This document shows, piece by piece, positions 1-64,000 of a stretch of 64,000 nucleotides of DNA. Source of the stretch: Erysipelotrichaceae bacterium (lineage in GTDB: Bacteria; Bacillota_I; Bacilli_A; Erysipelotrichales; Erysipelotrichaceae); contig JAFRCV010000013.1 in NCBI GenBank assembly GCA_017404205.1, positions 1 through 64,000 on the forward strand, written 5' to 3'. The position numbers were made by a program, and so were the translations under genes. The notes under the pieces were generated by a model, which ran no database searches, was not told the origin of the DNA, and was given only the letters and a program-made list of their open reading frames with translations. Within the stretch, counting starts at the first letter, position 1, and each line of letters begins with the position of its first letter.

Positions 1-292
1 GTCGTGAGACAGTTCGGTCCCTATCTGTTGTGGGCGTAGGAAATTTGAGGAGCGCTGTCCCTAGTACGAGAGGACCAGGATGGACGTACCTATGGTGCAC
101 CAATTGTTTTGCCAAAGGCATAGTTGGATAGCTAAGTACGGATCGGATAAACGCTGAAGGCATCTAAGCGTGAAACCGACTCCAAGATGAGATTTCCCTT
201 TAAGAGCCGTTATAGACTATGACGTTGATAGGTTGGAGATGTAAGTGCAGTAATGCATTAAGTTGACCAATACTAATAGCTCGAGATTTTAT
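1..292 (+). rRNA. rrl: 23S ribosomal RNA, 3' end (partial)
   Basis: The 3'-terminal domain VI of 23S rRNA. The universally conserved sarcin-ricin loop (AGTACGAGAGGACC) sits at about 62-75, and the typical 3' tail (TTGACCAATACTAATAGCTC) at about 264-283. The 5' part lies before the window. The exact 3' end is an estimate from the Bacillus-type tail that pairs with the 5' end. Confidence 0.97.
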
Positions 293-355
293 CATAAAAG
301 AAAACGTTAATCTGAATTGTAGTGTTATTTAGTTTTGAAGGAACAAATCCTTCGA

Positions 356-470
356 TCCGGTGACAATGGAGAAGTGGTCACACCTGGTCCCATCCCGAAC
401 CCAGAAGTTAAGCACTTCATCGGCGAGCATAGCTACCTGAATAGATAGTGAATCAAGCACGTTGCCGGTT
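356..470 (+). rRNA. rrf: 5S ribosomal RNA
   Basis: A typical 5S of about 115 nt. The conserved loop sequences CCCATCCCGAACCC and AGAAGTTAAGC are present. The 5' end CCGGTGAC pairs with the 3' end GTTGCCGG to form helix I, which sets the boundaries to within a few bases. It lies about 64 nt after 23S in the usual 23S-5S order. Confidence 0.95.
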
Positions 471-474
471 AAAT

Positions 475-499
475 AGAACTCGTAAGAGTTCTTTTTTTA
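475..499 (+). terminator. Rho-independent terminator of the rRNA operon
   Basis: Perfect 7-bp stem AGAACTC/GAGTTCT (475-481 / 486-492) with a GTAA loop, followed by a T run. It ends the rRNA operon directly after 5S. The 53 bases from here to the next gene end hold nothing else visible. Confidence 0.92.
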
Positions 500-552
500 T
501 TTATATAGTACAAAATAATAGTGATTTATTTAAAGAAAAAACTTTAAATAGT

Positions 553-1248
553 TTAATTCTTAAGATTGCTTATTTCTTCTTCTGTTAATGATCTATATTT
601 ACCAACATCTAAACCATCGAGGTTCAGATTTTTAAATTCCATTCTTTTTAAATAAGTTACTGTACAACCAATTTTTTCAAACATTCTTTTAACTTGGTGA
701 TATTTACCTTCAGTTATACTCAAATAAGCACTAGTTTCATTTATCCTTTCAAAAAGGGCTGGTTTTGCGATAAAATCACCTAAATCCATTTCCCGGGCAA
801 ATATTTCTTCGGCATTTTCAGGTATTTTTGTATCTACTTCAACATAATATTTTTTTATTACATGTGATTTGGGACTCAATAAGTGATGGTTAAGTTTGCC
901 ATCATTGCTGATCAATAATAAACCTTCAGTATCTTTATCAAGTCTTCCAATTGGTACTAAATCTTTTCTTTTAGAATTAATCAACTCCATCACAACGGGA
1001 TAGTTTTTATCTTCTGTTGCACAAATATATCCTTTTGGTTTATTTAAAACATAGTATTCATAATCAACATAATTTATTAATTGATCATCAAAGTAAATTT
1101 CATCCGCCTCTTTAACTTGATAATCAGCTTTATTAACTATTAAGCCATTAACTTTAATTCTTTTAGAAGCAATAATCTTTTTGACTTCAGATCTTGTTCC
1201 TAAAGACATATCAGCTAAAAATTTATCTAACCTCATCTTTTTATCCAT
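553..1248 (-). CDS. rsuA: RsuA-family rRNA pseudouridine synthase
   Basis: 231-aa pseudouridine synthase that would isomerise a uridine in 16S (or 23S) rRNA. An N-terminal S4 RNA-binding domain (about residues 6-55, starting MRLDKFLADMSLGTRSEVKK) is followed by the RsuA/RluB catalytic domain with GRLDKDTEGLLLISNDG at about 102-118, whose Asp is the catalytic residue of the family. The start overlaps the end of the upstream methyltransferase gene by 16 nt, so the two are co-transcribed and translationally coupled. RsuA (16S U516) is favoured by length; RluB/RluE-type specificity cannot be excluded. Confidence 0.88.
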   Translation of the reverse strand: MDKKMRLDKFLADMSLGTRSEVKKIIASKRIKVNGLIVNKADYQVKEADEIYFDDQLINYVDYEYYVLNKPKGYICATEDKNYPVVMELINSKRKDLVPIGRLDKDTEGLLLISNDGKLNHHLLSPKSHVIKKYYVEVDTKIPENAEEIFAREMDLGDFIAKPALFERINETSAYLSITEGKYHQVKRMFEKIGCTVTYLKRMEFKNLNLDGLDVGKYRSLTEEEISNLKN

Positions 1249-2531
1249 CCTTTATCAAGAAGATTCTTTATTTGACCATTATTTATTTTCCCAAAGCCTA
1301 ATGGCTGTTTTTTATAGCAAATTAATACATATGTATTAATTGACGAATTAAACATAATTGTTTCACCTTTTAAATATTTGTTAGCTAATTCTTCATTCAA
1401 ATCAATAACATTTAAAAATTCATCTCTTTTAAGGCTTAAAGCTAAAGCTGTAGAAGGTTTTAAATCATTGTTTCTAAGTTCGCCTAATAATAGCCCTGAT
1501 CTTAATACTCTAATGCCTTGTGTATTTAATTTTGGCACAAAATATAAGTGATCATTAATTGTCGTAAATTCACCATTATAAAAATCTTTTTTAATATATT
1601 TGAAAAAATTAAATTCAGGTTTATTTACTAAATATTTAGAATAATTATTACTTTTCTTATCACCTTTTTGTAGTAGGCATACATAGTGGCCTTCACCTTT
1701 TATAAGATGAGGGAAAAGCTTGATACCAATGTTATTTTTACCATCTTTGAATCCAGGATACTTTTTAATAGGCAGTAGTTTTAAATCATTATATTTATCT
1801 AATAGATATTGAATAATATCTTCGTCTTCACTTTCGTCAAAGGTACAAGTAGAATAGACCATAATGCCACCATCTTTTAGCATTTTATAAGCATCATCAA
1901 CAATTTCTTTTTGTATATTTGAATAATAATCATTTCCTCTAATTGTCCAATCTTTAATAAGATGTTTTTCTTTCCTAAACATTCCTTCTCCAGAACAAGG
2001 CGCATCAACTAGAATCTTATCAAATGTTTGAGGATATTTTTTTAACAAAGTTTTTGTATCATTAATGGTCACAAAAAAGTTAGAATATCCTTGTCTTTCA
2101 ATATTCCTAAGCAATGCGTTGGCTCTAGAAGCAGATATATCATTAGATACAAGCAAGCCAGTATTATTTAACTTAGATAATAATTTTAATGACTTTCCAC
2201 CCGGTGCTGCACAACAATCCAAAACCAAATCGCCTTCATCTATTGACAACAGTTCTGCTGGTAGCATTGCCGAAGCTTCTTGAAGGTAGAATAATCCTGC
2301 AAAATAATTTAAATCTTTACTAACATTTTCATCTTCAAAATAAAAACCATCACTGGTCCAAGGAATGCTTTCTAATTTATATGGGAATATACTTAAAAAA
2401 TCATCAACACTGATTTTGTTTGTATTTATTCTAAGACTTTTAACGCTTGGATTATTGAAAGAAGATAGATAGTTATCATATTCATCTTTTAATAGTTTTT
2501 TCATTTTTTCATCAAAGTCTTTTGGCAACAT
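1233..2531 (-). CDS. rsmF: RsmF-type 16S rRNA m5C methyltransferase (NOL1/NOP2/Sun family)
   Basis: 432-aa SAM-dependent rRNA cytosine-C5 methyltransferase. The SAM-binding motif DCCAAPGGKS lies at about residues 105-114, DAPCSGEGMFRKE carries the PCS release cysteine, and YSTCTF carries the TC catalytic cysteine. The C-terminal third (about 280-432) is the RsmF/YebU-like extension ending in a PUA-like RNA-binding region. It is first in a two-gene minus-strand unit with rsuA. An extended -10 element ends 6 nt before its ATG, so the mRNA is probably leaderless. Target C1407 is inferred from the family only. Confidence 0.9.
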   Translation of the reverse strand: MLPKDFDEKMKKLLKDEYDNYLSSFNNPSVKSLRINTNKISVDDFLSIFPYKLESIPWTSDGFYFEDENVSKDLNYFAGLFYLQEASAMLPAELLSIDEGDLVLDCCAAPGGKSLKLLSKLNNTGLLVSNDISASRANALLRNIERQGYSNFFVTINDTKTLLKKYPQTFDKILVDAPCSGEGMFRKEKHLIKDWTIRGNDYYSNIQKEIVDDAYKMLKDGGIMVYSTCTFDESEDEDIIQYLLDKYNDLKLLPIKKYPGFKDGKNNIGIKLFPHLIKGEGHYVCLLQKGDKKSNNYSKYLVNKPEFNFFKYIKKDFYNGEFTTINDHLYFVPKLNTQGIRVLRSGLLLGELRNNDLKPSTALALSLKRDEFLNVIDLNEELANKYLKGETIMFNSSINTYVLICYKKQPLGFGKINNGQIKNLLDKGWIKR

Positions 2532-2566
2532 AATTTAATTTTAACATTTTGTTATATAATGGTTGA
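2532..2566. promoter_or_regulatory. Divergent leaderless promoters, rsmF (-) and tsaE (+)
   Basis: All of the 35 bp between the divergent starts is promoter. Plus strand: TATAAT at 2555-2560, then 6 nt, then the GTG of tsaE. Minus strand: TGTTAAAAT (complement of 2538-2546), then 6 nt, then the ATG of rsmF. With a normal start about 7 nt after the -10 box, both mRNAs would begin at or next to their start codons. Confidence 0.7.
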
Positions 2567-2989
2567 GTGTTAAGCAAAAGTGAAAAAGAAACTATTGAAC
2601 TAGGAGAAAAAATAGGCAAAAAACTAGAAAAAGGAATGTGCCTAGTTTTAAAAGGTGATTTAGCTGGTGGAAAGACAACCTTTACCAAAGGAATTGGTAA
2701 AGCTTTAAATATAAAAGAAGTCATCAATTCGCCAACTTTTACGATACTTAAAATATATGAAGGCAATCTTAAATTGTTTCATATTGATGCTTATCGTCTT
2801 GAAGGAAGCGATTATGATTTAGGGCTAGATGAATATTTGGATGAAGGTGTGATGGTTGTTGAATGGCCAGAGTATTATATCGATTATTTGCCTAGCGAAT
2901 ATTTAGAAATAACATTTAATTATATTGATGATGATACAAGAGAAATAAATTTTATAGCTCATGGAGATAAGTATAAAGAATTATGTTAA
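2567..2989 (+). CDS. tsaE: TsaE, ATPase of tRNA t6A synthesis
   Basis: 140-aa P-loop ATPase that works with TsaB-TsaD to make N6-threonylcarbamoyl-A37 in ANN-decoding tRNAs. The Walker A region is GDLAGGKTTFTKGIG (about residues 27-41), followed by the family block NSPTFTILKIYEG and HIDAYRLE. The GTG start is chosen because it precedes the conserved N-terminus and sits 6 nt after a TATAAT box; no Shine-Dalgarno fits. It overlaps tsaB by 7 nt. It is the first gene of tsaE-tsaB-rimI-tsaD, the order of B. subtilis ydiBCDE. Confidence 0.93.
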   Translation: MLSKSEKETIELGEKIGKKLEKGMCLVLKGDLAGGKTTFTKGIGKALNIKEVINSPTFTILKIYEGNLKLFHIDAYRLEGSDYDLGLDEYLDEGVMVVEWPEYYIDYLPSEYLEITFNYIDDDTREINFIAHGDKYKELC

Positions 2990-3570
2990 GTTTATGTATT
3001 GATACAGCCTATAAATATTTAACTGTTTGTCTTATAAAAGATGAAGAAATTGTTGGCTATATTTCTAACGAATGTTTTAAAAGGCAATCAGAAGAAGTGT
3101 TTGTAGCATTAGAAGAATTATTCAAAAAAAGCAATATTGATAGAAGAGATATTGATTCTATCTGCGTAAGTGTTGGTCCCGGTTCATATACAGGCGTAAG
3201 GATTGCCATAACAATAGCTAAGGTATATTGTTCAATTTCTAATATTGATTTATACAAGATTTCAACATTAAGGCTATATGCGGGCGGAAATAAGAATACA
3301 ATGGTAGTCATGGATGCCAGAGCGAAAAGAGCCTATGTAGCTGTTTATGATGAAAATAAATGTTTATTAAAAGACCAAGTTCAAGAAATTGAGAATATTG
3401 ATCCAAAAGATTTTGATGTAGTTCTTGATGGAAACCTAATAGGCAAGCAAGATAAAACAATTGATATTCCTTTAGCCTTTTTAAAAACCAAAGAGGTATG
3501 GGAGAAGATAGAAAATGTAGATTTCTTAATACCCGAATATTTAAAAGAAAGTAATGAGTATTACCGATGA
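2983..3570 (+). CDS. tsaB: TsaB, t6A complex scaffold subunit
   Basis: 195-aa ASKHA-fold protein that dimerises with TsaD in the t6A complex; it is inactive itself. Seen: CIDTAYKYLTV at the N-terminus (phosphate-loop-like strand) and the hallmark SVGPGSYTGVRIAITIAK at about 64-81. It is somewhat short compared with about 220-230 aa in Bacillus, with a reduced C-terminal half. It overlaps tsaE by 7 nt and rimI by 4 nt (ATGA), indicating translational coupling. Confidence 0.9.
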   Translation: MLSLCIDTAYKYLTVCLIKDEEIVGYISNECFKRQSEEVFVALEELFKKSNIDRRDIDSICVSVGPGSYTGVRIAITIAKVYCSISNIDLYKISTLRLYAGGNKNTMVVMDARAKRAYVAVYDENKCLLKDQVQEIENIDPKDFDVVLDGNLIGKQDKTIDIPLAFLKTKEVWEKIENVDFLIPEYLKESNEYYR

Positions 3571-4028
3571 TAATAGATGCATTATCAAAAAACGATATTG
3601 AAGAAATATCGCAAATTGAAAAAGAAATATTCAAAGAACCATGGCCAAAAAGTTTTTTCGAAGAAGAAATGGCGAATGACTTCGCATATTATTATGTCTT
3701 AAAAGAAAACGATGAGATAATTGGTTATGCGGGTATGTGGCAAATGTTTGAAAATTGTGATTTAAACACAATTGGCATTAAAAAAGAGTATCAAGGTAGG
3801 AAATATGGTGAAAAATTATTGCGCTTTATGATTAAAGAAGCAATAAAAAAAGAATGCGAATTTATGCATCTAGAAGTGAGAGTTTCAAATTTAAAAGCTC
3901 AGTCTTTGTATCACAAACTAGGATTTATCGAAACTAGAATTCGTAAAGGCTATTATGAAGATGGCGAAGACTGTATAGATATGGTGAAAGGACTATTGGG
4001 ATTAAGTGAAGAAGATTTTAGCGATTGA
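3567..4028 (+). CDS. rimI: RimI-family ribosomal protein S18 N-acetyltransferase
   Basis: 153-aa GNAT acetyltransferase. The acetyl-CoA pyrophosphate loop appears as KEYQGRKYGEKLL (about 74-86; Q/RxxGxG/A variant) and the C-terminal GNAT block as RVSNLKAQSLYHKLGF with a catalytic-type Tyr. By family it acetylates the N-terminus of S18, although the Firmicutes enzymes are less well characterised. It lies between tsaB and tsaD as in Bacillus, and its last 23 nt overlap the tsaD start. Confidence 0.87.
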   Translation: MIIDALSKNDIEEISQIEKEIFKEPWPKSFFEEEMANDFAYYYVLKENDEIIGYAGMWQMFENCDLNTIGIKKEYQGRKYGEKLLRFMIKEAIKKECEFMHLEVRVSNLKAQSLYHKLGFIETRIRKGYYEDGEDCIDMVKGLLGLSEEDFSD

Positions 4029-4998
4029 AAGCAGTTGCGATGAAACAGCTTGTGCAATCATTGACGAGGAACTAAATATATTAAGTAGCGTAGTGACATC
4101 ACAAATTGATGTTCATGCGCGTTTTGGTGGTGTCATTCCTGAGATTGCTAGTAGAATGCATGTTGAACAAATATCAATAATTGTTAAAGAAGCTTTAAAT
4201 AAAGCAGAATTAACAATGGATGATATTGATTATATTGCTTATACTATTGGTCCAGGGCTAATAGGCTCATTACATATTGGCGGCATTGCTGCTAAGACCT
4301 TAGCTTTTTTCTATAATAAGCCATTAATCGGTGTTCACCATTTAAAGGGCCACATATTTATTAATGAATTATTAAAACCTTTACAATATCCAATGATGTC
4401 GCTTGTTGTAAGTGGTGGACATACAGAGCTTGTCTATATTGAAGATGATGATCATTTTAAAATTATTGGAACAACATTAGATGATGCGATTGGTGAATCT
4501 TATGACAAAGTAGCTAGAGTTATTGGGCTTGAATATCCTGGAGGTCCGAAAATTGATAAATTAGCTAAAGAGGGTAAGAAATATTATGAACTACCAACAC
4601 CTAAAGTTGATGGACTAAATTTTTCTTTTTCAGGATTGAAAAATGCCACATTACAACTTGTTAAAAAACTTGAAAGAAATGGCGAAAAAGTGAATACAGC
4701 TGATTTAGCATATGCTTTTCAAGAAGTAGCATTAAAAAGTTTAATTAATAAAACTAAAAAAGCCTTAGAAGAATATCCTTGTAAGATGTTTGTTATTGCA
4801 GGGGGAGTTGCTGCAAACTCAAGATTAAGACAATTAGTAGAAGAAGAAATTAAAGGTGTTGAAACGATACTACCACCTTTAAAATACTGTACTGATAATG
4901 CCACAATGATTGGTGTAGCAGCTTTCCATTATTTAAAACATCAAAAATTTGTACCACTTAATGCTGAAAGTAAGGCCAATATGTCTATTGAGGACTAG
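4006..4998 (+). CDS. tsaD: TsaD, tRNA threonylcarbamoyltransferase
   Basis: 330-aa Kae1/Gcp-family catalytic subunit that transfers threonylcarbamoyl from TC-AMP to A37 of tRNA. The N-terminus LAIESSCDETACAI, the metal-binding H-M-E-Q/H-L-K-G-H pair (SRMHVEQ near 47; GVHHLKGH near 107-114) and the nucleotide motif VSGGHTEL are all present. The GTG start lies inside rimI (23-nt overlap) and is required to include the conserved MKKILAIESS N-terminus. It completes the t6A operon. Confidence 0.94.
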   Translation: MKKILAIESSCDETACAIIDEELNILSSVVTSQIDVHARFGGVIPEIASRMHVEQISIIVKEALNKAELTMDDIDYIAYTIGPGLIGSLHIGGIAAKTLAFFYNKPLIGVHHLKGHIFINELLKPLQYPMMSLVVSGGHTELVYIEDDDHFKIIGTTLDDAIGESYDKVARVIGLEYPGGPKIDKLAKEGKKYYELPTPKVDGLNFSFSGLKNATLQLVKKLERNGEKVNTADLAYAFQEVALKSLINKTKKALEEYPCKMFVIAGGVAANSRLRQLVEEEIKGVETILPPLKYCTDNATMIGVAAFHYLKHQKFVPLNAESKANMSIED

Positions 4999-5010
4999 AA
5001 AGAAATAATT

Positions 5011-6015
5011 ATGACTTCATATTTTCCTAAGAACTATCATTCAACAATGTCTCTTTATGAAACGCAAGAAGCAATTTCTTTAATTAAAAAAGTTTTTCAA
5101 AAGAAATTAAGTAAAGCTTTACATTTAAAAAGAGTTAGTGCTCCTTTATTTGTCGAAGCAAGCAGTGGCTTAAATGATGATTTAAATGGTGTAGAAGAGG
5201 CTGTAAGCTTTAAGATACCAAGTGCAAACAAGAAAGGTGTCGTTGTTCATTCTTTAGCTAAATGGAAAAGAAAAGCCCTTTATGATTATGACTTTTATGT
5301 AGGCAATGGTTTATATACCGATATGAACGCTATTAGAAAAGATGAACAATTAGATAATCTCCATTCAATATATGTTGATCAATGGGATTGGGAAAAAGTA
5401 ATTACAGCTGAAGATAGGAATATTGACACATTAAAACAATATGTTTTAAATATTCATAATTGCATAGTTGAAACATTAGAAGAGCTAAAACAAAAATATC
5501 CTAAATTAAAGACAAAAATTAATAAACGCTTAACATTTATCACAAGCGAAGAATTATTAAAGAAATACCCAAATCTAAGTCCTAAAGAAAGAGAAAATGC
5601 CTTTGTCAAAGAAAAGAAATCAGTATTCATTATTGGCATTGGTGATAAATTGTCTGATGGAAAATCACATGATGGCAGATCTCCAGATTATGATGATTGG
5701 CATTTAAACGGTGATTTATTATATTATGATCAAGTTTTGGATTGTGCATTAGAAATAAGTTCAATGGGCATTAGAGTTGATGCCACTTCACTTGATTACC
5801 AATTAAATGTTTCTAACAATAATCAAAGAAGAAAATTTGAATATCATAAAATGATATTGAACAATAGATTGCCATTAACTATTGGTGGTGGCATTGGCCA
5901 AAGTAGACTTTGTATGTTACTTATGGGTAAAGCACATATTGGTGAAGTGCAATCATCTTTATGGGATGATGAAACCATAAATGAAGCCAAAAAGCATAAT
6001 GTAATCCTTTTATAA
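5011..6015 (+). CDS. asnA: Aspartate-ammonia ligase (asparagine synthetase A)
   Basis: 334-aa class-II-synthetase-like enzyme that makes asparagine from aspartate, ammonia and ATP. Recognised from the N-terminus YHSTMSLYETQEAI, KRVSAPLFVEASSGLNDDLNG, the DMNAIRKDE block, the SPDYDDWHLNGDLLYY block and the C-terminal GGGIGQSRLCMLLMGKAHIGEVQ. Length matches the family (about 330). It follows tsaD by 12 nt and so probably belongs to the same transcript. With asnS 0.7 kb downstream it makes a local asparagine supply-and-charging neighbourhood. Confidence 0.95.
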   Translation: MTSYFPKNYHSTMSLYETQEAISLIKKVFQKKLSKALHLKRVSAPLFVEASSGLNDDLNGVEEAVSFKIPSANKKGVVVHSLAKWKRKALYDYDFYVGNGLYTDMNAIRKDEQLDNLHSIYVDQWDWEKVITAEDRNIDTLKQYVLNIHNCIVETLEELKQKYPKLKTKINKRLTFITSEELLKKYPNLSPKERENAFVKEKKSVFIIGIGDKLSDGKSHDGRSPDYDDWHLNGDLLYYDQVLDCALEISSMGIRVDATSLDYQLNVSNNNQRRKFEYHKMILNNRLPLTIGGGIGQSRLCMLLMGKAHIGEVQSSLWDDETINEAKKHNVILL

Positions 6016-6036
6016 TAGTTAATAATAATTATTATA

Positions 6037-6066
6037 TTCACAAATTGCCTGTTGATAGTTTATAAT
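6037..6066 (+). promoter_or_regulatory. rex promoter with possible Rex half-site
   Basis: TATAAT at 6061-6066, about 18 nt before the rex ATG, followed by an AGGTGA ribosome site. TTCACAA at 6037-6043 sits in the -35 position and equals one half of a Rex operator (TTGTGA-N6-TCACAA). The other half is poorly conserved (TAATTA), so autoregulation is only a suggestion. Confidence 0.4.
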
Positions 6067-6084
6067 TTTGACAGGTGATTTTTT

Positions 6085-6699
6085 ATGAAAAAGACATCAA
6101 ATGCGACTTTAAGAAGATACCCAATTTACTTAAAAGCTTTAAAAAGAATTAAAGCTGAAGGTATTAAAAGAATCAAATCAAAAGAATTGGCTGATTATGT
6201 TTTGATTAAGTCAACAACCATAAGAAGAGACTTTTCGATAATTGGGTCACTAGGTAAACAAGGCTATGGCTACAATGTTGATGATTTGATTAAAGTTTTT
6301 TCTAATGAACTTGGTAATAATTATGATGAAAAGATTATTCTTGTGGGTGTAGGAAACCTTGGCAAAGCACTTCTTAACTATAATAAGTGGAATGATATTG
6401 TAGGGGAAATTGTTTGTGCTTTCGATATTAAGGAAGAATTAAGCACAAACAGTAGCGTACCAATTTATAATATTAAAGATATAAAAGAAAAGCTTCCTAA
6501 AGGTTGTCGCATTGCGCTACTTTGTATATCAGAAAACAAAGTCCAAGAGACGGTGGATTTATTGGCAAGCGTAGGGATTAAAGGCATCGTTGATTTTACT
6601 CATGTGCATTATAATGCACCAAAAGGGGTTATCATTAGAAGTGTCGATGTCATCAGTATGATTCAGGAATTAGTTTTTGAAACTAATTTAAAGGAATAG
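6085..6699 (+). CDS. rex: Rex redox-sensing transcriptional repressor
   Basis: 204-aa repressor that senses the NADH/NAD+ ratio and controls fermentation and respiration genes. The N-terminal winged helix (RRYPIYLKALKRI, STTIRRDFSIIG, GKQGYGYNVDDL) is followed by a Rossmann domain with VGVGNLGKALLNY at about 87-99 (GxGxxG/A). The C-terminal helix KGVIIRSVDVISMIQELVF matches the domain-swapped helix of the family. Neighbours match Bacillus, where ydiH/rex lies by the tsaD and ydiF genes. Confidence 0.95.
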   Translation: MKKTSNATLRRYPIYLKALKRIKAEGIKRIKSKELADYVLIKSTTIRRDFSIIGSLGKQGYGYNVDDLIKVFSNELGNNYDEKIILVGVGNLGKALLNYNKWNDIVGEIVCAFDIKEELSTNSSVPIYNIKDIKEKLPKGCRIALLCISENKVQETVDLLASVGIKGIVDFTHVHYNAPKGVIIRSVDVISMIQELVFETNLKE

Positions 6700-6714
6700 A
6701 TAGGAGTAATATTT

Positions 6715-8097
6715 ATGTTAGATTTTTATACTGTAAGAGAATTATATGATTTATCAAATAATTCAAATCAAATTGAAAAAGACCAATTAGAATATGTTGA
6801 ACTTGAAGGATGGGTAAGAACTAATCGCGATTCAGGCTCAATTGGTTTCATTGAATTAAATGATGGAACATATTTTAAAAATGCCCAAGTTGTTTATCAT
6901 AATACTTTAGACAATTATAATGAAGTATCAAAAATGCTTACAGGTACAAGTATTAAGGTTACAGGTTTATATAAATATACTCCTGAAAATAAACAACCAT
7001 TTGAACTTGAAGCAACGCAAATTGAAATTCTAGGAAAATGTGATGAATCATATCCTCTTCAAAAGAAAAGACATACTTTTGAGTATTTAAGAGAAATACC
7101 GCACATTAGACCAAGAGCCAATACTTTTATGGCCGTTTTCCGTTTAAGAAGTGTATTATCAATGGCAATACATGAGTTTTTCCAAAATCAAGGCTTTGTA
7201 TATGTACATACACCAATTATTACTGGTAATGATGCCGAAGGAGCTGGTGAAGTATTTACAGTTACAAATAGAAGTGATGATAAATATGAAGAAGATTTCT
7301 TTGGCAAGCATGCATCTTTAACAGTATCTGGACAATTACATGTTGAAGCGTTTGCGATGGCTTTTAGAGATGTATATACATTTGGTCCAACATTTAGAGC
7401 TGAAAATTCTAATACTAAAACCCACGCTAATGAATTCTGGATGATTGAACCAGAAATCGCTTTTGCGGATTTGGAAGATGATATGGCACTTATAGAAGAT
7501 ATGGTTAAATACTGTATTGAATATTGTTTAGATAACGCTCCAGAAGAAATGAAATTCTTTAACACGATGATTGACAAAACTTTGTTAGATAGATTAAATG
7601 CCGTAAAGAATTCTGAATTTAGGAGAATGACTTATACAGAAGCGATTGATATTTTATTAAAAGCACCAGTTAAGTTTGAGAATAAAGTTGAATGGGGCAT
7701 CGATTTAAATACTGAACATGAAAAATATATTTGTGAACAAGTAGTTAAAGGACCTGTATTCTTAACTGATTATCCTAAAGATATTAAAGCCTTCTATATG
7801 CGCCAAAACGCTGATGGCAAGACGGTTGCAGCATGTGATTTACTTGTACCACATGTTGGTGAACTTGTTGGTGGTTCACAAAGAGAGGAAAGACTTGATC
7901 TTCTTGAAAAGAGAATGGATGAATTAGGAATGGAAAAATCTACCCTTGATTGGTATCTTGATTTAAGAAGATATGGCGGTTGTAAACACGCTGGATTTGG
8001 ACTTGGATTTGAAAGAATGATTATGTATCTAAGTGGTATGGAGAACATTCGTGATGTATTACCATATCCAAGAACTCCAAAGAATTTAATTTATTAA
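6715..8097 (+). CDS. asnS: Asparaginyl-tRNA synthetase
   Basis: 460-aa class IIb synthetase. An OB-fold anticodon domain ([21 protein letters not shown], about 30-50) is followed by the class II catalytic core: motif 2 [21 protein letters not shown] and motif 3 [13 protein letters not shown]. The residues TKTHANEFW are of the AsnS rather than AspS type. A TAGGAG ribosome site precedes the ATG. It follows rex by 15 nt and abuts the ABC-F gene (1-nt gap), so they are likely co-transcribed. Confidence 0.96.
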
Positions 8098-8098
8098 T

Positions 8099-9955
8099 AT
8101 GTTAATTTCAATAAATAATGGCACCGTTTACTTCGGTGCCAATGATGTTTTTGAGAACATAGATTTCTCCATCAAAGAAAATGAAAAAATAGCCTTAGTA
8201 GGAAGAAACGGGTCTGGTAAAACGACCCTTTTGAAAGTGCTTATGGGCGAAGTAGAGCTAAGTAGTGGTCAACTTATCAAACCTAATAAAATGAATATTG
8301 GCTATTTGAATCAAAATTCATTATTAGATTCTAATTTAACGGTTGAAGAAGAATTACTTGAAGCTTTTAAAGATTTAATCGAAATGGAAAATAGATTAAA
8401 TGATTTAGCTATAAAACTTGAAAGCGATCATAATCAAAAAAATATTGATGCTTATTCTGCCTTGATGGAAGAATTTAATTTTAAAGGTGGATATACATAT
8501 CATAGTGAACTTGAAACAGTATTATTTGGTTTTGGCTTTAATAGTTCTGATTTAAAAAGAAATGTGAATAGTTTTTCAGGTGGTGAAAAAACAAAGCTGG
8601 CCTTTGTGAAGTTGCTATTAACAAAGCCCGATTTATTATTATTAGATGAACCTACTAACCATTTAGATTTGCATACAATTGAATGGCTTGAAAATTATCT
8701 AAGTAAATATAAAAAGGCAATGCTAGTTGTATCACATGATAGAATCTTTTTAGATAAAATAGCTAATACAGTCTATGAATTAGAATATGGAAATTTAAAA
8801 CGCTATTCAGGAAATTACACCAATTATGTTGAACAGAAAAAAGCTAATTTCTTAAAAGATGAAGCTGCTTATAAAAGGCAACAAAAAAATATTAAAAGAT
8901 TAGAAGAATTAATTGAACAGTTTAGATATAAAAAGAATAAAGCAGCTTTTGCACAAAGTAAGATTAAATATCTAGAAAGAATGGATAAATTAGAAGATCC
9001 TAAAAAGGCCGATACAAAAGCATTTAAAGCACACTTTGTTTGTGGCAATCGCGGTGGTAAAAATGTCTTAAGCCTCGATCATTTAAAAGTAGGCTATAAT
9101 AAACCGCTATGTGAAGTTAGTCTAGATATTTTAAGAGGACAAAGAATATGTGTCATGGGTGATAATGGCACAGGTAAGTCAACATTATTAAAAACAATTG
9201 TTGGTTTAATTAAGCCTCTTGGTGGTTATATGTTATTAGGACATCAAATTGATATTGCTTATTTTGATCAAAATGTTTCCTCATTTACAAGTGGCAACAA
9301 TGTTCTTGAAGAATTGTGGAATGAATATCCTGATAAAGATATGTATGAAATAAGAAGTGTGCTAGGAGCTTTCTTATTTACAAGTGAAGAAGTTTTTAAA
9401 GATGTAAATGTTTTATCAGGTGGAGAAAAAGTCAGACTTTTATTAGCTAAATTAATGCTTAAAAAGGCTAATTTCTTAATTCTTGATGAACCAACAAATA
9501 ATCTTGATATTATTTCCAAAGAAGCTTTAGAAGATGCTTTAAAGGAATATGATGGAACAATATTATTTGTTTCTCATGATCGTTATTTTATTAAACAAAT
9601 AGCGACATCTTGTCTTGTGATAGATGATAATACAACAACATATTATCCTGACGGCTATTTAGATTATATTGATGCTAAAAAAGAAGAAATTAAAAAAGAA
9701 GAAACTAAAACAGAAAAGATTGATTTAAAGATAGCTAAAAATAGACCTAAATATAATTTGAAAAAGATTGAACAAGAAATCGATGAATTAGAAAATCTTT
9801 TAGAAGAGAAAAGAAGTCTGCGTTTTGAACCAGAATATTATCAAGACCAAACAAAAATGAAAGAACTAGATGAAGAAATCGATGATATTCACAATCGTAT
9901 TCATGCAGCTACAGAAACTTGGGAATTAGCTATGGAAGAAATGGAGAATCGTTAA
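8099..9955 (+). CDS. ABC-F ribosome-associated ATPase (YdiF-like)
   Basis: 618-aa soluble ABC-F protein with two ATPase domains and no membrane segments. First Walker A GRNGSGKTT, signature FSGGEKTKL, Walker B LLLLDEPTNHLD; second Walker A GDNGTGKST, LSGGEKVRL and LILDEPTNNLD. The interdomain linker (about 240-320) is the charged P-site tRNA interaction motif. A Lys/Glu-rich coiled-coil C-terminal tail (about 520-618) resembles YdiF/Uup types. It is next to rex and tsaD, as ydiF is in B. subtilis. It may be a translation factor rather than an antibiotic-resistance protein. Confidence 0.88.
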   Translation: MLISINNGTVYFGANDVFENIDFSIKENEKIALVGRNGSGKTTLLKVLMGEVELSSGQLIKPNKMNIGYLNQNSLLDSNLTVEEELLEAFKDLIEMENRLNDLAIKLESDHNQKNIDAYSALMEEFNFKGGYTYHSELETVLFGFGFNSSDLKRNVNSFSGGEKTKLAFVKLLLTKPDLLLLDEPTNHLDLHTIEWLENYLSKYKKAMLVVSHDRIFLDKIANTVYELEYGNLKRYSGNYTNYVEQKKANFLKDEAAYKRQQKNIKRLEELIEQFRYKKNKAAFAQSKIKYLERMDKLEDPKKADTKAFKAHFVCGNRGGKNVLSLDHLKVGYNKPLCEVSLDILRGQRICVMGDNGTGKSTLLKTIVGLIKPLGGYMLLGHQIDIAYFDQNVSSFTSGNNVLEELWNEYPDKDMYEIRSVLGAFLFTSEEVFKDVNVLSGGEKVRLLLAKLMLKKANFLILDEPTNNLDIISKEALEDALKEYDGTILFVSHDRYFIKQIATSCLVIDDNTTTYYPDGYLDYIDAKKEEIKKEETKTEKIDLKIAKNRPKYNLKKIEQEIDELENLLEEKRSLRFEPEYYQDQTKMKELDEEIDDIHNRIHAATETWELAMEEMENR

Positions 9956-10479
9956 TGAATAACAATTTCTTTAAAGATTATGAAAAGAAAGACGGCAAGT
10001 ATATTTATGTTGGCGATGTTTATGAAATTGATTTAGATTCAAAAAGTATAGATAAATTAATGAAAAAAATGTGGTTATCATTAATAGGCTTATTTATACT
10101 TAGCATATTAAGTGGTCTAATTCCATTTAAAGGCATGATTGAAGCCCCATATCTAATTATTTTATTTGGAATTGAATTAGTAATAATATTGTTAATGCTT
10201 TGGGGAATAATGTATTTTTCTAATTGTCGATATGGGCTTACGAAGATGCAATATAATAAATCGGTAAAACGCTTTAAGAATGATACAATTGTTTTGGTAA
10301 TTGTTGAACTTGCATCAATTATTTCAGCAATTATATTTGAAATTATTGATAAATTCGATGGTGTTTTATTCTTTGTTGTTTTTGTTGTAATTAAAATATT
10401 GGGTATTTTAGTTACTATAAGCATTAATAAAAGAATAAATAGTTTAAATTTTAAGATTATTTCAAGTAAGAAAGAATAA
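9955..10479 (+). CDS. Hypothetical four-helix membrane protein
   Basis: 174 aa. The start ATG overlaps the stop of the ABC-F gene (TAATG); an upstream in-frame ATG inside that gene is disfavoured. About 35 hydrophilic residues lead to two closely spaced membrane segments (about 38-60 and 66-90), then a basic loop (NKSVKRFKND), then two more segments (about 105-125 and 133-155) and a basic tail. Family not recognised. Coupled translation suggests only co-expression with the ABC-F gene. Confidence 0.65.
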   Translation: MNNNFFKDYEKKDGKYIYVGDVYEIDLDSKSIDKLMKKMWLSLIGLFILSILSGLIPFKGMIEAPYLIILFGIELVIILLMLWGIMYFSNCRYGLTKMQYNKSVKRFKNDTIVLVIVELASIISAIIFEIIDKFDGVLFFVVFVVIKILGILVTISINKRINSLNFKIISSKKE

Positions 10480-10514
10480 GTTATAATTAACTAGGACAAA
10501 ATGGAGGAAAAGAA

Positions 10515-11720
10515 ATGTCAAATTGTTTAGTAGCTCAAAGTGGCGGCCCAACTTCTGTTATTAACGCAACAGTTGCGGGTGTAGTAAAAGCAAATCAAAT
10601 GAATCCTTATTATGATAAGGTATATGGCGGATTAAATGGTATAGAAGGTATTCTTCAAGAAAGATTTGTTGATTTAACAAATATGTCAGATGAAGAGAAT
10701 GTTATTTTAAGACAAACACCATCAAGTGCTTTAGGCTCATGTCGTTATAAATTAAAAAGAGACAATAAAGCAGATTTTGAATCATTATTCAATATTCTAG
10801 ATAAATATAATATTGAAACAATGTTCTATACAGGTGGTAATGATTCAATGGATACAGTTGCAGCTTTAAGCGAATATGCCAAAGAACATAACATCACAAA
10901 GCATCGTTTTGTAGGCTGTCCTAAAACTGTTGACAATGATTTAATTATTACTGATCATTGCCCAGGCTTTGCGAGTGCTGCAAAATTTATCGCAACTACA
11001 GCCCTTCAAACTTGGTTAGATGTTAATGTTTATACAAGACAAGAAGTATTTATTTTAGAAACAATGGGAAGAGATGCTGGCTGGCTTGCAGCTAGTGCGT
11101 GTTTATCAGGTGTAGTTGATATCTTATGTTTACCAGAAACACCATTTGATAAAGATATATTCTTAAAACAAGTTAAGAAATGTATCGATGAAAAAAATAA
11201 ATGTTACATCGTAATATCGGAAGGATGTAAATATGCTGATGGAACCTATATCGCTGCTGGCCAAGCTAAAAACGATGGCTTTGGACATGCAATGCTAGGT
11301 GGTGCTGGTCAAGCTGTTAAAGAAATCATTCTTGAAGCAGGTGTCGCAAGTAGAGCGAAAGTTCAAGACTTATCAACTGCCCAAAGATGTTTCGCTGTTC
11401 AACAATCATTAGTTGATGTTACAGAATCATTCCAACTTGGTATGTCTGCACATATGAGAAGTTGCGATAAGACATTTACAGGCAAGATGGTTGGTCTTGT
11501 AAGAAAAGATGTTCCTGAATATGATGTTGATTTCATCGCTGTTGATGCTATTGAAGTAGCTAATCAAGTTAAAGGATTCCCTCAAGAATGGATTAAGCCA
11601 AACTATCAAGGTATTAGCGAAGAGGCAGTTAAATATTTAGAACCACTAATTAAAGGTTCGCCAACTGTTTATTATAAGGATGGCGTTCCTGCATATGTAA
11701 AGCCATATTACATGCGTTAG
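10515..11720 (+). CDS. pfp: PPi-dependent 6-phosphofructokinase
   Basis: 401-aa phosphofructokinase making fructose 1,6-bisphosphate. N-terminus CLVAQSGGPTSVINATVAG. The two positions that separate donor types read as PPi-type: the loop is TGGNDSMDT (Asp where ATP enzymes have Gly104 in GGDGS) and the catalytic loop is PKTVDND (Lys where ATP enzymes have Gly124 in PGTIDND). MGRDAGWLA is the fructose-6-P site. TATAAT at 10482-10487 and an ATGGAGG ribosome site give it its own promoter. No ATP-type pfk is seen in this window. Confidence 0.88.
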   Translation: MSNCLVAQSGGPTSVINATVAGVVKANQMNPYYDKVYGGLNGIEGILQERFVDLTNMSDEENVILRQTPSSALGSCRYKLKRDNKADFESLFNILDKYNIETMFYTGGNDSMDTVAALSEYAKEHNITKHRFVGCPKTVDNDLIITDHCPGFASAAKFIATTALQTWLDVNVYTRQEVFILETMGRDAGWLAASACLSGVVDILCLPETPFDKDIFLKQVKKCIDEKNKCYIVISEGCKYADGTYIAAGQAKNDGFGHAMLGGAGQAVKEIILEAGVASRAKVQDLSTAQRCFAVQQSLVDVTESFQLGMSAHMRSCDKTFTGKMVGLVRKDVPEYDVDFIAVDAIEVANQVKGFPQEWIKPNYQGISEEAVKYLEPLIKGSPTVYYKDGVPAYVKPYYMR

Positions 11721-11724
11721 TTAT

Positions 11725-11753
11725 AAAAAGAAGTGAACATTCACTTCTTTTTT
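11725..11753 (+). terminator. Terminator after pfp
   Basis: Stem AAAAAGAAGTGAA / TTCACTTCTTTTT (11725-11737 / 11740-11752) with a minimal loop, ending in the T tract. It runs directly into the promoter of the next gene. Confidence 0.85.
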
Positions 11754-11761
11754 GTTATTAT
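11753..11761 (+). promoter_or_regulatory. Extended -10 promoter of the EamA gene, leaderless
   Basis: TGTTATTAT (TGn plus TATTAT) starts at the last bases of the pfp terminator and is followed by 6 nt and the GTG start at 11768. No Shine-Dalgarno can fit between a normal start site and the GTG. Confidence 0.6.
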
Positions 11762-11767
11762 TAATAG

Positions 11768-12640
11768 GTGAGTAAAAAAGTTAGAAATATAGTATTACTA
11801 TTTACAATAGCACTTATATGGGGCCTATCATTCTCAGCCCAAAGAAGTGGAGCTAGTACATTAGCGCCATTTACTTTTTATAATTTTAGAAATTATTTTG
11901 CTGTTTGGACAATGTCAATACTTATCATTTTTAATCGTAAAAATATTGAAATATCAAAAAAGAAAGAATCAATTAAAGCTGGTATTATACTTGGCGTGAT
12001 TGATTTTTTAGCTTTAGCTGTTCAACAAATAGGCATTGGCTATACAACCGCTTCTAAGAGTAGCTTTATTACAGCTACTTATGTAATAATGGTCCCTTTA
12101 TTTGCGGCCATCTTTGGTAAAAAGATTAAAAAGAGTCTTTGGCTATGTGTGTTTCTTGAAATAGTAGGTTTATATCTATTATGTGTAAATGATAATTTTG
12201 TAATCAATATTGGTGACATCATTACTTTTGCAGGTGCATTCTTCTTTGCGATACATATTTTGTTAATCGAAAAAGAAGGCGACAAGATGGATACACTTAT
12301 ATTCTGTTTTGTTCAATATATTATTTGTGCTATATTATCAACAATTTGTATGTTGGCTTTTGAAATGCCAATAGATGTTGAAGGAATTAAAGCATCGTGG
12401 TTTGCGCTTGCATATACAGGAATTCTTTCATCTGCAGTATGTGTAACAATTCAGGTATTTGTTCAAAAAGAAGTAGATTCAACAATTGCATCATTGATTA
12501 TGTGTTTAGAATCTGTATTTGGTGCTTTTGGTGGATGGCTAATATTACATGAAGTATTATCTACAAAGCAAATTTTAGGTTGCTTACTAGCATTTGTTGC
12601 GATTGTTATTTCACAACTTCCTGATAGAAAAAAACATTAA
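11768..12640 (+). CDS. EamA/DMT-family metabolite transporter
   Basis: 290-aa inner-membrane protein with ten predicted helices in two EamA repeats. The N-terminal repeat begins IALIWGLSFSAQRSG and the second has LAYTGILSSAVCVTIQVFVQKEVDSTIASLIMCLESVFGAFGGWLIL, a family hallmark. Substrate unknown; related proteins export amino acids or other small metabolites. The GTG start follows an extended -10 box by 6 nt. It has its own promoter between the pfp terminator and the opp operon. Confidence 0.88.
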   Translation: MSKKVRNIVLLFTIALIWGLSFSAQRSGASTLAPFTFYNFRNYFAVWTMSILIIFNRKNIEISKKKESIKAGIILGVIDFLALAVQQIGIGYTTASKSSFITATYVIMVPLFAAIFGKKIKKSLWLCVFLEIVGLYLLCVNDNFVINIGDIITFAGAFFFAIHILLIEKEGDKMDTLIFCFVQYIICAILSTICMLAFEMPIDVEGIKASWFALAYTGILSSAVCVTIQVFVQKEVDSTIASLIMCLESVFGAFGGWLILHEVLSTKQILGCLLAFVAIVISQLPDRKKH

Positions 12641-12712
12641 ATGAAAATATTTTCATAAATATGAAAATTTTGTGAAATTTTTATTGCGAATAGTTTGCTA
12701 CTTTTTTATAAT
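12641..12712 (+). promoter_or_regulatory. opp operon promoter with ATGAAAAT operator array and CodY-like box
   Basis: Promoter: TTGCGA (12684-12689), a 17-bp spacer, TATAAT (12707-12712). Upstream, ATGAAAAT occurs in alternating orientation at 12641-12648, 12649-12656 (inverted) and 12661-12668, giving a perfect 16-bp palindrome and an inverted pair with a 4-bp gap; the two direct copies are 20 bp apart. At 12666-12680 the sequence matches the CodY box AATTTTCWGAAAATT at 13 of 15 positions. Position just upstream of -35 fits a repressor or activator site. Confidence 0.6.
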
Positions 12713-12755
12713 TAATATATGCAATTATTTTTTGCATACAATAAGGAGGAATTTT

Positions 12756-14756
12756 ATGAAAAAATTATTAGTTGTTTTATTCGCATTATTACTTCTTGTT
12801 GGCTGCACTGGCACTAATGGTGGCGGTGAAGGTGGCGAAACTGGTAGAACAGAAAAGGATACATTCAATTATGTATATACTGCTGATCTTTCTACTTTCG
12901 ACTACATCTATAACAACAAGTCAACAAACGGCGATATTTACAACAACGGCGTTGAAGGTTTGTTAACTCAAGACAGATTTGGCGTATTAGCTCCAGGTAT
13001 GGCTGAATCTTGGGAACAAAACGAAGATGCTACTGAATGGACATTCCATTTACGTAAAGGCGCAAATTGGGTAACTAACAATGGTGAAGTTTATGATGAA
13101 GTTAAAGCAGAAGACTTCGTAACAGGTCTAAGACATGCTGCTGAATTCAATTCATTAACTCTTTGGTTAGTTGGTGATGTAATCGAAGGTTTAAACGATT
13201 ACTTAGAAGGTACAGTTGAATGGGACGCTGTAGGTATTGAAACACCTGATGACTACACTGTAGTTTATAAGATGACTGGTCCTACTCCTTATTTCCCTTC
13301 AATGACTACTTATTCAATTTTATTCCCAGTTAATAAGGAATTCTTAGAGTCTAAAGGTACTGGTTGTGCTTTAGGTGCTGCTGATGCTGAAAACTGTACA
13401 TTTGGTTCTTTAGCTGCTGATGGTATTCTTTACAACTCTGCTTATGTAATTTCTAACTACACTTCTAAATCTGTAATTGAATTTACAAAGAACGACAACT
13501 ATTGGGATGCTGAAAATGTATTCATTAAGAATATTAAATTAACTTATACTGCTGAAAACGACGACACTGATTATCTATACAAGATGTATAAGAACGGTGA
13601 AGTTGACTCTACTGGCGTAAGAGTTGCTAACCCTGAAATCAAGGCTGATGCTGAAGCTAACTATGGTGACAATATGTATATTTCTGATACAGGAACTACA
13701 TGTTACTGGGTTGCTTTAAACGTTAACAGACAACAATATGCTTCTCCAACAGACCCTTCAAAGGCTGTTTCTGAAAAGACTGATGAACAAAAAGAAGACA
13801 CTAAGAAAGCTTTATTAAATCTTAACTTCCGTAGAGCTGTAATGGCTGCTTTCTCTGATCATGCTTATGAAGCAGTTTCTCTTGGTGATGAATTAGCTGA
13901 TGGTCCATCTCGTAACACTTTAGTTGCTCCTACATTCTGTAGAATTGATGGCGTTGCTTATGGTGACGTATTACAAGATAAATTAAGAGCTTATGAAGGC
14001 TATGAAGACATCAACTTAGCTGATGGTCAAGATGCTTATTACAATCCTGAAAAAGCTAAAGCTTGGTTAGCTAAAGCTGTTGAAGAATTAGGCGATACAG
14101 TTACATGGCCAATCATTCTTGATACTCTAGCAGTTGAAACATCTGAAACTTCTGTAGGTCGTGCTAAAGCTGAAGAACAAGCAATCGAAGCTGCACTTGG
14201 TGCTGAATACGTTGATGTTCAAGTTCATGCTGTAGACGTTGATACATATTATGATTGCTGGTACTATGTTGAATTAGGTTCTGAAACAAATGCTGACTTA
14301 TTATTCTTCGGCGGATGGGGCCCAGACTATGAAGACCCTAGAACTTATCTAAACATCTTCTTACCAGACAATGGTGATATGCTTCAAAATTTAGGCTTCT
14401 CAAGTGTTGCATTAACAACTCCTGAAGAACAACAATTAAAAGAAGACGTAGGTCTAGTTAAATATGGTGAATTGTGTGCTGTTGCTGATGCTGTAACAGA
14501 TGATAACGATACTCGTTTCTCTCTATATGCTGATGCTGAAGCTTACTTCTTATCACAAGCTCTAGTAAGACCAATGGCAACTTCTGGTGCTGATGTTGTT
14601 ATCTCTAACATCGCTCCATATACTGCATGTCATGGTAACTATGGTTGGGCATCTTACAACAATGTTCCAATCTTCAAGGGTATGAAGGTTTACACTTCTG
14701 CAATTACAACTGAAGAACATGACACAGCTAAGGCTGCTTGGTTAAAAGGCGAATAA
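12756..14756 (+). CDS. oppA: Oligopeptide ABC transporter substrate-binding lipoprotein (AmiA/OppA type)
   Basis: 666-aa extracellular peptide-binding lipoprotein (SBP_bac_5 family). A signal peptide MKKLLVVLFALLLLVGC ends in a lipobox (LVGC), followed by a Gly-rich linker. Mature blocks include LTQDRFGVLAPGMAESWEQ, WTFHLRKGANW and AEDFVTGLRHAAEF. The start is fixed by AAGGAGGA at 12743-12750; an earlier in-frame start would ruin the signal peptide. Codon use (AAC, TTC, TAC, GGT) is far more biased than in neighbours, as in highly expressed genes. Length is close to streptococcal AmiA. Confidence 0.94.
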   Translation: MKKLLVVLFALLLLVGCTGTNGGGEGGETGRTEKDTFNYVYTADLSTFDYIYNNKSTNGDIYNNGVEGLLTQDRFGVLAPGMAESWEQNEDATEWTFHLRKGANWVTNNGEVYDEVKAEDFVTGLRHAAEFNSLTLWLVGDVIEGLNDYLEGTVEWDAVGIETPDDYTVVYKMTGPTPYFPSMTTYSILFPVNKEFLESKGTGCALGAADAENCTFGSLAADGILYNSAYVISNYTSKSVIEFTKNDNYWDAENVFIKNIKLTYTAENDDTDYLYKMYKNGEVDSTGVRVANPEIKADAEANYGDNMYISDTGTTCYWVALNVNRQQYASPTDPSKAVSEKTDEQKEDTKKALLNLNFRRAVMAAFSDHAYEAVSLGDELADGPSRNTLVAPTFCRIDGVAYGDVLQDKLRAYEGYEDINLADGQDAYYNPEKAKAWLAKAVEELGDTVTWPIILDTLAVETSETSVGRAKAEEQAIEAALGAEYVDVQVHAVDVDTYYDCWYYVELGSETNADLLFFGGWGPDYEDPRTYLNIFLPDNGDMLQNLGFSSVALTTPEEQQLKEDVGLVKYGELCAVADAVTDDNDTRFSLYADAEAYFLSQALVRPMATSGADVVISNIAPYTACHGNYGWASYNNVPIFKGMKVYTSAITTEEHDTAKAAWLKGE

Positions 14757-14784
14757 TTTAAGTTAATTAATTATCGTTAATACT

Positions 14785-14825
14785 AAGGAAAGTCAGTCGT
14801 AATGCGTCTGACTTTCCTTGTTTTA
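14785..14825 (+). terminator. Hairpin between oppA and oppB (attenuating terminator)
   Basis: Perfect 12-bp stem AAGGAAAGTCAG / CTGACTTTCCTT (14785-14796 / 14808-14819) with an 11-nt loop, followed by TTGTTTTATC. The weak T run suggests partial termination or 3' protection of the oppA message, which would give more binding protein than permease. Confidence 0.75.
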
Positions 14826-14846
14826 TCTAAAAGGGAAGGAGGAAAT

Positions 14847-16346
14847 ATGGAAAAAGGATATTATATTAAAAGAATAGTAAGATCTATAATTTCTATATTT
14901 ATTGTAATAACCGTTGTTTTCATTCTAGTATACTCACTTGTGCCAAGAGACAGAATATTTAATGCTGATGACACAATTGTTAAATTAGGTGGTAAGCCTG
15001 ATGAAAGACAACTTTATAAAATGCGTACTTGGCAGAGGTTAGGATATCTAACATTTGAAAGCATGAGTAGCTATTGTTCACTGACATATGAAGTAGGTTC
15101 AGATGATATAGTTGCTTGTAACACTGCTGGTTCAAAAGATGAAGCTAATTTTGTAGAGAAATATACAAATGAGGGCTACACAATTGAATATTTACCAGTT
15201 TCTGGTTCACCAATAGCTTATAAAGAAAGAGCTATTATTTCGCGTGTATTGGAATGGTTTGGTCAATTAATACAAATTGACAATAAAAACTTTGTAGAAA
15301 ATACATATGGAGTTGAAATAGAAGAAAGAGTCTATTTTGGTAGAACACCTACTGGCGGCTTAGCTTTAAAGTGCGACGGTTGTGAACATAAATATCTTTT
15401 ATATACAGATTTATCTTTCCCATTTATTCATCAAAATGTATTAAGTTTACATTTAGGACAATCGTATCCTACATTTGATTCTTTACAAGTATTAAATGTT
15501 ATTACTGATTCACAAGGACAAGAAAATAGAAAAGATACTATCTTTGAAGATGGCCATACTGAAGTATCTTCTTTAAAGATGACTTCTTGTCGTTATAAAC
15601 CAAATTTAGATAAATTAGATAGAAACAGATTTGCAGATAATTATGCAGATTGTGTAATTCAAAAGAAATCACCTTCAATGATGGGAACATCATTCATTAT
15701 GGGTGTTATTGCCTTAATTCTTGCTTATGGAATTGGCTTACCAGTTGGTTTAGCTATGGCTAAAAGTAAGAGTGGCGTCGTTGACAAAATTGGTATGGTA
15801 TATATCATTTTCATGATTTCAGTGCCATCACTTGCTTATATTTATTTCTTTAAATTCATTGGTTCTACAGTATTTGGACTTCCAAGTGCATTCCCTACTT
15901 ATGGTAGTGAAGATATTAGATCTTGGATACTTCCATGTATTTCTTTGGCTTTACCATCAATTAGTAGTTTGATGCTATGGACAAGAAGATATATGGTTGA
16001 CCAAATGAATTCTGATTATGTTAAATTCGCTAAATCTAAAGGTTTGAACCAAGGCGAAATCTATCGCAAACATATCTTTAGAAATGCGATAATTCCAATT
16101 GCTCAAGGTATTCCATCTTCACTTGCTGGATGTCTAACTGGTGCAATTATTACTGAACAAGTATATTCTGTTGGTGGTATGGGTAAGATGTTACCTGATT
16201 CTATCAATTCATATAACAATGCGATGATTATTGCCTTAGCATTTATTTATACAACAATTTCAATTGTTGCTGTATTTGCTGGTGATATTATTATCACTTG
16301 GATTGATCCTCGTATTTCACTAGCTAGTAAGGAGGAAGGTAGATAA
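14847..16346 (+). CDS. oppB: Oligopeptide ABC transporter permease (AmiC/OppB type, large extracellular insert)
   Basis: 499-aa permease. Membrane segment 1 (about 15-35) is followed by about 240 residues outside the membrane (about 36-275, with several Cys), then the usual five-helix BPD_transp_1 core. The EAA loop, where the ATPases dock, appears in KFAKSKGLNQGEIYRKHIFRNAIIP. OppB is normally about 310 aa; streptococcal AmiC is about 500, so this is an Ami-type subunit. The start is chosen from GGAAGGAGG just upstream. It overlaps oppC by 1 nt. Confidence 0.92.
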   Translation: MEKGYYIKRIVRSIISIFIVITVVFILVYSLVPRDRIFNADDTIVKLGGKPDERQLYKMRTWQRLGYLTFESMSSYCSLTYEVGSDDIVACNTAGSKDEANFVEKYTNEGYTIEYLPVSGSPIAYKERAIISRVLEWFGQLIQIDNKNFVENTYGVEIEERVYFGRTPTGGLALKCDGCEHKYLLYTDLSFPFIHQNVLSLHLGQSYPTFDSLQVLNVITDSQGQENRKDTIFEDGHTEVSSLKMTSCRYKPNLDKLDRNRFADNYADCVIQKKSPSMMGTSFIMGVIALILAYGIGLPVGLAMAKSKSGVVDKIGMVYIIFMISVPSLAYIYFFKFIGSTVFGLPSAFPTYGSEDIRSWILPCISLALPSISSLMLWTRRYMVDQMNSDYVKFAKSKGLNQGEIYRKHIFRNAIIPIAQGIPSSLAGCLTGAIITEQVYSVGGMGKMLPDSINSYNNAMIIALAFIYTTISIVAVFAGDIIITWIDPRISLASKEEGR

Positions 16347-17272
16347 TGGAAAACAATAAAAACGAATTATTTACTTTTGCTGAATTCGATGAAAGTAAGT
16401 CAGAACATATCGAAGCTCCTCGTTATTCATATTGGAAATCTGTTTGGAGAACATTTGTAAGAAACAAATTTACTGTTGCTGTTTGTATCTTCATGCTTAT
16501 TGTTGTTGTATTCTCAATGATTCAACCAATATTCTCTCAATATGATCCAATGTATATGCCTAACATCAATGATGCAACTTTAAAATTCTTAGGCCCAAGT
16601 TCACAACATTTATTTGGTACTGATAATTTTGGTCGAGATGTATTTGATGCTTGTTGGGCTGGTGCTAAAAACTCTTTGATTATCGGCTTTGTATGTACAT
16701 TGATAAACATGATATTGGGTGTTGTCATTGGTGCTATATGGGGCTTTTCAAAGAAAATGGATAGATGGATGATTGAAATCTATAATGTTATTTCTAATGT
16801 TCCATTCTTACTATTAGCGATGGTTCTATCATATGTATTAGGTTCTGGTTTTAGATCACTTATATTCATTATGTGTGTTACAAACTGGATCTATGTAGCA
16901 TATTTCATTAGAACACAAGTTATGATTATTAGAGATAGAGAATATAATTTAGCATCTAGATGTCTTGGTACTAGTACTTGGACGATGATTACTAAAAATA
17001 TTCTTCCTTATCTAATTTCTGTTATTATGACTTATACAGCTAGAGAAATTCCTGCCAATATTTCTTATGAAGTATTCTTATCATTCTTGGGCTTAGGTTT
17101 AGGCCAACAAAATGCTTCATTGGGTAGAATGATTTCTCAATATACAACTTATATGAATGCATATCCACACTTATTCTGGATTCCTGTATCAATATTAGCT
17201 GTAATAAGTATTTCACTTTATATCGTAGGACAAGCACTTGCGGATGCTAGTGATCCTAGAACTCATAGGTAG
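16346..17272 (+). CDS. oppC: Oligopeptide ABC transporter permease (AmiD/OppC type)
   Basis: 308-aa permease partner. The cytoplasmic N-terminus holds the OppC_N segment (SVWRTFVRNKFTVAV), then six helices. LFGTDNFGRDVFDACWAGAKNSLIIGF is the family block; the EAA-like loop is NLASRCLGTSTWTMITKNILPYL. The start is in the GGTAGATAATG overlap with oppB. It is followed 8 nt later by the ATPase gene. Confidence 0.94.
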   Translation: MENNKNELFTFAEFDESKSEHIEAPRYSYWKSVWRTFVRNKFTVAVCIFMLIVVVFSMIQPIFSQYDPMYMPNINDATLKFLGPSSQHLFGTDNFGRDVFDACWAGAKNSLIIGFVCTLINMILGVVIGAIWGFSKKMDRWMIEIYNVISNVPFLLLAMVLSYVLGSGFRSLIFIMCVTNWIYVAYFIRTQVMIIRDREYNLASRCLGTSTWTMITKNILPYLISVIMTYTAREIPANISYEVFLSFLGLGLGQQNASLGRMISQYTTYMNAYPHLFWIPVSILAVISISLYIVGQALADASDPRTHR

Positions 17273-17280
17273 GTAATAGT

Positions 17281-18360
17281 ATGTCAGAAAACAAAAGAAT
17301 TATTTTATCTGCTAAAGATATCGAAGTTCAATTTAGAGTAAGAGATAATTATCTAACCGCAATTAGAAATGTCTCATTAGATTTATATGATGGCGAAACA
17401 TTTGCGATTGTTGGTGAGTCTGGTTCTGGTAAATCAGTATTCACAAAGACTTTCACGGGTATGCTTGAATCAAATGGCAAAATCACAAATGGAAGCATCA
17501 TGTTTGAAGGCAAAGATTTAACAAAACTTGTTACTGATAAAGATTGGGAAGGCATTAGAGGTAAAAAGATTTCAACTATCTTCCAAGATCCTATGACTTC
17601 ATTAAACCCAATTAGAACAATCGGTTCACAAATTACTGAAGTTATTATGAAACACCAAGGCGTTTCAGCAGCTGAAGCAAAAAAACAAGCAATTGATATC
17701 ATGAATAAAGTTGGTATCACTAACGCTGAACAAAGATTTGATGCTTATCCATTCCAATATTCTGGTGGCATGAGACAAAGAATCGTTATCGCTATTGCCT
17801 TAAGTTGTCATCCTGATATTCTTATTTGTGATGAGCCAACAACTGCCCTTGATGTTACTATTCAAGCACAAGTTCTTCAATTAATTAAAGATCTACAAAA
17901 AGAATATAAATTTACTACTATTTATATCACTCACGATTTAGGTGTTGTAGCTAATGTTGCCGATAGAGTAGGTGTTATGTATGGTGGCCAAATTGTTGAA
18001 TATGGAACAGTAGAAGAAATCTTCTATGATCCTCATCATCCTTATACTTGGGCATTATTATCATCACTTCCTCAACTTGGCGTTAAAGGTGAAGACTTAT
18101 TCTATATTACTGGTACTCCACCATCTCTATACAACAAGATTAAAGGTGATGCATTTGCACCTAGAAATATTTATGCACTTAAGATTGATTTTGAAGAAGA
18201 ACCACCATTCTTTAAGATTAGTGATACTCACTATGCAAAGACCTGGTTGTTAGATCCTCGTGCTCCGAAAGTTGAAAAACCAGAAGTCATTCAAAATCTT
18301 CATGAAAAGATTACGGCAATGACATCAGAAGGAGGTGCCTACTATGTCAAACAAGACTAA
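17281..18360 (+). CDS. oppD: Oligopeptide ABC transporter ATPase (AmiE/OppD type)
   Basis: 359-aa ATP-binding subunit. Walker [13 protein letters not shown] (about 46-57), Q-loop [10 protein letters not shown], signature YSGGMRQR, Walker [14 protein letters not shown], switch His in YITHDLGVV. The C-terminal oligo_HPY region has [20 protein letters not shown] and [18 protein letters not shown], as in streptococcal AmiE, in place of the usual cysteine motif of OppD. It overlaps oppF by 17 nt. Confidence 0.94.
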
Positions 18361-19327
18361 TGAAAAAGAAGTTCTTTTATCAGTTAGAAATGTAGACATC
18401 GCATTTGATAATAAAACTGGTATCGGCAAAAAAAGATTCAGAGCTGTAAAGAACGCTAATTTTGATATCTATCGTGGCGAAACATTTGCCTTAGTTGGTG
18501 AATCTGGCAGTGGTAAAACAACACTAGGACGTGCTATTTTACGTATTAATGAATTATCAACTGGTGAGATCTATTTCAAAGGTAAAAAGATATCGGGTAA
18601 ATTATCAAAAGAAGATGATCGTGAAGTTATTAGATCTATTCAAATGATTTTCCAAGATCCAGCTGCTTCATTAAATGAAAGAGCGACAATTGAATATTGT
18701 ATCTCCGAAGGTTTATATAATTTCCATTTATATAAAGATGAAGAAGATAGAATCGCCAAAGTTGATAAAGCTTTACATGATGTAGGTTTACTTCCAGAAC
18801 ATAAATCAAGATATCCACATGAATTCTCTGGTGGTCAAAGACAAAGAGTTGGTATTGCCAGAGCAATGATTATGGAACCTGAATTAATTGTTGCAGATGA
18901 ACCTATTTCAGCACTTGATGTTTCTATTAGAGCTCAAGTATTAAACTTAATGAATAAATTAAAAGACGATAAAGGTTTAACATATTTATTCATTGCCCAT
19001 GATTTATCAGTTGTAAGATTTATATCTGATAGAATTGCTGTAATTCACTTAGGAAGAATTGTTGAAATAGCAGAAACTGAAGAATTATTTAAACATCCTC
19101 TTCACCCATATACAATCTCATTATTGTCAGCTGTACCTATGCCTGACCCAAGAGTTGAAAAGAGTAAGAAACTAGTTGTTTATGATGATTCAGGTCGTGA
19201 TTTATCAGGCGAAAAACCTATTCTACAAGAAATTAGACCAGGTCACTTTGTATTCGCTAATGATCGCGAAATGAAAGAATATGATGCTATTTTAAAAGAA
19301 ATGGAAGCTAAAGAAGCTAAGCAATAA
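18344..19327 (+). CDS. oppF: Oligopeptide ABC transporter ATPase (AmiF/OppF type)
   Basis: 327-aa second ATPase. Walker [16 protein letters not shown]-loop [15 protein letters not shown], signature [12 protein letters not shown], Walker [14 protein letters not shown], His in [10 protein letters not shown]-terminal oligo_HPY segment [16 protein letters not shown]. The ATG at 18344 is preferred over the in-frame GTG at 18335, because AGGAGGT at 18330-18336 is spaced correctly for the ATG. It is the last gene of the importer; its end overlaps the convergent gene by 11 nt. Confidence 0.94.
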
Positions 19328-19670
19328 TATTTATTAAAAAAGATATTAAAATAAATATTATGCCAATAAACAAAGGATAGTTAAAGCTATCCTTTCTTTT
19401 TTCTTCTTGGGATTTTTGATATGTGTTAAAATCTAATTCATCATTTTTAAATCTTCTTCTATGTGCTAAATAAGAGGCAATATCATAATCGCCATGTAAA
19501 ACAGCTGCATTAAAAATGCCAATCATAATAGCTAATAAACCTATAATTAAAGTAGAATCACTAAAAGCAATTAAATGATTTTGTGATATAACGGCCCTAG
19601 CAATAGGATAAAGTAAAGAAATGATTAATGAGATAATTAATTCTCTTATGCGAATATTTTTTAATTTCAT
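19317..19670 (-). CDS. Small membrane protein, DUF3899-like
   Basis: 117 aa with three likely membrane segments: two in the N-terminal half ([40 protein letters not shown]) and one at the C-terminus ([18 protein letters not shown]), separated by a charged loop ([11 protein letters not shown]... EEKRKDS). The layout recalls DUF3899 proteins of Firmicutes; this is a weak match by eye. TATAAT lies 7 nt before the ATG (leaderless). Its 3' part encodes, on the opposite strand, the terminator of the opp operon. Confidence 0.6.
19372..19402 (+). terminator. opp operon terminator inside a convergent gene
   Basis: Stem AAAGGATAG / CTATCCTTT (19372-19380 / 19387-19395), loop TTAAAG, followed by CTTTTTTC. 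It lies about 45 nt after oppF, within the antisense strand of the small membrane protein gene. Confidence 0.85.
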
Positions 19671-19677
19671 ATCAATA

Positions 19678-19683
19678 ATTATA
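19678..19683 (-). promoter_or_regulatory. -10 box of the DUF3899-like gene, leaderless
   Basis: TATAAT on the minus strand, 7 nt before the ATG at 19670. No ribosome-binding site lies between. Confidence 0.55.
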
Positions 19684-19728
19684 TCTCAATTCTTTGTGTT
19701 AAAATAATAAAGTAAATAAGGAGGCACT

Positions 19729-20124
19729 ATGGGAGTTTTTGATAAGATTAAAGATTTCATTTCACCTGAAGATGAATCAGAACTTGAATTAACAGAAGAA
19801 GAAGCGGCTGCAGTTAGTGCTTACGAACAACCTAAAAATGAAACTGCAAGCAATATTTCAGCTAATGCGAATATCGTATTATTTGAACCTCGTAATTTTG
19901 AAGAAGCAGCAGAGATCGCAAAACACATCAAACATAAAAGAGCTTGTTGCGTAAATCTACAAAGAATGCCAATTGATTATCGTACAAGAATGGTTGACTT
20001 CTTAAATGGCGTTGTTTATGGTGTTGATGGTTCAATTAAGAAAATAGCTGATGATGTTATTTTATGTGCACCAAGAAATTTACAAGTTGCAGGCAAAATT
20101 GAAGTTAGCAGCAAATCAGAATAA
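19729..20124 (+). CDS. sepF: SepF, FtsZ-anchoring cell division protein
   Basis: 131-aa protein that ties FtsZ to the membrane and bundles it. An N-terminal amphipathic helix (MGVFDKIKDFIS) serves as the membrane anchor. An acidic linker follows, then the compact SepF fold with NIVLFEPRNFEEAAEIAKHIK, ACCVNLQRM and RMVDFLNGVVYGVDGSIKKI. The promoter is the extended -10 TGTTAAAAT at 19697-19705 with AAGGAGG before the ATG. In Bacillus sepF is followed by ylmG, ylmH and divIVA before ileS; here ileS comes next. Confidence 0.94.
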   Translation: MGVFDKIKDFISPEDESELELTEEEAAAVSAYEQPKNETASNISANANIVLFEPRNFEEAAEIAKHIKHKRACCVNLQRMPIDYRTRMVDFLNGVVYGVDGSIKKIADDVILCAPRNLQVAGKIEVSSKSE

Positions 20125-20149
20125 TTATTGCTTAGATTAAGACATGCTT

Positions 20150-20318
20150 GAGTAATTTAATTATAGAGAGTCCTAATTGGTGGAAATGGACAGGATATTA
20201 TTCAAGATATCACTTATGAGCTTCTTATTTGATATGTAAAATAAGACGTAACTCGCGTTAAGAGTAGAAGATATAAGTAAGGTGGTACCGCGCAATAGCG
20301 CCCTTGGGCTACCTTTTT
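20150..20318 (+). promoter_or_regulatory. T-box riboswitch, isoleucine-specific
   Basis: The T-box core AAGGTGGTACCGCG lies at about 20279-20292 and would pair with the uncharged tRNA acceptor end. The specifier is ATC (Ile) at 20209-20211 in the context GATATCAC. The downstream half contains CGCGCAATAGCGC and GGGCTACCTTTTTT, which pairs with AAGGTGG to form the terminator. Uncharged tRNA-Ile should favour the antiterminator and raise ileS expression. The 5' limit is approximate. Confidence 0.92.
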
Positions 20319-20336
20319 TATTTATTTGGAGGAAAT

Positions 20337-23060
20337 ATGGATTACAAAGATACTTTACAAATGCCTAATACTGGTTTTGAAATGAGAGGCAATTTGCCAT
20401 CAAAAGAACCAGCTATCCTACAAAAGTGGGAAGATGATGATCATTATCACAAAATTTTAGAAAAGAATAAAGACAATAAACCTTTTGTCTTACATGATGG
20501 TCCACCATATGCTAATGGTAATCTGCATGCTGGTACAGCGATGAATAGAATAATAAAAGATATTATTGTTCGTTCTAAAGCTATGGCTGGTTTTTATACA
20601 CCATTTTTTCCTGGTTGGGACACACATGGTTTGCCAATTGAGAACGCTGTACAAAAGCTTGGTGTAAATCGTAAAGAAATTAGTCCTAAAGAATTTAGAG
20701 AAAAATGTGAAGAATATGCGTGGGGACAAATTAAACAACAAATGGCTACTGAAAAAAGACTTGGCCAAGTTGCTGATTATGATCATCCATATATAACTTT
20801 ACAAAAGGAATTTGAAGCAAGACAAGTTAGATCATTTGCGAAAATGGCGCTTGATGGAATGATTTTCCAAGGCTTAAAGCCAATATACTGGTCACCTTAT
20901 CAAGAGACAGCTATAGCTGATAGTGAAATTGTCTATTTTGATGTTAAGGATCCAACTATCTATGTAGCATTTGATGTAAGTGATCCCAAAGGTGTTTTAG
21001 ATGGCGATGAAAGATTTGTGATTTGGACAACGACTCCTTGGACTATTCCAGCTAATCTTGCGATTTGTCTACACCCTAATTTTGATTATGCTGTTGTTAA
21101 AACAGAAAAAGGCAAATTGATTTTCCTTGAAAAGATGAAAGATGTCTTACTTGAAAAATTTGGTTTAACAGGTGAAGTGATCAAAACATTTAAAGGCAAG
21201 GAATTAGAAGGAATTACAGTTAAACATCCATTTTATCCTGAAAGAGATTCATTAGTAATCAATGGTGAACATGTTACTGATGAAGATGGTACTGGTTGTG
21301 TTCATACAGCACCAGGACATGGTTTAGATGACTTTTATGTTGGCCAAAAATATGGTTTACCAACATTTTGTCCAGTAGATGACAAAGGTATATTAACAAA
21401 AGAAGCTGGACCAGATTTAGAAGGTAAATTTGTTTTTGATGCCAACAAAGATGTTTGTGTAAAGCTTGAAGAATTAGGCAATCTATTAAAGATGGAATGG
21501 GTAACCCACTCATACCCTCATGATGATCGTTTAAAGAAAAAAGTAATTTTTAGAGCTACTGTGCAATGGTTCGCTTCAATTGAAAAGATTAAACCACAAT
21601 TACTTGAAGCTATTAAAAATGTTAAATGGCTAAATTCATTTGGTGAACTTCGTTTAAGCAACATGATTAAAGATCGTAAAGATTGGTGTATCTCAAGACA
21701 AAGACTTTGGGGCGTTCCAATTCCAATTATCTACAATGAAGATAAATCGCCAATCATTGAAAAAGAAGTCTTTGAACATATAGCTGATATCTTTGAAAAA
21801 GAAGGATCAAGTGCATGGTTTGAAAAATCACCAAAAGAATTATTGCCTGATGGTTATACAAATCCAAAATCACCTAATGGAAACTTCACAAAAGAAAGTG
21901 ACATCATGGATGTATGGTTTGACTCGGGCTCTTCTTGGAATGAATTAATCGCAAGGGGATATGAATATCCATGTGATTTATATTTTGAAGGAAGTGACCA
22001 ATATCGCGGATGGTTTAATTCATCATTAATTGTCTCTGTCGCAAATCATAATGTAGCGCCTTATAAGTCTGTATTATCACATGGTTATGTTTGTGACTCT
22101 AAAGGACAAGCAATGCATAAATCCGTTGGTAATGTTGTTAACCCACTTGATATTATTGATAAATATGGAGCTGATATTTTGCGTCTATGGGCTGCTAGTG
22201 AAGATTTTAAAGCTGATATGCGTATAGGTGATTCAAATCTAAAACAAGTATCTGACCAATATCGTAAAGTAAGAAATACATTTAGATTCTTACTTGGAAA
22301 TACAAGTGATTTTGATGGTGAAGAAATACCTTATTCAAATCTTGAACCAATTGATAAGTTTATGCGTGTTTCATTAAATGATTTATTAATTAAAGTAAAG
22401 AAAGCTTATGAAAATTACGACTTTGTATTAGCTACCAATACAATGACAAATTTCATGACTAATGAATTATCATCATATTATTGTGATTATGCAAAAGATA
22501 TATTATATTGTGATGGAAAGAATTCTAAACGTAGAAGACAAGTTCAAAGTGTATTATATAAAGCAATTGATGTCCTAGTTAAATTATGGAGTCCGATTTT
22601 ATGTTTCACTAGTGAAGAAGTTTATTCATTCTATAAGCCAAACATGAAAAGTGTTCACTATACAAATTTCCCTGAAGCTGAAACATTTAATGATTCTGAA
22701 GAAATCTATAAGAACTTTGATAGATTGCATTTAATTAGAGATGATATCTTTAAAGCATTAGAAGAAGCAAGACAAGAAAAGGTTATTGGTAAATCACTTG
22801 AAGCTCATGTTGTATTAAATGTTAGTGAAGAGGATAAAAAACTTCTTGAAGATAATTTTGGCGATAAAATTAATCAATGGTTAATTGTTTCTAAAGTATC
22901 TTTAACAGATGAAGATTTAAAACAATATGAAGTATGTGGCGTAAAAGTAGAGAAGGCCAATGGTGTAGTTTGTCCTAGATGTTGGAATATAACTGAAAGC
23001 ACTAATGAAGAAGGCTTATGTGATAGATGCGTTAATGTATTAAAAGATTTAAGTATTTAA
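20337..23060 (+). CDS. ileS: Isoleucyl-tRNA synthetase
   Basis: 907-aa class Ia synthetase. The HIGH-like motif is in GPPYANGNLHAGTAMNR (HAGT) and the KMSKS-like loop is AMHKSVGN. The editing domain (CP1) has FVIWTTTPWTIPANLAI and CVHTAPGHGLDDF; WFDSGSSWNELI precedes the KMSKS loop. The C-terminal zinc knuckle is CPRCWN...CDRC. The start is set by GGAGGAAAT at 20328-20336, after the T-box; an earlier in-frame ATG inside the T-box terminator is rejected. The active-site motif variants deserve comparison with relatives. Confidence 0.97.
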   Translation: MDYKDTLQMPNTGFEMRGNLPSKEPAILQKWEDDDHYHKILEKNKDNKPFVLHDGPPYANGNLHAGTAMNRIIKDIIVRSKAMAGFYTPFFPGWDTHGLPIENAVQKLGVNRKEISPKEFREKCEEYAWGQIKQQMATEKRLGQVADYDHPYITLQKEFEARQVRSFAKMALDGMIFQGLKPIYWSPYQETAIADSEIVYFDVKDPTIYVAFDVSDPKGVLDGDERFVIWTTTPWTIPANLAICLHPNFDYAVVKTEKGKLIFLEKMKDVLLEKFGLTGEVIKTFKGKELEGITVKHPFYPERDSLVINGEHVTDEDGTGCVHTAPGHGLDDFYVGQKYGLPTFCPVDDKGILTKEAGPDLEGKFVFDANKDVCVKLEELGNLLKMEWVTHSYPHDDRLKKKVIFRATVQWFASIEKIKPQLLEAIKNVKWLNSFGELRLSNMIKDRKDWCISRQRLWGVPIPIIYNEDKSPIIEKEVFEHIADIFEKEGSSAWFEKSPKELLPDGYTNPKSPNGNFTKESDIMDVWFDSGSSWNELIARGYEYPCDLYFEGSDQYRGWFNSSLIVSVANHNVAPYKSVLSHGYVCDSKGQAMHKSVGNVVNPLDIIDKYGADILRLWAASEDFKADMRIGDSNLKQVSDQYRKVRNTFRFLLGNTSDFDGEEIPYSNLEPIDKFMRVSLNDLLIKVKKAYENYDFVLATNTMTNFMTNELSSYYCDYAKDILYCDGKNSKRRRQVQSVLYKAIDVLVKLWSPILCFTSEEVYSFYKPNMKSVHYTNFPEAETFNDSEEIYKNFDRLHLIRDDIFKALEEARQEKVIGKSLEAHVVLNVSEEDKKLLEDNFGDKINQWLIVSKVSLTDEDLKQYEVCGVKVEKANGVVCPRCWNITESTNEEGLCDRCVNVLKDLSI

Positions 23061-23070
23061 AGGAGAAAAA

Positions 23071-23958
23071 ATGGAAAAAGCAAAAGTTTATTTTTCAAAA
23101 AATTTAAGTCCTGAAAATGTATTAAAAATGTTTAGATTATTAAACAAAGAACTTCCTGGCAAAGTTGCATGTAAAGTACATTCAGGAGAAAATGGGAATC
23201 AAAATTATTTGCATCCAGAATTTTGGAAACCTATTATTGATGAATTAGGTGGTACAGTTGTTGAATGTAACACTGCATATAGAGGTGAAAGAAATACAAC
23301 AGCTAAACATAAAAAACTAATATCAGATCATAAATGGGACTCATTTTTCAATGTTGATATTATGGATGCCAATGAAGAAGTATCATTACCACTCAAGGGT
23401 GGTAAACACTTAGCTGAAGATATTGTAGGTAAGAATCTATTAGATTATGATTCTGCTGTTGTGTTGTCACATTTCAAGGGACACCCAATGGGTGGCTTTG
23501 GTGGAGCATTAAAACAATTAAGTATTGGCTTTGCTTCTTCAAATGGCAAAACATATATTCATTCAGCTGGTAAGCATAGAGTTTGCAACGATATCGAACA
23601 ACCAGGTGTATGTGCTACTCAAAACGATTTCCTAGAATCAATGGCTGATGCCGCAAAAGCAATTGTTGATCATTTTGATGGTAAGATGGTATTTATAAAT
23701 GTTTTAAAGAATTTATCAGTTGATTGTGATTGTTGTGAAGTTGCTGAAGATCCATGTATGAAAGATATTGGCATTTGTGTTTCACTAGATCCAGTCGCAA
23801 TTGATCAGGCTTGTGTCGATTTAGTTAAAAATAGCAATGATCCAGGAAAAGAGATATTACTTGAAAGAATCAATTCTCGTAATGGAACATTAACAATTGA
23901 TGCTGCCTATAAATTAGGCGTAGGAAATAAAGAATACGAATTAATAAATATTGATTAA
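23071..23958 (+). CDS. DUF362-domain protein
   Basis: 295 aa, soluble. DUF362 proteins are often annotated as uncharacterised or Fe-S-associated. Seen here: VVLSHFKGHPMGGFGGALKQLSIGF (typical DUF362 block, about 132-156) and a Cys-rich stretch CDCCEVAEDPCMKDIG near 219-234. No canonical CxxCxxCxxxC ferredoxin motif is present, unlike longer members. AAAGGAG precedes the ATG, 10 nt after ileS, so it may be read with ileS under T-box control. Function unknown. Confidence 0.8.
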   Translation: MEKAKVYFSKNLSPENVLKMFRLLNKELPGKVACKVHSGENGNQNYLHPEFWKPIIDELGGTVVECNTAYRGERNTTAKHKKLISDHKWDSFFNVDIMDANEEVSLPLKGGKHLAEDIVGKNLLDYDSAVVLSHFKGHPMGGFGGALKQLSIGFASSNGKTYIHSAGKHRVCNDIEQPGVCATQNDFLESMADAAKAIVDHFDGKMVFINVLKNLSVDCDCCEVAEDPCMKDIGICVSLDPVAIDQACVDLVKNSNDPGKEILLERINSRNGTLTIDAAYKLGVGNKEYELINID

Positions 23959-23960
23959 TT

Positions 23961-23983
23961 AGACTCCGTTAGTGAGTCTTTTT
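23961..23983 (+). terminator. Terminator after the ileS-DUF362 unit
   Basis: Stem AGACTC / GAGTCT (23961-23966 / 23974-23979), loop CGTTAGT, then a T run. Confidence 0.85.
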
Positions 23984-24032
23984 AAACTATCGAAAATCAT
24001 TTCTATATCTACATGTAAAACATTGCATCTAA

Positions 24033-24114
24033 TTTCTTAATAGCACAACATGTTGTGTCTACTTTTACCCCCTAAAGTGTCTACTTTCTTAATAGCACAA
24101 CACATAGCACAACA
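24033..24114. repeat. Short direct repeats upstream of the EcsC-like gene
   Basis: TTTCTTAATAGCACAACA occurs twice, identically, at 24033-24050 and 24085-24102. A third partial copy (ATAGCACAACACA) begins at about 24104. Between them GTGTCTACTTT occurs twice (about 24055 and 24077). The pattern suits either a cluster of protein-binding sites or a solo end of an insertion sequence with repeated transposase sites. No transposase gene is nearby. Confidence 0.75.
24044..24057. promoter_or_regulatory. 14-bp perfect palindrome (candidate operator)
   Basis: CACAACATGTTGTG is a perfect dyad. Its half-site CACAACA is repeated at 24096-24102 and 24108-24114, just before the -35 box of the downstream gene. 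Confidence 0.5.
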
Positions 24115-24116
24115 CA

Positions 24117-24147
24117 TTGACAAACTCCGTCGGGGGGGGGGTAATAT
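24117..24147 (+). promoter_or_regulatory. Candidate phase-variable promoter with G10 spacer
   Basis: A consensus -35 TTGACA (24117-24122) and a -10-like TAATAT (24142-24147) are separated by 19 bp that include ten consecutive G (24132-24141). With 8 G the spacer would be the optimal 17 bp. A start near 24154 leaves a short leader carrying GGAGG (24160-24164) before the ATG. A ten-G run is unexpected in DNA this A/T-rich. Confidence 0.55.
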
Positions 24148-24171
24148 TTTCTTATAAATGGAGGCTTAAAC

Positions 24172-25131
24172 ATGGGCGATAATGGTATAAGAGAAAAAGT
24201 TGAAAACATTTTTGATACTATCGAAGAAAAAGCAAGAGACGCAGCTAAGTTGGTAGCTGATAAAACATTAGAAATAGCAGATGAGAATAAAGATGGAAAA
24301 ATTAATCTTATAGATTTCTTAATTAAAGCACTAAAAACAAAACCAATCAAAGTTGAAAGAGCTGAGTATTTAAGAAAGTCTTTTAAGAAATATTATGATG
24401 AAAGAACTATAGAAAAAGCTATAGAGACAACTCCAGCAAAGGCAAATATCAGTAAAGAAATTGTTGAAAGAATAGCACAAAACGCTATAGCACTAGAAAA
24501 AACTGTTGTTACGGTTTCATCTATTGGGCTTGGATATACACCAGGTGGTTTAGGAATTGATGCTGCAACTACGGTTGCAGATCTTGCCCAATATTATGGG
24601 CACATTTTAGTGGTAATGCAAAAGCTAATGTATTTATATGGCTATCCAGAATTAGAATTAGAGTCAGAAAACGGCAATATAGACGATGAAACTATGAATT
24701 TGATTATTATGGGTGTTGGAACTATGGCAGGAGTAAAAGAAGCCGCCAAGTTTATAAACATCATTGCTGAAAAATTAGCAATTAATGTGCCAAAACAGAT
24801 TCTTAAAAAAGGTTTCAGCACAAAAGTGGCATTCAAGGTAGTTAAAAAAGTATTAAATTATGTCGGCATTAAATTAACAAAAGATGTTGCTACAAAAGGT
24901 ATTGCCAATGCAATCAAATTTGTTGGTGGTGTTGCGATGGGAGGAATGACTTTTGCTGCTTTTAGCTCATCATGTGATAATTTTCATAAAGCTATAAAGG
25001 ATACACCATTGAGTGACTCAAATTATATCGCTAATTCAAATGCAATAGATGTCGATTTCAAAATAATAGAAGATGAATTAGAAAAAGAATTTGCTGATTT
25101 AAAAGATGAAGATATAGAAGAGAATGAATAA
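24172..25131 (+). CDS. EcsC-like protein with an EF-hand-type loop
   Basis: 319 aa. The N-terminal third is charged and helical and includes a calcium-loop match DENKDGKINLID (about 44-55; D1-N3-D5-G6-I8-D12 as in EF-hand/dockerin loops). The centre, GYTPGGLGIDAATTVADLAQYYGHI...YGYPEL, and the C-terminal part with alternating basic helices and a Gly-rich hydrophobic segment (FVGGVAMGGMTFAAF) resemble EcsC-family proteins. The end is acidic. The function of the family is unknown; the match is by eye. It is expressed from the G10 promoter and closed by its own terminator, so it is an isolated unit. Confidence 0.6.
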   Translation: MGDNGIREKVENIFDTIEEKARDAAKLVADKTLEIADENKDGKINLIDFLIKALKTKPIKVERAEYLRKSFKKYYDERTIEKAIETTPAKANISKEIVERIAQNAIALEKTVVTVSSIGLGYTPGGLGIDAATTVADLAQYYGHILVVMQKLMYLYGYPELELESENGNIDDETMNLIIMGVGTMAGVKEAAKFINIIAEKLAINVPKQILKKGFSTKVAFKVVKKVLNYVGIKLTKDVATKGIANAIKFVGGVAMGGMTFAAFSSSCDNFHKAIKDTPLSDSNYIANSNAIDVDFKIIEDELEKEFADLKDEDIEENE

Positions 25132-25145
25132 TTCTCTTTTTTATT
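25118..25145 (+). terminator. Terminator overlapping the end of the EcsC-like gene
   Basis: Stem AAGAGAAT / ATTCTCTT (25118-25125 / 25131-25138), loop GAATA, then a T run. The stop codon lies at the stem edge. Confidence 0.85.
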
Positions 25146-25171
25146 TACAACACAAATTATTAATCTTTTTG

Positions 25172-25180
25172 TGTTAAGAT
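25172..25180 (+). promoter_or_regulatory. Extended -10 promoter of the ABC exporter pair
   Basis: TGTTAAGAT followed by 9 nt and the ATG at 25190, which leaves at most a 2-3 nt leader and no room for a ribosome site. Confidence 0.55.
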
Positions 25181-25189
25181 AATAAAGAA

Positions 25190-26929
25190 ATGTTTAAGCT
25201 TTTATTTAAATACACTAAAGATGGATGGAAAAGTGCGATGCTTGGACCAATTCTAGTTATACTAGAAGTTATTTTTGATTTAGGTATTCCTTATGCTATG
25301 GCATTAATAATTGATGAAGGAATTAACAATCGAGGTGGTGACATCAATTATATAGTTAAGCTTGGCCTAATAATGGTTGGCTTAGCTATTGTAGCTGGTA
25401 TTTTTGGAGCTTTATCTGGCATATCAGTAAGCGTTGCTTCATGTAGATTTACTCGCAATATTCGTAGTGCGATGCTTGAAAAGATTCAAGAATATGATTT
25501 TAAAAATATCGAAAAATTTCCTGTATCTTCGGTTGTTGTAAGAATGACATCTGATATGCGTATGTTAAGAATGGCATATACTTCTATCATAAGAACAATG
25601 ATTAGAGCGATAGTTATGCTCATTTTAACTGCGATTATGATTTTTAGATTAAATAGTGCTTTAGCTAATGTTTTTGCGGTAGCTATTCCAATTTTGGGTA
25701 CAGGTTTAATTATCATCATGATGAAAGCTCGACCACGTTTTAGGATACTAATGTCAAAATTTGATGCCATGAACGCTGGACTAAAAGAAAATATTGAAGG
25801 CATAAGAGTGGTGAAAAATTTTGTAAGAGCTGAATATGAAGAAGATAAATTTGAAAAAGTGTCTAAAGATGTTTTAAAGTCTCAAAGGTATGCTGAAAAT
25901 GTAATTATCTTAAATCAACCACTATTTGAACTTGTGATGTATGCGTGTATGATTGCTGTTGCGTGGTATGGTGGCAATTTCATAATTGCTGGTTCTTTAA
26001 CAACAGGTCAATTCATGTCCTATCTTTCATATTTAAGACAAATATTATTTTCACTATTAGGCATTTCAATTTCTTTAACACAAATTGTAAACGCAAGAGC
26101 TAGTGTTGATAGAGCGAATGAATTGCTTGATGAAAAACCATCTATTGATGATAGTTTAGCTGATAAAAATTTACTAGTTAAAGATGGTTCAATTGAATTT
26201 AATGATGTCAGTTTTAAATATTTTGATGAAGCTAAAAAAGATACCTTAACAAATATCAATTTAAAAATTCAATCAGGTGAAACAATAGGAATTCTAGGAC
26301 CGACAGGAGCAGGCAAATCAACGCTTGTTCAACTTATTCCTCGTCTTTATGATATTAAACAAGGCCAAATAAAAGTTGGCGGAAGAGATATAAAAGACTA
26401 TAGCTTATATAACTTAAGAGAAGGTGTCTCAATGGTCCTTCAAAAGAATCTATTATTTTCAGGAACGATCAAAGAAAACCTTCTTTGGGGTAATCCTTAT
26501 GCAAATGATGAAGAAATAATTGAAGCATGTAAAAAAGCTCAAGCTCATGATTTTATCATGTCTTTTCCTGATGGCTATAATACTGTTTTGGATCAAGGTG
26601 GAAATAATGTATCTGGTGGTCAAAAACAAAGACTATGTATAGCTAGAGCTCTTCTTAAAAAGCCAAAGATTTTAATATTAGATGATTCTACTAGTGCATG
26701 TGATACAAATACTGATAAAAAGATTCAAGAAGCATTAAAAAATAAACTTGATTCGATGACTTCTATAATCATTGCCCAAAGAGTAAGCTCAGTTAAAGAT
26801 TGTGATCACATCATTATTATGAATGATGGAAGAATTGATGATATTGGCACTCATGATGAACTATTAAATAGAAATGAAGTTTATAAAGATTTATATGAAA
26901 CACAACTTCAGGGGGTACAAAATGGCTAG
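25190..26929 (+). CDS. Heterodimeric ABC exporter subunit, degenerate-site half
   Basis: 579-aa fused membrane/ATPase half-transporter: six helices (about 15-310), then the ATPase. Walker A GPTGAGKSTLV, signature VSGGQKQR, Walker B LILDDSTSACD. The catalytic Glu after Walker B is Asp and the switch His is Gln (IIAQRVSS), the mark of the non-hydrolysing site in heterodimeric exporters such as TM287/288 or BmrCD. It overlaps its partner by 8 nt. The substrate (drug, lipid or peptide) cannot be told from sequence. Confidence 0.92.
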   Translation: MFKLLFKYTKDGWKSAMLGPILVILEVIFDLGIPYAMALIIDEGINNRGGDINYIVKLGLIMVGLAIVAGIFGALSGISVSVASCRFTRNIRSAMLEKIQEYDFKNIEKFPVSSVVVRMTSDMRMLRMAYTSIIRTMIRAIVMLILTAIMIFRLNSALANVFAVAIPILGTGLIIIMMKARPRFRILMSKFDAMNAGLKENIEGIRVVKNFVRAEYEEDKFEKVSKDVLKSQRYAENVIILNQPLFELVMYACMIAVAWYGGNFIIAGSLTTGQFMSYLSYLRQILFSLLGISISLTQIVNARASVDRANELLDEKPSIDDSLADKNLLVKDGSIEFNDVSFKYFDEAKKDTLTNINLKIQSGETIGILGPTGAGKSTLVQLIPRLYDIKQGQIKVGGRDIKDYSLYNLREGVSMVLQKNLLFSGTIKENLLWGNPYANDEEIIEACKKAQAHDFIMSFPDGYNTVLDQGGNNVSGGQKQRLCIARALLKKPKILILDDSTSACDTNTDKKIQEALKNKLDSMTSIIIAQRVSSVKDCDHIIIMNDGRIDDIGTHDELLNRNEVYKDLYETQLQGVQNG

Positions 26930-28799
26930 TTATAAGTACCACCAAATTAGAACAGCGAGAGCTAATAATGTAGGGGGAACCATAAGAAGACTTTTAGAAT
27001 ATATTGCGTTACATAATAAAGGCAAATTTATTTTAGCTTTGATATGTACTGTTCTATCTTCATTAACTGGCGTTGTCAGTTCATATTTCTTTACACCTTT
27101 AATTAATAATTATATTGTTCCTTTCATTGGTCAAAACAATGTTGATATGACAAACTTTATAAAAATGCTTAGCGCGTTATTTGGCATTTATATTGGCGGT
27201 GTAAGCGCAAGCTACATTAAACAAAAAATGATCTCTTTAGTTGCCACAGGTCTTTTAGATGATTTAAGAAGAGACTTGTTTAAAAAAATGCAAGATTATC
27301 CTGTTTCTTTCTTTGACCGAAAACCAAATGGACAAATAATGGTTTATTATACAAATGATGTTGATATGACTCGTCCAATGATTGCCGAAACAGTTCCAAC
27401 TTTAATTACAGCAGTTACAACTTTATTTGGTTGTTTTATAATGATGGCTATATTAAACTTTAAACTAATGTTGATTGTCTTTGGAGTAATGTTAATAATA
27501 ATTTTTATTACTGCCAAGGTGGCAAAAGGTTCAAATAAATATTTTGCTAAGCTACAAGTTCAAGTTTCAAATATTAATGGCTTTGTTGAAGAATATTTTA
27601 GTGGTCAAAAAGTAGTAAAAGTGTTCAATCATGAAGATAAAGTATTGGATGATTTTAAAAACTTAAATAATGAATTATATAAAAATTCTGTAAGGACAAA
27701 TATGATCGCTTCTATCATGTTTCCTGTTAATGCGAACTTATCATATTTTGCTTATGCAATAGTGGCTGTAGTTGGTGCATATTTATGCATTAATGGCGAA
27801 ATGTCTTTAGGCGTTTTAGCTTCTTTCCTTTTATATGTAAGACAATTTACGGGACCAGTATCTAATCTATCACAACAATTTAATGGCTTTATGATGTCAT
27901 TAGCTGGTGCTGAAAGAGTATTTGAATTAATGGACAAAAATGGTGAAATTAATGAAGGCAAAGTTACTCTTACAAATATCTTAGAAGACAAAGAAGAACT
28001 TATTAAAACTGATAAAAAGACTCATCGTTGGGCATGGGAAAAATCTAATGGCGAACTAGTTGAACTAAAAGGCGATGTAAGATTTAAAGATGTCAATTTC
28101 TCTTATGTTGAAAATAAACAAGTATTGAATGATATATCTTTATACGCTAAACCAGGACAAAAAATTGCGCTTGTTGGTAGTACTGGAGCTGGTAAAACAA
28201 CAATTACTAATCTATTAAATAGATTCTATGATGTTCAAGAAGGTCAGATAACATATGATGGAATAGATATTAAGAATATCAAAAAACAAGATTTAAGAAA
28301 ATCAATTGGAATGGTTCTTCAAGATACCAATTTATTCTCAGGAACAGTAATGGACAACATTCGTTATGGCAGACTTGATGCTAGTGATGAAGAATGCATC
28401 AAAGCTGCTAAATTGTGCAATGCAGATTCATTTATCACAAGACTTCCTCAAGGTTATCAAACTATGTTAAGCGCAAATGGTTCTAATTTATCACAAGGGC
28501 AAAGACAATTATTAAATATCGCAAGATGTGCTGTAGCTGATCCACCAGTTATGGTTCTTGATGAAGCAACTTCATCTATTGACACATATACTGAAAAATT
28601 AATTGAAAAAGGACTTGATGAACTGATGAAGGGAAGAACTACCTTTGTTATAGCGCATCGTCTTTCAACTGTTAGAAACGCAAACGCAATATTGGTCATA
28701 GAACATGGTCAAATAATGGAAAGAGGAACGCATGAAGATTTATTAAATCTTAAAGGACGTTATTATCAATTATATACAGGCAAAGTGGAATTAGATTAG
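26922..28799 (+). CDS. Heterodimeric ABC exporter subunit, catalytic half
   Basis: 625-aa partner. An N-terminal cytoplasmic elbow helix, six membrane helices (about 35-330), a linker insert after the membrane domain (about 345-390, charged, with THRWAWEKSNGE), then the ATPase: Walker A GSTGAGKTT, signature LSQGQRQL, Walker B VMVLDEATSSID with intact Glu, switch IAHRLST. This half carries the consensus catalytic residues that its partner lacks. The ATG at 26922 follows AGGGGGT; an upstream in-frame ATG inside the first gene is rejected. Confidence 0.93.
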   Translation: MASYKYHQIRTARANNVGGTIRRLLEYIALHNKGKFILALICTVLSSLTGVVSSYFFTPLINNYIVPFIGQNNVDMTNFIKMLSALFGIYIGGVSASYIKQKMISLVATGLLDDLRRDLFKKMQDYPVSFFDRKPNGQIMVYYTNDVDMTRPMIAETVPTLITAVTTLFGCFIMMAILNFKLMLIVFGVMLIIIFITAKVAKGSNKYFAKLQVQVSNINGFVEEYFSGQKVVKVFNHEDKVLDDFKNLNNELYKNSVRTNMIASIMFPVNANLSYFAYAIVAVVGAYLCINGEMSLGVLASFLLYVRQFTGPVSNLSQQFNGFMMSLAGAERVFELMDKNGEINEGKVTLTNILEDKEELIKTDKKTHRWAWEKSNGELVELKGDVRFKDVNFSYVENKQVLNDISLYAKPGQKIALVGSTGAGKTTITNLLNRFYDVQEGQITYDGIDIKNIKKQDLRKSIGMVLQDTNLFSGTVMDNIRYGRLDASDEECIKAAKLCNADSFITRLPQGYQTMLSANGSNLSQGQRQLLNIARCAVADPPVMVLDEATSSIDTYTEKLIEKGLDELMKGRTTFVIAHRLSTVRNANAILVIEHGQIMERGTHEDLLNLKGRYYQLYTGKVELD

Positions 28800-28802
28800 G
28801 AG

Positions 28803-28808
28803 TATAAT
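28803..28808 (+). promoter_or_regulatory. -10 box before the AI-2E-family gene
   Basis: TATAAT followed by 6 nt and the ATG at 28815. AGGAG at 28798-28802 lies 12 nt before the ATG, too far for a good ribosome site and directly abutting the -10 box. Read-through from the ABC operon remains possible. Confidence 0.5.
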
Positions 28809-28814
28809 TTAATT

Positions 28815-29951
28815 ATGAACAAAATATTTAAGGATCCAGAATCGAAAAAGAAGATTCAAATTTTAACACTATCAGGCATTTTTGTTGCTACATTTATTAT
28901 GTTGGTTTTCAACTTTAATAATGTTGCCTCATTTTTATCAAATTTATTTACTGCTTTATTCTCTTTTGTTTGGGGTATATTATTTGCTCTTATAATGTAT
29001 CCAATTGCATGTAAATTAGAAAAAGTATTACCAGAAAAATGGAAGTTCAAAACAAAGAGATTTGTTAGTTCTTTATTATCTACATTGTTACTAATTGTTG
29101 TAATCGTGGTATCAGTTGTTGTTATCATTCCAAGCTTGGCTACAAGTATTACATCTTTGTCTAATACTGTTAAAGCGATTTCTAGCAATCCAAGTGTTTG
29201 GATTAATTCTATTCAAAATACATTGCATTTATCAGATGATATTGTGAGAATGATTTATTCTTATTCAAACCAAATATTACAGACTGTTTTAAATGCGTTA
29301 CAGAATATTATTCCAAATATTTTATCGGCTACAATTGCTACTGCGAGTGCTTTAATTAAAATCATTATTGGTTTCATTGTTTGTTTATATATATTAAATG
29401 ATCGACAAAAATTAGCTATTACATTCAGTAAAGTTGCATCAGCATATTTAAATGAAAGCCAATACAATAGAGGCAAAAAAATTGGTCATTTATTACTTGA
29501 AAAATTTACTGGTTTTTTTGGTGGCAAATTATTAGATTCTTTAATTGTAGGTATTATTTGTTTTGTAGCTATGTTATTTATTAATTCTCAATATGCTGCA
29601 TTAATTGCCATTGTTGTTGGAATTACAAATATTGTGCCTTTCTTTGGACCATTTATTGGTGCCATACCTTGCGCATTAATATTATTATTTGTCGATCCAT
29701 TAGATAGTTTAATATTTATTATAATGATTCTTATCCTTCAACAAATTGATGGAAATATAATTGGCCCAAGAATTATTGGTGATTCTGTTGGACTAAGCTC
29801 TTTATGGATAATGTTTGCTATTATCCTTGGTGGTGCATATTTTGGTTTCTTTGGAATGTTGCTTGGTGTGCCTGTTTTCTCGGCAATCTATTATATATTT
29901 AAAGAAATAGTTGATGAAAGGTTAGAAGAAAAAAATGAAGAAGCTGAATAG
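28815..29951 (+). CDS. AI-2E-family / PerM-type membrane protein (YtvI-like)
   Basis: 378 aa, about eight helices. Recognised from the membrane-embedded C-terminal half: GKLLDSLIVGIICFVAMLF, ITNIVPFFGPFIGAIPCALILL and QQIDGNIIGPRIIGDSVGLSSLWIMFAII, the signature of the UPF0118/AI-2E transporter family. Members include Na+/H+ antiporters and quorum-signal exporters, so the substrate is open. It ends in a charged tail (ERLEEKNEEAE) that forms the 5' arm of a bidirectional terminator. Confidence 0.9.
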   Translation: MNKIFKDPESKKKIQILTLSGIFVATFIMLVFNFNNVASFLSNLFTALFSFVWGILFALIMYPIACKLEKVLPEKWKFKTKRFVSSLLSTLLLIVVIVVSVVVIIPSLATSITSLSNTVKAISSNPSVWINSIQNTLHLSDDIVRMIYSYSNQILQTVLNALQNIIPNILSATIATASALIKIIIGFIVCLYILNDRQKLAITFSKVASAYLNESQYNRGKKIGHLLLEKFTGFFGGKLLDSLIVGIICFVAMLFINSQYAALIAIVVGITNIVPFFGPFIGAIPCALILLFVDPLDSLIFIIMILILQQIDGNIIGPRIIGDSVGLSSLWIMFAIILGGAYFGFFGMLLGVPVFSAIYYIFKEIVDERLEEKNEEAE

Positions 29952-29963
29952 CTTCTTCATTTT
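29932..29963. terminator. Bidirectional terminator
   Basis: Perfect 14-bp stem AAAATGAAGAAGCT / AGCTTCTTCATTTT (29932-29945 / 29950-29963), loop GAAT. A/T tracts on both sides let it end the AI-2E gene on plus and the NifU-like gene on minus. It overlaps the last codons of both. Confidence 0.92.
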
Positions 29964-30207
29964 ATAATTCTGGAACGTATAAACGAACATCCTTAATGCC
30001 TTCAACTTCATCCATTATCAAGGCACCGATTCCATCTGTAAGTGTTTCGCTTAATGCAGAGCAACCAATACATGCACCATAGACATTGACATAAACAATA
30101 TCATCTTCAAGCTTAACAAATTCTACATCTCCTCCATCAGACTGAATGTAAGGACGAACTTTTTCTATCGTTTTGATAATTTGTTTCTCTTTCTCTGTAT
30201 TTTCCAT
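29962..30207 (-). CDS. NifU C-terminal domain (Nfu-type) Fe-S scaffold
   Basis: 81-aa stand-alone Nfu domain: IEKVRPYIQSDGGDVEFVKLED then GACIGCSALSETLTDGIGALI. The CxxC (CIGC) binds a [4Fe-4S] cluster across a dimer for transfer to apo-proteins. The ATG at 30207 is chosen because TATAAT on the minus strand lies 7 nt upstream (leaderless); a GTG two codons earlier is the alternative. Suf genes are not in this window. Confidence 0.9.
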   Translation of the reverse strand: MENTEKEKQIIKTIEKVRPYIQSDGGDVEFVKLEDDIVYVNVYGACIGCSALSETLTDGIGALIMDEVEGIKDVRLYVPEL

Positions 30208-30214
30208 CCTCACA

Positions 30215-30265
30215 ATTATACAACAATATTTTCTTTATGTGGGCAAAACGACTTTGCGTTATAAT
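30215..30265. promoter_or_regulatory. Divergent leaderless promoters, nfu (-) and S1-pgi (+)
   Basis: Minus-strand TATAAT (complement of 30215-30220) lies 7 nt before the nfu ATG. Plus-strand TATAAT (30260-30265) lies 6 nt before the ATG at 30272. No Shine-Dalgarno precedes either start. Confidence 0.65.
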
Positions 30266-30271
30266 TGTCTT

Positions 30272-31930
30272 ATGAGCGTTATAAATGATTATAAAGTTGG
30301 TATGACTGTATATGGAAAAATATCTGGCATAAAGCCTTATGGAGCTTTTGTGTCTTTTGAAGATGGTGTCAATGGTTTAATTCATATATCAGAGATTTCA
30401 AACGGCTTTGTTAGAAATATTTCTAATTATGTACAAATAGGCGACTATTGTATGCTTAAAGTCATCGATGTTGATACACAAACTAAACAACTTCGTCTAT
30501 CTTTTAAAGCTCTTGAACAAAATACCAGAAAATATCAAAAGCGTGTTAAATTTGAAGGCATGCCAGACAATGTTAAAGGTTTTGGCTCAATAAGTGATAA
30601 ACTTGACGATTGGATTAAAGACTTCAATAAAAATGAAAAAAAGAATGGAGAGAATATGTTAAAACTTGATTTAAATTATGCAAAACTTGATAAAGATATT
30701 TTTTCTTATCAAGAAAAAGTTAACGAAGCACATAAGTGGTTACACGAAAAAAGTGGTAAAGGAAGCGATTATGTAGGTTGGGTAGAATGGCCAAATAATT
30801 ATGACAAAGAAGAATTTGATCGTATATTATCACTTAGTGAAAAATTAAAAGGAAAATATGATGTTTTATTAGTTTGTGGAATTGGTGGATCATATTTAGG
30901 AGCTAGAGCAGCATTAGAAATGATTAGAGGCTTATATCCTGAAAAGGGACCAGAAGTTATTTTTGTTGGCAACACATTCTCAAATACTTATATTTCACAA
31001 GTATTAAAACATATTGAAGGAAAAGATGTTGTATTAAATGTCATTTCTAAATCTGGAACAACAACGGAAACAGCTTTAGCATTTAGAATCTTTAAACAAT
31101 ATATTGAAAAACGTTATGGAAAAGAAGAAGCCAGAGAAAGAATAATTGCAACTACTGATAAAAATAAAGGCACATTAAAAGCTTTAGCTGATAAAGAAGG
31201 CTATGAAGAATTTGTTGTTCCTGATGATATTGGCGGAAGATATTCAGTATTTACGGCTGTTGGTTTATTGCCTTTAGCTTTAGCTGGCGTTGATATTAAA
31301 GAATTGATGGAAGGCTCAAAATTAGCCTACAATGATTTAGCTACTAGTAAACTTGAAGATAATGCAGCTTATCGCTATGCTGTAGCAAGAAGAATATTAA
31401 ATGATCAAGGATATAAGAGTGAGATGTTTGTTTCATATCATTTACAACTAACAATGGTTGGCGAATGGTGGAAACAATTATTTGGTGAATCAGAAGGCAA
31501 AGATGGAAATGGATTACTACCTACTTCCGTTTGTTATTCAACTGATTTACATTCACTTGGACAATTTGTTCAAGATGGTAATAAATGTTTATATGAAACA
31601 TTATTCTTAATTGACAATATGCCAGAAGATATCATCTTCCCTAATGATGACGAAAACTTAGATGGTATGAATTATCTAAGTGGTAAAAATGTTTCTTGGG
31701 TAAATAAGATGGCGCAAGAAGGAACGCTTAGTGCACACAGTGAAGAAGGTGGTGTTCCAAATATCATTATTAATTTAAAAGACAATAGCGCAAAGGCTTT
31801 TGGCTATATGATTTATTTCTTCTTTAAGGCTTGCGGAATGACTTGCTATTTATTAGACATCAATCCATTCAATCAACCTGGCGTTGAGGTATATAAAAAG
31901 AAGATGTTTAAATTATTAGGTAAAGAATAA
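30272..31930 (+). CDS. pgi: S1 RNA-binding domain fused to glucose-6-phosphate isomerase
   Basis: One uninterrupted 552-aa frame holding two normally separate proteins. Residues 1-128 match the GSP13/YugI (CvfD) type: one S1 domain (KVGMTVYGKISGIKPYGAFV...GLIHISEIS, about 7-75) and a basic tail. Residues 129-552 form a full isomerase (fructose-6-P/glucose-6-P): CGIGGSYLGARAALE, VISKSGTTTE, DIGGRYSVFTAVGLLPL. The first ATG lies 6 nt after TATAAT. An in-frame ATG at 30656 with GGAG 5 nt upstream could also make free isomerase. No stop codon separates the two parts. yugI and pgi are near neighbours in Bacillus. Confidence 0.9.
   Translation: MSVINDYKVGMTVYGKISGIKPYGAFVSFEDGVNGLIHISEISNGFVRNISNYVQIGDYCMLKVIDVDTQTKQLRLSFKALEQNTRKYQKRVKFEGMPDNVKGFGSISDKLDDWIKDFNKNEKKNGENMLKLDLNYAKLDKDIFSYQEKVNEAHKWLHEKSGKGSDYVGWVEWPNNYDKEEFDRILSLSEKLKGKYDVLLVCGIGGSYLGARAALEMIRGLYPEKGPEVIFVGNTFSNTYISQVLKHIEGKDVVLNVISKSGTTTETALAFRIFKQYIEKRYGKEEARERIIATTDKNKGTLKALADKEGYEEFVVPDDIGGRYSVFTAVGLLPLALAGVDIKELMEGSKLAYNDLATSKLEDNAAYRYAVARRILNDQGYKSEMFVSYHLQLTMVGEWWKQLFGESEGKDGNGLLPTSVCYSTDLHSLGQFVQDGNKCLYETLFLIDNMPEDIIFPNDDENLDGMNYLSGKNVSWVNKMAQEGTLSAHSEEGGVPNIIINLKDNSAKAFGYMIYFFFKACGMTCYLLDINPFNQPGVEVYKKKMFKLLGKE
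30647..30658 (+). promoter_or_regulatory. Internal ribosome site and ATG for stand-alone isomerase
   Basis: GGAGAG at 30647-30652 precedes ATG at 30656-30658, in frame with the upstream S1 domain (128 codons). The encoded protein from here starts MLKLDLNYAKL, corresponding to the usual PGI N-terminus. Confidence 0.65.
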
Positions 31931-31934
31931 AATT

Positions 31935-31975
31935 AAAATGCTCTTAGAAATCAATAGTCTAAGAGCATTTTATTG
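31935..31975 (+). terminator. Terminator after S1-pgi
   Basis: Perfect 14-bp stem AAAATGCTCTTAGA / TCTAAGAGCATTTT (31935-31948 / 31958-31971), 9-nt loop, T-rich end. Confidence 0.9.
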
Positions 31976-32154
31976 CGAATATAAACACCAGTTTGTCTAT
32001 TTATCATTGAACTCAATAACTCATTTTCTAAAATGGGTTCTAATATTTGAATGAATTCTATAACTAATTGTGATAATCATATCTAATTAATATATTGTGA
32101 TGTTATTGTTTTCACATCTGCTACTAAAATATCTAAAAATATTTTAATATTTGT
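31976..32154. other. Intergenic spacer, no clear gene
   Basis: A/T-rich spacer between the S1-pgi terminator and the convergent minus-strand cluster. It holds a near-perfect inverted repeat AACTCATTTT-CT-AAAATGGGTT (about 32018-32039) and a weak A/T-only hairpin (32126-32145) that could end the minus-strand cluster. A stretch of about 40 open codons on the minus strand has no start and no recognised family. Confidence 0.4.
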
Positions 32155-32823
32155 TTACCAAATAAATGGAATTAAACGATATTTAATTTTCTTTTTATAT
32201 TCAATATAACCTTCAAGCTTGTTTTCAAGAAACTTTTCTTCATTAATGATTCTTACAACAATTAGAGGGATATAGAATAACATAATTATAAAAGATATTG
32301 GTGAATTAAGAATAAGTGGCATACTTAAGAATAAAAATAGAGTAGCAAAATACATCGGGTGTCTAACAATGCCATATAAACCTGTATCAATTACTTTTTG
32401 ATTTTCTTTTACCTCAATGGTTCTAGATAGATATGTGTTTTCTCTTAAAACTTCTGCGAATAATAAATATGATAATAAGAAAATAATTATTCCAATAGTC
32501 ATAACGACATTTGGAAAGCTGGTCCAACCAAAACGATAGTTCAAGCCAGCAAACACAAAAGAAGCAATAAACATAATGCCACTATATTTAATGACATCTT
32601 TTTGACTATTTTGTCTTTCTTTGGCATTTAATCTACTTTTTAATAATTCAGGATTTTTAATATACATTATTATTCCAGCAATAAACATTGGAATAAATAA
32701 TAGACACATAAACACAATTCCATTTGTCCATTTTAGGGTGCCTGCAGGTACAAATAAAAATCCCGCAACAATAATAACTCCACCAAAGAATTTAATTAAA
32801 GCTTCAATTAATAATTTTTTCAT
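32155..32823 (-). CDS. Isoprenylcysteine carboxyl methyltransferase-family membrane protein
   Basis: 222 aa, about five to six helices. The C-terminal block VIDTGLYGIVRHPMYFATLFLFLSMPL followed by INEEKFLENKLEGYIEYKKKIKYRLIPFIW is the ICMT/PEMT-like signature (RHP, EE, Y..YK). These enzymes methylate small or lipid substrates using SAM at the membrane; the substrate is unknown here. Its ATG directly follows the stop of the upstream esterase gene (TAAATG), so the two are co-translated. Confidence 0.87.
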   Translation of the reverse strand: MKKLLIEALIKFFGGVIIVAGFLFVPAGTLKWTNGIVFMCLLFIPMFIAGIIMYIKNPELLKSRLNAKERQNSQKDVIKYSGIMFIASFVFAGLNYRFGWTSFPNVVMTIGIIIFLLSYLLFAEVLRENTYLSRTIEVKENQKVIDTGLYGIVRHPMYFATLFLFLSMPLILNSPISFIIMLFYIPLIVVRIINEEKFLENKLEGYIEYKKKIKYRLIPFIW

Positions 32824-33456
32824 TTACTTGACCTCTTGATTAAGTAGCCACACAAAAGCTTTGGCTGTTCTGATATCTGCATCTTTAAAATGGTTTCCTT
32901 CATTAAATTCAAGAATAGTATTTATTTCTTTATTTAATAGAATATCATTTATTTTAATAATCTTTTCTTTGACGGTTTTCATAACTTGGTTTTTGGTTTT
33001 ATCTTCTTTATCTCCTAAACTCAAATAAACATTTTTAGTTTTAATATTATTTTTATAGACAAAATTATCAAAATCATTAAACCAAACAGAAGGTGATGCA
33101 GCAGCTACTCCTTTAAATAAATTTATATTAAACGCTGCCCATAATGAAAATAAAGCAGCTAATGAATATCCACCAATATAATAATCTTTTGATTCATCTT
33201 TTAAATATGTGATTATTTCATCTAATGTCTTCTTGCCATTACCTTTAAATTCATTATTTCCAAAAATCGCATCAGCATGCCAAGGAGATAAATCGTCATT
33301 CCAATTATCAACTTTAAAAGCGTAAAGACAAAAATCTTTATTGGTATTATTTTTTATATAAGATATTTCATTTTCAATATTTTTAAGATCATATTCATCA
33401 ACTGTTTGAACTAATATGGTCTTAGCATCATCATTTCCATATTTAATAATATTCAT
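32824..33456 (-). CDS. Putative alpha/beta-hydrolase (esterase-like)
   Basis: 210 aa. The nucleophile elbow is GGYSLAALFSLWAA (about 94-107; G-x-S-x-A), with a plausible late Asp (SLGDKED) and a His near the C-terminus (EGNHFKDADIR). The fold resembles small esterases of the IroE/Fes or YbgA-hydrolase type. Substrate unknown. A terminator lies just upstream, so its promoter must sit in the short gap before the ATG; none is convincing. Confidence 0.7.
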   Translation of the reverse strand: MNIIKYGNDDAKTILVQTVDEYDLKNIENEISYIKNNTNKDFCLYAFKVDNWNDDLSPWHADAIFGNNEFKGNGKKTLDEIITYLKDESKDYYIGGYSLAALFSLWAAFNINLFKGVAAASPSVWFNDFDNFVYKNNIKTKNVYLSLGDKEDKTKNQVMKTVKEKIIKINDILLNKEINTILEFNEGNHFKDADIRTAKAFVWLLNQEVK

Positions 33457-33460
33457 TGTT

Positions 33461-33491
33461 TAAAAAATAGTTCTTATATTAAGAACTATTT
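33461..33491 (-). terminator. Terminator after the ybjQ-like gene
   Basis: Minus-strand stem AAATAGTTCTT / AAGAACTATTT (33481-33491 and 33465-33475) with loop AATAT, followed by T residues. It includes the ybjQ stop codon and separates it from the esterase gene. Confidence 0.8.
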
Positions 33492-33797
33492 GAATTTTAC
33501 AGCTGTGCCATAGGCTATTACTTCTGCAGCACCTTGCATGATTGCTGAAGATGCATAACGAATATTGACGATTGCATCTGCTCCTAACTCTGTAGCTTCT
33601 TCTACCATTCTTTTAGTTGCTAGAGCTCTCGCCTCATTCATCATTTCGTTATAGGCTTTTAATTCGCCACCAACTAATGTTTTTAAAGATTGCATAATGT
33701 CTTTTCCAACATTTTTAGATTGAATGGTGCTTCCTTTTACTAGGCCAAGCATTTCAAGTTCTTTACCAGTAATATAATCAGTATTTACTAAGATCAT
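33486..33797 (-). CDS. YbjQ/DUF74-family heavy-metal-binding-like protein
   Basis: 103 aa, the usual family size. Typical blocks: GLVKGSTIQSKNVGKDIMQSLKTLVGGELKAYNEMMNEARALA and ATELGADAIVNIRYASSAIMQGAAEVIAYGTAVKF. The family forms pentamers of unknown function, sometimes labelled heavy-metal binding. GGAGGAG lies just before the ATG, within the end of the upstream membrane protein gene (20-nt overlap), so the pair is coupled. Confidence 0.9.
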   Translation of the reverse strand: MILVNTDYITGKELEMLGLVKGSTIQSKNVGKDIMQSLKTLVGGELKAYNEMMNEARALATKRMVEEATELGADAIVNIRYASSAIMQGAAEVIAYGTAVKFK

Positions 33798-34005
33798 CTT
33801 CTTCTCCTCCTTTAATTTCTTTAATTCTTTGAATTAAAGTATAAACCATCGCTCCTATCAAAGCGATTGGTATAATTCCAAACAAAATTTTTAAGTATAA
33901 GAATGGTATTGTATAAATAAGGAATGTAAAATAAAAAGCAACATAAACAATCATTAATAAACTGATAATTATTGGAGCAATAATTTTATTTAGATATTTT
34001 TTCAT
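33778..34005 (-). CDS. Small two-helix membrane protein
   Basis: 75 aa. Two membrane segments (IIAPIIISLLMIVYVAFYFTF; LKILFGIIPIALIGAMVYTLI) then a charged tail KEIKGGEEDDLSKY. The ATG at 34005 is preferred to an earlier one at 34047 because TATAAT lies 9 nt before it and the resulting N-terminus is a normal basic cap (MKKYLNK). A YbjQ partner downstream is common for such small membrane proteins; function unknown. Confidence 0.65.
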   Translation of the reverse strand: MKKYLNKIIAPIIISLLMIVYVAFYFTFLIYTIPFLYLKILFGIIPIALIGAMVYTLIQRIKEIKGGEEDDLSKY

Positions 34006-34014
34006 ATTACTTAT

Positions 34015-34020
34015 ATTATA
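34015..34020 (-). promoter_or_regulatory. -10 box of the small membrane protein-ybjQ unit
   Basis: TATAAT on the minus strand 9 nt before the ATG at 34005; at most a 2-nt leader. Confidence 0.5.
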
Positions 34021-34082
34021 TCGCAATATTATAGAAGGATTTTTCATATTATTTCATAATAATGATTTAGAAGGGAGAAAAG

Positions 34083-34778
34083 GTGCCAAGAAAATATACT
34101 GCTTTAATAATAATATGCTTAATGATCGTCTTGTTGAGTATGCTTTCAGCTTATTTATATTGTTTAAATAAATTGGAATTAGTTGATGTATATAGTGCAA
34201 AATATAATCTATCAATGCGGACACTAATTAATGAGGACTTATTGGAAATAAACAAGTATCCAAAAGCTTATCTTAACGAAGAAATCATCGTCAACAAAGA
34301 AGACATCATTAACAAATATGTAAAGATTGACTCTTCGATACCAAAAGGCTCATTTTTCTATAAAAGTGCCATTGAAGATTTAATTGATGCCAAAGATAGT
34401 GTGAATGCATATTTAAAAGAAGGTGAAGTTGCTTATGATGTTTATTTAAAAGATATAAAAGCTAATCAGGCGTATCTGTCAAAAGGTGTTTTTGTCGATT
34501 TGTATTTAACAATTAATAAAGATCGTGTGCTAAGTGATTTATTAATAAACAATCTAAGAATAATTGGTTTATATGATATCAATCACAATGAGATAAAACA
34601 ATATGATGAAAAAACGATTTTAGATAGTATATGTTTAGCTGTTCCAAAAGAAGTTGTAAGTTATTTAAATAAAGCTAATGTTGTTGGTGAACTACGTATT
34701 GTGTTAGGCGAAAACAGTTACCAGGATATAAAAAGCAAACTAAACGAAAACTCTGAAATATTTGCTTATCTAAAATAG
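34083..34778 (+). CDS. CpaB/SAF-domain-like exported protein
   Basis: 231 aa. An N-terminal signal anchor (ALIIICLMIVLLSMLSAYLYCL) is followed by a SAF-like domain (VDVYSAKYNLSMRTLINEDLLEI...KYVKIDSSIPKGSFFYKSAI) and an RcpC/CpaB-like domain (VAYDVYLKDIKANQAYLSKGVFVDLYLTI). CpaB/RcpC belongs to Flp/Tad pilus assembly, yet no other Tad gene is nearby. GTG start with GGGAG upstream. Function here uncertain. Confidence 0.65.
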   Translation: MPRKYTALIIICLMIVLLSMLSAYLYCLNKLELVDVYSAKYNLSMRTLINEDLLEINKYPKAYLNEEIIVNKEDIINKYVKIDSSIPKGSFFYKSAIEDLIDAKDSVNAYLKEGEVAYDVYLKDIKANQAYLSKGVFVDLYLTINKDRVLSDLLINNLRIIGLYDINHNEIKQYDEKTILDSICLAVPKEVVSYLNKANVVGELRIVLGENSYQDIKSKLNENSEIFAYLK

Positions 34779-34787
34779 TGTTAAAAT
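34779..34787 (+). promoter_or_regulatory. Extended -10 promoter of the VanZ-like gene, leaderless
   Basis: TGTTAAAAT followed by 6 nt and a GTG start at 34794. The stop codon of the preceding gene lies within the promoter. Confidence 0.6.
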
Positions 34788-34793
34788 TAGATA

Positions 34794-35249
34794 GTGAAAA
34801 AGTTTTTGAAAATAACGATATTACTTTTATATTTAGGAATGATATTTTATTTTTCCTCACAAAATGCAGCTGAATCATTAGATACTTCAAATTCTTTAGT
34901 GCTCTATCTTATGAAACTTTTTGAAGCATTTAAGAATTCTCGTTTAGGATTTATTGTCGGTGATCTTAGTGTCTATACGTTTCGTTCTTTTATAAGAATG
35001 ATTATTCGTAAGACGGCCCATTTTGTAGAATTTTTCATCTTATATATTATCGTTTATGAAAACTTAAAAGAATATATACCTACAAAAGCTAAAGGCGTTG
35101 GGTTAGCAATTGCGATTGCTTGTGGTTTTTTGGATGAATTTCATCAATTGTTTGTTTATGGAAGGGCAGCATCATTTGTTGATTGTTTAATAGATGGAAG
35201 TGGCTGTCTATTGGCTTATTTTATTTGGCATCATTTATTTAAAAAATGA
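34794..35249 (+). CDS. VanZ-like membrane protein
   Basis: 151 aa. Four helices; family motifs FYFSSQNAAES near the N-terminus, RKTAHFVEFFILY (about 69-81) and LDEFHQLFVYGRAASFVDCLIDGSG (about 107-131). VanZ relatives can affect teicoplanin sensitivity, but most have no known role. GTG start, leaderless by position. It overlaps radC by 4 nt (ATGA). Confidence 0.9.
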   Translation: MKKFLKITILLLYLGMIFYFSSQNAAESLDTSNSLVLYLMKLFEAFKNSRLGFIVGDLSVYTFRSFIRMIIRKTAHFVEFFILYIIVYENLKEYIPTKAKGVGLAIAIACGFLDEFHQLFVYGRAASFVDCLIDGSGCLLAYFIWHHLFKK

Positions 35250-35905
35250 GTGAAAACCTTATGCCTAGAGAAAAAGCCATTAATTATGGTTTCTCTAGTT
35301 TAAGTAATAATGAATTAATCGCTTTGATACTTAAATCAGCTTATAAAGATAAAAATGTTTTTTCATTGACGGAAGAACTATTAGAAAAGGCTGGGGGATT
35401 TAATAATTTATTAAGTTTAAATTATGATGAATTAGTTAGTATCAAAGGAATAAAAAAGGCAAAAGCTTTAGAGATATTAGCGATACTTGAAGTATCAAAA
35501 AGATTATCAAAAGTTGATAGTGTAAGTCAAAATAATAGTCTTAATCCTTTAGTGCTTGTCGATTTTTTGCGTTTTAGTTTAGGCTTTTCAAGTCAAGAAG
35601 AATTCTTTGTGGTGTTTTTAGGTGGTAATGGTCGCATCATTAAAGCTTGCACACTATTTAAAGGTACGGGTGATAAGGCGATAGTTGGCGTTGATGAAAT
35701 ATATCGCAATGCCCTATTATTAAAAGCCAGAGCAATCGTTATTGCTCATAATCATCCAAGCGGAAATACTAGTCCATCGCCTGAAGATAGAAATATTACT
35801 GAAAGAATTAAAAAAGGCTGCGATTTAATTGGCATCAGCTTGTTAGATCATATCATCATTTCAAACACCTCATACTACAGTTTTAAAAGCAATAATTTAT
35901 TATGA
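35246..35905 (+). CDS. radC: RadC/JAB-domain protein
   Basis: 219 aa. An N-terminal helix-hairpin-helix region (LLSLNYDELVSIKGIKKAKALEIL) is followed by a RadC-type JAB/MPN metalloprotease fold with the HNHPSG motif (IVIAHNHPSGNTSPSPEDRNIT) and a downstream Asp (LLDHIIIS). The old repair role of RadC is disputed; a metal-dependent hydrolase role is likely by fold. It is coupled to the VanZ-like gene. Confidence 0.92.
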   Translation: MSENLMPREKAINYGFSSLSNNELIALILKSAYKDKNVFSLTEELLEKAGGFNNLLSLNYDELVSIKGIKKAKALEILAILEVSKRLSKVDSVSQNNSLNPLVLVDFLRFSLGFSSQEEFFVVFLGGNGRIIKACTLFKGTGDKAIVGVDEIYRNALLLKARAIVIAHNHPSGNTSPSPEDRNITERIKKGCDLIGISLLDHIIISNTSYYSFKSNNLL

Positions 35906-35911
35906 TAAAAT
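35903..35911 (+). promoter_or_regulatory. Extended -10 promoter of the lipoprotein gene, leaderless
   Basis: TGATAAAAT (overlapping the radC stop) followed by 6 nt and the ATG at 35918. Confidence 0.6.
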
Positions 35912-35917
35912 ATTTTT

Positions 35918-36640
35918 ATGAAAAAGCTTATTTTGGTGTTTTGCTTATTAATGTGTTTATGTGCTTGCAAAGATTCTAATGCCAATATCAATAAACAGTT
36001 AGATAATGTTTTTAATAACATTAATGACATTAAAGAATACCATACAAATAATACAATGAAATATTTTTCGTATTATTTACCAAGCGATATGCATGAAGAT
36101 GATTTAGACTCTGATGGCATTGTTTTAAAATATAATGATTCAACAATAATTATGAATCTTAATATTGCCAATATCATTAATTCAAAATATTATAACGATT
36201 ACATACTAACTGATGAATCGTTATTTGATAAACAATATTCAATTTATAAAAAACAAGGAAGTTTTAAGAATTTTGAAAATGACAATAAACGCTATATTTG
36301 CGATATTTATAATTATGATGATACATACGTATTGTTTCTTCAAAGTTCTGATATGAACTATCTTGGAAACATTGATATTCAAGATGCCGATGAAGTTGTT
36401 AAACATTTGCTAACAATTTGTAAAAACACTACTGTTTCAAAAGAAGAAGTTATAAAAGACTATTCAAATAAAGATGTTATCGATTATACTAAGAAACAAA
36501 TTAATCTTTTTGATGTTAATATGCCTGTAAATGGTGCATTGGCCGATTTATTAGTAGATGGGGCAATTGTTGCAGATGGCATCTACATTGAGAATAATCC
36601 AAGCGACAGTGAAGAGATTAATGAAATTCCTTATGAATAA
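35918..36640 (+). CDS. Hypothetical lipoprotein
   Basis: 240 aa. A signal peptide MKKLILVFCLLMCLCAC with a lipobox-like LCAC is followed by a mostly alpha/beta soluble domain and an acidic end (NNPSDSEEINEIPYE). Family not recognised. It lies just before a disordered protein and murC, so a cell-surface role is plausible but unproved. Confidence 0.7.
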   Translation: MKKLILVFCLLMCLCACKDSNANINKQLDNVFNNINDIKEYHTNNTMKYFSYYLPSDMHEDDLDSDGIVLKYNDSTIIMNLNIANIINSKYYNDYILTDESLFDKQYSIYKKQGSFKNFENDNKRYICDIYNYDDTYVLFLQSSDMNYLGNIDIQDADEVVKHLLTICKNTTVSKEEVIKDYSNKDVIDYTKKQINLFDVNMPVNGALADLLVDGAIVADGIYIENNPSDSEEINEIPYE

Positions 36641-36685
36641 GTAATCACAAAAAAATAAATGTAGTAAAATAACAATGAGGTAAAT

Positions 36686-37285
36686 ATGGCAGAGACTACA
36701 ACTTTAAAAAAAATATTTGATGTTTTATTTGAACCAGATCCAAACAATTCAGATGATGAAAAACAAGTTCCAAAAGCTAAAGAACAAACTCGTTATAAAG
36801 CTGAAGACTTTTTATATGAAAAAAAGAATAAACCAAGTGAAGAAACAAAAGAAACTAAATTTGACAATATCTTTGTTGACTATAATATAAAAAAAGAAAC
36901 TAAGAATGAATATGTGGCTGATAAAGAAGAAGTATCGGAAAGATATGAACCAAGTATGAACATCAGTCCTATTTTTGGTGTAATTGAAGACAAAAAGAAA
37001 AAAGACATACATATAAATGCTGATGTTGATTATGCTTCAGTTAATAAGCCAACAGATAGTCATCTTGGAACTGTCTTATCTCCTTTTTATGGCTATTCTT
37101 CGCCAAAAAATGTTGAAAAGAAAGAAGATAACGAAATCAAAAAAGAAGAAATTGAAGATTTTGATATAACTGAAGATTTAGGCGATATTTTCGCTACAGA
37201 TGAGTTTAAACAAGAAATTAAAGAAGAAGGTCAAACTGAAGAAATCGATTTGTTCAGTGATTTTGATATAACCGAGGATAAATAG
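36686..37285 (+). CDS. Hypothetical disordered acidic protein upstream of murC
   Basis: 199 aa, rich in Lys, Glu and Asp, with no membrane segment and little predicted fold. The C-terminal third repeats the motif DFDITED twice (about 152-158 and 192-198), linked to nearby Asp-Leu-Phe patterns (LGDIFATDEF; IDLFSDF). Such repeats in a disordered tail usually bind a partner. GAGG precedes the ATG. Its stop overlaps the murC GTG by 1 nt. The neighbouring block matches B. subtilis murC-ytxG-ytxH, where the sftA/ytpS genes precede murC; no similarity to those is seen. Confidence 0.65.
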   Translation: MAETTTLKKIFDVLFEPDPNNSDDEKQVPKAKEQTRYKAEDFLYEKKNKPSEETKETKFDNIFVDYNIKKETKNEYVADKEEVSERYEPSMNISPIFGVIEDKKKKDIHINADVDYASVNKPTDSHLGTVLSPFYGYSSPKNVEKKEDNEIKKEEIEDFDITEDLGDIFATDEFKQEIKEEGQTEEIDLFSDFDITEDK

Positions 37286-38589
37286 TGTATTACTTTATAG
37301 GTATTAAAGGCACAGGAATGGCTGCTCTAGCCATAATGCTTAAAGGACTGGGCTATGAAGTTAAGGGCTCTGATCTTAATAAGCATTTTTTTACTGAAGA
37401 TGAATTAATTAAAAATAATATTGAAATACTAGATTTTAATCCAAGTAATATTAAAGACAACTATACTGTGATTATTGGTAATGCCTTTTTAGAAGATTTT
37501 GAAGAAGTTATTGTGGCAAGGAATAATCCAACTTGTAAATGCTATCGCTACCATGAATTTGTTGGCGAATTAATAAAGAATTATATTTCTATTTCAATTG
37601 CTGGATCGCATGGCAAAACAACAACTACAACATTAGCTAAAACTGTTTTAAGTAAATTCAAAAAGACAGCATATTTAATTGGTGATGGTGAAGGCTATTT
37701 AAATAAAGACAGTGAATATATCTGTTTAGAATCTGATGAATTTAGAAATCATTTTTTAGCTTATTATCCTAATTTTGCGATTATCACAAATATTGAAATT
37801 GATCATGTTGACTTCTTTAAAGATGAAGAAGAATATTTTGAAGCCTATCAAAAGTTTGTCAACAATGTTCAAAAAGCTGTATTTTATTATGGTGAAGATG
37901 AGTATTGTCAAAGATTACAATTTGGCAATAAAGAACATTATTCATTTGGCATAAAATCAAATAATGATTATTATACAGAAAACTTAGTTGAAGATAATAA
38001 AGGAACAAGTTTTGATTTAATGTATAAAGGGCAAAAGTTAGCCCATTATGATTTACCTCTTGTAGGACATCATCTATTAATAGATGCCTTAGGAGTAATA
38101 GCATTAAGCGATTATTTGGGCTTTGATCATAAAGCCATTAATGATGCTTTAAATGAATACCGTGGCCCAAAAAGAAGATACGTAATTGAAGAATATAAGA
38201 ATTGTATTTTTATTGATGATTATGCTCATCATCCAACAGAAGTAAAAGTTACATTAGAAGCAACAAGACTGCGCTATCCCGAAAGTAAAATAGTTGCGAT
38301 ATTTAAACCACATCGTGCAAGTAGGGTATTACATTTCGCAAATGATTTTAAAGATGCTTTACTTTTGGCTGATAAAGTATATTTATTGGATTTTACATCG
38401 ATTGATGATAAACAAGACGGAACTAATATTGATATAAATTATTTAGCTAAAATGATTGATGGCTCAATTGTATTAGAAGAATCAAAACAAGGTGCTGAAA
38501 TCTTGGCTAAAGAAGGACAAGCAGTATATGTGTTTATGTCTAGCAAGGATATTTACAATATAGCTAATTGGACAAAAGAATATCTATAG
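37285..38589 (+). CDS. murC: UDP-N-acetylmuramate-L-alanine ligase
   Basis: 434-aa Mur ligase that adds L-Ala to UDP-MurNAc in peptidoglycan synthesis. N-terminal YYFIGIKGTGMAALAIMLKGLGYEVKGSD nucleotide-sugar domain, ATP loop AGSHGKTTTTT, then IFIDDYAHHPTEVKVTLEATR of the MurC C-domain and GPKRRY. GTG start in a TAGTG overlap. It is first in murC-ytxG-ytxH-ccpA-tyrS, conserved with Bacillus. Confidence 0.93.
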   Translation: MYYFIGIKGTGMAALAIMLKGLGYEVKGSDLNKHFFTEDELIKNNIEILDFNPSNIKDNYTVIIGNAFLEDFEEVIVARNNPTCKCYRYHEFVGELIKNYISISIAGSHGKTTTTTLAKTVLSKFKKTAYLIGDGEGYLNKDSEYICLESDEFRNHFLAYYPNFAIITNIEIDHVDFFKDEEEYFEAYQKFVNNVQKAVFYYGEDEYCQRLQFGNKEHYSFGIKSNNDYYTENLVEDNKGTSFDLMYKGQKLAHYDLPLVGHHLLIDALGVIALSDYLGFDHKAINDALNEYRGPKRRYVIEEYKNCIFIDDYAHHPTEVKVTLEATRLRYPESKIVAIFKPHRASRVLHFANDFKDALLLADKVYLLDFTSIDDKQDGTNIDINYLAKMIDGSIVLEESKQGAEILAKEGQAVYVFMSSKDIYNIANWTKEYL

Positions 38590-38658
38590 TTGTAAGGGCA
38601 TACATAAGATTGAAAAAATTTTCATAATAAACTAAAATATCATAGAGAGGTGGCAAAT

Positions 38659-39066
38659 ATGAATTATTTTTTCAATGATTTATCACAAATTTGTAGGTTA
38701 CTACTTCCTATTATTGGCTTGGCTGTATTAATTGTCTTAATTATTGTCTTAATTAAGATTTCAAAATTGTTAGATACAACCAATGTAACAATAGAAAAAA
38801 CTCATGGATCAATTAAACTTGTTGAAGAAACATTAAGCAAAGCACAAGAACCAGTTGATACAGTAGTTAAGGTAGCTAAAAGCATCGATAAAGCACATGA
38901 TGCAAGCATCAAAGCTATTGATGATGCTAAAGAATATGTAATTAAAAACATTGAACAAATAAAGAATAGGGCTAGTGAGCTTAACGATAAATTAAGCAAA
39001 AAGGAAGTTGAAGAAGTTAAAGAACTTAAAGAACCAAGCCCAGATGATATTTTGAAAGGAGAATAA
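38659..39066 (+). CDS. DUF948/YtxG-like membrane protein
   Basis: 135 aa. A membrane helix (ICRLLLPIIGLAVLIVLIIVLIKI) is followed by a long amphipathic coiled region typical of DUF948 (TTNVTIEKTHGSIKLVEETLSKAQEPVDTVVKVA). The ATG at 38659 is preferred over the GTG at 38650 because GAGAGG lies at the right distance. B. subtilis ytxG holds the same place between murC and ytxH. Confidence 0.8.
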   Translation: MNYFFNDLSQICRLLLPIIGLAVLIVLIIVLIKISKLLDTTNVTIEKTHGSIKLVEETLSKAQEPVDTVVKVAKSIDKAHDASIKAIDDAKEYVIKNIEQIKNRASELNDKLSKKEVEEVKELKEPSPDDILKGE

Positions 39067-39067
39067 T

Positions 39068-39688
39068 ATGTTAGAAGAAAACAAAAATATCGAAGAACAA
39101 ATTGATGAAACAGTCGAAGAAATGAAGAAAAAAATTGAAGAAATTTCGCAAAATGCTGATAAAGTAGAAGGCGATTTTGCTTCAAAGGCTCAAGAAATAA
39201 AGACAAAAGCTGTTGATGTATTAAATAATGTAGTAGTTAAGTTAAAAGGTCTATATAACAATGTTAATGATAATGAAGACGTCAAGAAAACATTAGCTTT
39301 TGTCAAATCAAAAGCTAAAGATTTATATGATTCAGCTTTAAAATCAATCAATGATTTTATGAATCAAGAAAAAGTTAAAGATTCATTATCTAATGCTAAT
39401 GAATTTGCTTCAAAAGTAGTTGATAAAGTTAGTGATGTATACAATGATGCTGTTGAAGCTGCTAAGAAAAACGAAACAATTAAAAACATCAGTGAAAAAG
39501 TAAGTGCAGGCTATGAAAATGTAGTAAAAAGCACAAAAGAATTCTTAGAAAAACCAGAAGTACAAGAAAGAATTGAAAAAGCTAAAGATGGAACTATCGA
39601 CATTGCTGAAAAGGCTGTTGAAGCTTTAAGAAACTGGTTAAGACCTGAAGATAAAAAAGAAGAAGACAAGCAAGAGCCAAAGGAATAG
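39068..39688 (+). CDS. YtxH-like amphipathic-helix protein
   Basis: 206 aa, Lys/Glu-rich with repeated segments of apolipoprotein/LEA type (VKKTLAFVKSKAKDLYDSALKS; VVDKVSDVYNDAVEAAKK). No membrane helix is seen, unlike YtxH. It ends ALRNWLRPED plus a charged tail. A ribosome site (AAAGGAG) precedes the ATG, right after the DUF948 gene. Position matches ytxH; function unknown, possibly a stress-linked surface-binding protein. Confidence 0.7.
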   Translation: MLEENKNIEEQIDETVEEMKKKIEEISQNADKVEGDFASKAQEIKTKAVDVLNNVVVKLKGLYNNVNDNEDVKKTLAFVKSKAKDLYDSALKSINDFMNQEKVKDSLSNANEFASKVVDKVSDVYNDAVEAAKKNETIKNISEKVSAGYENVVKSTKEFLEKPEVQERIEKAKDGTIDIAEKAVEALRNWLRPEDKKEEDKQEPKE

Positions 39689-39691
39689 CTT

Positions 39692-40681
39692 ATGAAAAGA
39701 GTTACTATCTATGATGTTGCAAGAGAAGCAAAAGTTTCGCTAGCCACCGTATCAAGAGTAATGAATGGTTCAGATGTTGTTAAAGAAGCAACTAAAGCCA
39801 AAGTAGAAGAAGCTATTAAAAAACTTGGTTACAAGCCAAATGCCATCGCTCAAGGATTGGCTTTGCAAAGAACAACAACAATTGGATTAATATTTCCTGA
39901 AGAATCTTTACATAATGCTGGTCAATTGATCAATGGTCTTTGTGATGTTGCCAAGATATATGATTACAATATTTATTTGCATTCAATAACTCAAGGTATA
40001 ACTAATATTCAAGAAGTTGTTGATGAGGTTATCAAGTCACGTGTTGATGGTGTTGTAATATACTGTAATAAAGCGCTTGATAAAGAAACAAAAGAATTAG
40101 ATGCATTCAATATCCCAATGGTTGCTGTTGGCAATAGAATTGCTGCAAAATCAATATGTTCCGTTTCTGTTGATTATCAAAGAGCTGTATATGAAACAGT
40201 TGATGAATATTTAAATAAAGGCAAAAAAGATATTGCTGTTTTAGAAGACAGAAAAAATAAGAACATGACAGAAGAAATGATCGAAGGTGCCAAAATGGCT
40301 TTTAATGATCACAATATGAATTTTAATAGTTACCTAGAATTTTCAAACGATGAACGTTCTACTTATAAATTCTTAAAGAGCTATTTTAAAAACCATCGTC
40401 ATGATTTAATGATTGTCAATCGTGATTCACAAGCTTTAGCTTGTCTAAATGCATGTAGAGAAAATGGTGTAAATGTTCCTGAAGATATGGAAATCATTTG
40501 TTTAAACGATACAAAATATTTGTCAATGGTAAGACCAGAAATATCTGCATATGAAGTGCCTACTTACGATTTAGGTGCCGTTGCTATGCGACTAATGACA
40601 AAGATGTTAAAAAATGAAGAAGTTGATGACAAACAAAAAATACTAGGTTATATTTTTCAAAATAGAAAGACAACAAAATAA
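39692..40681 (+). CDS. ccpA: LacI/GalR-family regulator, probable CcpA
   Basis: 329 aa. N-terminal helix-turn-helix TIYDVAREAKVSLATVSRVMNG and hinge helix KPNAIAQGLALQRTTTIGLI, then the periplasmic-binding-protein-like core. CcpA binds HPr(Ser-P) and controls carbon catabolite genes at cre sites. The CcpA assignment rests mainly on its place between ytxH and tyrS, as in B. subtilis, and on ptsI elsewhere in the window. Another LacI-type role is possible. Confidence 0.8.
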   Translation: MKRVTIYDVAREAKVSLATVSRVMNGSDVVKEATKAKVEEAIKKLGYKPNAIAQGLALQRTTTIGLIFPEESLHNAGQLINGLCDVAKIYDYNIYLHSITQGITNIQEVVDEVIKSRVDGVVIYCNKALDKETKELDAFNIPMVAVGNRIAAKSICSVSVDYQRAVYETVDEYLNKGKKDIAVLEDRKNKNMTEEMIEGAKMAFNDHNMNFNSYLEFSNDERSTYKFLKSYFKNHRHDLMIVNRDSQALACLNACRENGVNVPEDMEIICLNDTKYLSMVRPEISAYEVPTYDLGAVAMRLMTKMLKNEEVDDKQKILGYIFQNRKTTK

Positions 40682-40682
40682 T

Positions 40683-41909
40683 ATGGGTATATATGAAGAA
40701 TTAGAATGGCGAGGACTTGTCAAAGATGTGTCTTCTCCTGAGCTTAGAGAAAAATTAAATGCTGGTGGAATGACATTTTATATTGGAACAGATCCAACTG
40801 GTGATTCATTGCATATTGGGCATTTCTCAAGCTTTTTAATTTCAAAAAGACTAAAAGATGCCGGCCATCATCCAATTTTATTAGTTGGTGGTGGAACGGG
40901 ACTAATTGGCGATCCAAAACCAGATGCTGAAAGGCCAATGATTACTAAAGAAGAAGTTGAACATAACTTCAATTGTTTAAAAAAACAAGCTGAAAAGATA
41001 TTTGGCTTTGAAGTTGTAAATAATTATGACTGGCTAAAAGATTTTAGTTTTATTGAGTGGTTAAGAGATGTAGGAAAATTCTTTAATGTTGGTTATATGC
41101 TAAATAAAGACATTGTAAGAAGAAGATTAGATGAAGGAATTACCTATACAGAATTTTCTTATATGACTCTTCAAGCATATGATTTTTTACATTTACATAA
41201 TAAAAAAGGTGTAAATCTTCAAGTTGCTGGACAAGATCAATGGGGCAATATTACAGCTGGTATTGAACTTGTAAGAAAAAAACAAAACGAAGAAGTTTTT
41301 GGATTTACAATGCCTTTGTTGACAAAATCGGATGGCCAAAAATTTGGCAAGACAAATGGTAAAGCAATCTGGTTAGATCCTGAAAAAACATCTCCATATG
41401 AAATGTATCAATTCTTTATTAATTCTGAAGATGATAAAGTTATTGATTATTTGAAATTCTTAACTTTCTTATCTAAAGAAGAAATAGAAGCACTTGAGAA
41501 ATCAAATAAAGAGGAACCACATTTAAGATTAGCTCATAAAGCCTTAGCTAAAGAAGTTATTACTTTTATACACGGTGAAGATGCATATAATACTGCTGTT
41601 AAGATTGCCGATACGTTCTTTAAGGGCGATATTAGAGATTTAAATTATGAAGAATTAAAAGCGGGTGTTGCGGACCTTGAAAAGAGTTTAATAGATGATG
41701 GAACGCCTTTAATTGATGCTTTAGTAAATATTAAAGTTTGTAATTCAAAAAGAGAAGCACGTGATTTAATTAGCGGTAGTTCTATTAGTGTTAATGGCGA
41801 AAAGATTACTGATTTAGATTATGTGTTAAGTAAAGAAAAAGCTTTTAATAACGAACTTGTTGTTATTAAAAAAGGCAAGAAATACTGGTACGCTGTAAAC
41901 TTTAATTAA
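40683..41909 (+). CDS. tyrS: Tyrosyl-tRNA synthetase
   Basis: 408-aa class Ic synthetase (TyrRS-S type). HIGH motif in PTGDSLHIGHFSSFL, KMSKS-like loop KFGKTNGK, QVAGQDQWGNITAGIEL at the tyrosine site, and a C-terminal S4 RNA-binding domain (NIKVCNSKREARDLISGSSISVNGEKITD). It follows ccpA by 1 nt. No T-box precedes it, unlike many Bacillus tyrS genes. Confidence 0.95.
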   Translation: MGIYEELEWRGLVKDVSSPELREKLNAGGMTFYIGTDPTGDSLHIGHFSSFLISKRLKDAGHHPILLVGGGTGLIGDPKPDAERPMITKEEVEHNFNCLKKQAEKIFGFEVVNNYDWLKDFSFIEWLRDVGKFFNVGYMLNKDIVRRRLDEGITYTEFSYMTLQAYDFLHLHNKKGVNLQVAGQDQWGNITAGIELVRKKQNEEVFGFTMPLLTKSDGQKFGKTNGKAIWLDPEKTSPYEMYQFFINSEDDKVIDYLKFLTFLSKEEIEALEKSNKEEPHLRLAHKALAKEVITFIHGEDAYNTAVKIADTFFKGDIRDLNYEELKAGVADLEKSLIDDGTPLIDALVNIKVCNSKREARDLISGSSISVNGEKITDLDYVLSKEKAFNNELVVIKKGKKYWYAVNFN

Positions 41910-41910
41910 A

Positions 41911-42393
41911 ATGAAAAAAACAATTGTTGTTATTCTACTTTTACTTCTTGTAGCTTGTAGTGATGGAGTAATTGATAAGAATACAAATGAAAAATATCTT
42001 GATATGGTAGCTCAGTTACAAGAACATAACGACTTTTTAAATAAAAGTGAATTTTTTGATGTGAGTTATGATATCAGCAAAATCAATGGTGCATATCGTT
42101 TTTATGTAATTATTGATAATGTTAAAACAGCAATGTATGATGTGGTAGCTGTAGCTGTTGAAAAAGATGTTGACTATTCAAATCACATGGCAGCTAATAT
42201 CGGCATTTTTGAAGAAAACATGTATTCATTGGTGCCAAACCAATATAATGCTGAAAAAGGTTATATGAAAGGCATAAGTATTTCAGGCATTAGTGAAAAA
42301 GCCAACCCAACTATTTATTTATTAGTTGAATGGAAGAACAAAGATATGTCAATTACACATCGTGAATATATTGTTTTGACAAAAGAGGACTAA
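41911..42393 (+). CDS. Hypothetical small lipoprotein
   Basis: 160 aa. Signal peptide MKKTIVVILLLLLVACS with lipobox LVAC. The mature part is a small alpha/beta domain (NKSEFFDVSYDISKINGAYRFYVIIDN...). Family not recognised. It lies between tyrS (1-nt gap) and the flippase gene (0-nt gap), so it is translated within that operon. Confidence 0.7.
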   Translation: MKKTIVVILLLLLVACSDGVIDKNTNEKYLDMVAQLQEHNDFLNKSEFFDVSYDISKINGAYRFYVIIDNVKTAMYDVVAVAVEKDVDYSNHMAANIGIFEENMYSLVPNQYNAEKGYMKGISISGISEKANPTIYLLVEWKNKDMSITHREYIVLTKED

Positions 42394-44028
42394 ATGGACA
42401 ATAAAAAAATTAAACAGTCAGTTATTGTGGCAGCATTAACCTCAACTTTTGGTATTTTTATATCAAAAGCTTTGGGTCTTTTATATTATGCACCACTAAG
42501 TGCTTTAGCCGGTGAAAGCAATATGGCTTTCTATTCAATAACTTATACTTATTATGACATCTTATTAAAGATATCTAGTGCAGGCATACCTTTTGCGATT
42601 GCTGCATTAGTTGCAAGATATTACATCAAAGAGGACTATAAGACAGTACTACTTGTAAGGAAACTTGGCGTATCGATGATAATGGGCCTAAGTTTTATAG
42701 TTGCTCTTATCTTTTTAATTATTTCAAAACCATTAGCCGCTCAATCGATGGGCGCTAGTGCAAGTTTAGAAGATATTAAACATCTACAAGTTTTATTTCT
42801 TATTTTAGTAATAGCTGTAATTCTTGTGCCTTTTTTAAGTGCCATCAGAGGTTATTATCAAGGCTTAAAGAGACTTGATTTATATGGATCAAGCCAAGCT
42901 TTAGAACAATTCGTAAGAGTTTTTTCGATTATTCTTTTAGCTTTCTTGCTTGTAAGAGTCTTTCGTTTTGAAACAATATATGCAATATATGGTGCTGTGG
43001 CTGCTGCTGGTATTGCGGCACTTGTCACGATTATTTTCTTTATCTTTATGACTAAAGAAGATAACAAACGAATCAATGAACTTGTAGAAAAACAAGAAAA
43101 TGCTGCTGTTTCTAAAAAGTTAATCATTAAAGAAATACTTTCTTTAGGTCTTCCTTATTTATTAATATCTTTTTTAGGAAGTATCAGTCCACTAATTAAT
43201 ACTACTTTCTTTTTAGATACGGTCACAAAAGCGGGAGTTGATATAGAATTTGCGAAATTATCAATGGGCATCTTGCAAGCTAATTGCAATAAATTAGGAG
43301 CTATTCCCCAAGTTTTGACTATTGGCTTTTCCGCAAGTCTTGTACCTTATCTTGTTGAAACTCTAGAACAACAAGATTATAAAAAATTAAGTAAACAAAT
43401 TGTACAAATTTTAGATACCGTCTTATATATATTGATACCTGTAATTGTGATATTTATATTCTTTGCTAGAGATATCTATTTTATAATGTATGGCAATTCA
43501 AATTTAGATTTAGGAACTAGATTATTTAGAATGTCTAATTTTGTGACATTTACAGATACTGTAGCACCTATTTTATCAAGCATCATGATTACACTAAAGC
43601 TTAGAAAGGAAGCTGCATTCACATTAATTACTTCAATCATAATTAAGTTTATAAGCTTCTTCTTCTTTGTGAGAAACTTTGGCGCTGAGGGCATGGTTTA
43701 TTCGACAGCTTTAAGTAGTCTGTCAGTTATTGCTTTTTATTTATTAATTCTAAAAAAGAAATTTGGTATTCGTTTTGTTAAGACATTAAAGAGAAGTTTA
43801 TTTATTTTAGGTAGTTCATTAGTGGTAGTTGCGCCAATTGCTGCAATTGCTTATTTAATCCCATTTGATTATACTTCAAGAATTCTTGACATCTTAAAGA
43901 TGGGCGTTATTGGCGTTATCATTGTAATCTTATATTATTTAGTAAGTGCTAAACTGAGCCTTCCACAAAAAATCTTTGGCATTGATAAACTTACACCAAA
44001 GACTTTATTATCAAAATTCAGAGCTTGA
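42394..44028 (+). CDS. murJ: MOP-family lipid-linked precursor flippase (YtgP/MurJ type)
   Basis: 544-aa membrane protein with about 14 helices. The N-terminal block SVIVAALTSTFGIFISKALGLLYYAPLSALAG, the intervening IRGYYQGLKRLDLYGSSQALEQFVRV and the C-terminal half match the SpoVB/YtgP branch of the MOP exporters. YtgP flips lipid II in Bacillus. murC 5 kb upstream supports a peptidoglycan role, but a capsule/teichoic precursor flippase cannot be excluded. Confidence 0.82.
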   Translation: MDNKKIKQSVIVAALTSTFGIFISKALGLLYYAPLSALAGESNMAFYSITYTYYDILLKISSAGIPFAIAALVARYYIKEDYKTVLLVRKLGVSMIMGLSFIVALIFLIISKPLAAQSMGASASLEDIKHLQVLFLILVIAVILVPFLSAIRGYYQGLKRLDLYGSSQALEQFVRVFSIILLAFLLVRVFRFETIYAIYGAVAAAGIAALVTIIFFIFMTKEDNKRINELVEKQENAAVSKKLIIKEILSLGLPYLLISFLGSISPLINTTFFLDTVTKAGVDIEFAKLSMGILQANCNKLGAIPQVLTIGFSASLVPYLVETLEQQDYKKLSKQIVQILDTVLYILIPVIVIFIFFARDIYFIMYGNSNLDLGTRLFRMSNFVTFTDTVAPILSSIMITLKLRKEAAFTLITSIIIKFISFFFFVRNFGAEGMVYSTALSSLSVIAFYLLILKKKFGIRFVKTLKRSLFILGSSLVVVAPIAAIAYLIPFDYTSRILDILKMGVIGVIIVILYYLVSAKLSLPQKIFGIDKLTPKTLLSKFRA

Positions 44029-44877
44029 TTTTAAATAATCAATCACCTCATCAATTAATATTGGCGGTGTACTTGCACCAGCGCTTATATAGATCTTATT
44101 CATACCGATAAGGTCTTTTTTATTTATGTCATCTTTTGATGAGATCAAGAAAACTTTTTTAAAGTTGTTTTTGCCTATTGCGACAAGCTTATTTGTATTG
44201 TTGGATTTTGCATCACCAACAACATATAAAACATCACCATCTTTAATATCCATTATGGCTTTTTGCCTAGCTGATGTAGCGTTGCATATTTCTTCTTGAA
44301 TAATACAATTTTGATATTTGTTTTTTAAATAGCCAAATATTTCTTTTAATTCAATAAAAGACATTGTTGTTTGATTTGTCACAAATATCTTATCATTATC
44401 TATTTTTAATTCATCGATATCTTCTTTACTGCTTATTAAATGTATTTTATTGGAAATAGAAATAACAGCTTCAGCTTCAGGGTGTTTTCTTTTTCCAAAA
44501 TAAATGACATCATAATCATTATTTAAATATTCTTTAATTATTTCTTTTGTTTTTAAAACATCTACACAAGTGGCATCTATGGTAATTAAGCCTTTTTGCT
44601 TGGCTATATTTTTTATCTTGTCATCTATACCATGTGCTGTAAAAATAACTACACCATCATCAATTGTTTCCAAAAGTTCTTGTTTGCTTAATTTTGAATC
44701 ATCCAAGCTAACTATTCCCATTTTACTTAATTCATCAGTTACAAATTGATTGTGAACAATCATACCTAAAATATAGATATTTTCTTCTGGATAATCTTTT
44801 TTAGCTTTTTTTACGATGTTAATGGCGTTTACTACACCTTTACAATATCCACTTGGTATTACTCTTTTGATTTCCAT
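44011..44877 (-). CDS. ispH: 4-hydroxy-3-methylbut-2-enyl diphosphate reductase
   Basis: 288-aa [4Fe-4S] enzyme, last step of the MEP isoprenoid pathway (HMBPP to IPP/DMAPP). The three cluster cysteines are in PSGYCKGV, DATC and EICNATSARQ. HNQFV and AHG give the conserved His; HPEAEA gives the catalytic Glu; SAGASTPP is the C-terminal phosphate-binding block. Its 3' end overlaps murJ by 18 nt, tail to tail. Its ATG lies 6 nt after TGTTAAAAT (leaderless). Confidence 0.94.
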   Translation of the reverse strand: MEIKRVIPSGYCKGVVNAINIVKKAKKDYPEENIYILGMIVHNQFVTDELSKMGIVSLDDSKLSKQELLETIDDGVVIFTAHGIDDKIKNIAKQKGLITIDATCVDVLKTKEIIKEYLNNDYDVIYFGKRKHPEAEAVISISNKIHLISSKEDIDELKIDNDKIFVTNQTTMSFIELKEIFGYLKNKYQNCIIQEEICNATSARQKAIMDIKDGDVLYVVGDAKSNNTNKLVAIGKNNFKKVFLISSKDDINKKDLIGMNKIYISAGASTPPILIDEVIDYLKSSSEF

Positions 44878-44883
44878 ATTCCA

Positions 44884-44901
44884 ATTTTAACATGTTATAA
44901 T
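44884..44901. promoter_or_regulatory. Abutting divergent extended -10 boxes, ispH (-) and cshB-like (+)
   Basis: ATTTTAACATGTTATAAT reads as TGTTAAAAT on minus (44884-44892) and TGTTATAAT on plus (44893-44901), placed back to back with no gap. Each is followed by 6 or 7 nt and then its start codon, so one 18-bp near-palindrome appears to fire two leaderless mRNAs. Confidence 0.65.
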
Positions 44902-44908
44902 TTTTTCG

Positions 44909-46240
44909 ATGAAAAAGACAACAGAAAAATTTTTAGAGTTAAATGGTTTTAAGGAATTAAGCAAGGTTCAAAAAAGTGTAAAAGAATACACTGATAATAA
45001 AAAAGACCTTATTGCGATTTCTAAAACAGGAACTGGTAAGACACATGCTTATTTGATTCCCATTGCGGAAATGATTAATCCTAAGTCAAATAAGACACAA
45101 GTTTTAATATCTTTGCCTACTAGAGAACTTGCCTATCAAGTATATTTGAATGCTAAAGTATTATGCGATGTATTTGAAGATTTGCGTATATCTTTATTAG
45201 CTGGAGGAAGTGATCGTAAAAGAAGTAAAGATAAACTAGAAAATAATACACCTCATATCATAATTGGAACACCTGGCAGAATTAAAGACATTTTTGAAAG
45301 TAATTTAATAAGGGTTGATTTTGTACAAATGTTTGTCATTGATGAAGCTGATATGACCTTAGAATATGGCTTTTTAGAAGATATCGATTCAGTATTTTCA
45401 CATATGGTTAAAAACCCTGAAGTGTTATGTTTTAGTGCAACTTTTCCAAAAGAGCTTCAGATTTTTACTAAGAAATATTTAAATAATCCAAAGCTTATAC
45501 AAGTTGAAGACAAAAAAAGAGATCCAAAAATTGATCATATTTTAGTTCCTTGTAAACACAAAGATTATAAAGACAAATTATTAGATTTATTGCCTTTGAT
45601 AAATCCTTATATTTGTTTGATATTTGCGAATTCAAAAGATGAAGCAGATAAAACATATGAATTATTAAGAGAAAAGAATTATCGTGTATTATTACTTCAT
45701 GGTGGTCTTGAATCAAGAGATAGACAAAAAGCTATTAAAGCATTAAATAATAAAGAATATACCTATGTTGTCGCTAGCGATGTGGCCAGCAGAGGAATAG
45801 ATATTGATGGTATAAGCCATGTTATTTCACTTGGCTTTCCACGCAAACTTGAATTTTATATTCATAGAGCTGGTAGAACTGGTCGCAATACCAAAGATGG
45901 AACGGTATATGCTTTATACAAAGATGAAGATATTAATGCTATTAAAAGTCTTGAAAGCAAGGGCATTAAATTTAACGCTCAAGATATAAAGAATGATGAA
46001 TTTAAAAATGTTAAATCGCCTACTTATAAAAGACCAAGAAAAAATGATGAAGTAGAAAAAGAAATTGCTAAGACTTTAAGAAGAAAAAATGAAAAGGTAA
46101 AACCTAATTATAAAAAGAAGAAAAAGGAAGCAATAGAGAAGATTAAACGTAAACAAAGAAGAGAATATATTAGAAATAAAATCAAAGAAGAAAGAAAAGA
46201 AAGATATCGTTTACAAGCAAGAAAGAACAATGAAGAATAA
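44909..46240 (+). CDS. DEAD-box RNA helicase (CshB/YqfR-like)
   Basis: 443 aa. Q-motif region FKELSKVQKSV, motif I SKTGTGKTHAY, Ib GTPGRI, II VIDEADM, III CFSATF, then the second RecA lobe with SRGIDIDGISHVI and HRAGRTGRN. A very basic tail of about 85 residues (KKKKKEAIEKIKRKQRRE...) should bind RNA. In B. subtilis cshB (yqfR) is close to ispH (yqfP), which supports CshB. Leaderless by position. It ends in a terminator hairpin. Confidence 0.87.
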   Translation: MKKTTEKFLELNGFKELSKVQKSVKEYTDNKKDLIAISKTGTGKTHAYLIPIAEMINPKSNKTQVLISLPTRELAYQVYLNAKVLCDVFEDLRISLLAGGSDRKRSKDKLENNTPHIIIGTPGRIKDIFESNLIRVDFVQMFVIDEADMTLEYGFLEDIDSVFSHMVKNPEVLCFSATFPKELQIFTKKYLNNPKLIQVEDKKRDPKIDHILVPCKHKDYKDKLLDLLPLINPYICLIFANSKDEADKTYELLREKNYRVLLLHGGLESRDRQKAIKALNNKEYTYVVASDVASRGIDIDGISHVISLGFPRKLEFYIHRAGRTGRNTKDGTVYALYKDEDINAIKSLESKGIKFNAQDIKNDEFKNVKSPTYKRPRKNDEVEKEIAKTLRRKNEKVKPNYKKKKKEAIEKIKRKQRREYIRNKIKEERKERYRLQARKNNEE

Positions 46241-46252
46241 TTGTTCTTTTTT
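46222..46252 (+). terminator. Terminator of the helicase gene
   Basis: Stem AAAGAACAAT / ATTGTTCTTT (46222-46231 / 46240-46249), 8-nt loop, then a T run. The 5' arm is within the last codons. Confidence 0.85.
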
Positions 46253-46306
46253 GTAGGCTTCTACATAAGATATAATACATATAGTTAAATAATATCGAGG
46301 TAGGGA

Positions 46307-47590
46307 ATGAAAATAGGCTTTATATCTCTTGGCTGTGCCAAAAATTTAGTTGATAGTGAATATCTTATTGGTTTATTAGATGACCCATTTTTTGAAGTAG
46401 AAAGCAATCCCAATAAATGTGATGCAATTATAATCAATACCTGTGCTTTTATTGAATCGGCAAGAGAAGAAGCTATTAATACCATTATTGAAATTGGCGA
46501 ATTAAAGCAGAAGAATCTTCAATATTTGATTGTAACAGGATGTCTTGCACAAAGATATTATCAAGAATGTATTGATGAATTAAATGAAGTTGATTTATTT
46601 GTTCGTATTGATCAATATGGCGAAATTGATAAATTATTAAGCCAATTATTTAAACATGAAATAAAGAGTTCTTATGGTAAAACACGTAAGTTAATAAATA
46701 ATAATTATAGTGCTTATTTAAAAATAGGCGATGGTTGTAATAATTGTTGCACATATTGTGCTATTCCACTTATTAGAGGCAAATATCATTCATATCCTGA
46801 AAAAGAAATCATTGATGAAGCAAAACGATTATATTCTTTAGGTGTAAAAGAACTTAATGTTGTTGCCCAAGATACAACAACATATGGTAAAGATATTGAT
46901 ACATCATTAGCTAATTTATTAAAGAAATTAGATGAAATAGATTTTAAATGGATAAGAGTTTTATATATGTATCCTGATGAAATAGATGAAGACTTATTAC
47001 AAACAATAAAAAATAGTAAGCATATATTGCCTTATTTTGATATTCCAATTCAATATGGAAATGATAAGATATTAAAATTAATGAATCGAAGAGGCACAGT
47101 TCAAGAAATTAAGGCTTGTATTAAAAGAATAAGAGAGTTAATGCCTGGCGCTGTTATTCGTACGACAATGATAGTTGGCTTTCCTTATGAAGATGATGAA
47201 AGCTTTAAGGATACTTTAGATTTCATTGAAGATATTAGATTTGATTCTTTAGGTGCATATACATATTCTAAAGAAGAAGATACTAAGGCCTATGATATGC
47301 CACAAATTCCAGAAGAATTAGCTAAGAAAAGATATGATGAAATGATGCTTCTTCAACAAAAAATCGCCTTTGAAAAAAATGCTGAAAGAATCGGGCAAAA
47401 GCTAACGGTTTTAATTGAAAGGCATGAGGGCTTATTTAATCGTTATGTTGGTCGAAGCATGCTTTCTGCACCCGATGGAATTGATGGTGTTGTATATATA
47501 AAAACAGATAAAGAGCTTCAAAATGGCGTTTTTGTGGATGTAGAAATAATTGATTATAAAGACTATGATTTAATTGGCAAGATTGTATGA
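46307..47590 (+). CDS. rimO: RimO, ribosomal protein S12 methylthiotransferase
   Basis: 427-aa radical SAM methylthiotransferase that modifies Asp88 of S12. N-terminal MTTase domain SLGCAKNLVDSEYL with further Cys at INTCAF and TGCLAQ for the auxiliary cluster; radical SAM CxxxCxxC in GDGCNNCCTYCAIP; C-terminal TRAM domain (KLTVLIERHEGLFNRYVGRS...). The PLIRGKYHSYPEKEI stretch favours RimO over MiaB. TATAAT at 46271-46276 and GAGG give a leadered transcript. Confidence 0.93.
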   Translation: MKIGFISLGCAKNLVDSEYLIGLLDDPFFEVESNPNKCDAIIINTCAFIESAREEAINTIIEIGELKQKNLQYLIVTGCLAQRYYQECIDELNEVDLFVRIDQYGEIDKLLSQLFKHEIKSSYGKTRKLINNNYSAYLKIGDGCNNCCTYCAIPLIRGKYHSYPEKEIIDEAKRLYSLGVKELNVVAQDTTTYGKDIDTSLANLLKKLDEIDFKWIRVLYMYPDEIDEDLLQTIKNSKHILPYFDIPIQYGNDKILKLMNRRGTVQEIKACIKRIRELMPGAVIRTTMIVGFPYEDDESFKDTLDFIEDIRFDSLGAYTYSKEEDTKAYDMPQIPEELAKKRYDEMMLLQQKIAFEKNAERIGQKLTVLIERHEGLFNRYVGRSMLSAPDGIDGVVYIKTDKELQNGVFVDVEIIDYKDYDLIGKIV

Positions 47591-47647
47591 TTGATTTGAA
47601 TTTTCTAAATAAACAATATGGTCTAAAATATTATTAGAGGAAGAAAG

Positions 47648-48538
47648 ATGGGATATTATATTGGCGTAGATTTAGGTGGCACCAATGTTCGTGTCGCAAA
47701 ATTTGATGAGAATTATAATTTATTGCAAGAATTTATCGAAGAATCTCATGGAAGTAGTGGGCCAAGAGAATTAGTTCGTGATACGATTTTTTCAATGTTA
47801 GATAGAGTTGAAAACATCGAGAATTGTAAGGGGATAGGTGTAGCTATACCAGGACCTGTTGATGTAAAAAGAAGAGTGATGTCAATTGCTAATAATTTAC
47901 CTGGATTTGAAAATTATCCTTTGGCTTCAATGATTGAAGAAAAATATAAATTACCGGTAATGCTTGAAAATGATGCTAATGTTGCTGGTCTTGCGGAAGC
48001 ACTTAATGGTGCTGGCAAAGGCAAAGATATTGTTTATTACATTACACATTCAACAGGAATTGGTGGGGCTTTAATAGTTAATGGAAAAATTATTTCTGGA
48101 CAGATGGGTTTTGCTGGAGAAATTGGGAACATAATTGTTAAAGATAATGGACAAGAAGGAAGATATTTAAATCCTGGTGCTATTGAAGCTGAATCATCAG
48201 GTAGTGCATTAACTAGAAAAGCTAAAATCATATATGGTGATAATGCTGACTCTAAATATTTATTTGAAATGGCAAGAAATAACGATCCTAAAGCTATAGC
48301 TTTAATTGATGATATGGCCAACGACATGGGTAGATTACTTGCAACTATTGGTCAAATCATCGATCCTGATATATTTGTTATTGGTGGTGGCGTTTCAAAT
48401 AATAGTGATTATTATTGGCCACAAATGATTGAAGCTTACCATAAGTATTTCAATGGAATAAAATATGCCGAAATAAAAAAAGCTGAATTAAAAGAACCAG
48501 GAGTTCTTGGTGCCGCTTTATTAGTAAAAGGAGTTTAA
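47648..48538 (+). CDS. ROK-family sugar kinase, zinc-ligand-less
   Basis: 296-aa ASKHA-fold kinase. ATP loop YIGVDLGGTNVRVAKFD, PGPVD, LENDANVAGLAEA with the catalytic Asp, and TGIGGALIVNGKIISG. The usual zinc site ExGH...CxCGxxGCxE is changed: GEIGN replaces GEIGH and YLNPGAIEAESSG replaces the CxCGxxGCxE segment, so all zinc ligands are lost. Glucokinase is the first guess, supported by galM-galK-alr following at 1-2 nt gaps. Confidence 0.85.
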   Translation: MGYYIGVDLGGTNVRVAKFDENYNLLQEFIEESHGSSGPRELVRDTIFSMLDRVENIENCKGIGVAIPGPVDVKRRVMSIANNLPGFENYPLASMIEEKYKLPVMLENDANVAGLAEALNGAGKGKDIVYYITHSTGIGGALIVNGKIISGQMGFAGEIGNIIVKDNGQEGRYLNPGAIEAESSGSALTRKAKIIYGDNADSKYLFEMARNNDPKAIALIDDMANDMGRLLATIGQIIDPDIFVIGGGVSNNSDYYWPQMIEAYHKYFNGIKYAEIKKAELKEPGVLGAALLVKGV

Positions 48539-48539
48539 G

Positions 48540-49505
48540 ATGATTTATTCAATAGAAAACAATTATTTATTAGTAAAAGTTTCTAATCTAGGAGCAACTT
48601 TAGTTTCTTTCATTGATAAAAAAACTAATACTGATATTGTTTTGGGCTTTGATGATGAAAGAGGATATATGAAATATAGCGGTGCTCATATGGGAGCTAG
48701 CGTTGGTCGCAACGCTAATCGTATCGCTAGTGGAAACTTTAATATCAACGGCATCAACTACCAATTATCTATTAATGATGGCAACAACAATCTTCACAGT
48801 GGTGCAAGCGATTTCGCATTTAGAAGTTTTGATGTTAAAGAAATAAAGAAAGATTCAATCACCTTTTCCTTATTTGATGGCGACATGTCAGGGGGTTTTC
48901 CTGGTAATTTAAATTTAGAGATAAGCTATAAATTAGAAGACAATCATTTATTATTTTCATTTAAAGGAATTTGTGATAAAGATAGTATATTCAATATCAC
49001 AAATCATGCTTATTTCAATTTAAATGGTGGAAGTAGCGATATTTTAAATCACAATTTAAAAATATTCACTGATAAAATGTCCTTGAATAATGATGAATGT
49101 ATGGCGACAGATAAAATCATTAATGTTAGAAATACAAGCTTTGATTTTAGTGAGCTAAATAATATTGGTAATAATTTCTTAAAGAAAGAAGAAAATTTCT
49201 CAAATGGTGGAATAGATCACAATTATATTTTAGGCGACATTGGCGACAAGGATGTTGCGATATTGAATAATGATAAATTAGAATTAAAGATTAGTTCTGA
49301 TCTACCATGTGTGCATATTTATACTGGCAATTTTATGAATAATATTCTTGGCAAAAACAACACAACCTATCAAAAACATTGGGCAATTTGTCTTGAATGT
49401 GATTATTATCCTAATGGTATTAATTATGAAAATGTTTTAAAACCAATTATAAAAGCTAATCAAGAAGTTAGCCATTATATAAAATATACAGTGAGGGGTT
49501 TGTAA
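48540..49505 (+). CDS. galM: Aldose 1-epimerase (galactose mutarotase)
   Basis: 321 aa. Catalyses alpha/beta anomer exchange of galactose or glucose before phosphorylation. Seen: GASVGRNANRIASGNF with the substrate-binding Arg, DGNNNLHSG with an active-site His, NITNHAYFNLNGG with the catalytic-type His, and HIYTGNFMNN towards the C-terminus. It is followed 1 nt later by galK, consistent with galactose use. Confidence 0.92.
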   Translation: MIYSIENNYLLVKVSNLGATLVSFIDKKTNTDIVLGFDDERGYMKYSGAHMGASVGRNANRIASGNFNINGINYQLSINDGNNNLHSGASDFAFRSFDVKEIKKDSITFSLFDGDMSGGFPGNLNLEISYKLEDNHLLFSFKGICDKDSIFNITNHAYFNLNGGSSDILNHNLKIFTDKMSLNNDECMATDKIINVRNTSFDFSELNNIGNNFLKKEENFSNGGIDHNYILGDIGDKDVAILNNDKLELKISSDLPCVHIYTGNFMNNILGKNNTTYQKHWAICLECDYYPNGINYENVLKPIIKANQEVSHYIKYTVRGL

Positions 49506-49506
49506 A

Positions 49507-50784
49507 ATGTTATATGAAGAATTAAATAAATACATTGATGAAAATGAAATTGACGATGTATTAAAAAAGATAAAACGCCAAGATGATATAACAGATGAAA
49601 AAGAAAGATATCATCGCATTTTAAATGCCGCAAGGAAACGTTTTGGTGATGGCGATTGGCATTTTATTTCTTCTCCTGGAAGAAGCGAGATTGGTGGTAA
49701 CCATACTGATCATCAACATGGGCATGTTGTTGCGGCATCTTTGGATATCGATAATTTATGTGCTGTAAAGCCAAATGGCGAAAACATCTGTATATTTGTT
49801 GATAAGAAATTTAAAGACTGTATTATCAATTTAGATAATCTTGAACCTGTTGAAGAAGAAAAGAATACAAGTGCATCATTGATTAGAGGCATTGCAGCGC
49901 GACTAAAAGAATTAGGCTATGAAATAGGTGGCTTTGATGCTTATTGTGATTCAGAAGTATTAATTGGTTCAGGCATTTCATCTAGTGCCTGCTATGAGGT
50001 CATGCTAGTAGAAATATTTAATTGTCTGTTTAATAATTGTTCCATCTCTCCTAAAGATAGGGCATTAATTGCTCAATATGCCGAAAACAATTATTTTGGT
50101 AAGCCTTGCGGACTAATGGATCAGTTGGCTATCTCTGTTGGTGGATTAGTTGCTGTAGATTTTGAAGATCCTAATAATCCTAAAATTGATTCATATGATT
50201 TTGATTTTAGCGATTACGGTTATGAATTTTTCTTAATCAATACTAAAGGTAGTCATGCCAATTTAAATGATGAATATGCAGCTGTGACAAGAGAAATAAA
50301 AGAAGTTGCTAATTTGATGAATGTTGAAGTATTAAGAGATAAAAGTGCTAATTATTTCTTTGAAAATATAAAAGATTTAAGAGAAAGTTTAAATAATGAT
50401 CGTGCATTATTAAGAGCTTTCCATTATTACAATGAAGATAAAAGAGCTATAAAACTTGAAAGCGCTATTGCTTGCAAGGATATTGAAAAGATTTTAAGAT
50501 TAATAAAAGAATCAGGCCGATCTAGTTATATGTATCTTCAAAATGTATATCCTGCAAGTATGCCAGATAGACAGCCTTGTGCCATTGGTTTAGCTCTATC
50601 TGATTACATTCTTAATGATTTAGGAGCGTATCGTATTCATGGCGGTGGCTTTGCGGGAACGATTCAAGCCTTTGTGCCAAAGAATTTAACAGAAGGTTAT
50701 AAGGCGGCTTTATCACTTATGTTTGGTGATGATGCTATTCTTGAAGTTAAAATAAGACCTTTTGGTACTAAAACAATTATTTAA
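49507..50784 (+). CDS. galK: Galactokinase (GHMP family)
   Basis: 425 aa, longer than the about 390 of classical GalK. The signature near the N-terminus is GRSEIGGNHTDHQHGHVVAAS (GHTD-like sugar site); the ATP loop is IGSGISSSACYEVML; GLMDQLAISVGG contains the base Asp; HGGGFAGTIQAFV is the third GHMP motif. Makes galactose-1-phosphate. galT and galE are not in this window. Extra residues are mostly N-terminal (about 1-50). Confidence 0.9.
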   Translation: MLYEELNKYIDENEIDDVLKKIKRQDDITDEKERYHRILNAARKRFGDGDWHFISSPGRSEIGGNHTDHQHGHVVAASLDIDNLCAVKPNGENICIFVDKKFKDCIINLDNLEPVEEEKNTSASLIRGIAARLKELGYEIGGFDAYCDSEVLIGSGISSSACYEVMLVEIFNCLFNNCSISPKDRALIAQYAENNYFGKPCGLMDQLAISVGGLVAVDFEDPNNPKIDSYDFDFSDYGYEFFLINTKGSHANLNDEYAAVTREIKEVANLMNVEVLRDKSANYFFENIKDLRESLNNDRALLRAFHYYNEDKRAIKLESAIACKDIEKILRLIKESGRSSYMYLQNVYPASMPDRQPCAIGLALSDYILNDLGAYRIHGGGFAGTIQAFVPKNLTEGYKAALSLMFGDDAILEVKIRPFGTKTII

Positions 50785-50786
50785 TT

Positions 50787-51824
50787 ATGGAAAAAACATG
50801 GATAGAAATTAGTCTTCAAAGTATTAAAGATAATTTTGAACTGATCAAAAAGAAAGCTAATGGCGCTTTTATTTGTCCTGTAATTAAAGATAATGCTTAT
50901 GGACATGGTGCTGTTAGGCTTGGAAAAGTATATGAAGAGTTAGGCGCTGATTATTTTGCTGTTAGTAATATTAAAGAAGCTTTAGAATTAAGAAACGCAA
51001 ATATTAAAACACCTATTTTGATTTTGGGTTATACGCCAATTGAAAGAATCAATGATGTTTATGAAAACAATATAACGCAATGTATTTTTTCTTTAGCTTA
51101 TGCAAAGGAAATTAATGATTTAAATAAAAAAATAAAGTGTCACCTCAAAGTTGATAGTGGCATGAACAGAATTGGTTTTAAAGATTTAAACGAAATGCTT
51201 GAAGCAACAAAATTAACTAATTTAGATTTTGAAGGAATCTTTACCCATTTTTCTGATGTTGATGATGAAGATTTTACAGAAAAACAATTCTCGTATTTTA
51301 TGAATGTCATTGCTGAATTAAATAAAAGAGGTATTTCATTTAAAATAAGACATTGTGCTAACTCGGGCGCTTTATTTAAATATGAAAAATATAATTTGGA
51401 CATGGTAAGACCAGGCATTGTTTTATATGGACTTGGAGGATATGAGGGGCTTAAACAAGCACTTCAATTAAAATCAATCATTTCTCATATTAAAACAATC
51501 AAGGCTGGTGAATATGTTGGTTATAATCGTAAATTTATAGCTAAAAAAGATATAAAGGTCGCAACAATTCCAATAGGTTATGGCGATGGTTATTTAAGGG
51601 CAAATGCTCAAAAAAATGTTGTTTATATAAAGAATCAAAAAGCTAAGATCTTAGGCAATATTTGTATGGATCAAATGATGGTTGATGTTAGCGATATTGA
51701 TTGTAAGGTATATGATGAAGTTTTGATTTATGGGGATTTAGAAGAAATTGCGAAAAATATAGGAACAATTTCATATGAACTAATATGCACATTGAATGCT
51801 AGGGTCCCTGCATATTATTTATAA
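50787..51824 (+). CDS. alr: Alanine racemase
   Basis: 345-aa PLP enzyme that makes D-Ala for peptidoglycan. The PLP lysine is in PVIKDNAYGHG (about 32-42) and the second catalytic Tyr in VGYNRKF; MVRPGIVLYGL, IPIGYGDGYLR and GNICMDQMMVDVS are further family blocks. Slightly short (about 370 is usual). Two nt after galK, so it is read in the same operon. Confidence 0.94.
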   Translation: MEKTWIEISLQSIKDNFELIKKKANGAFICPVIKDNAYGHGAVRLGKVYEELGADYFAVSNIKEALELRNANIKTPILILGYTPIERINDVYENNITQCIFSLAYAKEINDLNKKIKCHLKVDSGMNRIGFKDLNEMLEATKLTNLDFEGIFTHFSDVDDEDFTEKQFSYFMNVIAELNKRGISFKIRHCANSGALFKYEKYNLDMVRPGIVLYGLGGYEGLKQALQLKSIISHIKTIKAGEYVGYNRKFIAKKDIKVATIPIGYGDGYLRANAQKNVVYIKNQKAKILGNICMDQMMVDVSDIDCKVYDEVLIYGDLEEIAKNIGTISYELICTLNARVPAYYL

Positions 51825-51854
51825 TAAATGATATAATATAGACAAGGATAGAAT

Positions 51855-53297
51855 ATGTATCATATAAGTGATTTGAAGAGATTTAATCGTTGCCCGCGTT
51901 ATTATTTTTTATCACGCGACAATGAAATAGATAATGTTCAATATTTAAGAAGTGATGAATCGATAATTGAACTTTTAGCTAAACATCTTCATATTGAAGA
52001 TTATTTAAAAGGTAGCGTTGGCGATAAAAACGATATATTCTTTAATAATGTAAATAACTATGAATGGTTTTTAAAAATCCGTTTTGAAATAGATGATTTT
52101 CGAATAAAAATCCCTATTATGCATAAATGTGGCAATAGTTTTGATTTATATTTTGCATATCACAATACACAAATTAAGGAATTGGATTTATATTATTATC
52201 GTTGTAATCTAGAAGTTTTAAGAAAACTAGGAATCGAAGTTAATGAAATTTATGTTGCATATATAAATCCTGAATATGTTTTTGATGATGAGCTTAATTA
52301 TGATGAATTATTTTACATTACAAATCATTATAAAGGAAGAAGATTAATAGATTTATTCGATGATGAAATAGCTGATTATAAAGAAACTATTAAACACATT
52401 GAAGGAACTAATTTAAATTCATATGTTCCTAAAAAGAATCGTTATTGTCATTTTAGAAGCATTTGCCCATATTATTATGAATGTTTTAAAGATGAAATTA
52501 ATTTGCCAGTTAATTCGATACTTACTTTAGTTTCTTCGCAAAACAAAGAAAAGATGTATGAGAGTGGAATTAAATATCTAAGGGATGCCAACCCAGAATT
52601 ATTAGAAGGTAATCAAATACAATATGCCCAAATAATGGCAGATCGTTTAGGAGGATTATTTGTTGATAAATTCAATTTAAAAAAGTTTTTAAATAAACTG
52701 CAAGACCGTCCAATCAGTTTCATTGATTTTGAATGGGATACATATTTGGTGCCTAAATATAATGGCATGTCACCATTAGATGTTTTACCATTTGAATATG
52801 CTTTATATATACTTGATGAAAATGATGAATTAAAACATTATACATTTGTTGGAAATGGTGATTGTCGAAGAGATTTTGTTGAAGCATTATTAAAACAAAT
52901 ACCACCAAGTGGACCAATAGTTGCTTATAATGCACTAGGAGCAGAAGTGCGAAGGATTAGAGAACTAGCTTCATATTTTCCTGAATATCGAATAGAACTA
53001 GAAAATATAGCTAATCGTTTTGTTGATTTGGCTATGCCTTTTATTGAGGGAATTATTTATGATGTTAGGATTGCCGGTAACTTTTCATTAAAAAGATTGG
53101 TTGATGTTGTTTCTGATTTGAATTATAAAAATCTTTCAATAAACGATGGTATTGAAGCTGTTAAAAAATGGCGTGAAATTGATTTAAATAATGGCGAAAT
53201 CAATGAAGAAGAAGTCATCAATAATCTAATTGAATATTGTAGTTTAGATGCTTATGGCCTATATCTTGTATATAAATGGCTAATTAAGCAAATATGA
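51855..53297 (+). CDS. DUF2779 protein: Cas4-like Fe-S cysteines plus DEDD-like exonuclease domain
   Basis: 480 aa. Four cysteines frame the N-terminal half: Cys13 (NRCPRYY), then Cys198, Cys204, Cys210 (C-x5-C-x5-C), an arrangement similar to Cas4/AddB iron-sulphur nucleases. The C-terminal half (about 285-480) is DUF2779, with a DEDD-type pattern: IDFEWD (Asp291, Glu293), YNALGAE (Asn359, Glu364) and YCSLDAYGLYLVY (Asp465). TATAAT at 51832-51837 precedes a weak ribosome site. Nuclease activity is inferred; substrate and pathway unknown. Nothing nearby points to CRISPR. Confidence 0.72.
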   Translation: MYHISDLKRFNRCPRYYFLSRDNEIDNVQYLRSDESIIELLAKHLHIEDYLKGSVGDKNDIFFNNVNNYEWFLKIRFEIDDFRIKIPIMHKCGNSFDLYFAYHNTQIKELDLYYYRCNLEVLRKLGIEVNEIYVAYINPEYVFDDELNYDELFYITNHYKGRRLIDLFDDEIADYKETIKHIEGTNLNSYVPKKNRYCHFRSICPYYYECFKDEINLPVNSILTLVSSQNKEKMYESGIKYLRDANPELLEGNQIQYAQIMADRLGGLFVDKFNLKKFLNKLQDRPISFIDFEWDTYLVPKYNGMSPLDVLPFEYALYILDENDELKHYTFVGNGDCRRDFVEALLKQIPPSGPIVAYNALGAEVRRIRELASYFPEYRIELENIANRFVDLAMPFIEGIIYDVRIAGNFSLKRLVDVVSDLNYKNLSINDGIEAVKKWREIDLNNGEINEEEVINNLIEYCSLDAYGLYLVYKWLIKQI

Positions 53298-53324
53298 TAA
53301 ATTTCATAAAAAGGAGGAAAGATT

Positions 53325-53846
53325 ATGAAGTTTGCTATTTATGGTGAAGATGTAACAATCACTGAAGAAATGAAGGAAAAAATTGAATCTAAACTTTCAT
53401 TTCTCACAAAGTATTTTGCAGTTGATGAGTCAACTACTGCAAGATTTACTGTTAGAGTTTACAATGGTTCTTTAAAAATAGAGGTGACAATACCAACAAA
53501 AATTGGATTATGTCGTGCTGAAGTGGTGCACGACGACTTCGAAACTGGTGTCGATCTAGCTATTGATAAAATTGAAGATCAAATTAGAAGACAAAAATCT
53601 CGTTTATCAAGAAGACATAAAGATTCACTAGCTGAAAATTTTGTTGAGGAAGAAAGCGGTGAGGGTGATGTTCCAGTTAAGACTAAGACTGTATATGCTG
53701 ATGAAATGGCCCTAGATGAAGCTATCTTACAAATGGAAATGCTTTCTCATTCGTTCTTTATTTATAAAGATATAGATGCAGATAAAATTGCTGTCGTTTA
53801 CAAAAGAAACGATGGTCAGTACGGTTTAATCGAAGTGTCTGATTAA
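53325..53846 (+). CDS. hpf: Ribosome hibernation promoting factor, long form
   Basis: 173 aa. An N-terminal S30AE/YfiA domain (about 1-100: IYGEDVTITEEMKEKIESKLSFL ... VHDDFETGVDLAIDKIEDQIRRQ) and a C-terminal dimerisation domain (about 115-173: LDEAILQMEMLSHSFFIYKDID... VVYKRNDGQYGLIEV). The long form makes 100S ribosome dimers in stationary phase. AAGGAGG precedes the ATG. Confidence 0.95.
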   Translation: MKFAIYGEDVTITEEMKEKIESKLSFLTKYFAVDESTTARFTVRVYNGSLKIEVTIPTKIGLCRAEVVHDDFETGVDLAIDKIEDQIRRQKSRLSRRHKDSLAENFVEEESGEGDVPVKTKTVYADEMALDEAILQMEMLSHSFFIYKDIDADKIAVVYKRNDGQYGLIEVSD

Positions 53847-53850
53847 TAGC

Positions 53851-53885
53851 ATTCTTCCCTTTCTTTCTTAGAAAGGGGATGGAAT
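53851..53885 (+). promoter_or_regulatory. Hairpin that hides the ribosome site of the next gene
   Basis: CCCTTTCT / AGAAAGGG (53857-53864 / 53870-53877), loop TTCTT, extended at the base by ATTC / GAAT (53851-53854 / 53882-53885). The 3' arm carries the Shine-Dalgarno-like AAAGGGGAT, and the basal pairing reaches the ATG at 53884. No T run follows, so it is not a standard terminator. It starts a few nt after the hpf stop codon. Confidence 0.6.
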
Positions 53886-54180
53886 GAAAAGACAATTAAT
53901 TGATTTGATAACAAAAACTTACTTAAAATCAAAAAGTAAGTTGAGAGAACATGAATTAGGTGTCACAAATAGAAACAATAACTATTTGGATCATTATCGT
54001 GTAAATGTTTATCATATTGAGCATGTTGTATCTTGTTTAAGTGATAATGACAAATTTATAATTGATAATGAAGTGCTTAAAGGTAAAAGAGGAAATTGGT
54101 ACTTTGAATATATGTCTACTCCTACTTATTATCGACACCGAAATAGAGCATATGAGAATTTTTTAAAGAATATCGAATAG
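53884..54180 (+). CDS. Small protein, possible ArpU/MG284-like helix-turn-helix
   Basis: 98 aa, basic. The C-terminal part (DKFIIDNEVLKGKRGNWYFEYMSTPTYYRHRNRAYENFLKNI) resembles sigma region-4-like helices of ArpU-type proteins (STxTYYRxRxxAxxxFL), and the whole recalls the small MG284/MPN403 family of Mollicutes. This is a weak recognition by eye. Its start site is folded into a hairpin. A DNA- or RNA-binding role is only inferred. Confidence 0.6.
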   Translation: MKRQLIDLITKTYLKSKSKLREHELGVTNRNNNYLDHYRVNVYHIEHVVSCLSDNDKFIIDNEVLKGKRGNWYFEYMSTPTYYRHRNRAYENFLKNIE

Positions 54181-54213
54181 CATATGAATTGATAATATAG
54201 AGGAGAACTATTT

Positions 54214-55923
54214 ATGTTAAAAGGAATTGCTGCTTCAAGCGGTATTGTGATCGGTAAAGCCTATAAATTAGAATCACCAATTATTGATATTAAAAATGAA
54301 ATTAAAACAAGCATTGAAGATGAAAAAGACCGTTTTCAAAAAGCTTTAGAAAAAACCGTTAATGATATTAATAAGGTTAAAGAAAGAGCTAAAGCTAATT
54401 TATCAGAAAAAGAATTAGCTATTTTCGATGCTCACTTAATGATGGCTAATGATCCTGAATTTGCTTCACAAATTGAAAATATGATTAGTGAAGGTAATTC
54501 AGCAGACCATGCTGCTAAAAGTGTTGCTGATATGATGATCTCAATGTTTGAATCAATGGATGATGCTTATTTTAAAGAGAGAGCTGCTGATATAAAAGAT
54601 GTTTCGTATCGCATCTTATGCAATATCCTTGGACTTGCAATCCCTGATCTAACTGCTATTGATGAAGAAGTAATTATTGTTGCTCAAGATTTAACACCTT
54701 CTGATACAGCTCAATTAAATAAAAAATATACTCTTGGTTTTTGTACAGAGATAGGTGGTAGAACATCGCATTCAGCAATCATGGCAAGATCTTTAGAGAT
54801 TCCTGCAATTGTTGGTATTAAATCATTAATGGAAACTGTTAAATCTAATGACATTATTATCATGGATGCTCTTGAAGGCGATGTAATTATTAATCCTGAT
54901 GCTGAGACAATCAAGAAATATGAAGCTAAAAGAGATAACTATCTTGAAGAAAAGAAAACACTTGAAACATTAATTCATGAAAAGACAATTACGATCGATG
55001 GCATTCAAGTTGAATTAGCTGGTAATATTGGCGGTCCTAAAGATGTTGTCGGCGTAATTAATAATGGTGGTGAAGGAGTGGGACTTTTAAGATCTGAATT
55101 CCTTTATATGAATAGCGAAAACGATTTCCCTTCAGAAGAAGAACAATTTGAAGCGTATAAAGAAGTTCTTGAGGGAATGAATGGCAAAAAAGTTGTTGTT
55201 AGAACACTTGATATTGGTGGCGATAAGAAACTCAATTATTTTACATTCCCAGAAGAAATGAATCCATTTTTAGGATATCGTGCCATTAGATTTTGTTTAG
55301 ATCGCAAAGATGTATTTAGAACTCAATTAAGAGCATTAATTAGAGCATCTGTTTATGGAAAATTATGTATTATGTTTCCGATGATTGCGACTGTTAATGA
55401 ATTCTTAGATGCTAAAAAAGTCTTTGAAGAAGAAAAAGAAAAGCTTATAAGCGAAGGTGTAAAAGTTGCTGATAAAATTGAAGTTGGTATGATGGTCGAA
55501 ATACCTGCTGCAGCAATATTGGCTGATGAATTCGCAAAATATGCCGATTTCTTCTCGATTGGAACAAATGATTTAATCCAATATTCAATGGCGGCAGATA
55601 GAATGTCAGAAAAAGTTTCTTATTTGTATCAACCTTTAAATCCTTCTATTTTAAGATTAGTAAAGATGACTATTGATGGTGCTCATTCTAACGGCAAATG
55701 GGTAGGCATGTGTGGAGAAATGGCAGGAGATATAAATGCTGTACCAATACTACTTGGTTTAGGTCTTGATGAATTCTCAATGTCAGCAACTTCAATTCTT
55801 AAAACTAGAAAAATAATAAGAGGTCTTTCTAAAAAGGAAATGGAAGAATTAGCTAATAGGGCCATTTCATGTAATTCAGAAGAAGAAGTGCTATCGCTAG
55901 TCAAACAAACACTTAATCAATAA
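54214..55923 (+). CDS. ptsI: PTS enzyme I (PEP-protein phosphotransferase)
   Basis: 569 aa. Moves phosphate from PEP to HPr for sugar uptake. The N-terminal HPr-binding and phosphohistidine domain has [17 protein letters not shown] (active His about 188); the C-terminal PEP-binding barrel has [44 protein letters not shown] and GMCGEMAGD (catalytic Cys). GAGGAGA precedes the ATG. ptsH is not adjacent, which is unusual since ptsH-ptsI is the common order. Confidence 0.96.
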
Positions 55924-55930
55924 TGCTATA

Positions 55931-55957
55931 ATAGGGATGGAAACATCCCTATTTTTT
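55931..55957 (+). terminator. Terminator after ptsI
   Basis: Stem ATAGGGATG / CATCCCTAT (55931-55939 / 55944-55952), loop GAAA, then T6 running up to the next ATG. A TGCTATAAT box (55924-55932) overlaps its 5' arm and may be the promoter of the next gene. Confidence 0.85.
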
Positions 55958-56428
55958 ATGAGAAAAAAAGTATTGTTTATTTCAAGTGGTGGTGGACATT
56001 TAGAAGAACTTCTTGCGCTTAGAAGTCTTTTTGATGAAGTAGATTATTTATTAGTTTCTGAAAAAACAGATACGACAAAATTTCTTAAAGATAAATACCA
56101 AAATGTTAAATATTTAATATATGGCACAAAGGCTCATTTATTGCCATATCTATTTATATTTGCTTTTAATATCATTAAATCCTTTTTTATCTTTATTAAA
56201 TATAGGCCAGATTATGTTATTTCAACTGGAACACATACTGCTGTTCCAATGATTCGAATAGCACATCTATTTAAGAAAAAAACAATTTGGATTGAAACTA
56301 TGGCTAACATAACTAATGGTACAGCATCAGGTCACATGGTTTATAACTATGTAGATAAATTTATTGTTCAATGGCCTGAGCTATTAGAAGTGTATCCAAA
56401 AGCAGAATATTGGGGGACTATTTTCTAA
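55958..56428 (+). CDS. Alg14/PssD-like glycosyltransferase subunit
   Basis: 156 aa. N-terminal KVLFISSGGGHLEELLALRSLF (Rossmann-like, Alg14/CpsF/PssD block), a membrane-associating hydrophobic stretch (LPYLFIFAFNIIKSFFIFI), PDYVISTGTHTAVPMI, and the end PEAEYWGTIF-like (YPKAEYWGTIF). Alg14-type proteins anchor the catalytic Alg13-type partner. The start codon lies directly after the terminator T run; an upstream in-frame ATG inside the terminator is rejected. Confidence 0.88.
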   Translation: MRKKVLFISSGGGHLEELLALRSLFDEVDYLLVSEKTDTTKFLKDKYQNVKYLIYGTKAHLLPYLFIFAFNIIKSFFIFIKYRPDYVISTGTHTAVPMIRIAHLFKKKTIWIETMANITNGTASGHMVYNYVDKFIVQWPELLEVYPKAEYWGTIF

Positions 56429-56898
56429 TGATATTTGTTAGTTTAGGAACACAAGATAAACCTTTTAAAAGACTTTTGGATTATATAGAAAATAGTAACA
56501 TCGATGATGAAATAATTGTTCAAAGCGGTTTTACAGACTATGATTCAAAGAAATTCAAATTAGTTCAATATCTAAATAAAGATGAATTTGACAAAATGAT
56601 TGATAAAGCAGATTATGTAATTTGCCATGCTGGAGTTGGAACAATTATTACTTCTATTTCCAAAGGCAAAAAAGTATTGGCAGTACCAAGACTTTATAAA
56701 TATGGTGAACATCAAAATGATCATCAATTACAAATTGCTGATGCATATACTAAAAAAGGTTATATACTAGAAATGTTAGAAAATGATGACTTTAATGAAA
56801 AGGTTAAAGAACTAAAAGAATTTATACCTAATAAATTTGTATCTAACAATAAGGCGTTTATCGAAAAGCTTAAAAATTATATAATAACGAAGGGGTAA
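56428..56898 (+). CDS. Alg13/PssE-like glycosyltransferase catalytic subunit
   Basis: 156 aa. IFVSLGTQDKPFKRLLDYIE at the N-terminus and ADYVICHAGVGTIITSISKGKKVLAVPRLYKYGEHQNDHQLQIA, the nucleotide-sugar block of GT28 C-terminal domains. It forms a heterodimer with the previous gene (TAATG overlap) to add a sugar to a lipid-linked or polysaccharide precursor. Only this pair is present; no larger polysaccharide cluster is seen around it. Confidence 0.9.
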   Translation: MIFVSLGTQDKPFKRLLDYIENSNIDDEIIVQSGFTDYDSKKFKLVQYLNKDEFDKMIDKADYVICHAGVGTIITSISKGKKVLAVPRLYKYGEHQNDHQLQIADAYTKKGYILEMLENDDFNEKVKELKEFIPNKFVSNNKAFIEKLKNYIITKG

Positions 56899-56901
56899 AT
56901 T

Positions 56902-57621
56902 ATGGGAAGAGCACATGAAGTAAGAGCTGCAGCAATGGCTAAAACAGCTGCAATGAAATCAAAAGTTTATTCAAGATACGGCAAGGAAATATATATCGCT
57001 GCCAAGAGTGGTGTTCCTGACCCCGACATGAATCTAACTTTACGTTCAAAGATAAAAGAAGCTAAAGCTAACCAAGTTCCAGCTGATGTTATCAAAAGAG
57101 CGATTGAAAAAGCTAAAGGTGGTTCAAATGAATCTTATGATTCATTAAGATATGAAGGCTTTGGACCAGGCAGTGCAACAATAATTATTGATTGTTTAAC
57201 TGATAATTCAAATAGAACTGTGGCAGCCATGAACCAATGTTTTAACAAATCTCATTGTAAGATGGGCGTAAAAGGTTCTGTATCATTCAATTATGATAAT
57301 CTTGGTGTATTATCATTTAAATATGATGATGAAGATAAAATGTTAGAAACATTAATCGAAGCTGATGTAGATGTCAATGATATCGAAGTCGAAGATGGCG
57401 AAATGACTGTTTATGTTACACCAAGTGATTTACATAAAGCACAAGAAGCTATTGATGCACTAATTCCTGATTGTGAGTATTCAGTTTGTGCAATTAAGAT
57501 GCTTCCTCAAGAATATGTAAAACTTGAAGATGAACATGATAAAGAAATGTGGAATAGATTATTAACATTATTAGATGAAGTTGATGATGTTCAAGAAGTG
57601 TTCCATAATGTTGAAGATTAA
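56902..57621 (+). CDS. YebC/PmpR-family regulator
   Basis: 239 aa, the usual length. N-terminal GRAHEVRAAAMAKTAAMKSKVYSRYGKEIYIAAKSG, then RAIEKAKGG, YEGFGPGSATIIIDCLTDNSNRT and the C-terminal TACO1-like domain. Members act as DNA-binding regulators or as translation factors that relieve ribosome stalling (the TACO1 role). A GGGG-type ribosome site precedes it, 3 nt after the glycosyltransferase gene. Confidence 0.94.
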   Translation: MGRAHEVRAAAMAKTAAMKSKVYSRYGKEIYIAAKSGVPDPDMNLTLRSKIKEAKANQVPADVIKRAIEKAKGGSNESYDSLRYEGFGPGSATIIIDCLTDNSNRTVAAMNQCFNKSHCKMGVKGSVSFNYDNLGVLSFKYDDEDKMLETLIEADVDVNDIEVEDGEMTVYVTPSDLHKAQEAIDALIPDCEYSVCAIKMLPQEYVKLEDEHDKEMWNRLLTLLDEVDDVQEVFHNVED

Positions 57622-57629
57622 TTTAAAAT

Positions 57630-57659
57630 AATCAGTCTAATAAAGACTGATTTTTATTT
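57630..57659 (+). terminator. Terminator after yebC
   Basis: Stem AATCAGTCT / AGACTGATT (57630-57638 / 57644-57652), loop AATAA, then TTTATTT. Confidence 0.88.
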
Positions 57660-57708
57660 GACTGCTCCTTATGTGTAGTTTTATGTTTTTATAAAAAGGA
57701 GTAAGAAA

Positions 57709-58047
57709 ATGAAAAAGGAAACATCTATGCTTTCAAGCTATATTGGAATAGTTTGTGGAGCAATATTAATAATAAGCGGTCTTGTGATTTTGTTTAGGGC
57801 TAGTTCAATTTCATCCAATGGAAGATTACTTGGTGAATACTATTATGCAACTCAATATATTAGTGATATAGTGTCGAGGTGTGGACTTCTAGTTTTAGGG
57901 ACAGGTATAGTTATAATATGTGTCTTTATTAATCAAAAGAATATTATTAAACAAAATGATGAAATATTTTATTATGCAACTATAATGGAAAGAAATATTA
58001 GAAAGATAGAAGATAAAATAACTGAAAAAGAAAAGATAAAAAATTAA
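57709..58047 (+). CDS. Hypothetical two-helix membrane protein
   Basis: 112 aa. Two membrane segments (SYIGIVCGAILIISGLVILF; GLLVLGTGIVIICVFI) joined by about 30 residues with several Tyr, then a charged coiled C-terminus (ATIMERNIRKIEDKITEKEKI). AAAGGAG precedes the ATG. A TTGACT at 57658 may be part of its promoter. Family not recognised. Confidence 0.65.
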   Translation: MKKETSMLSSYIGIVCGAILIISGLVILFRASSISSNGRLLGEYYYATQYISDIVSRCGLLVLGTGIVIICVFINQKNIIKQNDEIFYYATIMERNIRKIEDKITEKEKIKN

Positions 58048-58074
58048 AAGAAAGCATCTGCTTTCTTTTAATTT
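58041..58074. terminator. Bidirectional terminator
   Basis: Perfect arms AAATTAAAAGAAAGCA / TGCTTTCTTTTAATTT (58041-58056 / 58059-58074) flank a minimal loop. It ends the two-helix protein gene and backs up the convergent rpsT gene. Confidence 0.88.
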
Positions 58075-58075
58075 A

Positions 58076-58099
58076 AAATAAAAAAGCCATATAGGCTTT
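58076..58099 (-). terminator. rpsT terminator
   Basis: Minus-strand stem AAAGCC / GGCTTT (58094-58099 / 58083-58088), loop TATAT, followed by T residues. Confidence 0.82.
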
Positions 58100-58100
58100 A

Positions 58101-58364
58101 TTATGCAAGACCAGCAACTTTTTTAGCTAAACGAGCTTTTTGTCTAGCTGCATAGTTTTTATGTTTTAAACCATCAGTTACAGCTTTATCAAGAAGTGAA
58201 TTAGCTTCATTGAATGCTTTAACTGCTGCATCTTTATCATTAGCTTCAACAGCTTTATCAACTTTTTTAAGAGCAGTTTTTAATCTTGATTTGTTAGCAA
58301 CATTAATAAGATTCTTTTTAGCATTTGTTAGGGCTCTCTTCTTTTGTGACTTAATATTTGCCAT
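58101..58364 (-). CDS. rpsT: 30S ribosomal protein S20
   Basis: 87-aa basic helical protein: MANIKSQKKRALTNAKKNLINVANKSRLKTALKKVDKAV... LLDKAVTDGLKHKNYAARQKARLAKKV. Length and motifs match S20, a primary 16S-binding protein. A strong AAGGAGG ribosome site precedes the ATG. Transcribed alone, convergent to its neighbour; its proximity to lepA recalls the Bacillus rpsT-lepA-hemW region. Confidence 0.97.
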   Translation of the reverse strand: MANIKSQKKRALTNAKKNLINVANKSRLKTALKKVDKAVEANDKDAAVKAFNEANSLLDKAVTDGLKHKNYAARQKARLAKKVAGLA

Positions 58365-58459
58365 AAATCCTCCTTATCATAACGCTTAATTATTTTACAA
58401 TGAACGGCCTAAAAATGCAATTTATATCGGTAGGAAGTAATATCTTTAAGGTTTTGCCA

Positions 58460-58468
58460 TGTTATAAT
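58460..58468 (+). promoter_or_regulatory. Extended -10 promoter of fmt, near-leaderless
   Basis: TGTTATAAT followed by 8 nt and the ATG at 58477. No -35 box at the right distance and no ribosome site. Confidence 0.6.
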
Positions 58469-58476
58469 TTTAAAGT

Positions 58477-59424
58477 ATGAATGAAAGAATAGTTTTTATG
58501 GGCACTCCAAAATTTGCAGCCAATGTTCTAAACGGACTTATTTTAAATGGTTACAATATTGTAGGCGTAGTTTCTCAAGAAGATAAACCAGTTGGAAGAA
58601 AAAGAATAATGACAGCATCTCCTGTTAAGGAAGTCGCTTTAAGTCATGGTTTAAAAGTTTTTACACCTCATAAAATAAAAGAAGATTATGAAGATATTTT
58701 AAATCTTGAACCAGATCTTATTATTACCTGTGCCTATGGACAATTTGTGCCTATAGAATTAATTGAATATCCTAAATATAAAGCTATTAATACACATGGA
58801 TCACTGCTTCCAAAATATCGTGGTGGTGCGCCTATCCAATGGTCAATTATCAATGGTGAAGATAAAACAGGCATCTCTATTATCTATATGTCTAAAGGAA
58901 TGGATGAGGGAGATATTTTATATAAAAAAGAGATAGATATTGATAGATATGACACAAATTCGACATTGTTTAATAAATTAAGTGATTTAGCATTAAACTG
59001 CCTCTTAGAATTTTTGCCTGATTTTTTCAATGGCAATTTTAAAAGAATCGTCCAAAATAAAGACGAAGTCTCATTTGCCTATAATTTAAAAAAAGAAGAT
59101 GAATTTATATCTTTTAACAATAAGACAATTGATGTATATAACCATATTAGAGGCCTATTAGATGATCCTGGTGCTTATGGTATTTTAAAAGATAAAAAAT
59201 ATAAATTTATAAAAGTAGATTATGAATTAAAGGCGAATACTAGTCCAAGCAAATTTATAGGACTTGAAAACAATTATTTAAGAATTGATTGTAAAGATGG
59301 CTTTATTAAAGTTTTTGAGATAAAACCTGAAGGCAAAAATACAATGGATGCCAAAAGCTTCTTTAATGGCACAGGCAAGAATCTAATAAACGAATATTTT
59401 AAAGATGAATATGAAGAAAGATAG
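58477..59424 (+). CDS. fmt: Methionyl-tRNA formyltransferase
   Basis: 315 aa. [17 protein letters not shown], the catalytic block [24 protein letters not shown] (Asn-His) and [17 protein letters not shown] with the catalytic Asp; C-terminal tRNA-binding domain (about 205-315). Formylates initiator Met-tRNA. Peptide deformylase (def) and priA are not adjacent, unlike the common def-fmt order. Its end overlaps lepA by 20 nt. Confidence 0.94.
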
Positions 59425-61222
59425 AATAAGAAATTTTTCAATTATTGCCCATATTGACCATGGAAAATCAACATTAGCTGATCGCATTTTAGAATTGACC
59501 AATACGGTATCAAAAAGAGAAATGACTACTTCTCAAATTCTTGATTCCTTAGACCTCGAACAGGAAAGAGGTATCACAATCAAGCTCAATGTTGTACAGA
59601 TAAAATATCACGCAAAAGATGGCGAAGATTATATATTCCATTTAATTGATACACCAGGACATGTCGATTTTTCTTATGAAGTTTCTAGGTCTTTAGCTGC
59701 ATGTGATGGAGCGATACTTGTCGTTGATGCATCACAAGGAATTGAAGCTCAAACATTAGCTAATACTTATTTAGCTTTGGATAATGATTTAGATATACTT
59801 CCAGTTATCAATAAGATTGATCTGCCTAGTGCTGATATAGAAAGAACAAAAAAAGAGATTGAAGATGTTATTGGTCTTGATTGTTCAAACGCTCCATGTA
59901 TCAGTGCTAAAAGTGGTTTGAATGTTGAAGATGTTTTAGAAGGCATCGTTAAATATTTACCTGCACCAAAAGGTGATTTGAACAAGCCATTAAAAGCATT
60001 GGTATTTGATTCATATTATGATTCTTATCGAGGTGTAGTTGTTTTTGTTTGTATAAAAGATGGTGAAGTTAAGGTTGGCGATCATTTAAAATTATTACAT
60101 TCAAACATTGAATATGAAGTAACTGAACTTGGTGTTAAAACACCAAATGAAGTTAAAAGAGATAAATTAGTAGCTGGTGAAGTAGGCTATATTTGTGCAT
60201 CAATCAAATCTATAAAAGATGTCTTTATTGGTGATACGATAACGCTTGTTAATAACCCATGTGATACGCCATTACCTGGATATCGCAAAATGAATCCGAT
60301 GGTTTATTGTGGCATGTATCCAACCGATAACAATAAATATAATGATTTAAGAGATGCTTTAGAGAAATTACAATTAAATGATTCAAGTTTAACCTTTGAA
60401 GCTGAATCTTCAAAAGCTTTAGGCTTTGGTTTTAGACTTGGTTTTTTAGGTCTTTTACACATGGAAGTTATTCAAGAAAGACTAGAAAGAGAATATGGAC
60501 TAAATCTAATTGCGACAGCACCATCAGTTGTCTATAAGGTAACATTGACTGATAAATCAGAAATTTATATTGATAATCCAAGTATGATGCCTGATAATAC
60601 TTTAATTGACTATATTGAAGAACCGTATGTAAAAGCTAGTATTATGGTTCCAAATGAATTCATTGGTGCTGTTATGGAGTTATCACAAAATAAAAGAGGC
60701 ATCTATAAAGACATGTTGTATCTAGATGATAACCGTAATCAGCTTATATATGAGATGCCACTTAGTGAAATTATTTTTGAATATTTTGATAAATTAAAAT
60801 CTGTTTCTAGAGGATATGCTTCTTTAGATTATGAATTAATAGGTTATCGTAAATCAGCACTTGTGAAGATGGATATTTTATTAAATGGTGAAGTAATTGA
60901 TGCCTTAAGTATTATTGTTCATAAAGACTTCGCTTATGATCGAGGACACAAAATAACGGTAAAATTAAAAGAGTTGTTACCAAAACAACAATTTGAAATA
61001 CCTATTCAAGCTGCTATTGGCAATAAAGTAATCGCAAGAACAAATATTAAATCATTAAGAAAAGATGTTTTAGCTAAATGTTATGGTGGCGATGTTTCAA
61101 GAAAGAAGAAACTTTTAGAGAAACAAAAAGAAGGTAAGAAACGTATGAAAGCTGTAGGTAGTGTAGAAATACCACAAGAAGCCTTCATGGCTGTATTAGC
61201 TATTGATGATGATAAGAATTAG
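59405..61222 (+). CDS. lepA: Elongation factor 4 (LepA)
   Basis: 605-aa translational GTPase. G1 [10 protein letters not shown]2 in RGITIK, G3 DTPGHVDF, G4 NKID, G5 SAKSG, then EF-G-like domains and the LepA-specific C-terminal domain ending [27 protein letters not shown]. It back-translocates or rescues ribosomes under stress. The ATG lies within the fmt end (20-nt overlap); a second in-frame ATG is two codons on. Confidence 0.96.
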
Positions 61223-61299
61223 CAATTTTATATAAGATTTATCGAAAGTAGATTCAATTTGAAGGCTACTTTTAAATGTAAGAATCATTAATATGAAAT

Positions 61300-61511
61300 T
61301 TATTTTCTAAATCTATTTCTTGCTAGCCTAAGAATAAAATCAACACTTAAATTATAGATATTAGATAGAGCAATTAGAATATCAATAGGAATTTGTCTTG
61401 CGCCATTTTCATAATGGGAATATGCTCTGCGAAAAATATTCAACATTTTTGCAAGTTCAACTTGTATCCAGTCTTTTCTTCTTGTAAGTTAATGATGTTT
61501 TTGATAGTTGC
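61300..61511 (-). pseudogene. Remnant of an XRE-family (HTH) regulator
   Basis: In the 360-nt gap between lepA and hemW the minus strand encodes a Cro/CI-like domain in two frames. The N-terminal piece IKNIINLQEEK (from 61511) and the C-terminal piece KDWIQVELAKMLNIF...YSHYENG.RQIP...LSVDFIL (to the stop at 61300-61302) join if one A is added to the A4 run (61474-61477). No start codon precedes the first piece; an in-frame stop lies at 61512-61514. So it is truncated and frameshifted. The rest of the gap, 61223-61299, holds only a weak hairpin (AAAGTAG/CTACTTT, about 61248-61274) that may end lepA. Confidence 0.75.
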
Positions 61512-61570
61512 TTAGCCGTTTATTATTTTTTAATTAACTAAAATTCAAACAAGTAGATGACAAATCGTTA

Positions 61571-61576
61571 TATACT
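61571..61576 (+). promoter_or_regulatory. -10 box of hemW, leaderless
   Basis: TATACT followed by 6 nt and the ATG at 61583. No ribosome-binding site between. Confidence 0.5.
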
Positions 61577-61582
61577 TTTTAT

Positions 61583-62665
61583 ATGGATAGTTTTATAAAA
61601 CATCTATATATTCATGTACCTTTTTGTAAGACTATATGTTCATATTGTGATTTTTGTCATGTTTTATATAATGAAAAACTTGTCGATAGATGGCTAAAGA
61701 GAATTAAGAAAGATTTAGAAAATAAGAATACTGAATATGAAACTATATATATTGGTGGTGGGACACCAAGTTGTTTAAATAATAAACAATTAGAAGAATT
61801 ATTAAGCATTGTCAAACCTTTTTCTAATAATGTTCAAGAATATACAATTGAGGTAAATCCTGAAACAATTGACGAAGAAAAGATAATTATCTTAAAAGAA
61901 TATGGTGTTAATCGTATATCTATTGGACTTCAGTCAAGTAATGATCGTCTATTAAAATTAATGAATCGTAAACATAACTTTTTAGATGTTAAAAACTGTA
62001 TTGAATTATTGAGAAAGCACAATATCAACAATATATCTTTAGATATTATTTACTCCCTTCCAACACAGACTATGGATGATTTAAAGAAAACCATAGATGA
62101 TGTTTTAAGTTTAAATGTTCCTCATCTTTCTTTATATTCATTGACAATTGAAAAGGGAACTATCTTTGATAAATTAAATTATTCTTCATTAGATGAAGAA
62201 ACAGAAGCCGATATGTATGAGTATATTGAAAATATTTTAATAAAGAATAATTATGTTCATTATGAGATTGCTAATTTTGCTAAAGAAGGATATGAATCAA
62301 AGCATAACTTAGGATATTGGAATTATGATGACTATGAAGGAGTATCTTGCGGTGCTGTTGGCAAATACAAGCATCATCGCTATACAAATCCTAAAGATGT
62401 TTTAAGTTATATAAATGAAAAAGATATTGTCGAAATAGAAGAATTGACTAATTCAGAAGAAGCATTTGAAAATATCATGATGTCTTTAAGAACGATATAT
62501 GGACTTGATTTAAGATTATTTAAAGAAAGATACAAAATAGATTTTTTAGAAGAGTATAAAGATGCGATTAATAAGCATGAAAATGATTTGATTATTAAAG
62601 ATGGCCATTGTATATGCATTAATAGAGAAATATTAAACAGTATTTTAATAGATTTTATGGGCTAA
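61583..62665 (+). CDS. hemW: HemW-type radical SAM protein
   Basis: 360 aa. Radical SAM motif CKTICSYCDFC (C-x3-C-x2-C-x-F-C), YIGGGTPSCL, EVNPETIDEEK, GVNRISIGLQSSND and the HemN/HemW C-domain with HNLGYWNYDDYEGVSCGAVG. It resembles HemW (heme chaperone) rather than true HemN, since it lacks the HemN N-terminal extension. Its place after lepA is as in Bacillus (lepA-hemN/hemW), with a broken regulator lying between. Confidence 0.9.
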   Translation: MDSFIKHLYIHVPFCKTICSYCDFCHVLYNEKLVDRWLKRIKKDLENKNTEYETIYIGGGTPSCLNNKQLEELLSIVKPFSNNVQEYTIEVNPETIDEEKIIILKEYGVNRISIGLQSSNDRLLKLMNRKHNFLDVKNCIELLRKHNINNISLDIIYSLPTQTMDDLKKTIDDVLSLNVPHLSLYSLTIEKGTIFDKLNYSSLDEETEADMYEYIENILIKNNYVHYEIANFAKEGYESKHNLGYWNYDDYEGVSCGAVGKYKHHRYTNPKDVLSYINEKDIVEIEELTNSEEAFENIMMSLRTIYGLDLRLFKERYKIDFLEEYKDAINKHENDLIIKDGHCICINREILNSILIDFMG

Positions 62666-62670
62666 AAGTA

Positions 62671-62778
62671 TTGAAAAGGTTTTATTAAATTGATATTATA
62701 AATAAGCATTGTTGCTGAGTTTAAAAAGTCTCCGCTTTTATACCCGGCTTCAATCTAAAAAGAAAAAGGAGAAAAAAC
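62671..62778 (+). promoter_or_regulatory. rpsO promoter and structured leader (candidate S15 autoregulation)
   Basis: TTGAAA (62671-62676), 17-bp spacer, TGATATTAT extended -10 (62691-62699). The leader folds as TTG-TT-GCTG (62709-62717) with CGGC-TT-CAA (62745-62753), including a G-U pair beside G-C pairs, and an inner hairpin AAAAG / CTTTT with loop TCTCCG (62724-62739). S15 often represses its own mRNA by binding such G-U/G-C helices. AAAGGAG follows before the ATG. Confidence 0.55.
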
Positions 62779-63045
62779 ATGCTTACAAAAGAAGAAAAGC
62801 AAGCCATTATTAAGGATTATGCTCTTAAAGAAGGTGATACTGGTTCACCAGAAGTACAAGTTGCTGTATTAACAGAACAAATTAACCGTCTTACTGAACA
62901 TATGAAGAAAAATCCTAAAGATTTCCATTCAAATAGAGGTCTATTAATGATGGTTGGTAAAAGAAGAAGTTTCTTGGAATATCTAAAGAACAGTGATGTT
63001 AATAGATATAGAGAACTTGTTAAGAAGTTAGGTTTAAGAAAATAA
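62779..63045 (+). CDS. rpsO: 30S ribosomal protein S15
   Basis: 88-aa primary 16S-binding protein: [70 protein letters not shown]. Length and motif are exact for S15. Own promoter, structured leader and terminator make it a single-gene unit; pnp, often downstream, is absent. Confidence 0.97.
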
Positions 63046-63058
63046 TTAAACACAACAC

Positions 63059-63086
63059 AAGGATATGGGAACATATCCTTTTCTTT
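63059..63086 (+). terminator. Terminator after rpsO
   Basis: Stem AAGGATATG / CATATCCTT (63059-63067 / 63072-63080), loop GGAA, then TTCTTT. Confidence 0.9.
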
Positions 63087-63134
63087 ATCTTATTTATAAA
63101 TTAAGTGCTAATATAATTAATATGAGGTGGTTGT

Positions 63135-64000
63135 ATGAAGATATTAGATAAAGAATTATTGAATAAGACATTAGATGATAGATTTAATGATTATTTATTA
63201 CACAACAAGATTGCGGGTGCATCAGTATTAGTAGCTCAAAATGATGAAATAGTATATAAGAAACATTTTGGTTATAAGAATGTTTATACAAAAGAAGAAA
63301 TAAACGATCAAACGCTTTATCGATTGGCTTCAATGACTAAACCATTTAGCGGTATAGCTTTTTTGATTGGTCTAGAAAACGGCTGGTATAAGATGGAAGA
63401 TGATGTTTCGGATTACTTGCCATATTTTAAAGATTTATATGTTGGAAGAATTGAAAATGGTAAAGTTGTAAAAGACCATATTGCAAAAAATTCAATTAAG
63501 ATGTGGATGCTACTATCAAATAGTAGTGGCTTTATGGTATCTGATGAAATCGGCAATTTAAATCATGATTCAGTTCCTCTAAGTGCTTATGAAACACTTG
63601 AATCATATGTAAAATATTGTGCTAATAATTGTCCATTGTCGTATGAACCAGGAACTGGAGCTTCATATAGTGGTTATGCAGCATTTAGTGCTTTTGCGGT
63701 AATTCTTGAACAAAAATCAGGAATGACTTACGAAGAATTTATAAAAGAAAAAATATGGAAACCATTAAATATTAAAGATGTAACATTCAAACCCACTGAT
63801 GAACAATGGGGCAGAATGATTTCAATGCATGATAGAACATCTGGTGGTTTAGGATCAGTAACTGTTGATATGGGCAAACATACATTTGAATCATTTCCTA
63901 TTGATTTTACATGCCCTGGTTGTTCAATGGCTGGATCTCTTGATGATTATTATAAATTCACAAGATTATTGTTAGGCAAAGGCGAAATTGATGGCATAAG
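63135..64000 (+). CDS. Serine hydrolase, class C beta-lactamase-like (partial)
   Basis: Open from the ATG at 63135 to the window end (288 codons, no stop). Family: beta-lactamase/PBP-like hydrolases such as EstB. The nucleophile motif SxxK is SMTK in TLYRLASMTKPFSGIA (about residue 71), and YSG in GTGASYSGYAAFSAF stands at the YxN position. No signal peptide or membrane anchor is visible at the N-terminus, so it is probably cytoplasmic. TATAAT at 63112-63117 and GAGGTGG drive it. Substrate unknown; resistance is not implied. Confidence 0.85.
   Translation, partial: MKILDKELLNKTLDDRFNDYLLHNKIAGASVLVAQNDEIVYKKHFGYKNVYTKEEINDQTLYRLASMTKPFSGIAFLIGLENGWYKMEDDVSDYLPYFKDLYVGRIENGKVVKDHIAKNSIKMWMLLSNSSGFMVSDEIGNLNHDSVPLSAYETLESYVKYCANNCPLSYEPGTGASYSGYAAFSAFAVILEQKSGMTYEEFIKEKIWKPLNIKDVTFKPTDEQWGRMISMHDRTSGGLGSVTVDMGKHTFESFPIDFTCPGCSMAGSLDDYYKFTRLLLGKGEIDGI

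Follow-up and report, generated by a model that had tools for sequence, protein, structure and literature searches.

A poly-G tract in the promoter spacer of an Erysipelotrichaceae gene, one of four candidate slippage-controlled promoters in the genome

Introduction

Most known examples of slippage-controlled promoters come from Gram-negative pathogens. In an Erysipelotrichaceae bacterium (GenBank assembly GCA_017404205.1), the first 64,000 nt of contig JAFRCV010000013.1, hereafter referred to as the window, contain a gene whose -35 and -10 hexamers are separated by a spacer ending in ten consecutive G. Here we ask what such a tract represents: a length-variable control element, a fixed recognition element, or the passenger of a promoter that has spread through the genome.

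Results

Reading the window sequence from the -35 hexamer into the start codon (24117-24174), we find TTGACA, AACTCCGTC, GGGGGGGGGG, TAATAT, GGAGG, and ATG, in that order (Table 1). The arrangement described in a previous sequence-only reading, a 19-bp spacer with ten G between TTGACA and TAATAT followed by GGAGG and ATG, is exact, and the order of -35, -10, ribosome binding site, and start codon bears out the placement of the tract within a promoter spacer.

Table 1. Features of the poly-G promoter and its gene in the window. G001 is a sister species.
Feature	Position	Strand	Remarks
-35 hexamer TTGACA	24117-24122	+	Also in the other three genome copies and in the G001 copy
Promoter spacer AACTCCGTC-G10, 19 bp	24123-24141	+	Left half kept among copies
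G10 homopolymer, candidate slippage tract	24132-24141	+	Sister copies G11, G11, G11; G001 copy G10
-10 hexamer TAATAT, directly abutting the G tract	24142-24147	+	
Conserved downstream block TTTCTTATAA, likely (predicted) transcription start region	24148-24157	+	Copy alignment
Ribosome binding site GGAGG	24160-24164	+	
Open frame, 319 aa, ATG at 24172	24172-25131	+	
Upstream repeats ATAGCACAACA at 24040, 24092, and 24104	24038-24114	+	Word also just upstream of two other copies

The G10 run is the sole G or C run of 7 nt or more in the window, where all remaining G runs are 5 nt or shorter, and the observed count was reached in 0 of 100 shuffles. From the base composition (30.4% GC and P(G|G) = 0.157 in the window), we expect about 0.001 such runs per window and about 0.03 per 1.62-Mb genome. 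The genome (23 contigs) contains four runs of 10-11 G, every one in the same promoter context. Chance or an assembly artifact as the origin of the tract is ruled out by the four copies with conserved flanks.

By searching the genome at the DNA level, we found three further copies of the promoter, giving four in total, each of about 40 bp. The copy alignment yields TTGACARAYTCYGTC-Gn-TAWTATTWWCTTATA as the sequence common to all four, and the left half of the spacer, AACTCYGTC, is kept throughout. The tract is G10 in the window and G11 at C8:21815, at C8:36926, and on contig C18 (minus strand); the distance from tract to start codon is 30-36 bp in every copy, with a ribosome site in between. 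Two more diverged copies of AACTCYGTC (2 mismatches) were found in the genome, at C9:55449 and C10:105392, both without a G tract.

The four promoters precede unrelated genes: the EcsC-like gene of the window, a DUF4190 gene (85 aa, E = 5.9e-9; membrane-like), a bPH_1 (bacterial PH-domain) gene (129 aa, E = 4.5e-37), and a gene for a RiPP-like peptide beside a radical-SAM enzyme. The last of these, on C18 (L007:3261-5008, minus strand), consists of a 39-aa Cys/Gly peptide, MNYKKPTIIAQNKAKGSFAAGCPSNYMGGTWCRQCDRAQ, followed by a 491-aa radical-SAM/SPASM protein. This pair looks like a candidate RiPP cluster and, with a G11 promoter ahead of it, may be a phase-variable one.

Four copies of one promoter could also mean that a shared constitutive promoter was spread by duplication or by a mobile repeat, with the tract as a mutation-prone passenger that has no useful effect. 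Its presence ahead of non-homologous genes would be expected in that case. The word ATARCACAACA, located just upstream in three of the set of four and at one other intergenic site, points the same way; it matches eight times in the genome, five of them at the poly-G promoters, and twice in the control. However, long G tracts should decay in AT-rich DNA absent selection, and a 1-bp change in spacer length is expected to alter sigma-A promoters. The design moreover recurs with unrelated spacers in many genera, mostly ahead of secreted proteins, and we therefore consider a spread constitutive promoter improbable. Separately, we note that another intergenic word, AATAGCACAACATRTTGTGTCTACTTTTA, is common to window positions 24038-24066 and contig C16:18978 (L173), constituting a small dispersed repeat.

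We compared tract lengths between relatives. No close ortholog of the window gene with a poly-G promoter was found, so the comparison rests on other copies. The 130 bases preceding homologs of the window gene (24-37% identity) contain no G-tract promoter, indicating that the window gene family does not conserve the tract. The bPH_1 ortholog in the sister species G001 (97.7% protein identity) is preceded by G10, compared to G11 here; otherwise the two sequences are the same from some 45 bp ahead of the -35 hexamer through the start codon. The surroundings of this promoter carry many substitutions on both flanks. ABC ATPase orthologs in G245 and G247 (79% identity) have an identical spacer, TTGACAAAAAATCGT, with tracts of G12 and G10. 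In the comparisons available, the tract thus evolves more quickly than the DNA around it. G231 and G234 encode related proteins (50% identity) whose promoters carry G8 and G11; these spacers are otherwise unlike. The expectation that tract length varies among relatives is thus borne out for the sister copy (G11/G10) and for the G245/G247 pair (G12/G10). The five copies in the species pair (this genome and G001) are all G10 or G11, a spread so small that constraint could also account for it.

To gauge how widespread the promoter is, we searched the order Erysipelotrichales with the pattern TTGAC-N4..16-G8+-N0..3-TANNNT. It matched 29 of 316 genomes, representing 16 genera, and the reversed pattern, which served as the control, matched once. 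Across the class, a looser pattern matched at least 50 of 395 genomes, with one control match; these class-wide figures are working numbers, based on a loose hexamer and on counts among the matches listed. The 125 sites parsed among the matches listed have tracts of 8-16 G and spacers of 14-24 bp (mean about 18, commonest 18-19 bp), and in 106 of these 125 the tract abuts the -10 hexamer. In three genomes (G533, G593, and G336), it adjoins the -35 hexamer instead. The window promoter therefore does not stand by itself: three more copies are dispersed in the genome, and promoters of this type recur across the class. A crude hydrophobicity rule, applied in the order to the 41 downstream proteins of at least 35 aa, classes 24 of them as apparently secreted or membrane-anchored.

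The C-tract form of the promoter is almost absent in order and class, occurring in two genomes of each, compared to 29 and at least 50 for G. The preference for G on the coding strand may reflect contact of sigma region 3 with G just upstream of the -10 hexamer or, alternatively, a leading-strand G bias.

CsoR/RcnR-type regulators bind G tracts, and the tract could accordingly be a fixed recognition element, either an operator of this type or a promoter feature for RNA polymerase, whose length changes are incidental. The strong strand preference, the abutment of the -10 hexamer at most of the listed sites, and the retention of AACTCYGTC among the four copies all fit this explanation. A fixed element is nevertheless difficult to reconcile with tracts that span 8-16 G, that differ by 1-2 G between orthologs, that lie in flanks unrelated between genera, and that in three genomes sit at the other end of the spacer. 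Operators of the CsoR/RcnR type are marked by inverted-repeat flanks and by metal or sulfur efflux genes; here, the flanks vary by genus, dyad symmetry is not evident, and most of the genes served encode surface proteins rather than metal exporters. We regard a fixed element as unlikely.

Three other genomes show further arrangements of these promoters. One contig of G640 (C6:8343-27066) carries poly-G promoters in seven near-identical copies (G8-G9), mostly at intervals of about 2 kb, which suggests an array of switchable paralogs. In G126, the promoter and the 24-aa N terminus are identical at L116 and L118 (G9 and G10) and the mature proteins differ, which we read as a likely exchange of promoter plus signal-peptide cassettes. 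The homologous promoters at L110 and L112 of G084 have tracts of G14 and G16, with spacers of 23-24 bp, the longest seen.

Besides the four promoters, the only runs of at least 8 G in the genome under study are two G9 runs, both in genes and both currently in frame. One lies in a TupA-like ATP-grasp gene (PF14305; L054:1816-2820, plus strand, contig C11), likely involved in envelope glycopolymer synthesis, and the other in an N6_N4 DNA methyltransferase gene (PF01555; L055:2063-2899, plus strand, contig C23). Slippage classically affects genes for cell-surface enzymes and methyltransferases, and a slip in the methyltransferase G9 would truncate the enzyme, making this gene a possible phasevarion switch.

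The product of the window gene is alpha-helical, with an EF-hand-like loop near its N terminus, and no signal peptide was seen. A profile search of the protein against Pfam and NCBIfam returned no significant family. EcsC (PF12787) matched three of six aligned family members weakly (best E = 6e-4), and the window protein, which has no match, lies below the gathering score of the family; the EF-hand model matched four of the six, also weakly. The EcsC-like label given to the gene by the sequence-only reading thus finds weak support among the homologs and none in the window protein itself, and the surface trait proposed for it is not evident from the protein, no signal peptide being seen. The structure model is all helical (mean pLDDT 67.5, pTM 0.73). 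With this model, Foldseek returned nothing significant from the PDB, and we therefore assign no function from it. The DUF4190 gene among the co-promoted genes and the targets in other genomes allow a guess at an envelope role. ABC-transporter genes lie downstream of the window gene, from 25190 on, and may be co-transcribed with it, so that the gene may or may not be the stand-alone unit of the earlier reading.

Discussion

The promoter architecture, the four-copy promoter family, and the length differences between orthologs are best explained, in our view with good confidence, by a slippage-controlled promoter of the porA type, one of a small set of four loci. We infer that slippage is the cause of the length differences, that it is reversible, and that it affects transcription. 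During replication, the G tract would gain or lose one or more G, and the distance from -35 to -10 would shift with it by 1 bp per G. The sigma-A RNA polymerase would then use the promoter more or less well, such that the EcsC-like gene would be expressed to different degrees among daughter cells. Four near-identical copies would make four unrelated genes independently adjustable, each probably turned up or down at random.

The direction of the effect is a point on which we depart from the earlier proposal that ten G gives a low state. A 19-bp spacer is ordinary here, 18-19 bp being usual among the matches listed, and in Neisseria porA promoter strength goes up with tract length, surface protein being high at 11G, 2-fold lower at 10G, and 13-fold lower at 9G (PMC3639595). 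For these reasons, we do not endorse that direction; ten G with a 19-bp spacer may be an on, intermediate, or low state.

The closest known system is porA of Neisseria meningitidis, where, as in opc and fetA and as here, a homopolymer lies between -35 and -10 (PMC3639595; PMC2791445). Tract length also differs between close relatives, as expected of a porA-type promoter, in the sister copy and in the G245/G247 pair. The length variants are similar to those of porA (about 9-11 G), and graded expression would be expected by analogy. Unlike porA, four near-identical promoters here serve four unrelated genes in one genome, in AT-rich gut Bacilli; the window product shows no clear sign of being a surface protein, and the expression effect is one that we infer. 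Replication slippage is also reported to switch a trait in a gut commensal, the pilus of Bifidobacterium breve, where two pilus clusters are affected (PMC9187656); the present case concerns a set of promoter spacers in a different phylum.

The slippage-promoter mechanism is already known. Our literature search found no earlier report of poly-G promoters in Erysipelotrichales, which is weak evidence as subscription journals were only partly covered. As far as the literature searched goes, the dispersed near-identical set, the strong recurrence in Erysipelotrichales and in other class members with small genomes, and the strand bias appear to be new. We tentatively suggest, with somewhat less than even confidence, that promoters with a poly-G spacer constitute a contingency system, so far undescribed and widespread among Erysipelotrichales and related small-genome Bacilli. 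In this system, dispersed near-identical copies would bet-hedge several unrelated traits of one genome, including RiPP production, and the strict use of G on the coding strand would imply a role for the tract beyond spacing.

If this is true class-wide, clonal populations of common gut commensals would be mixed in their surface proteins and peptide products. Tract lengths would be readable from existing metagenomes, and the promoter would offer a simple signature by which phase-variable genes could be recognized in lineages that resist culture.

Follow-up and report, generated by a model that had tools for sequence, protein, structure and literature searches.

Abutting divergent extended -10 boxes between ispH and a DEAD-box helicase gene as a candidate bidirectional core promoter in Erysipelotrichaceae

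Two extended -10 boxes pointing in opposite directions abut between ispH and a DEAD-box RNA helicase gene in the window, that is, the whole stretch of 64,000 nucleotides of Erysipelotrichaceae DNA that was analyzed. The best explanation of this site, and one that we consider likely to be correct from the sequence comparisons, is a minimal bidirectional core promoter serving two probably leaderless genes. The first-pass annotation had described a divergent promoter with both boxes in use. This reading is well supported: both boxes are conserved, as is their spacing to the start codons, and the element recurs at other divergent gene pairs.

The 18-bp element and its predicted transcription starts

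The hexamer is directly preceded by TGn in both TGTTAAAAT and TGTTATAAT, which makes each of them an extended -10 box. The two extended boxes share no bases, and their hexamers are 6 bp apart. The reading of 44884-44901 as ATTTTAACATGTTATAAT, two such boxes back to back without a gap, was confirmed, as were the claimed 6-7 nt between box and gene start (6 nt for ispH, 7 nt for the helicase gene) and the 31-bp intergenic region (44878-44908). Little besides the boxes lies between the two ATGs. The exact 18-mer has one copy in the 1.62-Mb genome. The generalised zero-gap element ATTnTAnCATGnTAnAAT has a single occurrence in the window, whereas dinucleotide shuffles predict 0.01, and only 1 of 100 shuffles contained any copy. 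A looser palindrome test on the window gave one site against 0.27 expected, which was not significant, and an Rfam scan of the window returned rRNA only.

The gene identities given earlier hold on the family and structure matches listed in Table 1. The start codons look reliable, since the alignment of ispH with the solved IspH runs from residue 2 and position 44909 is the first ATG, GTG or TTG in the frame of the helicase. A Shine-Dalgarno (SD) motif was looked for upstream of both genes at this locus and was found at neither. Leaderless genes are recognized by a -10 box 6-8 nt before the start codon, and the 6 nt of ispH and the 7 nt of the helicase gene fall within this range. The optimal start distance is given as 7 nt after the last -10 base in the available part of PMC12825309. 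Starts 7 nt past each box, together with the missing SD at either gene, predict that both mRNAs are leaderless or nearly so. This is probably the main consequence of the arrangement; it had been overlooked in the first-pass annotation and is better supported and more informative than mutual exclusion.

Table 1. Features of the ispH/helicase locus and of two further divergent gene pairs, with positions in the window
Feature	Position	Strand	Basis or remark
Zero-gap pair of divergent extended -10 boxes, ATTTTAACATGTTATAAT	44884..44901	.	Direct reading; shuffle expectation 0.01 per window; single copy in genome
Extended -10 box of ispH, TGTTAAAAT, 6 nt before ATG	44884..44892	-	TAnAAT kept at this distance in 29/29 genus loci
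Extended -10 box of helicase gene, TGTTATAAT, 7 nt before ATG	44893..44901	+	6-8 nt in 27/29 genus loci
ispH, 288 aa, 4-hydroxy-3-methylbut-2-enyl diphosphate reductase	44011..44877	-	NCBIfam TIGR00216 and PDB IspH
DEAD-box RNA helicase, 443 aa	44909..46240	+	Pfam DEAD and Helicase_C
Predicted transcription start of ispH, A of ATG (leaderless)	44877	-	Predicted at 7 nt from last -10 base
Predicted transcription start of helicase gene, G 44908 (one-base leader) or A of ATG 44909	44908..44909	+	Predicted at 7-8 nt from last -10 base
Divergent pair RsmF (-) / TsaE (+), 35-bp gap	2532..2566	.	Starts 2531/2567, both leaderless-like; hexamers about 10 bp apart
Divergent pair NifU-like (-) / S1-PGI (+), 64-bp gap	30208..30271	.	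Starts 30207/30272; boxes about 40 bp apart

In the proposed mechanism, the housekeeping sigma factor would bind in either orientation through the extended -10 box (TGnTAnAAT) and would do so without a -35 element, because the -35 position falls at or inside the start of the opposite gene. The spacer of either promoter would include the -10 box of the other. If initiation occurs 7 nt past each box, transcription of ispH would start on the A of its own ATG, and that of the helicase gene either on its ATG or on the base just upstream; both mRNAs would then be translated as leaderless or nearly leaderless messages. We infer the use of both boxes, the exact start sites and the leaderless translation from the sequence. 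Judging from the footprint size of the polymerase, two polymerases could hardly be present at the site together.

Conservation of the boxes and of their distances within the genus

The helicase was searched for in 36 genomes of the genus, and 30 of them had loci, the other six containing only fragments or weak paralogue matches. Four loci were dropped before counting: L001 duplicated our own locus, L032 lay on a contig identical to that of L005, and L033 and L034 had no helicase gene beside ispH. L031 was left out for its unreadable ispH, and the counts refer to 29 loci in which both genes were readable.

The 29 loci are related, and the following counts do not represent independent events. 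The genes ispH and the helicase gene were divergent in all of them, and the ATG-to-ATG distance was 24-41 bp in 25 of 29. The best -10 box of ispH was TAnAAT located exactly 6 nt from the ATG in 29/29 loci; the script took the best box within 4-10 nt, a procedure that favours finding a box but would not alone yield a constant distance. Upstream of ispH, the columns -12, -11, -9, -8 and -7 (T, A, A, A, T) were invariant, while -6 to -2 and -13 to -15 varied. The -10 box of the helicase gene was found 6-8 nt from its ATG in 27 of 29 loci, the remaining two showing 4 and 10 nt.

The TGn extension was present in 27/29 loci on the helicase side and in 9/29 on the ispH side. It accompanied a non-consensus ispH hexamer in 8 of 11 loci and TATAAT in 1 of 18 (p = 0.0003, uncorrected for kinship), as expected if the TG makes up for a weaker -10. 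Matches to the -35 consensus were near random, with a mean of 2.90 of 6 positions for ispH (29 loci) and 2.5 for the helicase gene (26 loci, excluding L026, L027 and L029) against 2.52 for random sequence.

These data bear on the possibility that the site is a genuine promoter in one direction only. The second box would then merely result from -10 symmetry and a high AT content, and its gene would be transcribed from elsewhere with a leader. The symmetry of the -10 alone yields many divergent starts in E. coli, according to the available part of PMC12825309, and the sampled 204 kb of the genome have a GC content of 31%. We nevertheless regard a single real direction as improbable, because in the 29 loci each box keeps its particular distance to the start codon of its gene. 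Moreover, the hexamers do not overlap at our own locus, so that neither can be a by-product of the other, and an SD, which one would expect in a message with a leader, is lacking at both genes.

The spacing between the two hexamers was not constant: 8 bp was found in 13 of the 29 loci and 6 bp, the type of our own locus, in three. It amounted to 3-15 bp in 24 loci and 33-80 bp in four, and the hexamers overlapped in one. Conservation across relatives, which the first-pass annotation had named as a way of checking its reading, thus extends to both boxes and to the distances from their own starts, and not to the distance between the boxes. The single overlapping case is L027 (G011), where the -10 hexamers in the ispH/helicase gap ATTATAAT have four bases in common and the helicase-side spacing is 10 nt. 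This overlap resembles the classical shared -10 form of bidirectional promoters.

Recurrence of the element and leaderless-type starts in the family

The zero-gap element ATTnTAnCATGnTAnAAT was identified once each in 12 of the 36 genus genomes, while the reversed pattern was found in none of the 36. Ten of the 12 copies were situated between two divergent starts 6-9 nt away. Three copies were located at ispH/helicase (our own genome, G025 and G034) and seven at an unrelated pair of genes encoding a DUF212 and an S1-domain protein, with 7-9 nt to either ATG. Of 30 NifU-region loci, seven showed DUF212 next to the S1 gene, and all seven carry the zero-gap element. In the copy of G031 the S1 side was kept and DUF212 was not found there, and the copy of G002 had a gene start on one side only, at 37 nt. 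Near base 1501 of L195 and L201, between the DUF212 and S1 genes, a perfect 18-bp palindrome ATTATAACATGTTATAAT was present, which consists of two full-consensus extended -10 boxes back to back.

The near-palindromic form of the site could also suggest the operator of a dimeric repressor, with the resemblance to -10 boxes being secondary. At our own locus TAACATGTTA is a perfect 10-bp palindrome placed where a repressor would block both genes, and two species have perfect 18-bp palindromes at their DUF212/S1 pair. Such an operator would be expected to conserve the distance between its half-sites, and it was rejected as a candidate with the inter-box distance running from -4 to 80 bp in the 29 loci. 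The orthologues keep the box-to-start distances and not the inter-box distance, a pattern that would break a dyad. In addition, each of the 12 genus genomes having any element has only one, at differing gene pairs, and the symmetry follows from two abutting TGnTAnAAT boxes. An operator therefore seems highly unlikely, and we give it hardly any credence.

A search of the family detected the zero-gap element in 26 of 195 genomes (7 of the genus and 19 others) and the reversed pattern in 1 of 195. Among the 19 non-genus copies examined, 15 were flanked on each side by a start no more than 66 nt away, in most cases with an SD leader. Four had one leaderless-like side and none had both sides leaderless-like; G118 has three zero-gap sites, one of which entered this examination. 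Taken by sequence pattern, the zero-gap element is a recurrent putative divergent promoter in the family, and its doubly leaderless form was observed in this genus only when compared with the 19 non-genus loci. A search allowing wider gaps found between 1 and 7 divergent extended -10 pairs in each genome, several of which look like one site repeated across species. As wider-gap divergent pairs are also common, the zero gap is not claimed to be a preferred spacing.

As a tentative proposal, abutting extended -10 boxes may constitute a distinct and recurrent class of bidirectional core promoter, in which the starts are about 31 bp apart and each -10 box is the spacer of the other. In this lineage it would allow the gap of a divergent gene pair to be as short as 31-35 bp with both messages leaderless. 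Within one genus the class may have originated at ispH/helicase and DUF212/S1 at the least, and in other genera of the family at further divergent pairs, there with leaders.

Counts of the pattern TGnTAnAAT-N6-ATG point to leaderless-type starts beyond these loci. The 36 genus genomes contained 858 occurrences with N6 versus 213 with N12, and N6 exceeded N12 in 36/36; in our own genome the numbers were 48 and 8. In the family outside the genus (134 genomes), 2987 occurrences with N6 were found versus 1402 with N12. N6 was the larger in 113 of 134 genomes and was not commoner than N12 in the other 21, some genera showing no excess. A 204-kb sample of our own genome was too small to reveal a leaderless excess, which the whole-genome pattern counts did reveal. 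In this sample the ATG excess at 6 nt from TGnTAnAAT was weak (5 cases versus 6 at 29 nt), and TATAAT alone gave no clear excess at 6 nt (10 cases versus 15 at 1 nt and 16 at 25 nt). The window had 3 motifs versus 0.9 expected. SD-like motifs peaked about 4-10 nt before the ATG in the 204-kb sample. On these patterns, the putative leaderless-type starts are a minority mode beside SD-led ones in our own genome.

Outside the genus, ispH and the helicase gene were divergent neighbours in 19 of 24 and 37 of 39 loci in the two sets examined. The distance between them was roughly 50-270 bp, and the gaps were mostly larger than in the genus. In 22 of these 63 loci the -10 box of ispH was at most 8 nt from the ATG (exactly 6 nt in 18 of the 22), and none of the 22 had an SD. 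In the 41 loci with the box more than 8 nt away, 33 had one. Short distance was associated with absence of an SD (Fisher p = 1e-10, uncorrected for kinship). That one and the same gene alternates between short/no-SD and long/SD forms is the strongest indication that the short class would be leaderless. Since the ispH start is of the leaderless type or SD-led depending on the genus, with the neighbour mostly unchanged, the evolution of leaderless translation could be studied on one gene.

The first-pass annotation had further proposed that the two genes may be expressed in mutually exclusive events, and in a regulatory switch the overlap would have been selected for this effect. The predicted starts lie only about 31 bp apart, so that the polymerase footprints would have to overlap, and the ATG-to-ATG spacing is tight in the genus, as described above. 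Against a switch stand the gap between the boxes, which ranges from -4 to 80 bp in the 29 genus loci, the wider ispH-to-helicase distances in other genera and the lack of an evident link between the functions of the two genes. According to the available part of PMC12825309, steric exclusion exists, but five bidirectional promoters of E. coli had too little basal transcription for polymerases to compete. Mutually exclusive expression as a function is thus unsupported, and we consider a switch very improbable. For the bidirectional core promoter preferred here, simultaneous occupancy of both orientations is probably excluded as an incidental result of its compactness.

Comparison with known systems and other sites in the window

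Prokaryotic bidirectional promoters were reportedly the subject of earlier work by Warman et al. in 2021. In the available portions of two later papers, they are defined by divergent starts 7-25 bp apart, most commonly 18 and also 10 and 23 bp, and by -10 elements that are either shared or overlap each other reciprocally (Middlemiss et al. 2023, PMC10268837; Warman et al. 2026, PMC12825309). The element resembles these promoters, as there described, in its short near-symmetric -10 region for divergent mRNAs, in admitting the polymerase in either orientation but not both, and in its position between divergent genes, where they often occur. It differs from them in a wider predicted start spacing, about 31 bp (from 44877 to 44908/44909) instead of 7-25 bp, and in that two complete extended -10 boxes abut without shared bases. 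Leaderless output on both sides is also absent from the available description of these promoters (PMC10268837, PMC12825309). The site at 44884-44901 therefore falls outside the strict definition of a bidirectional promoter, yet it would work like one. If the start sites are confirmed, the 7-25 bp window used for calling bidirectional promoters misses a wider-spaced class. Such sites offer a set of natural cases where about 31 bp would make up all of the regulatory region of a gene pair.

Known leaderless genes likewise lack an SD and have a TA-like -10 signal just a few bases upstream of the start codon, according to the available text on surveyed genomes (PMC3160421) and on Deinococcus-Thermus (PMC12340547). 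The accessible part of the survey by Zheng et al. (2011, PMC3160421) assigned the leaderless genes of Firmicutes chiefly to Lactobacillales and Mycoplasma, whereas the candidates described here belong to an Erysipelotrichaceae lineage and also occur as divergent pairs. Divergent genes with overlapping polymerase sites are known from EcoRV-type restriction-modification promoters (PMC5333194) and from lysG/lysE of M. tuberculosis (PMC5648196), and lysE has one leaderless start (PMC5648196). Unlike the ispH/helicase pair, the former have a dedicated regulator, the C protein, whose transcript is not leaderless (PMC5333194), and the latter has the dedicated regulator LysG and a 108-bp intergenic region (PMC5648196). 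A back-to-back extended -10 pair does not appear in the available portions of either description (PMC5333194, PMC5648196). Our searches of accessible open-licence text brought up no account of leaderless genes in Erysipelotrichaceae, nor of divergent pairs in which extended -10 boxes abut and both genes are leaderless.

The sites at 2538-2560 and 30215-30265 had been said to follow the same plan. Both divergent pairs exist and have wider box spacing (Table 1), and the plan is followed only in part. TsaE, the plus-strand gene at 2567, begins with GTG and its box lacks TGn, and the RsmF/TsaE neighbourhood was kept in only 4 of 30 genus loci. The NifU-like/S1-PGI pair is widely conserved, but in many relatives the leader on its NifU side is longer and includes an SD-like motif. 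Within 204 kb of our own sequence, the only compact divergent leaderless-like pairs were ispH/helicase, RsmF/TsaE and NifU-like/S1-PGI, all of them inside the window.

Some further observations were made in the window and at the corresponding loci of relatives. Upstream of rsmF in L138-L155, many genus members appear by eye to have TGnTAnACT, and not TAnAAT, 6 nt before the ATG, possibly a variant -10 of a leaderless gene. The single open frame at 30272-31930 (+) joins an S1 domain (residues 8-78) to a phosphoglucose isomerase (199-543). In relatives with an adjoining DUF212 and a complete S1 frame, the S1 protein ends at 121-124 aa and is separate from the isomerase. Before the 918-aa frame at 20304, GGTGGTACCGCG (about 20264-20304) resembles a T-box antiterminator; this region gave no Rfam match at the gathering score. 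A run of ten G at 24132-24141, in a genome of 31% GC, is followed after about 20 bases by an SD-like motif and the ATG at 24172; it may represent a tract prone to slippage or may stem from the assembly.
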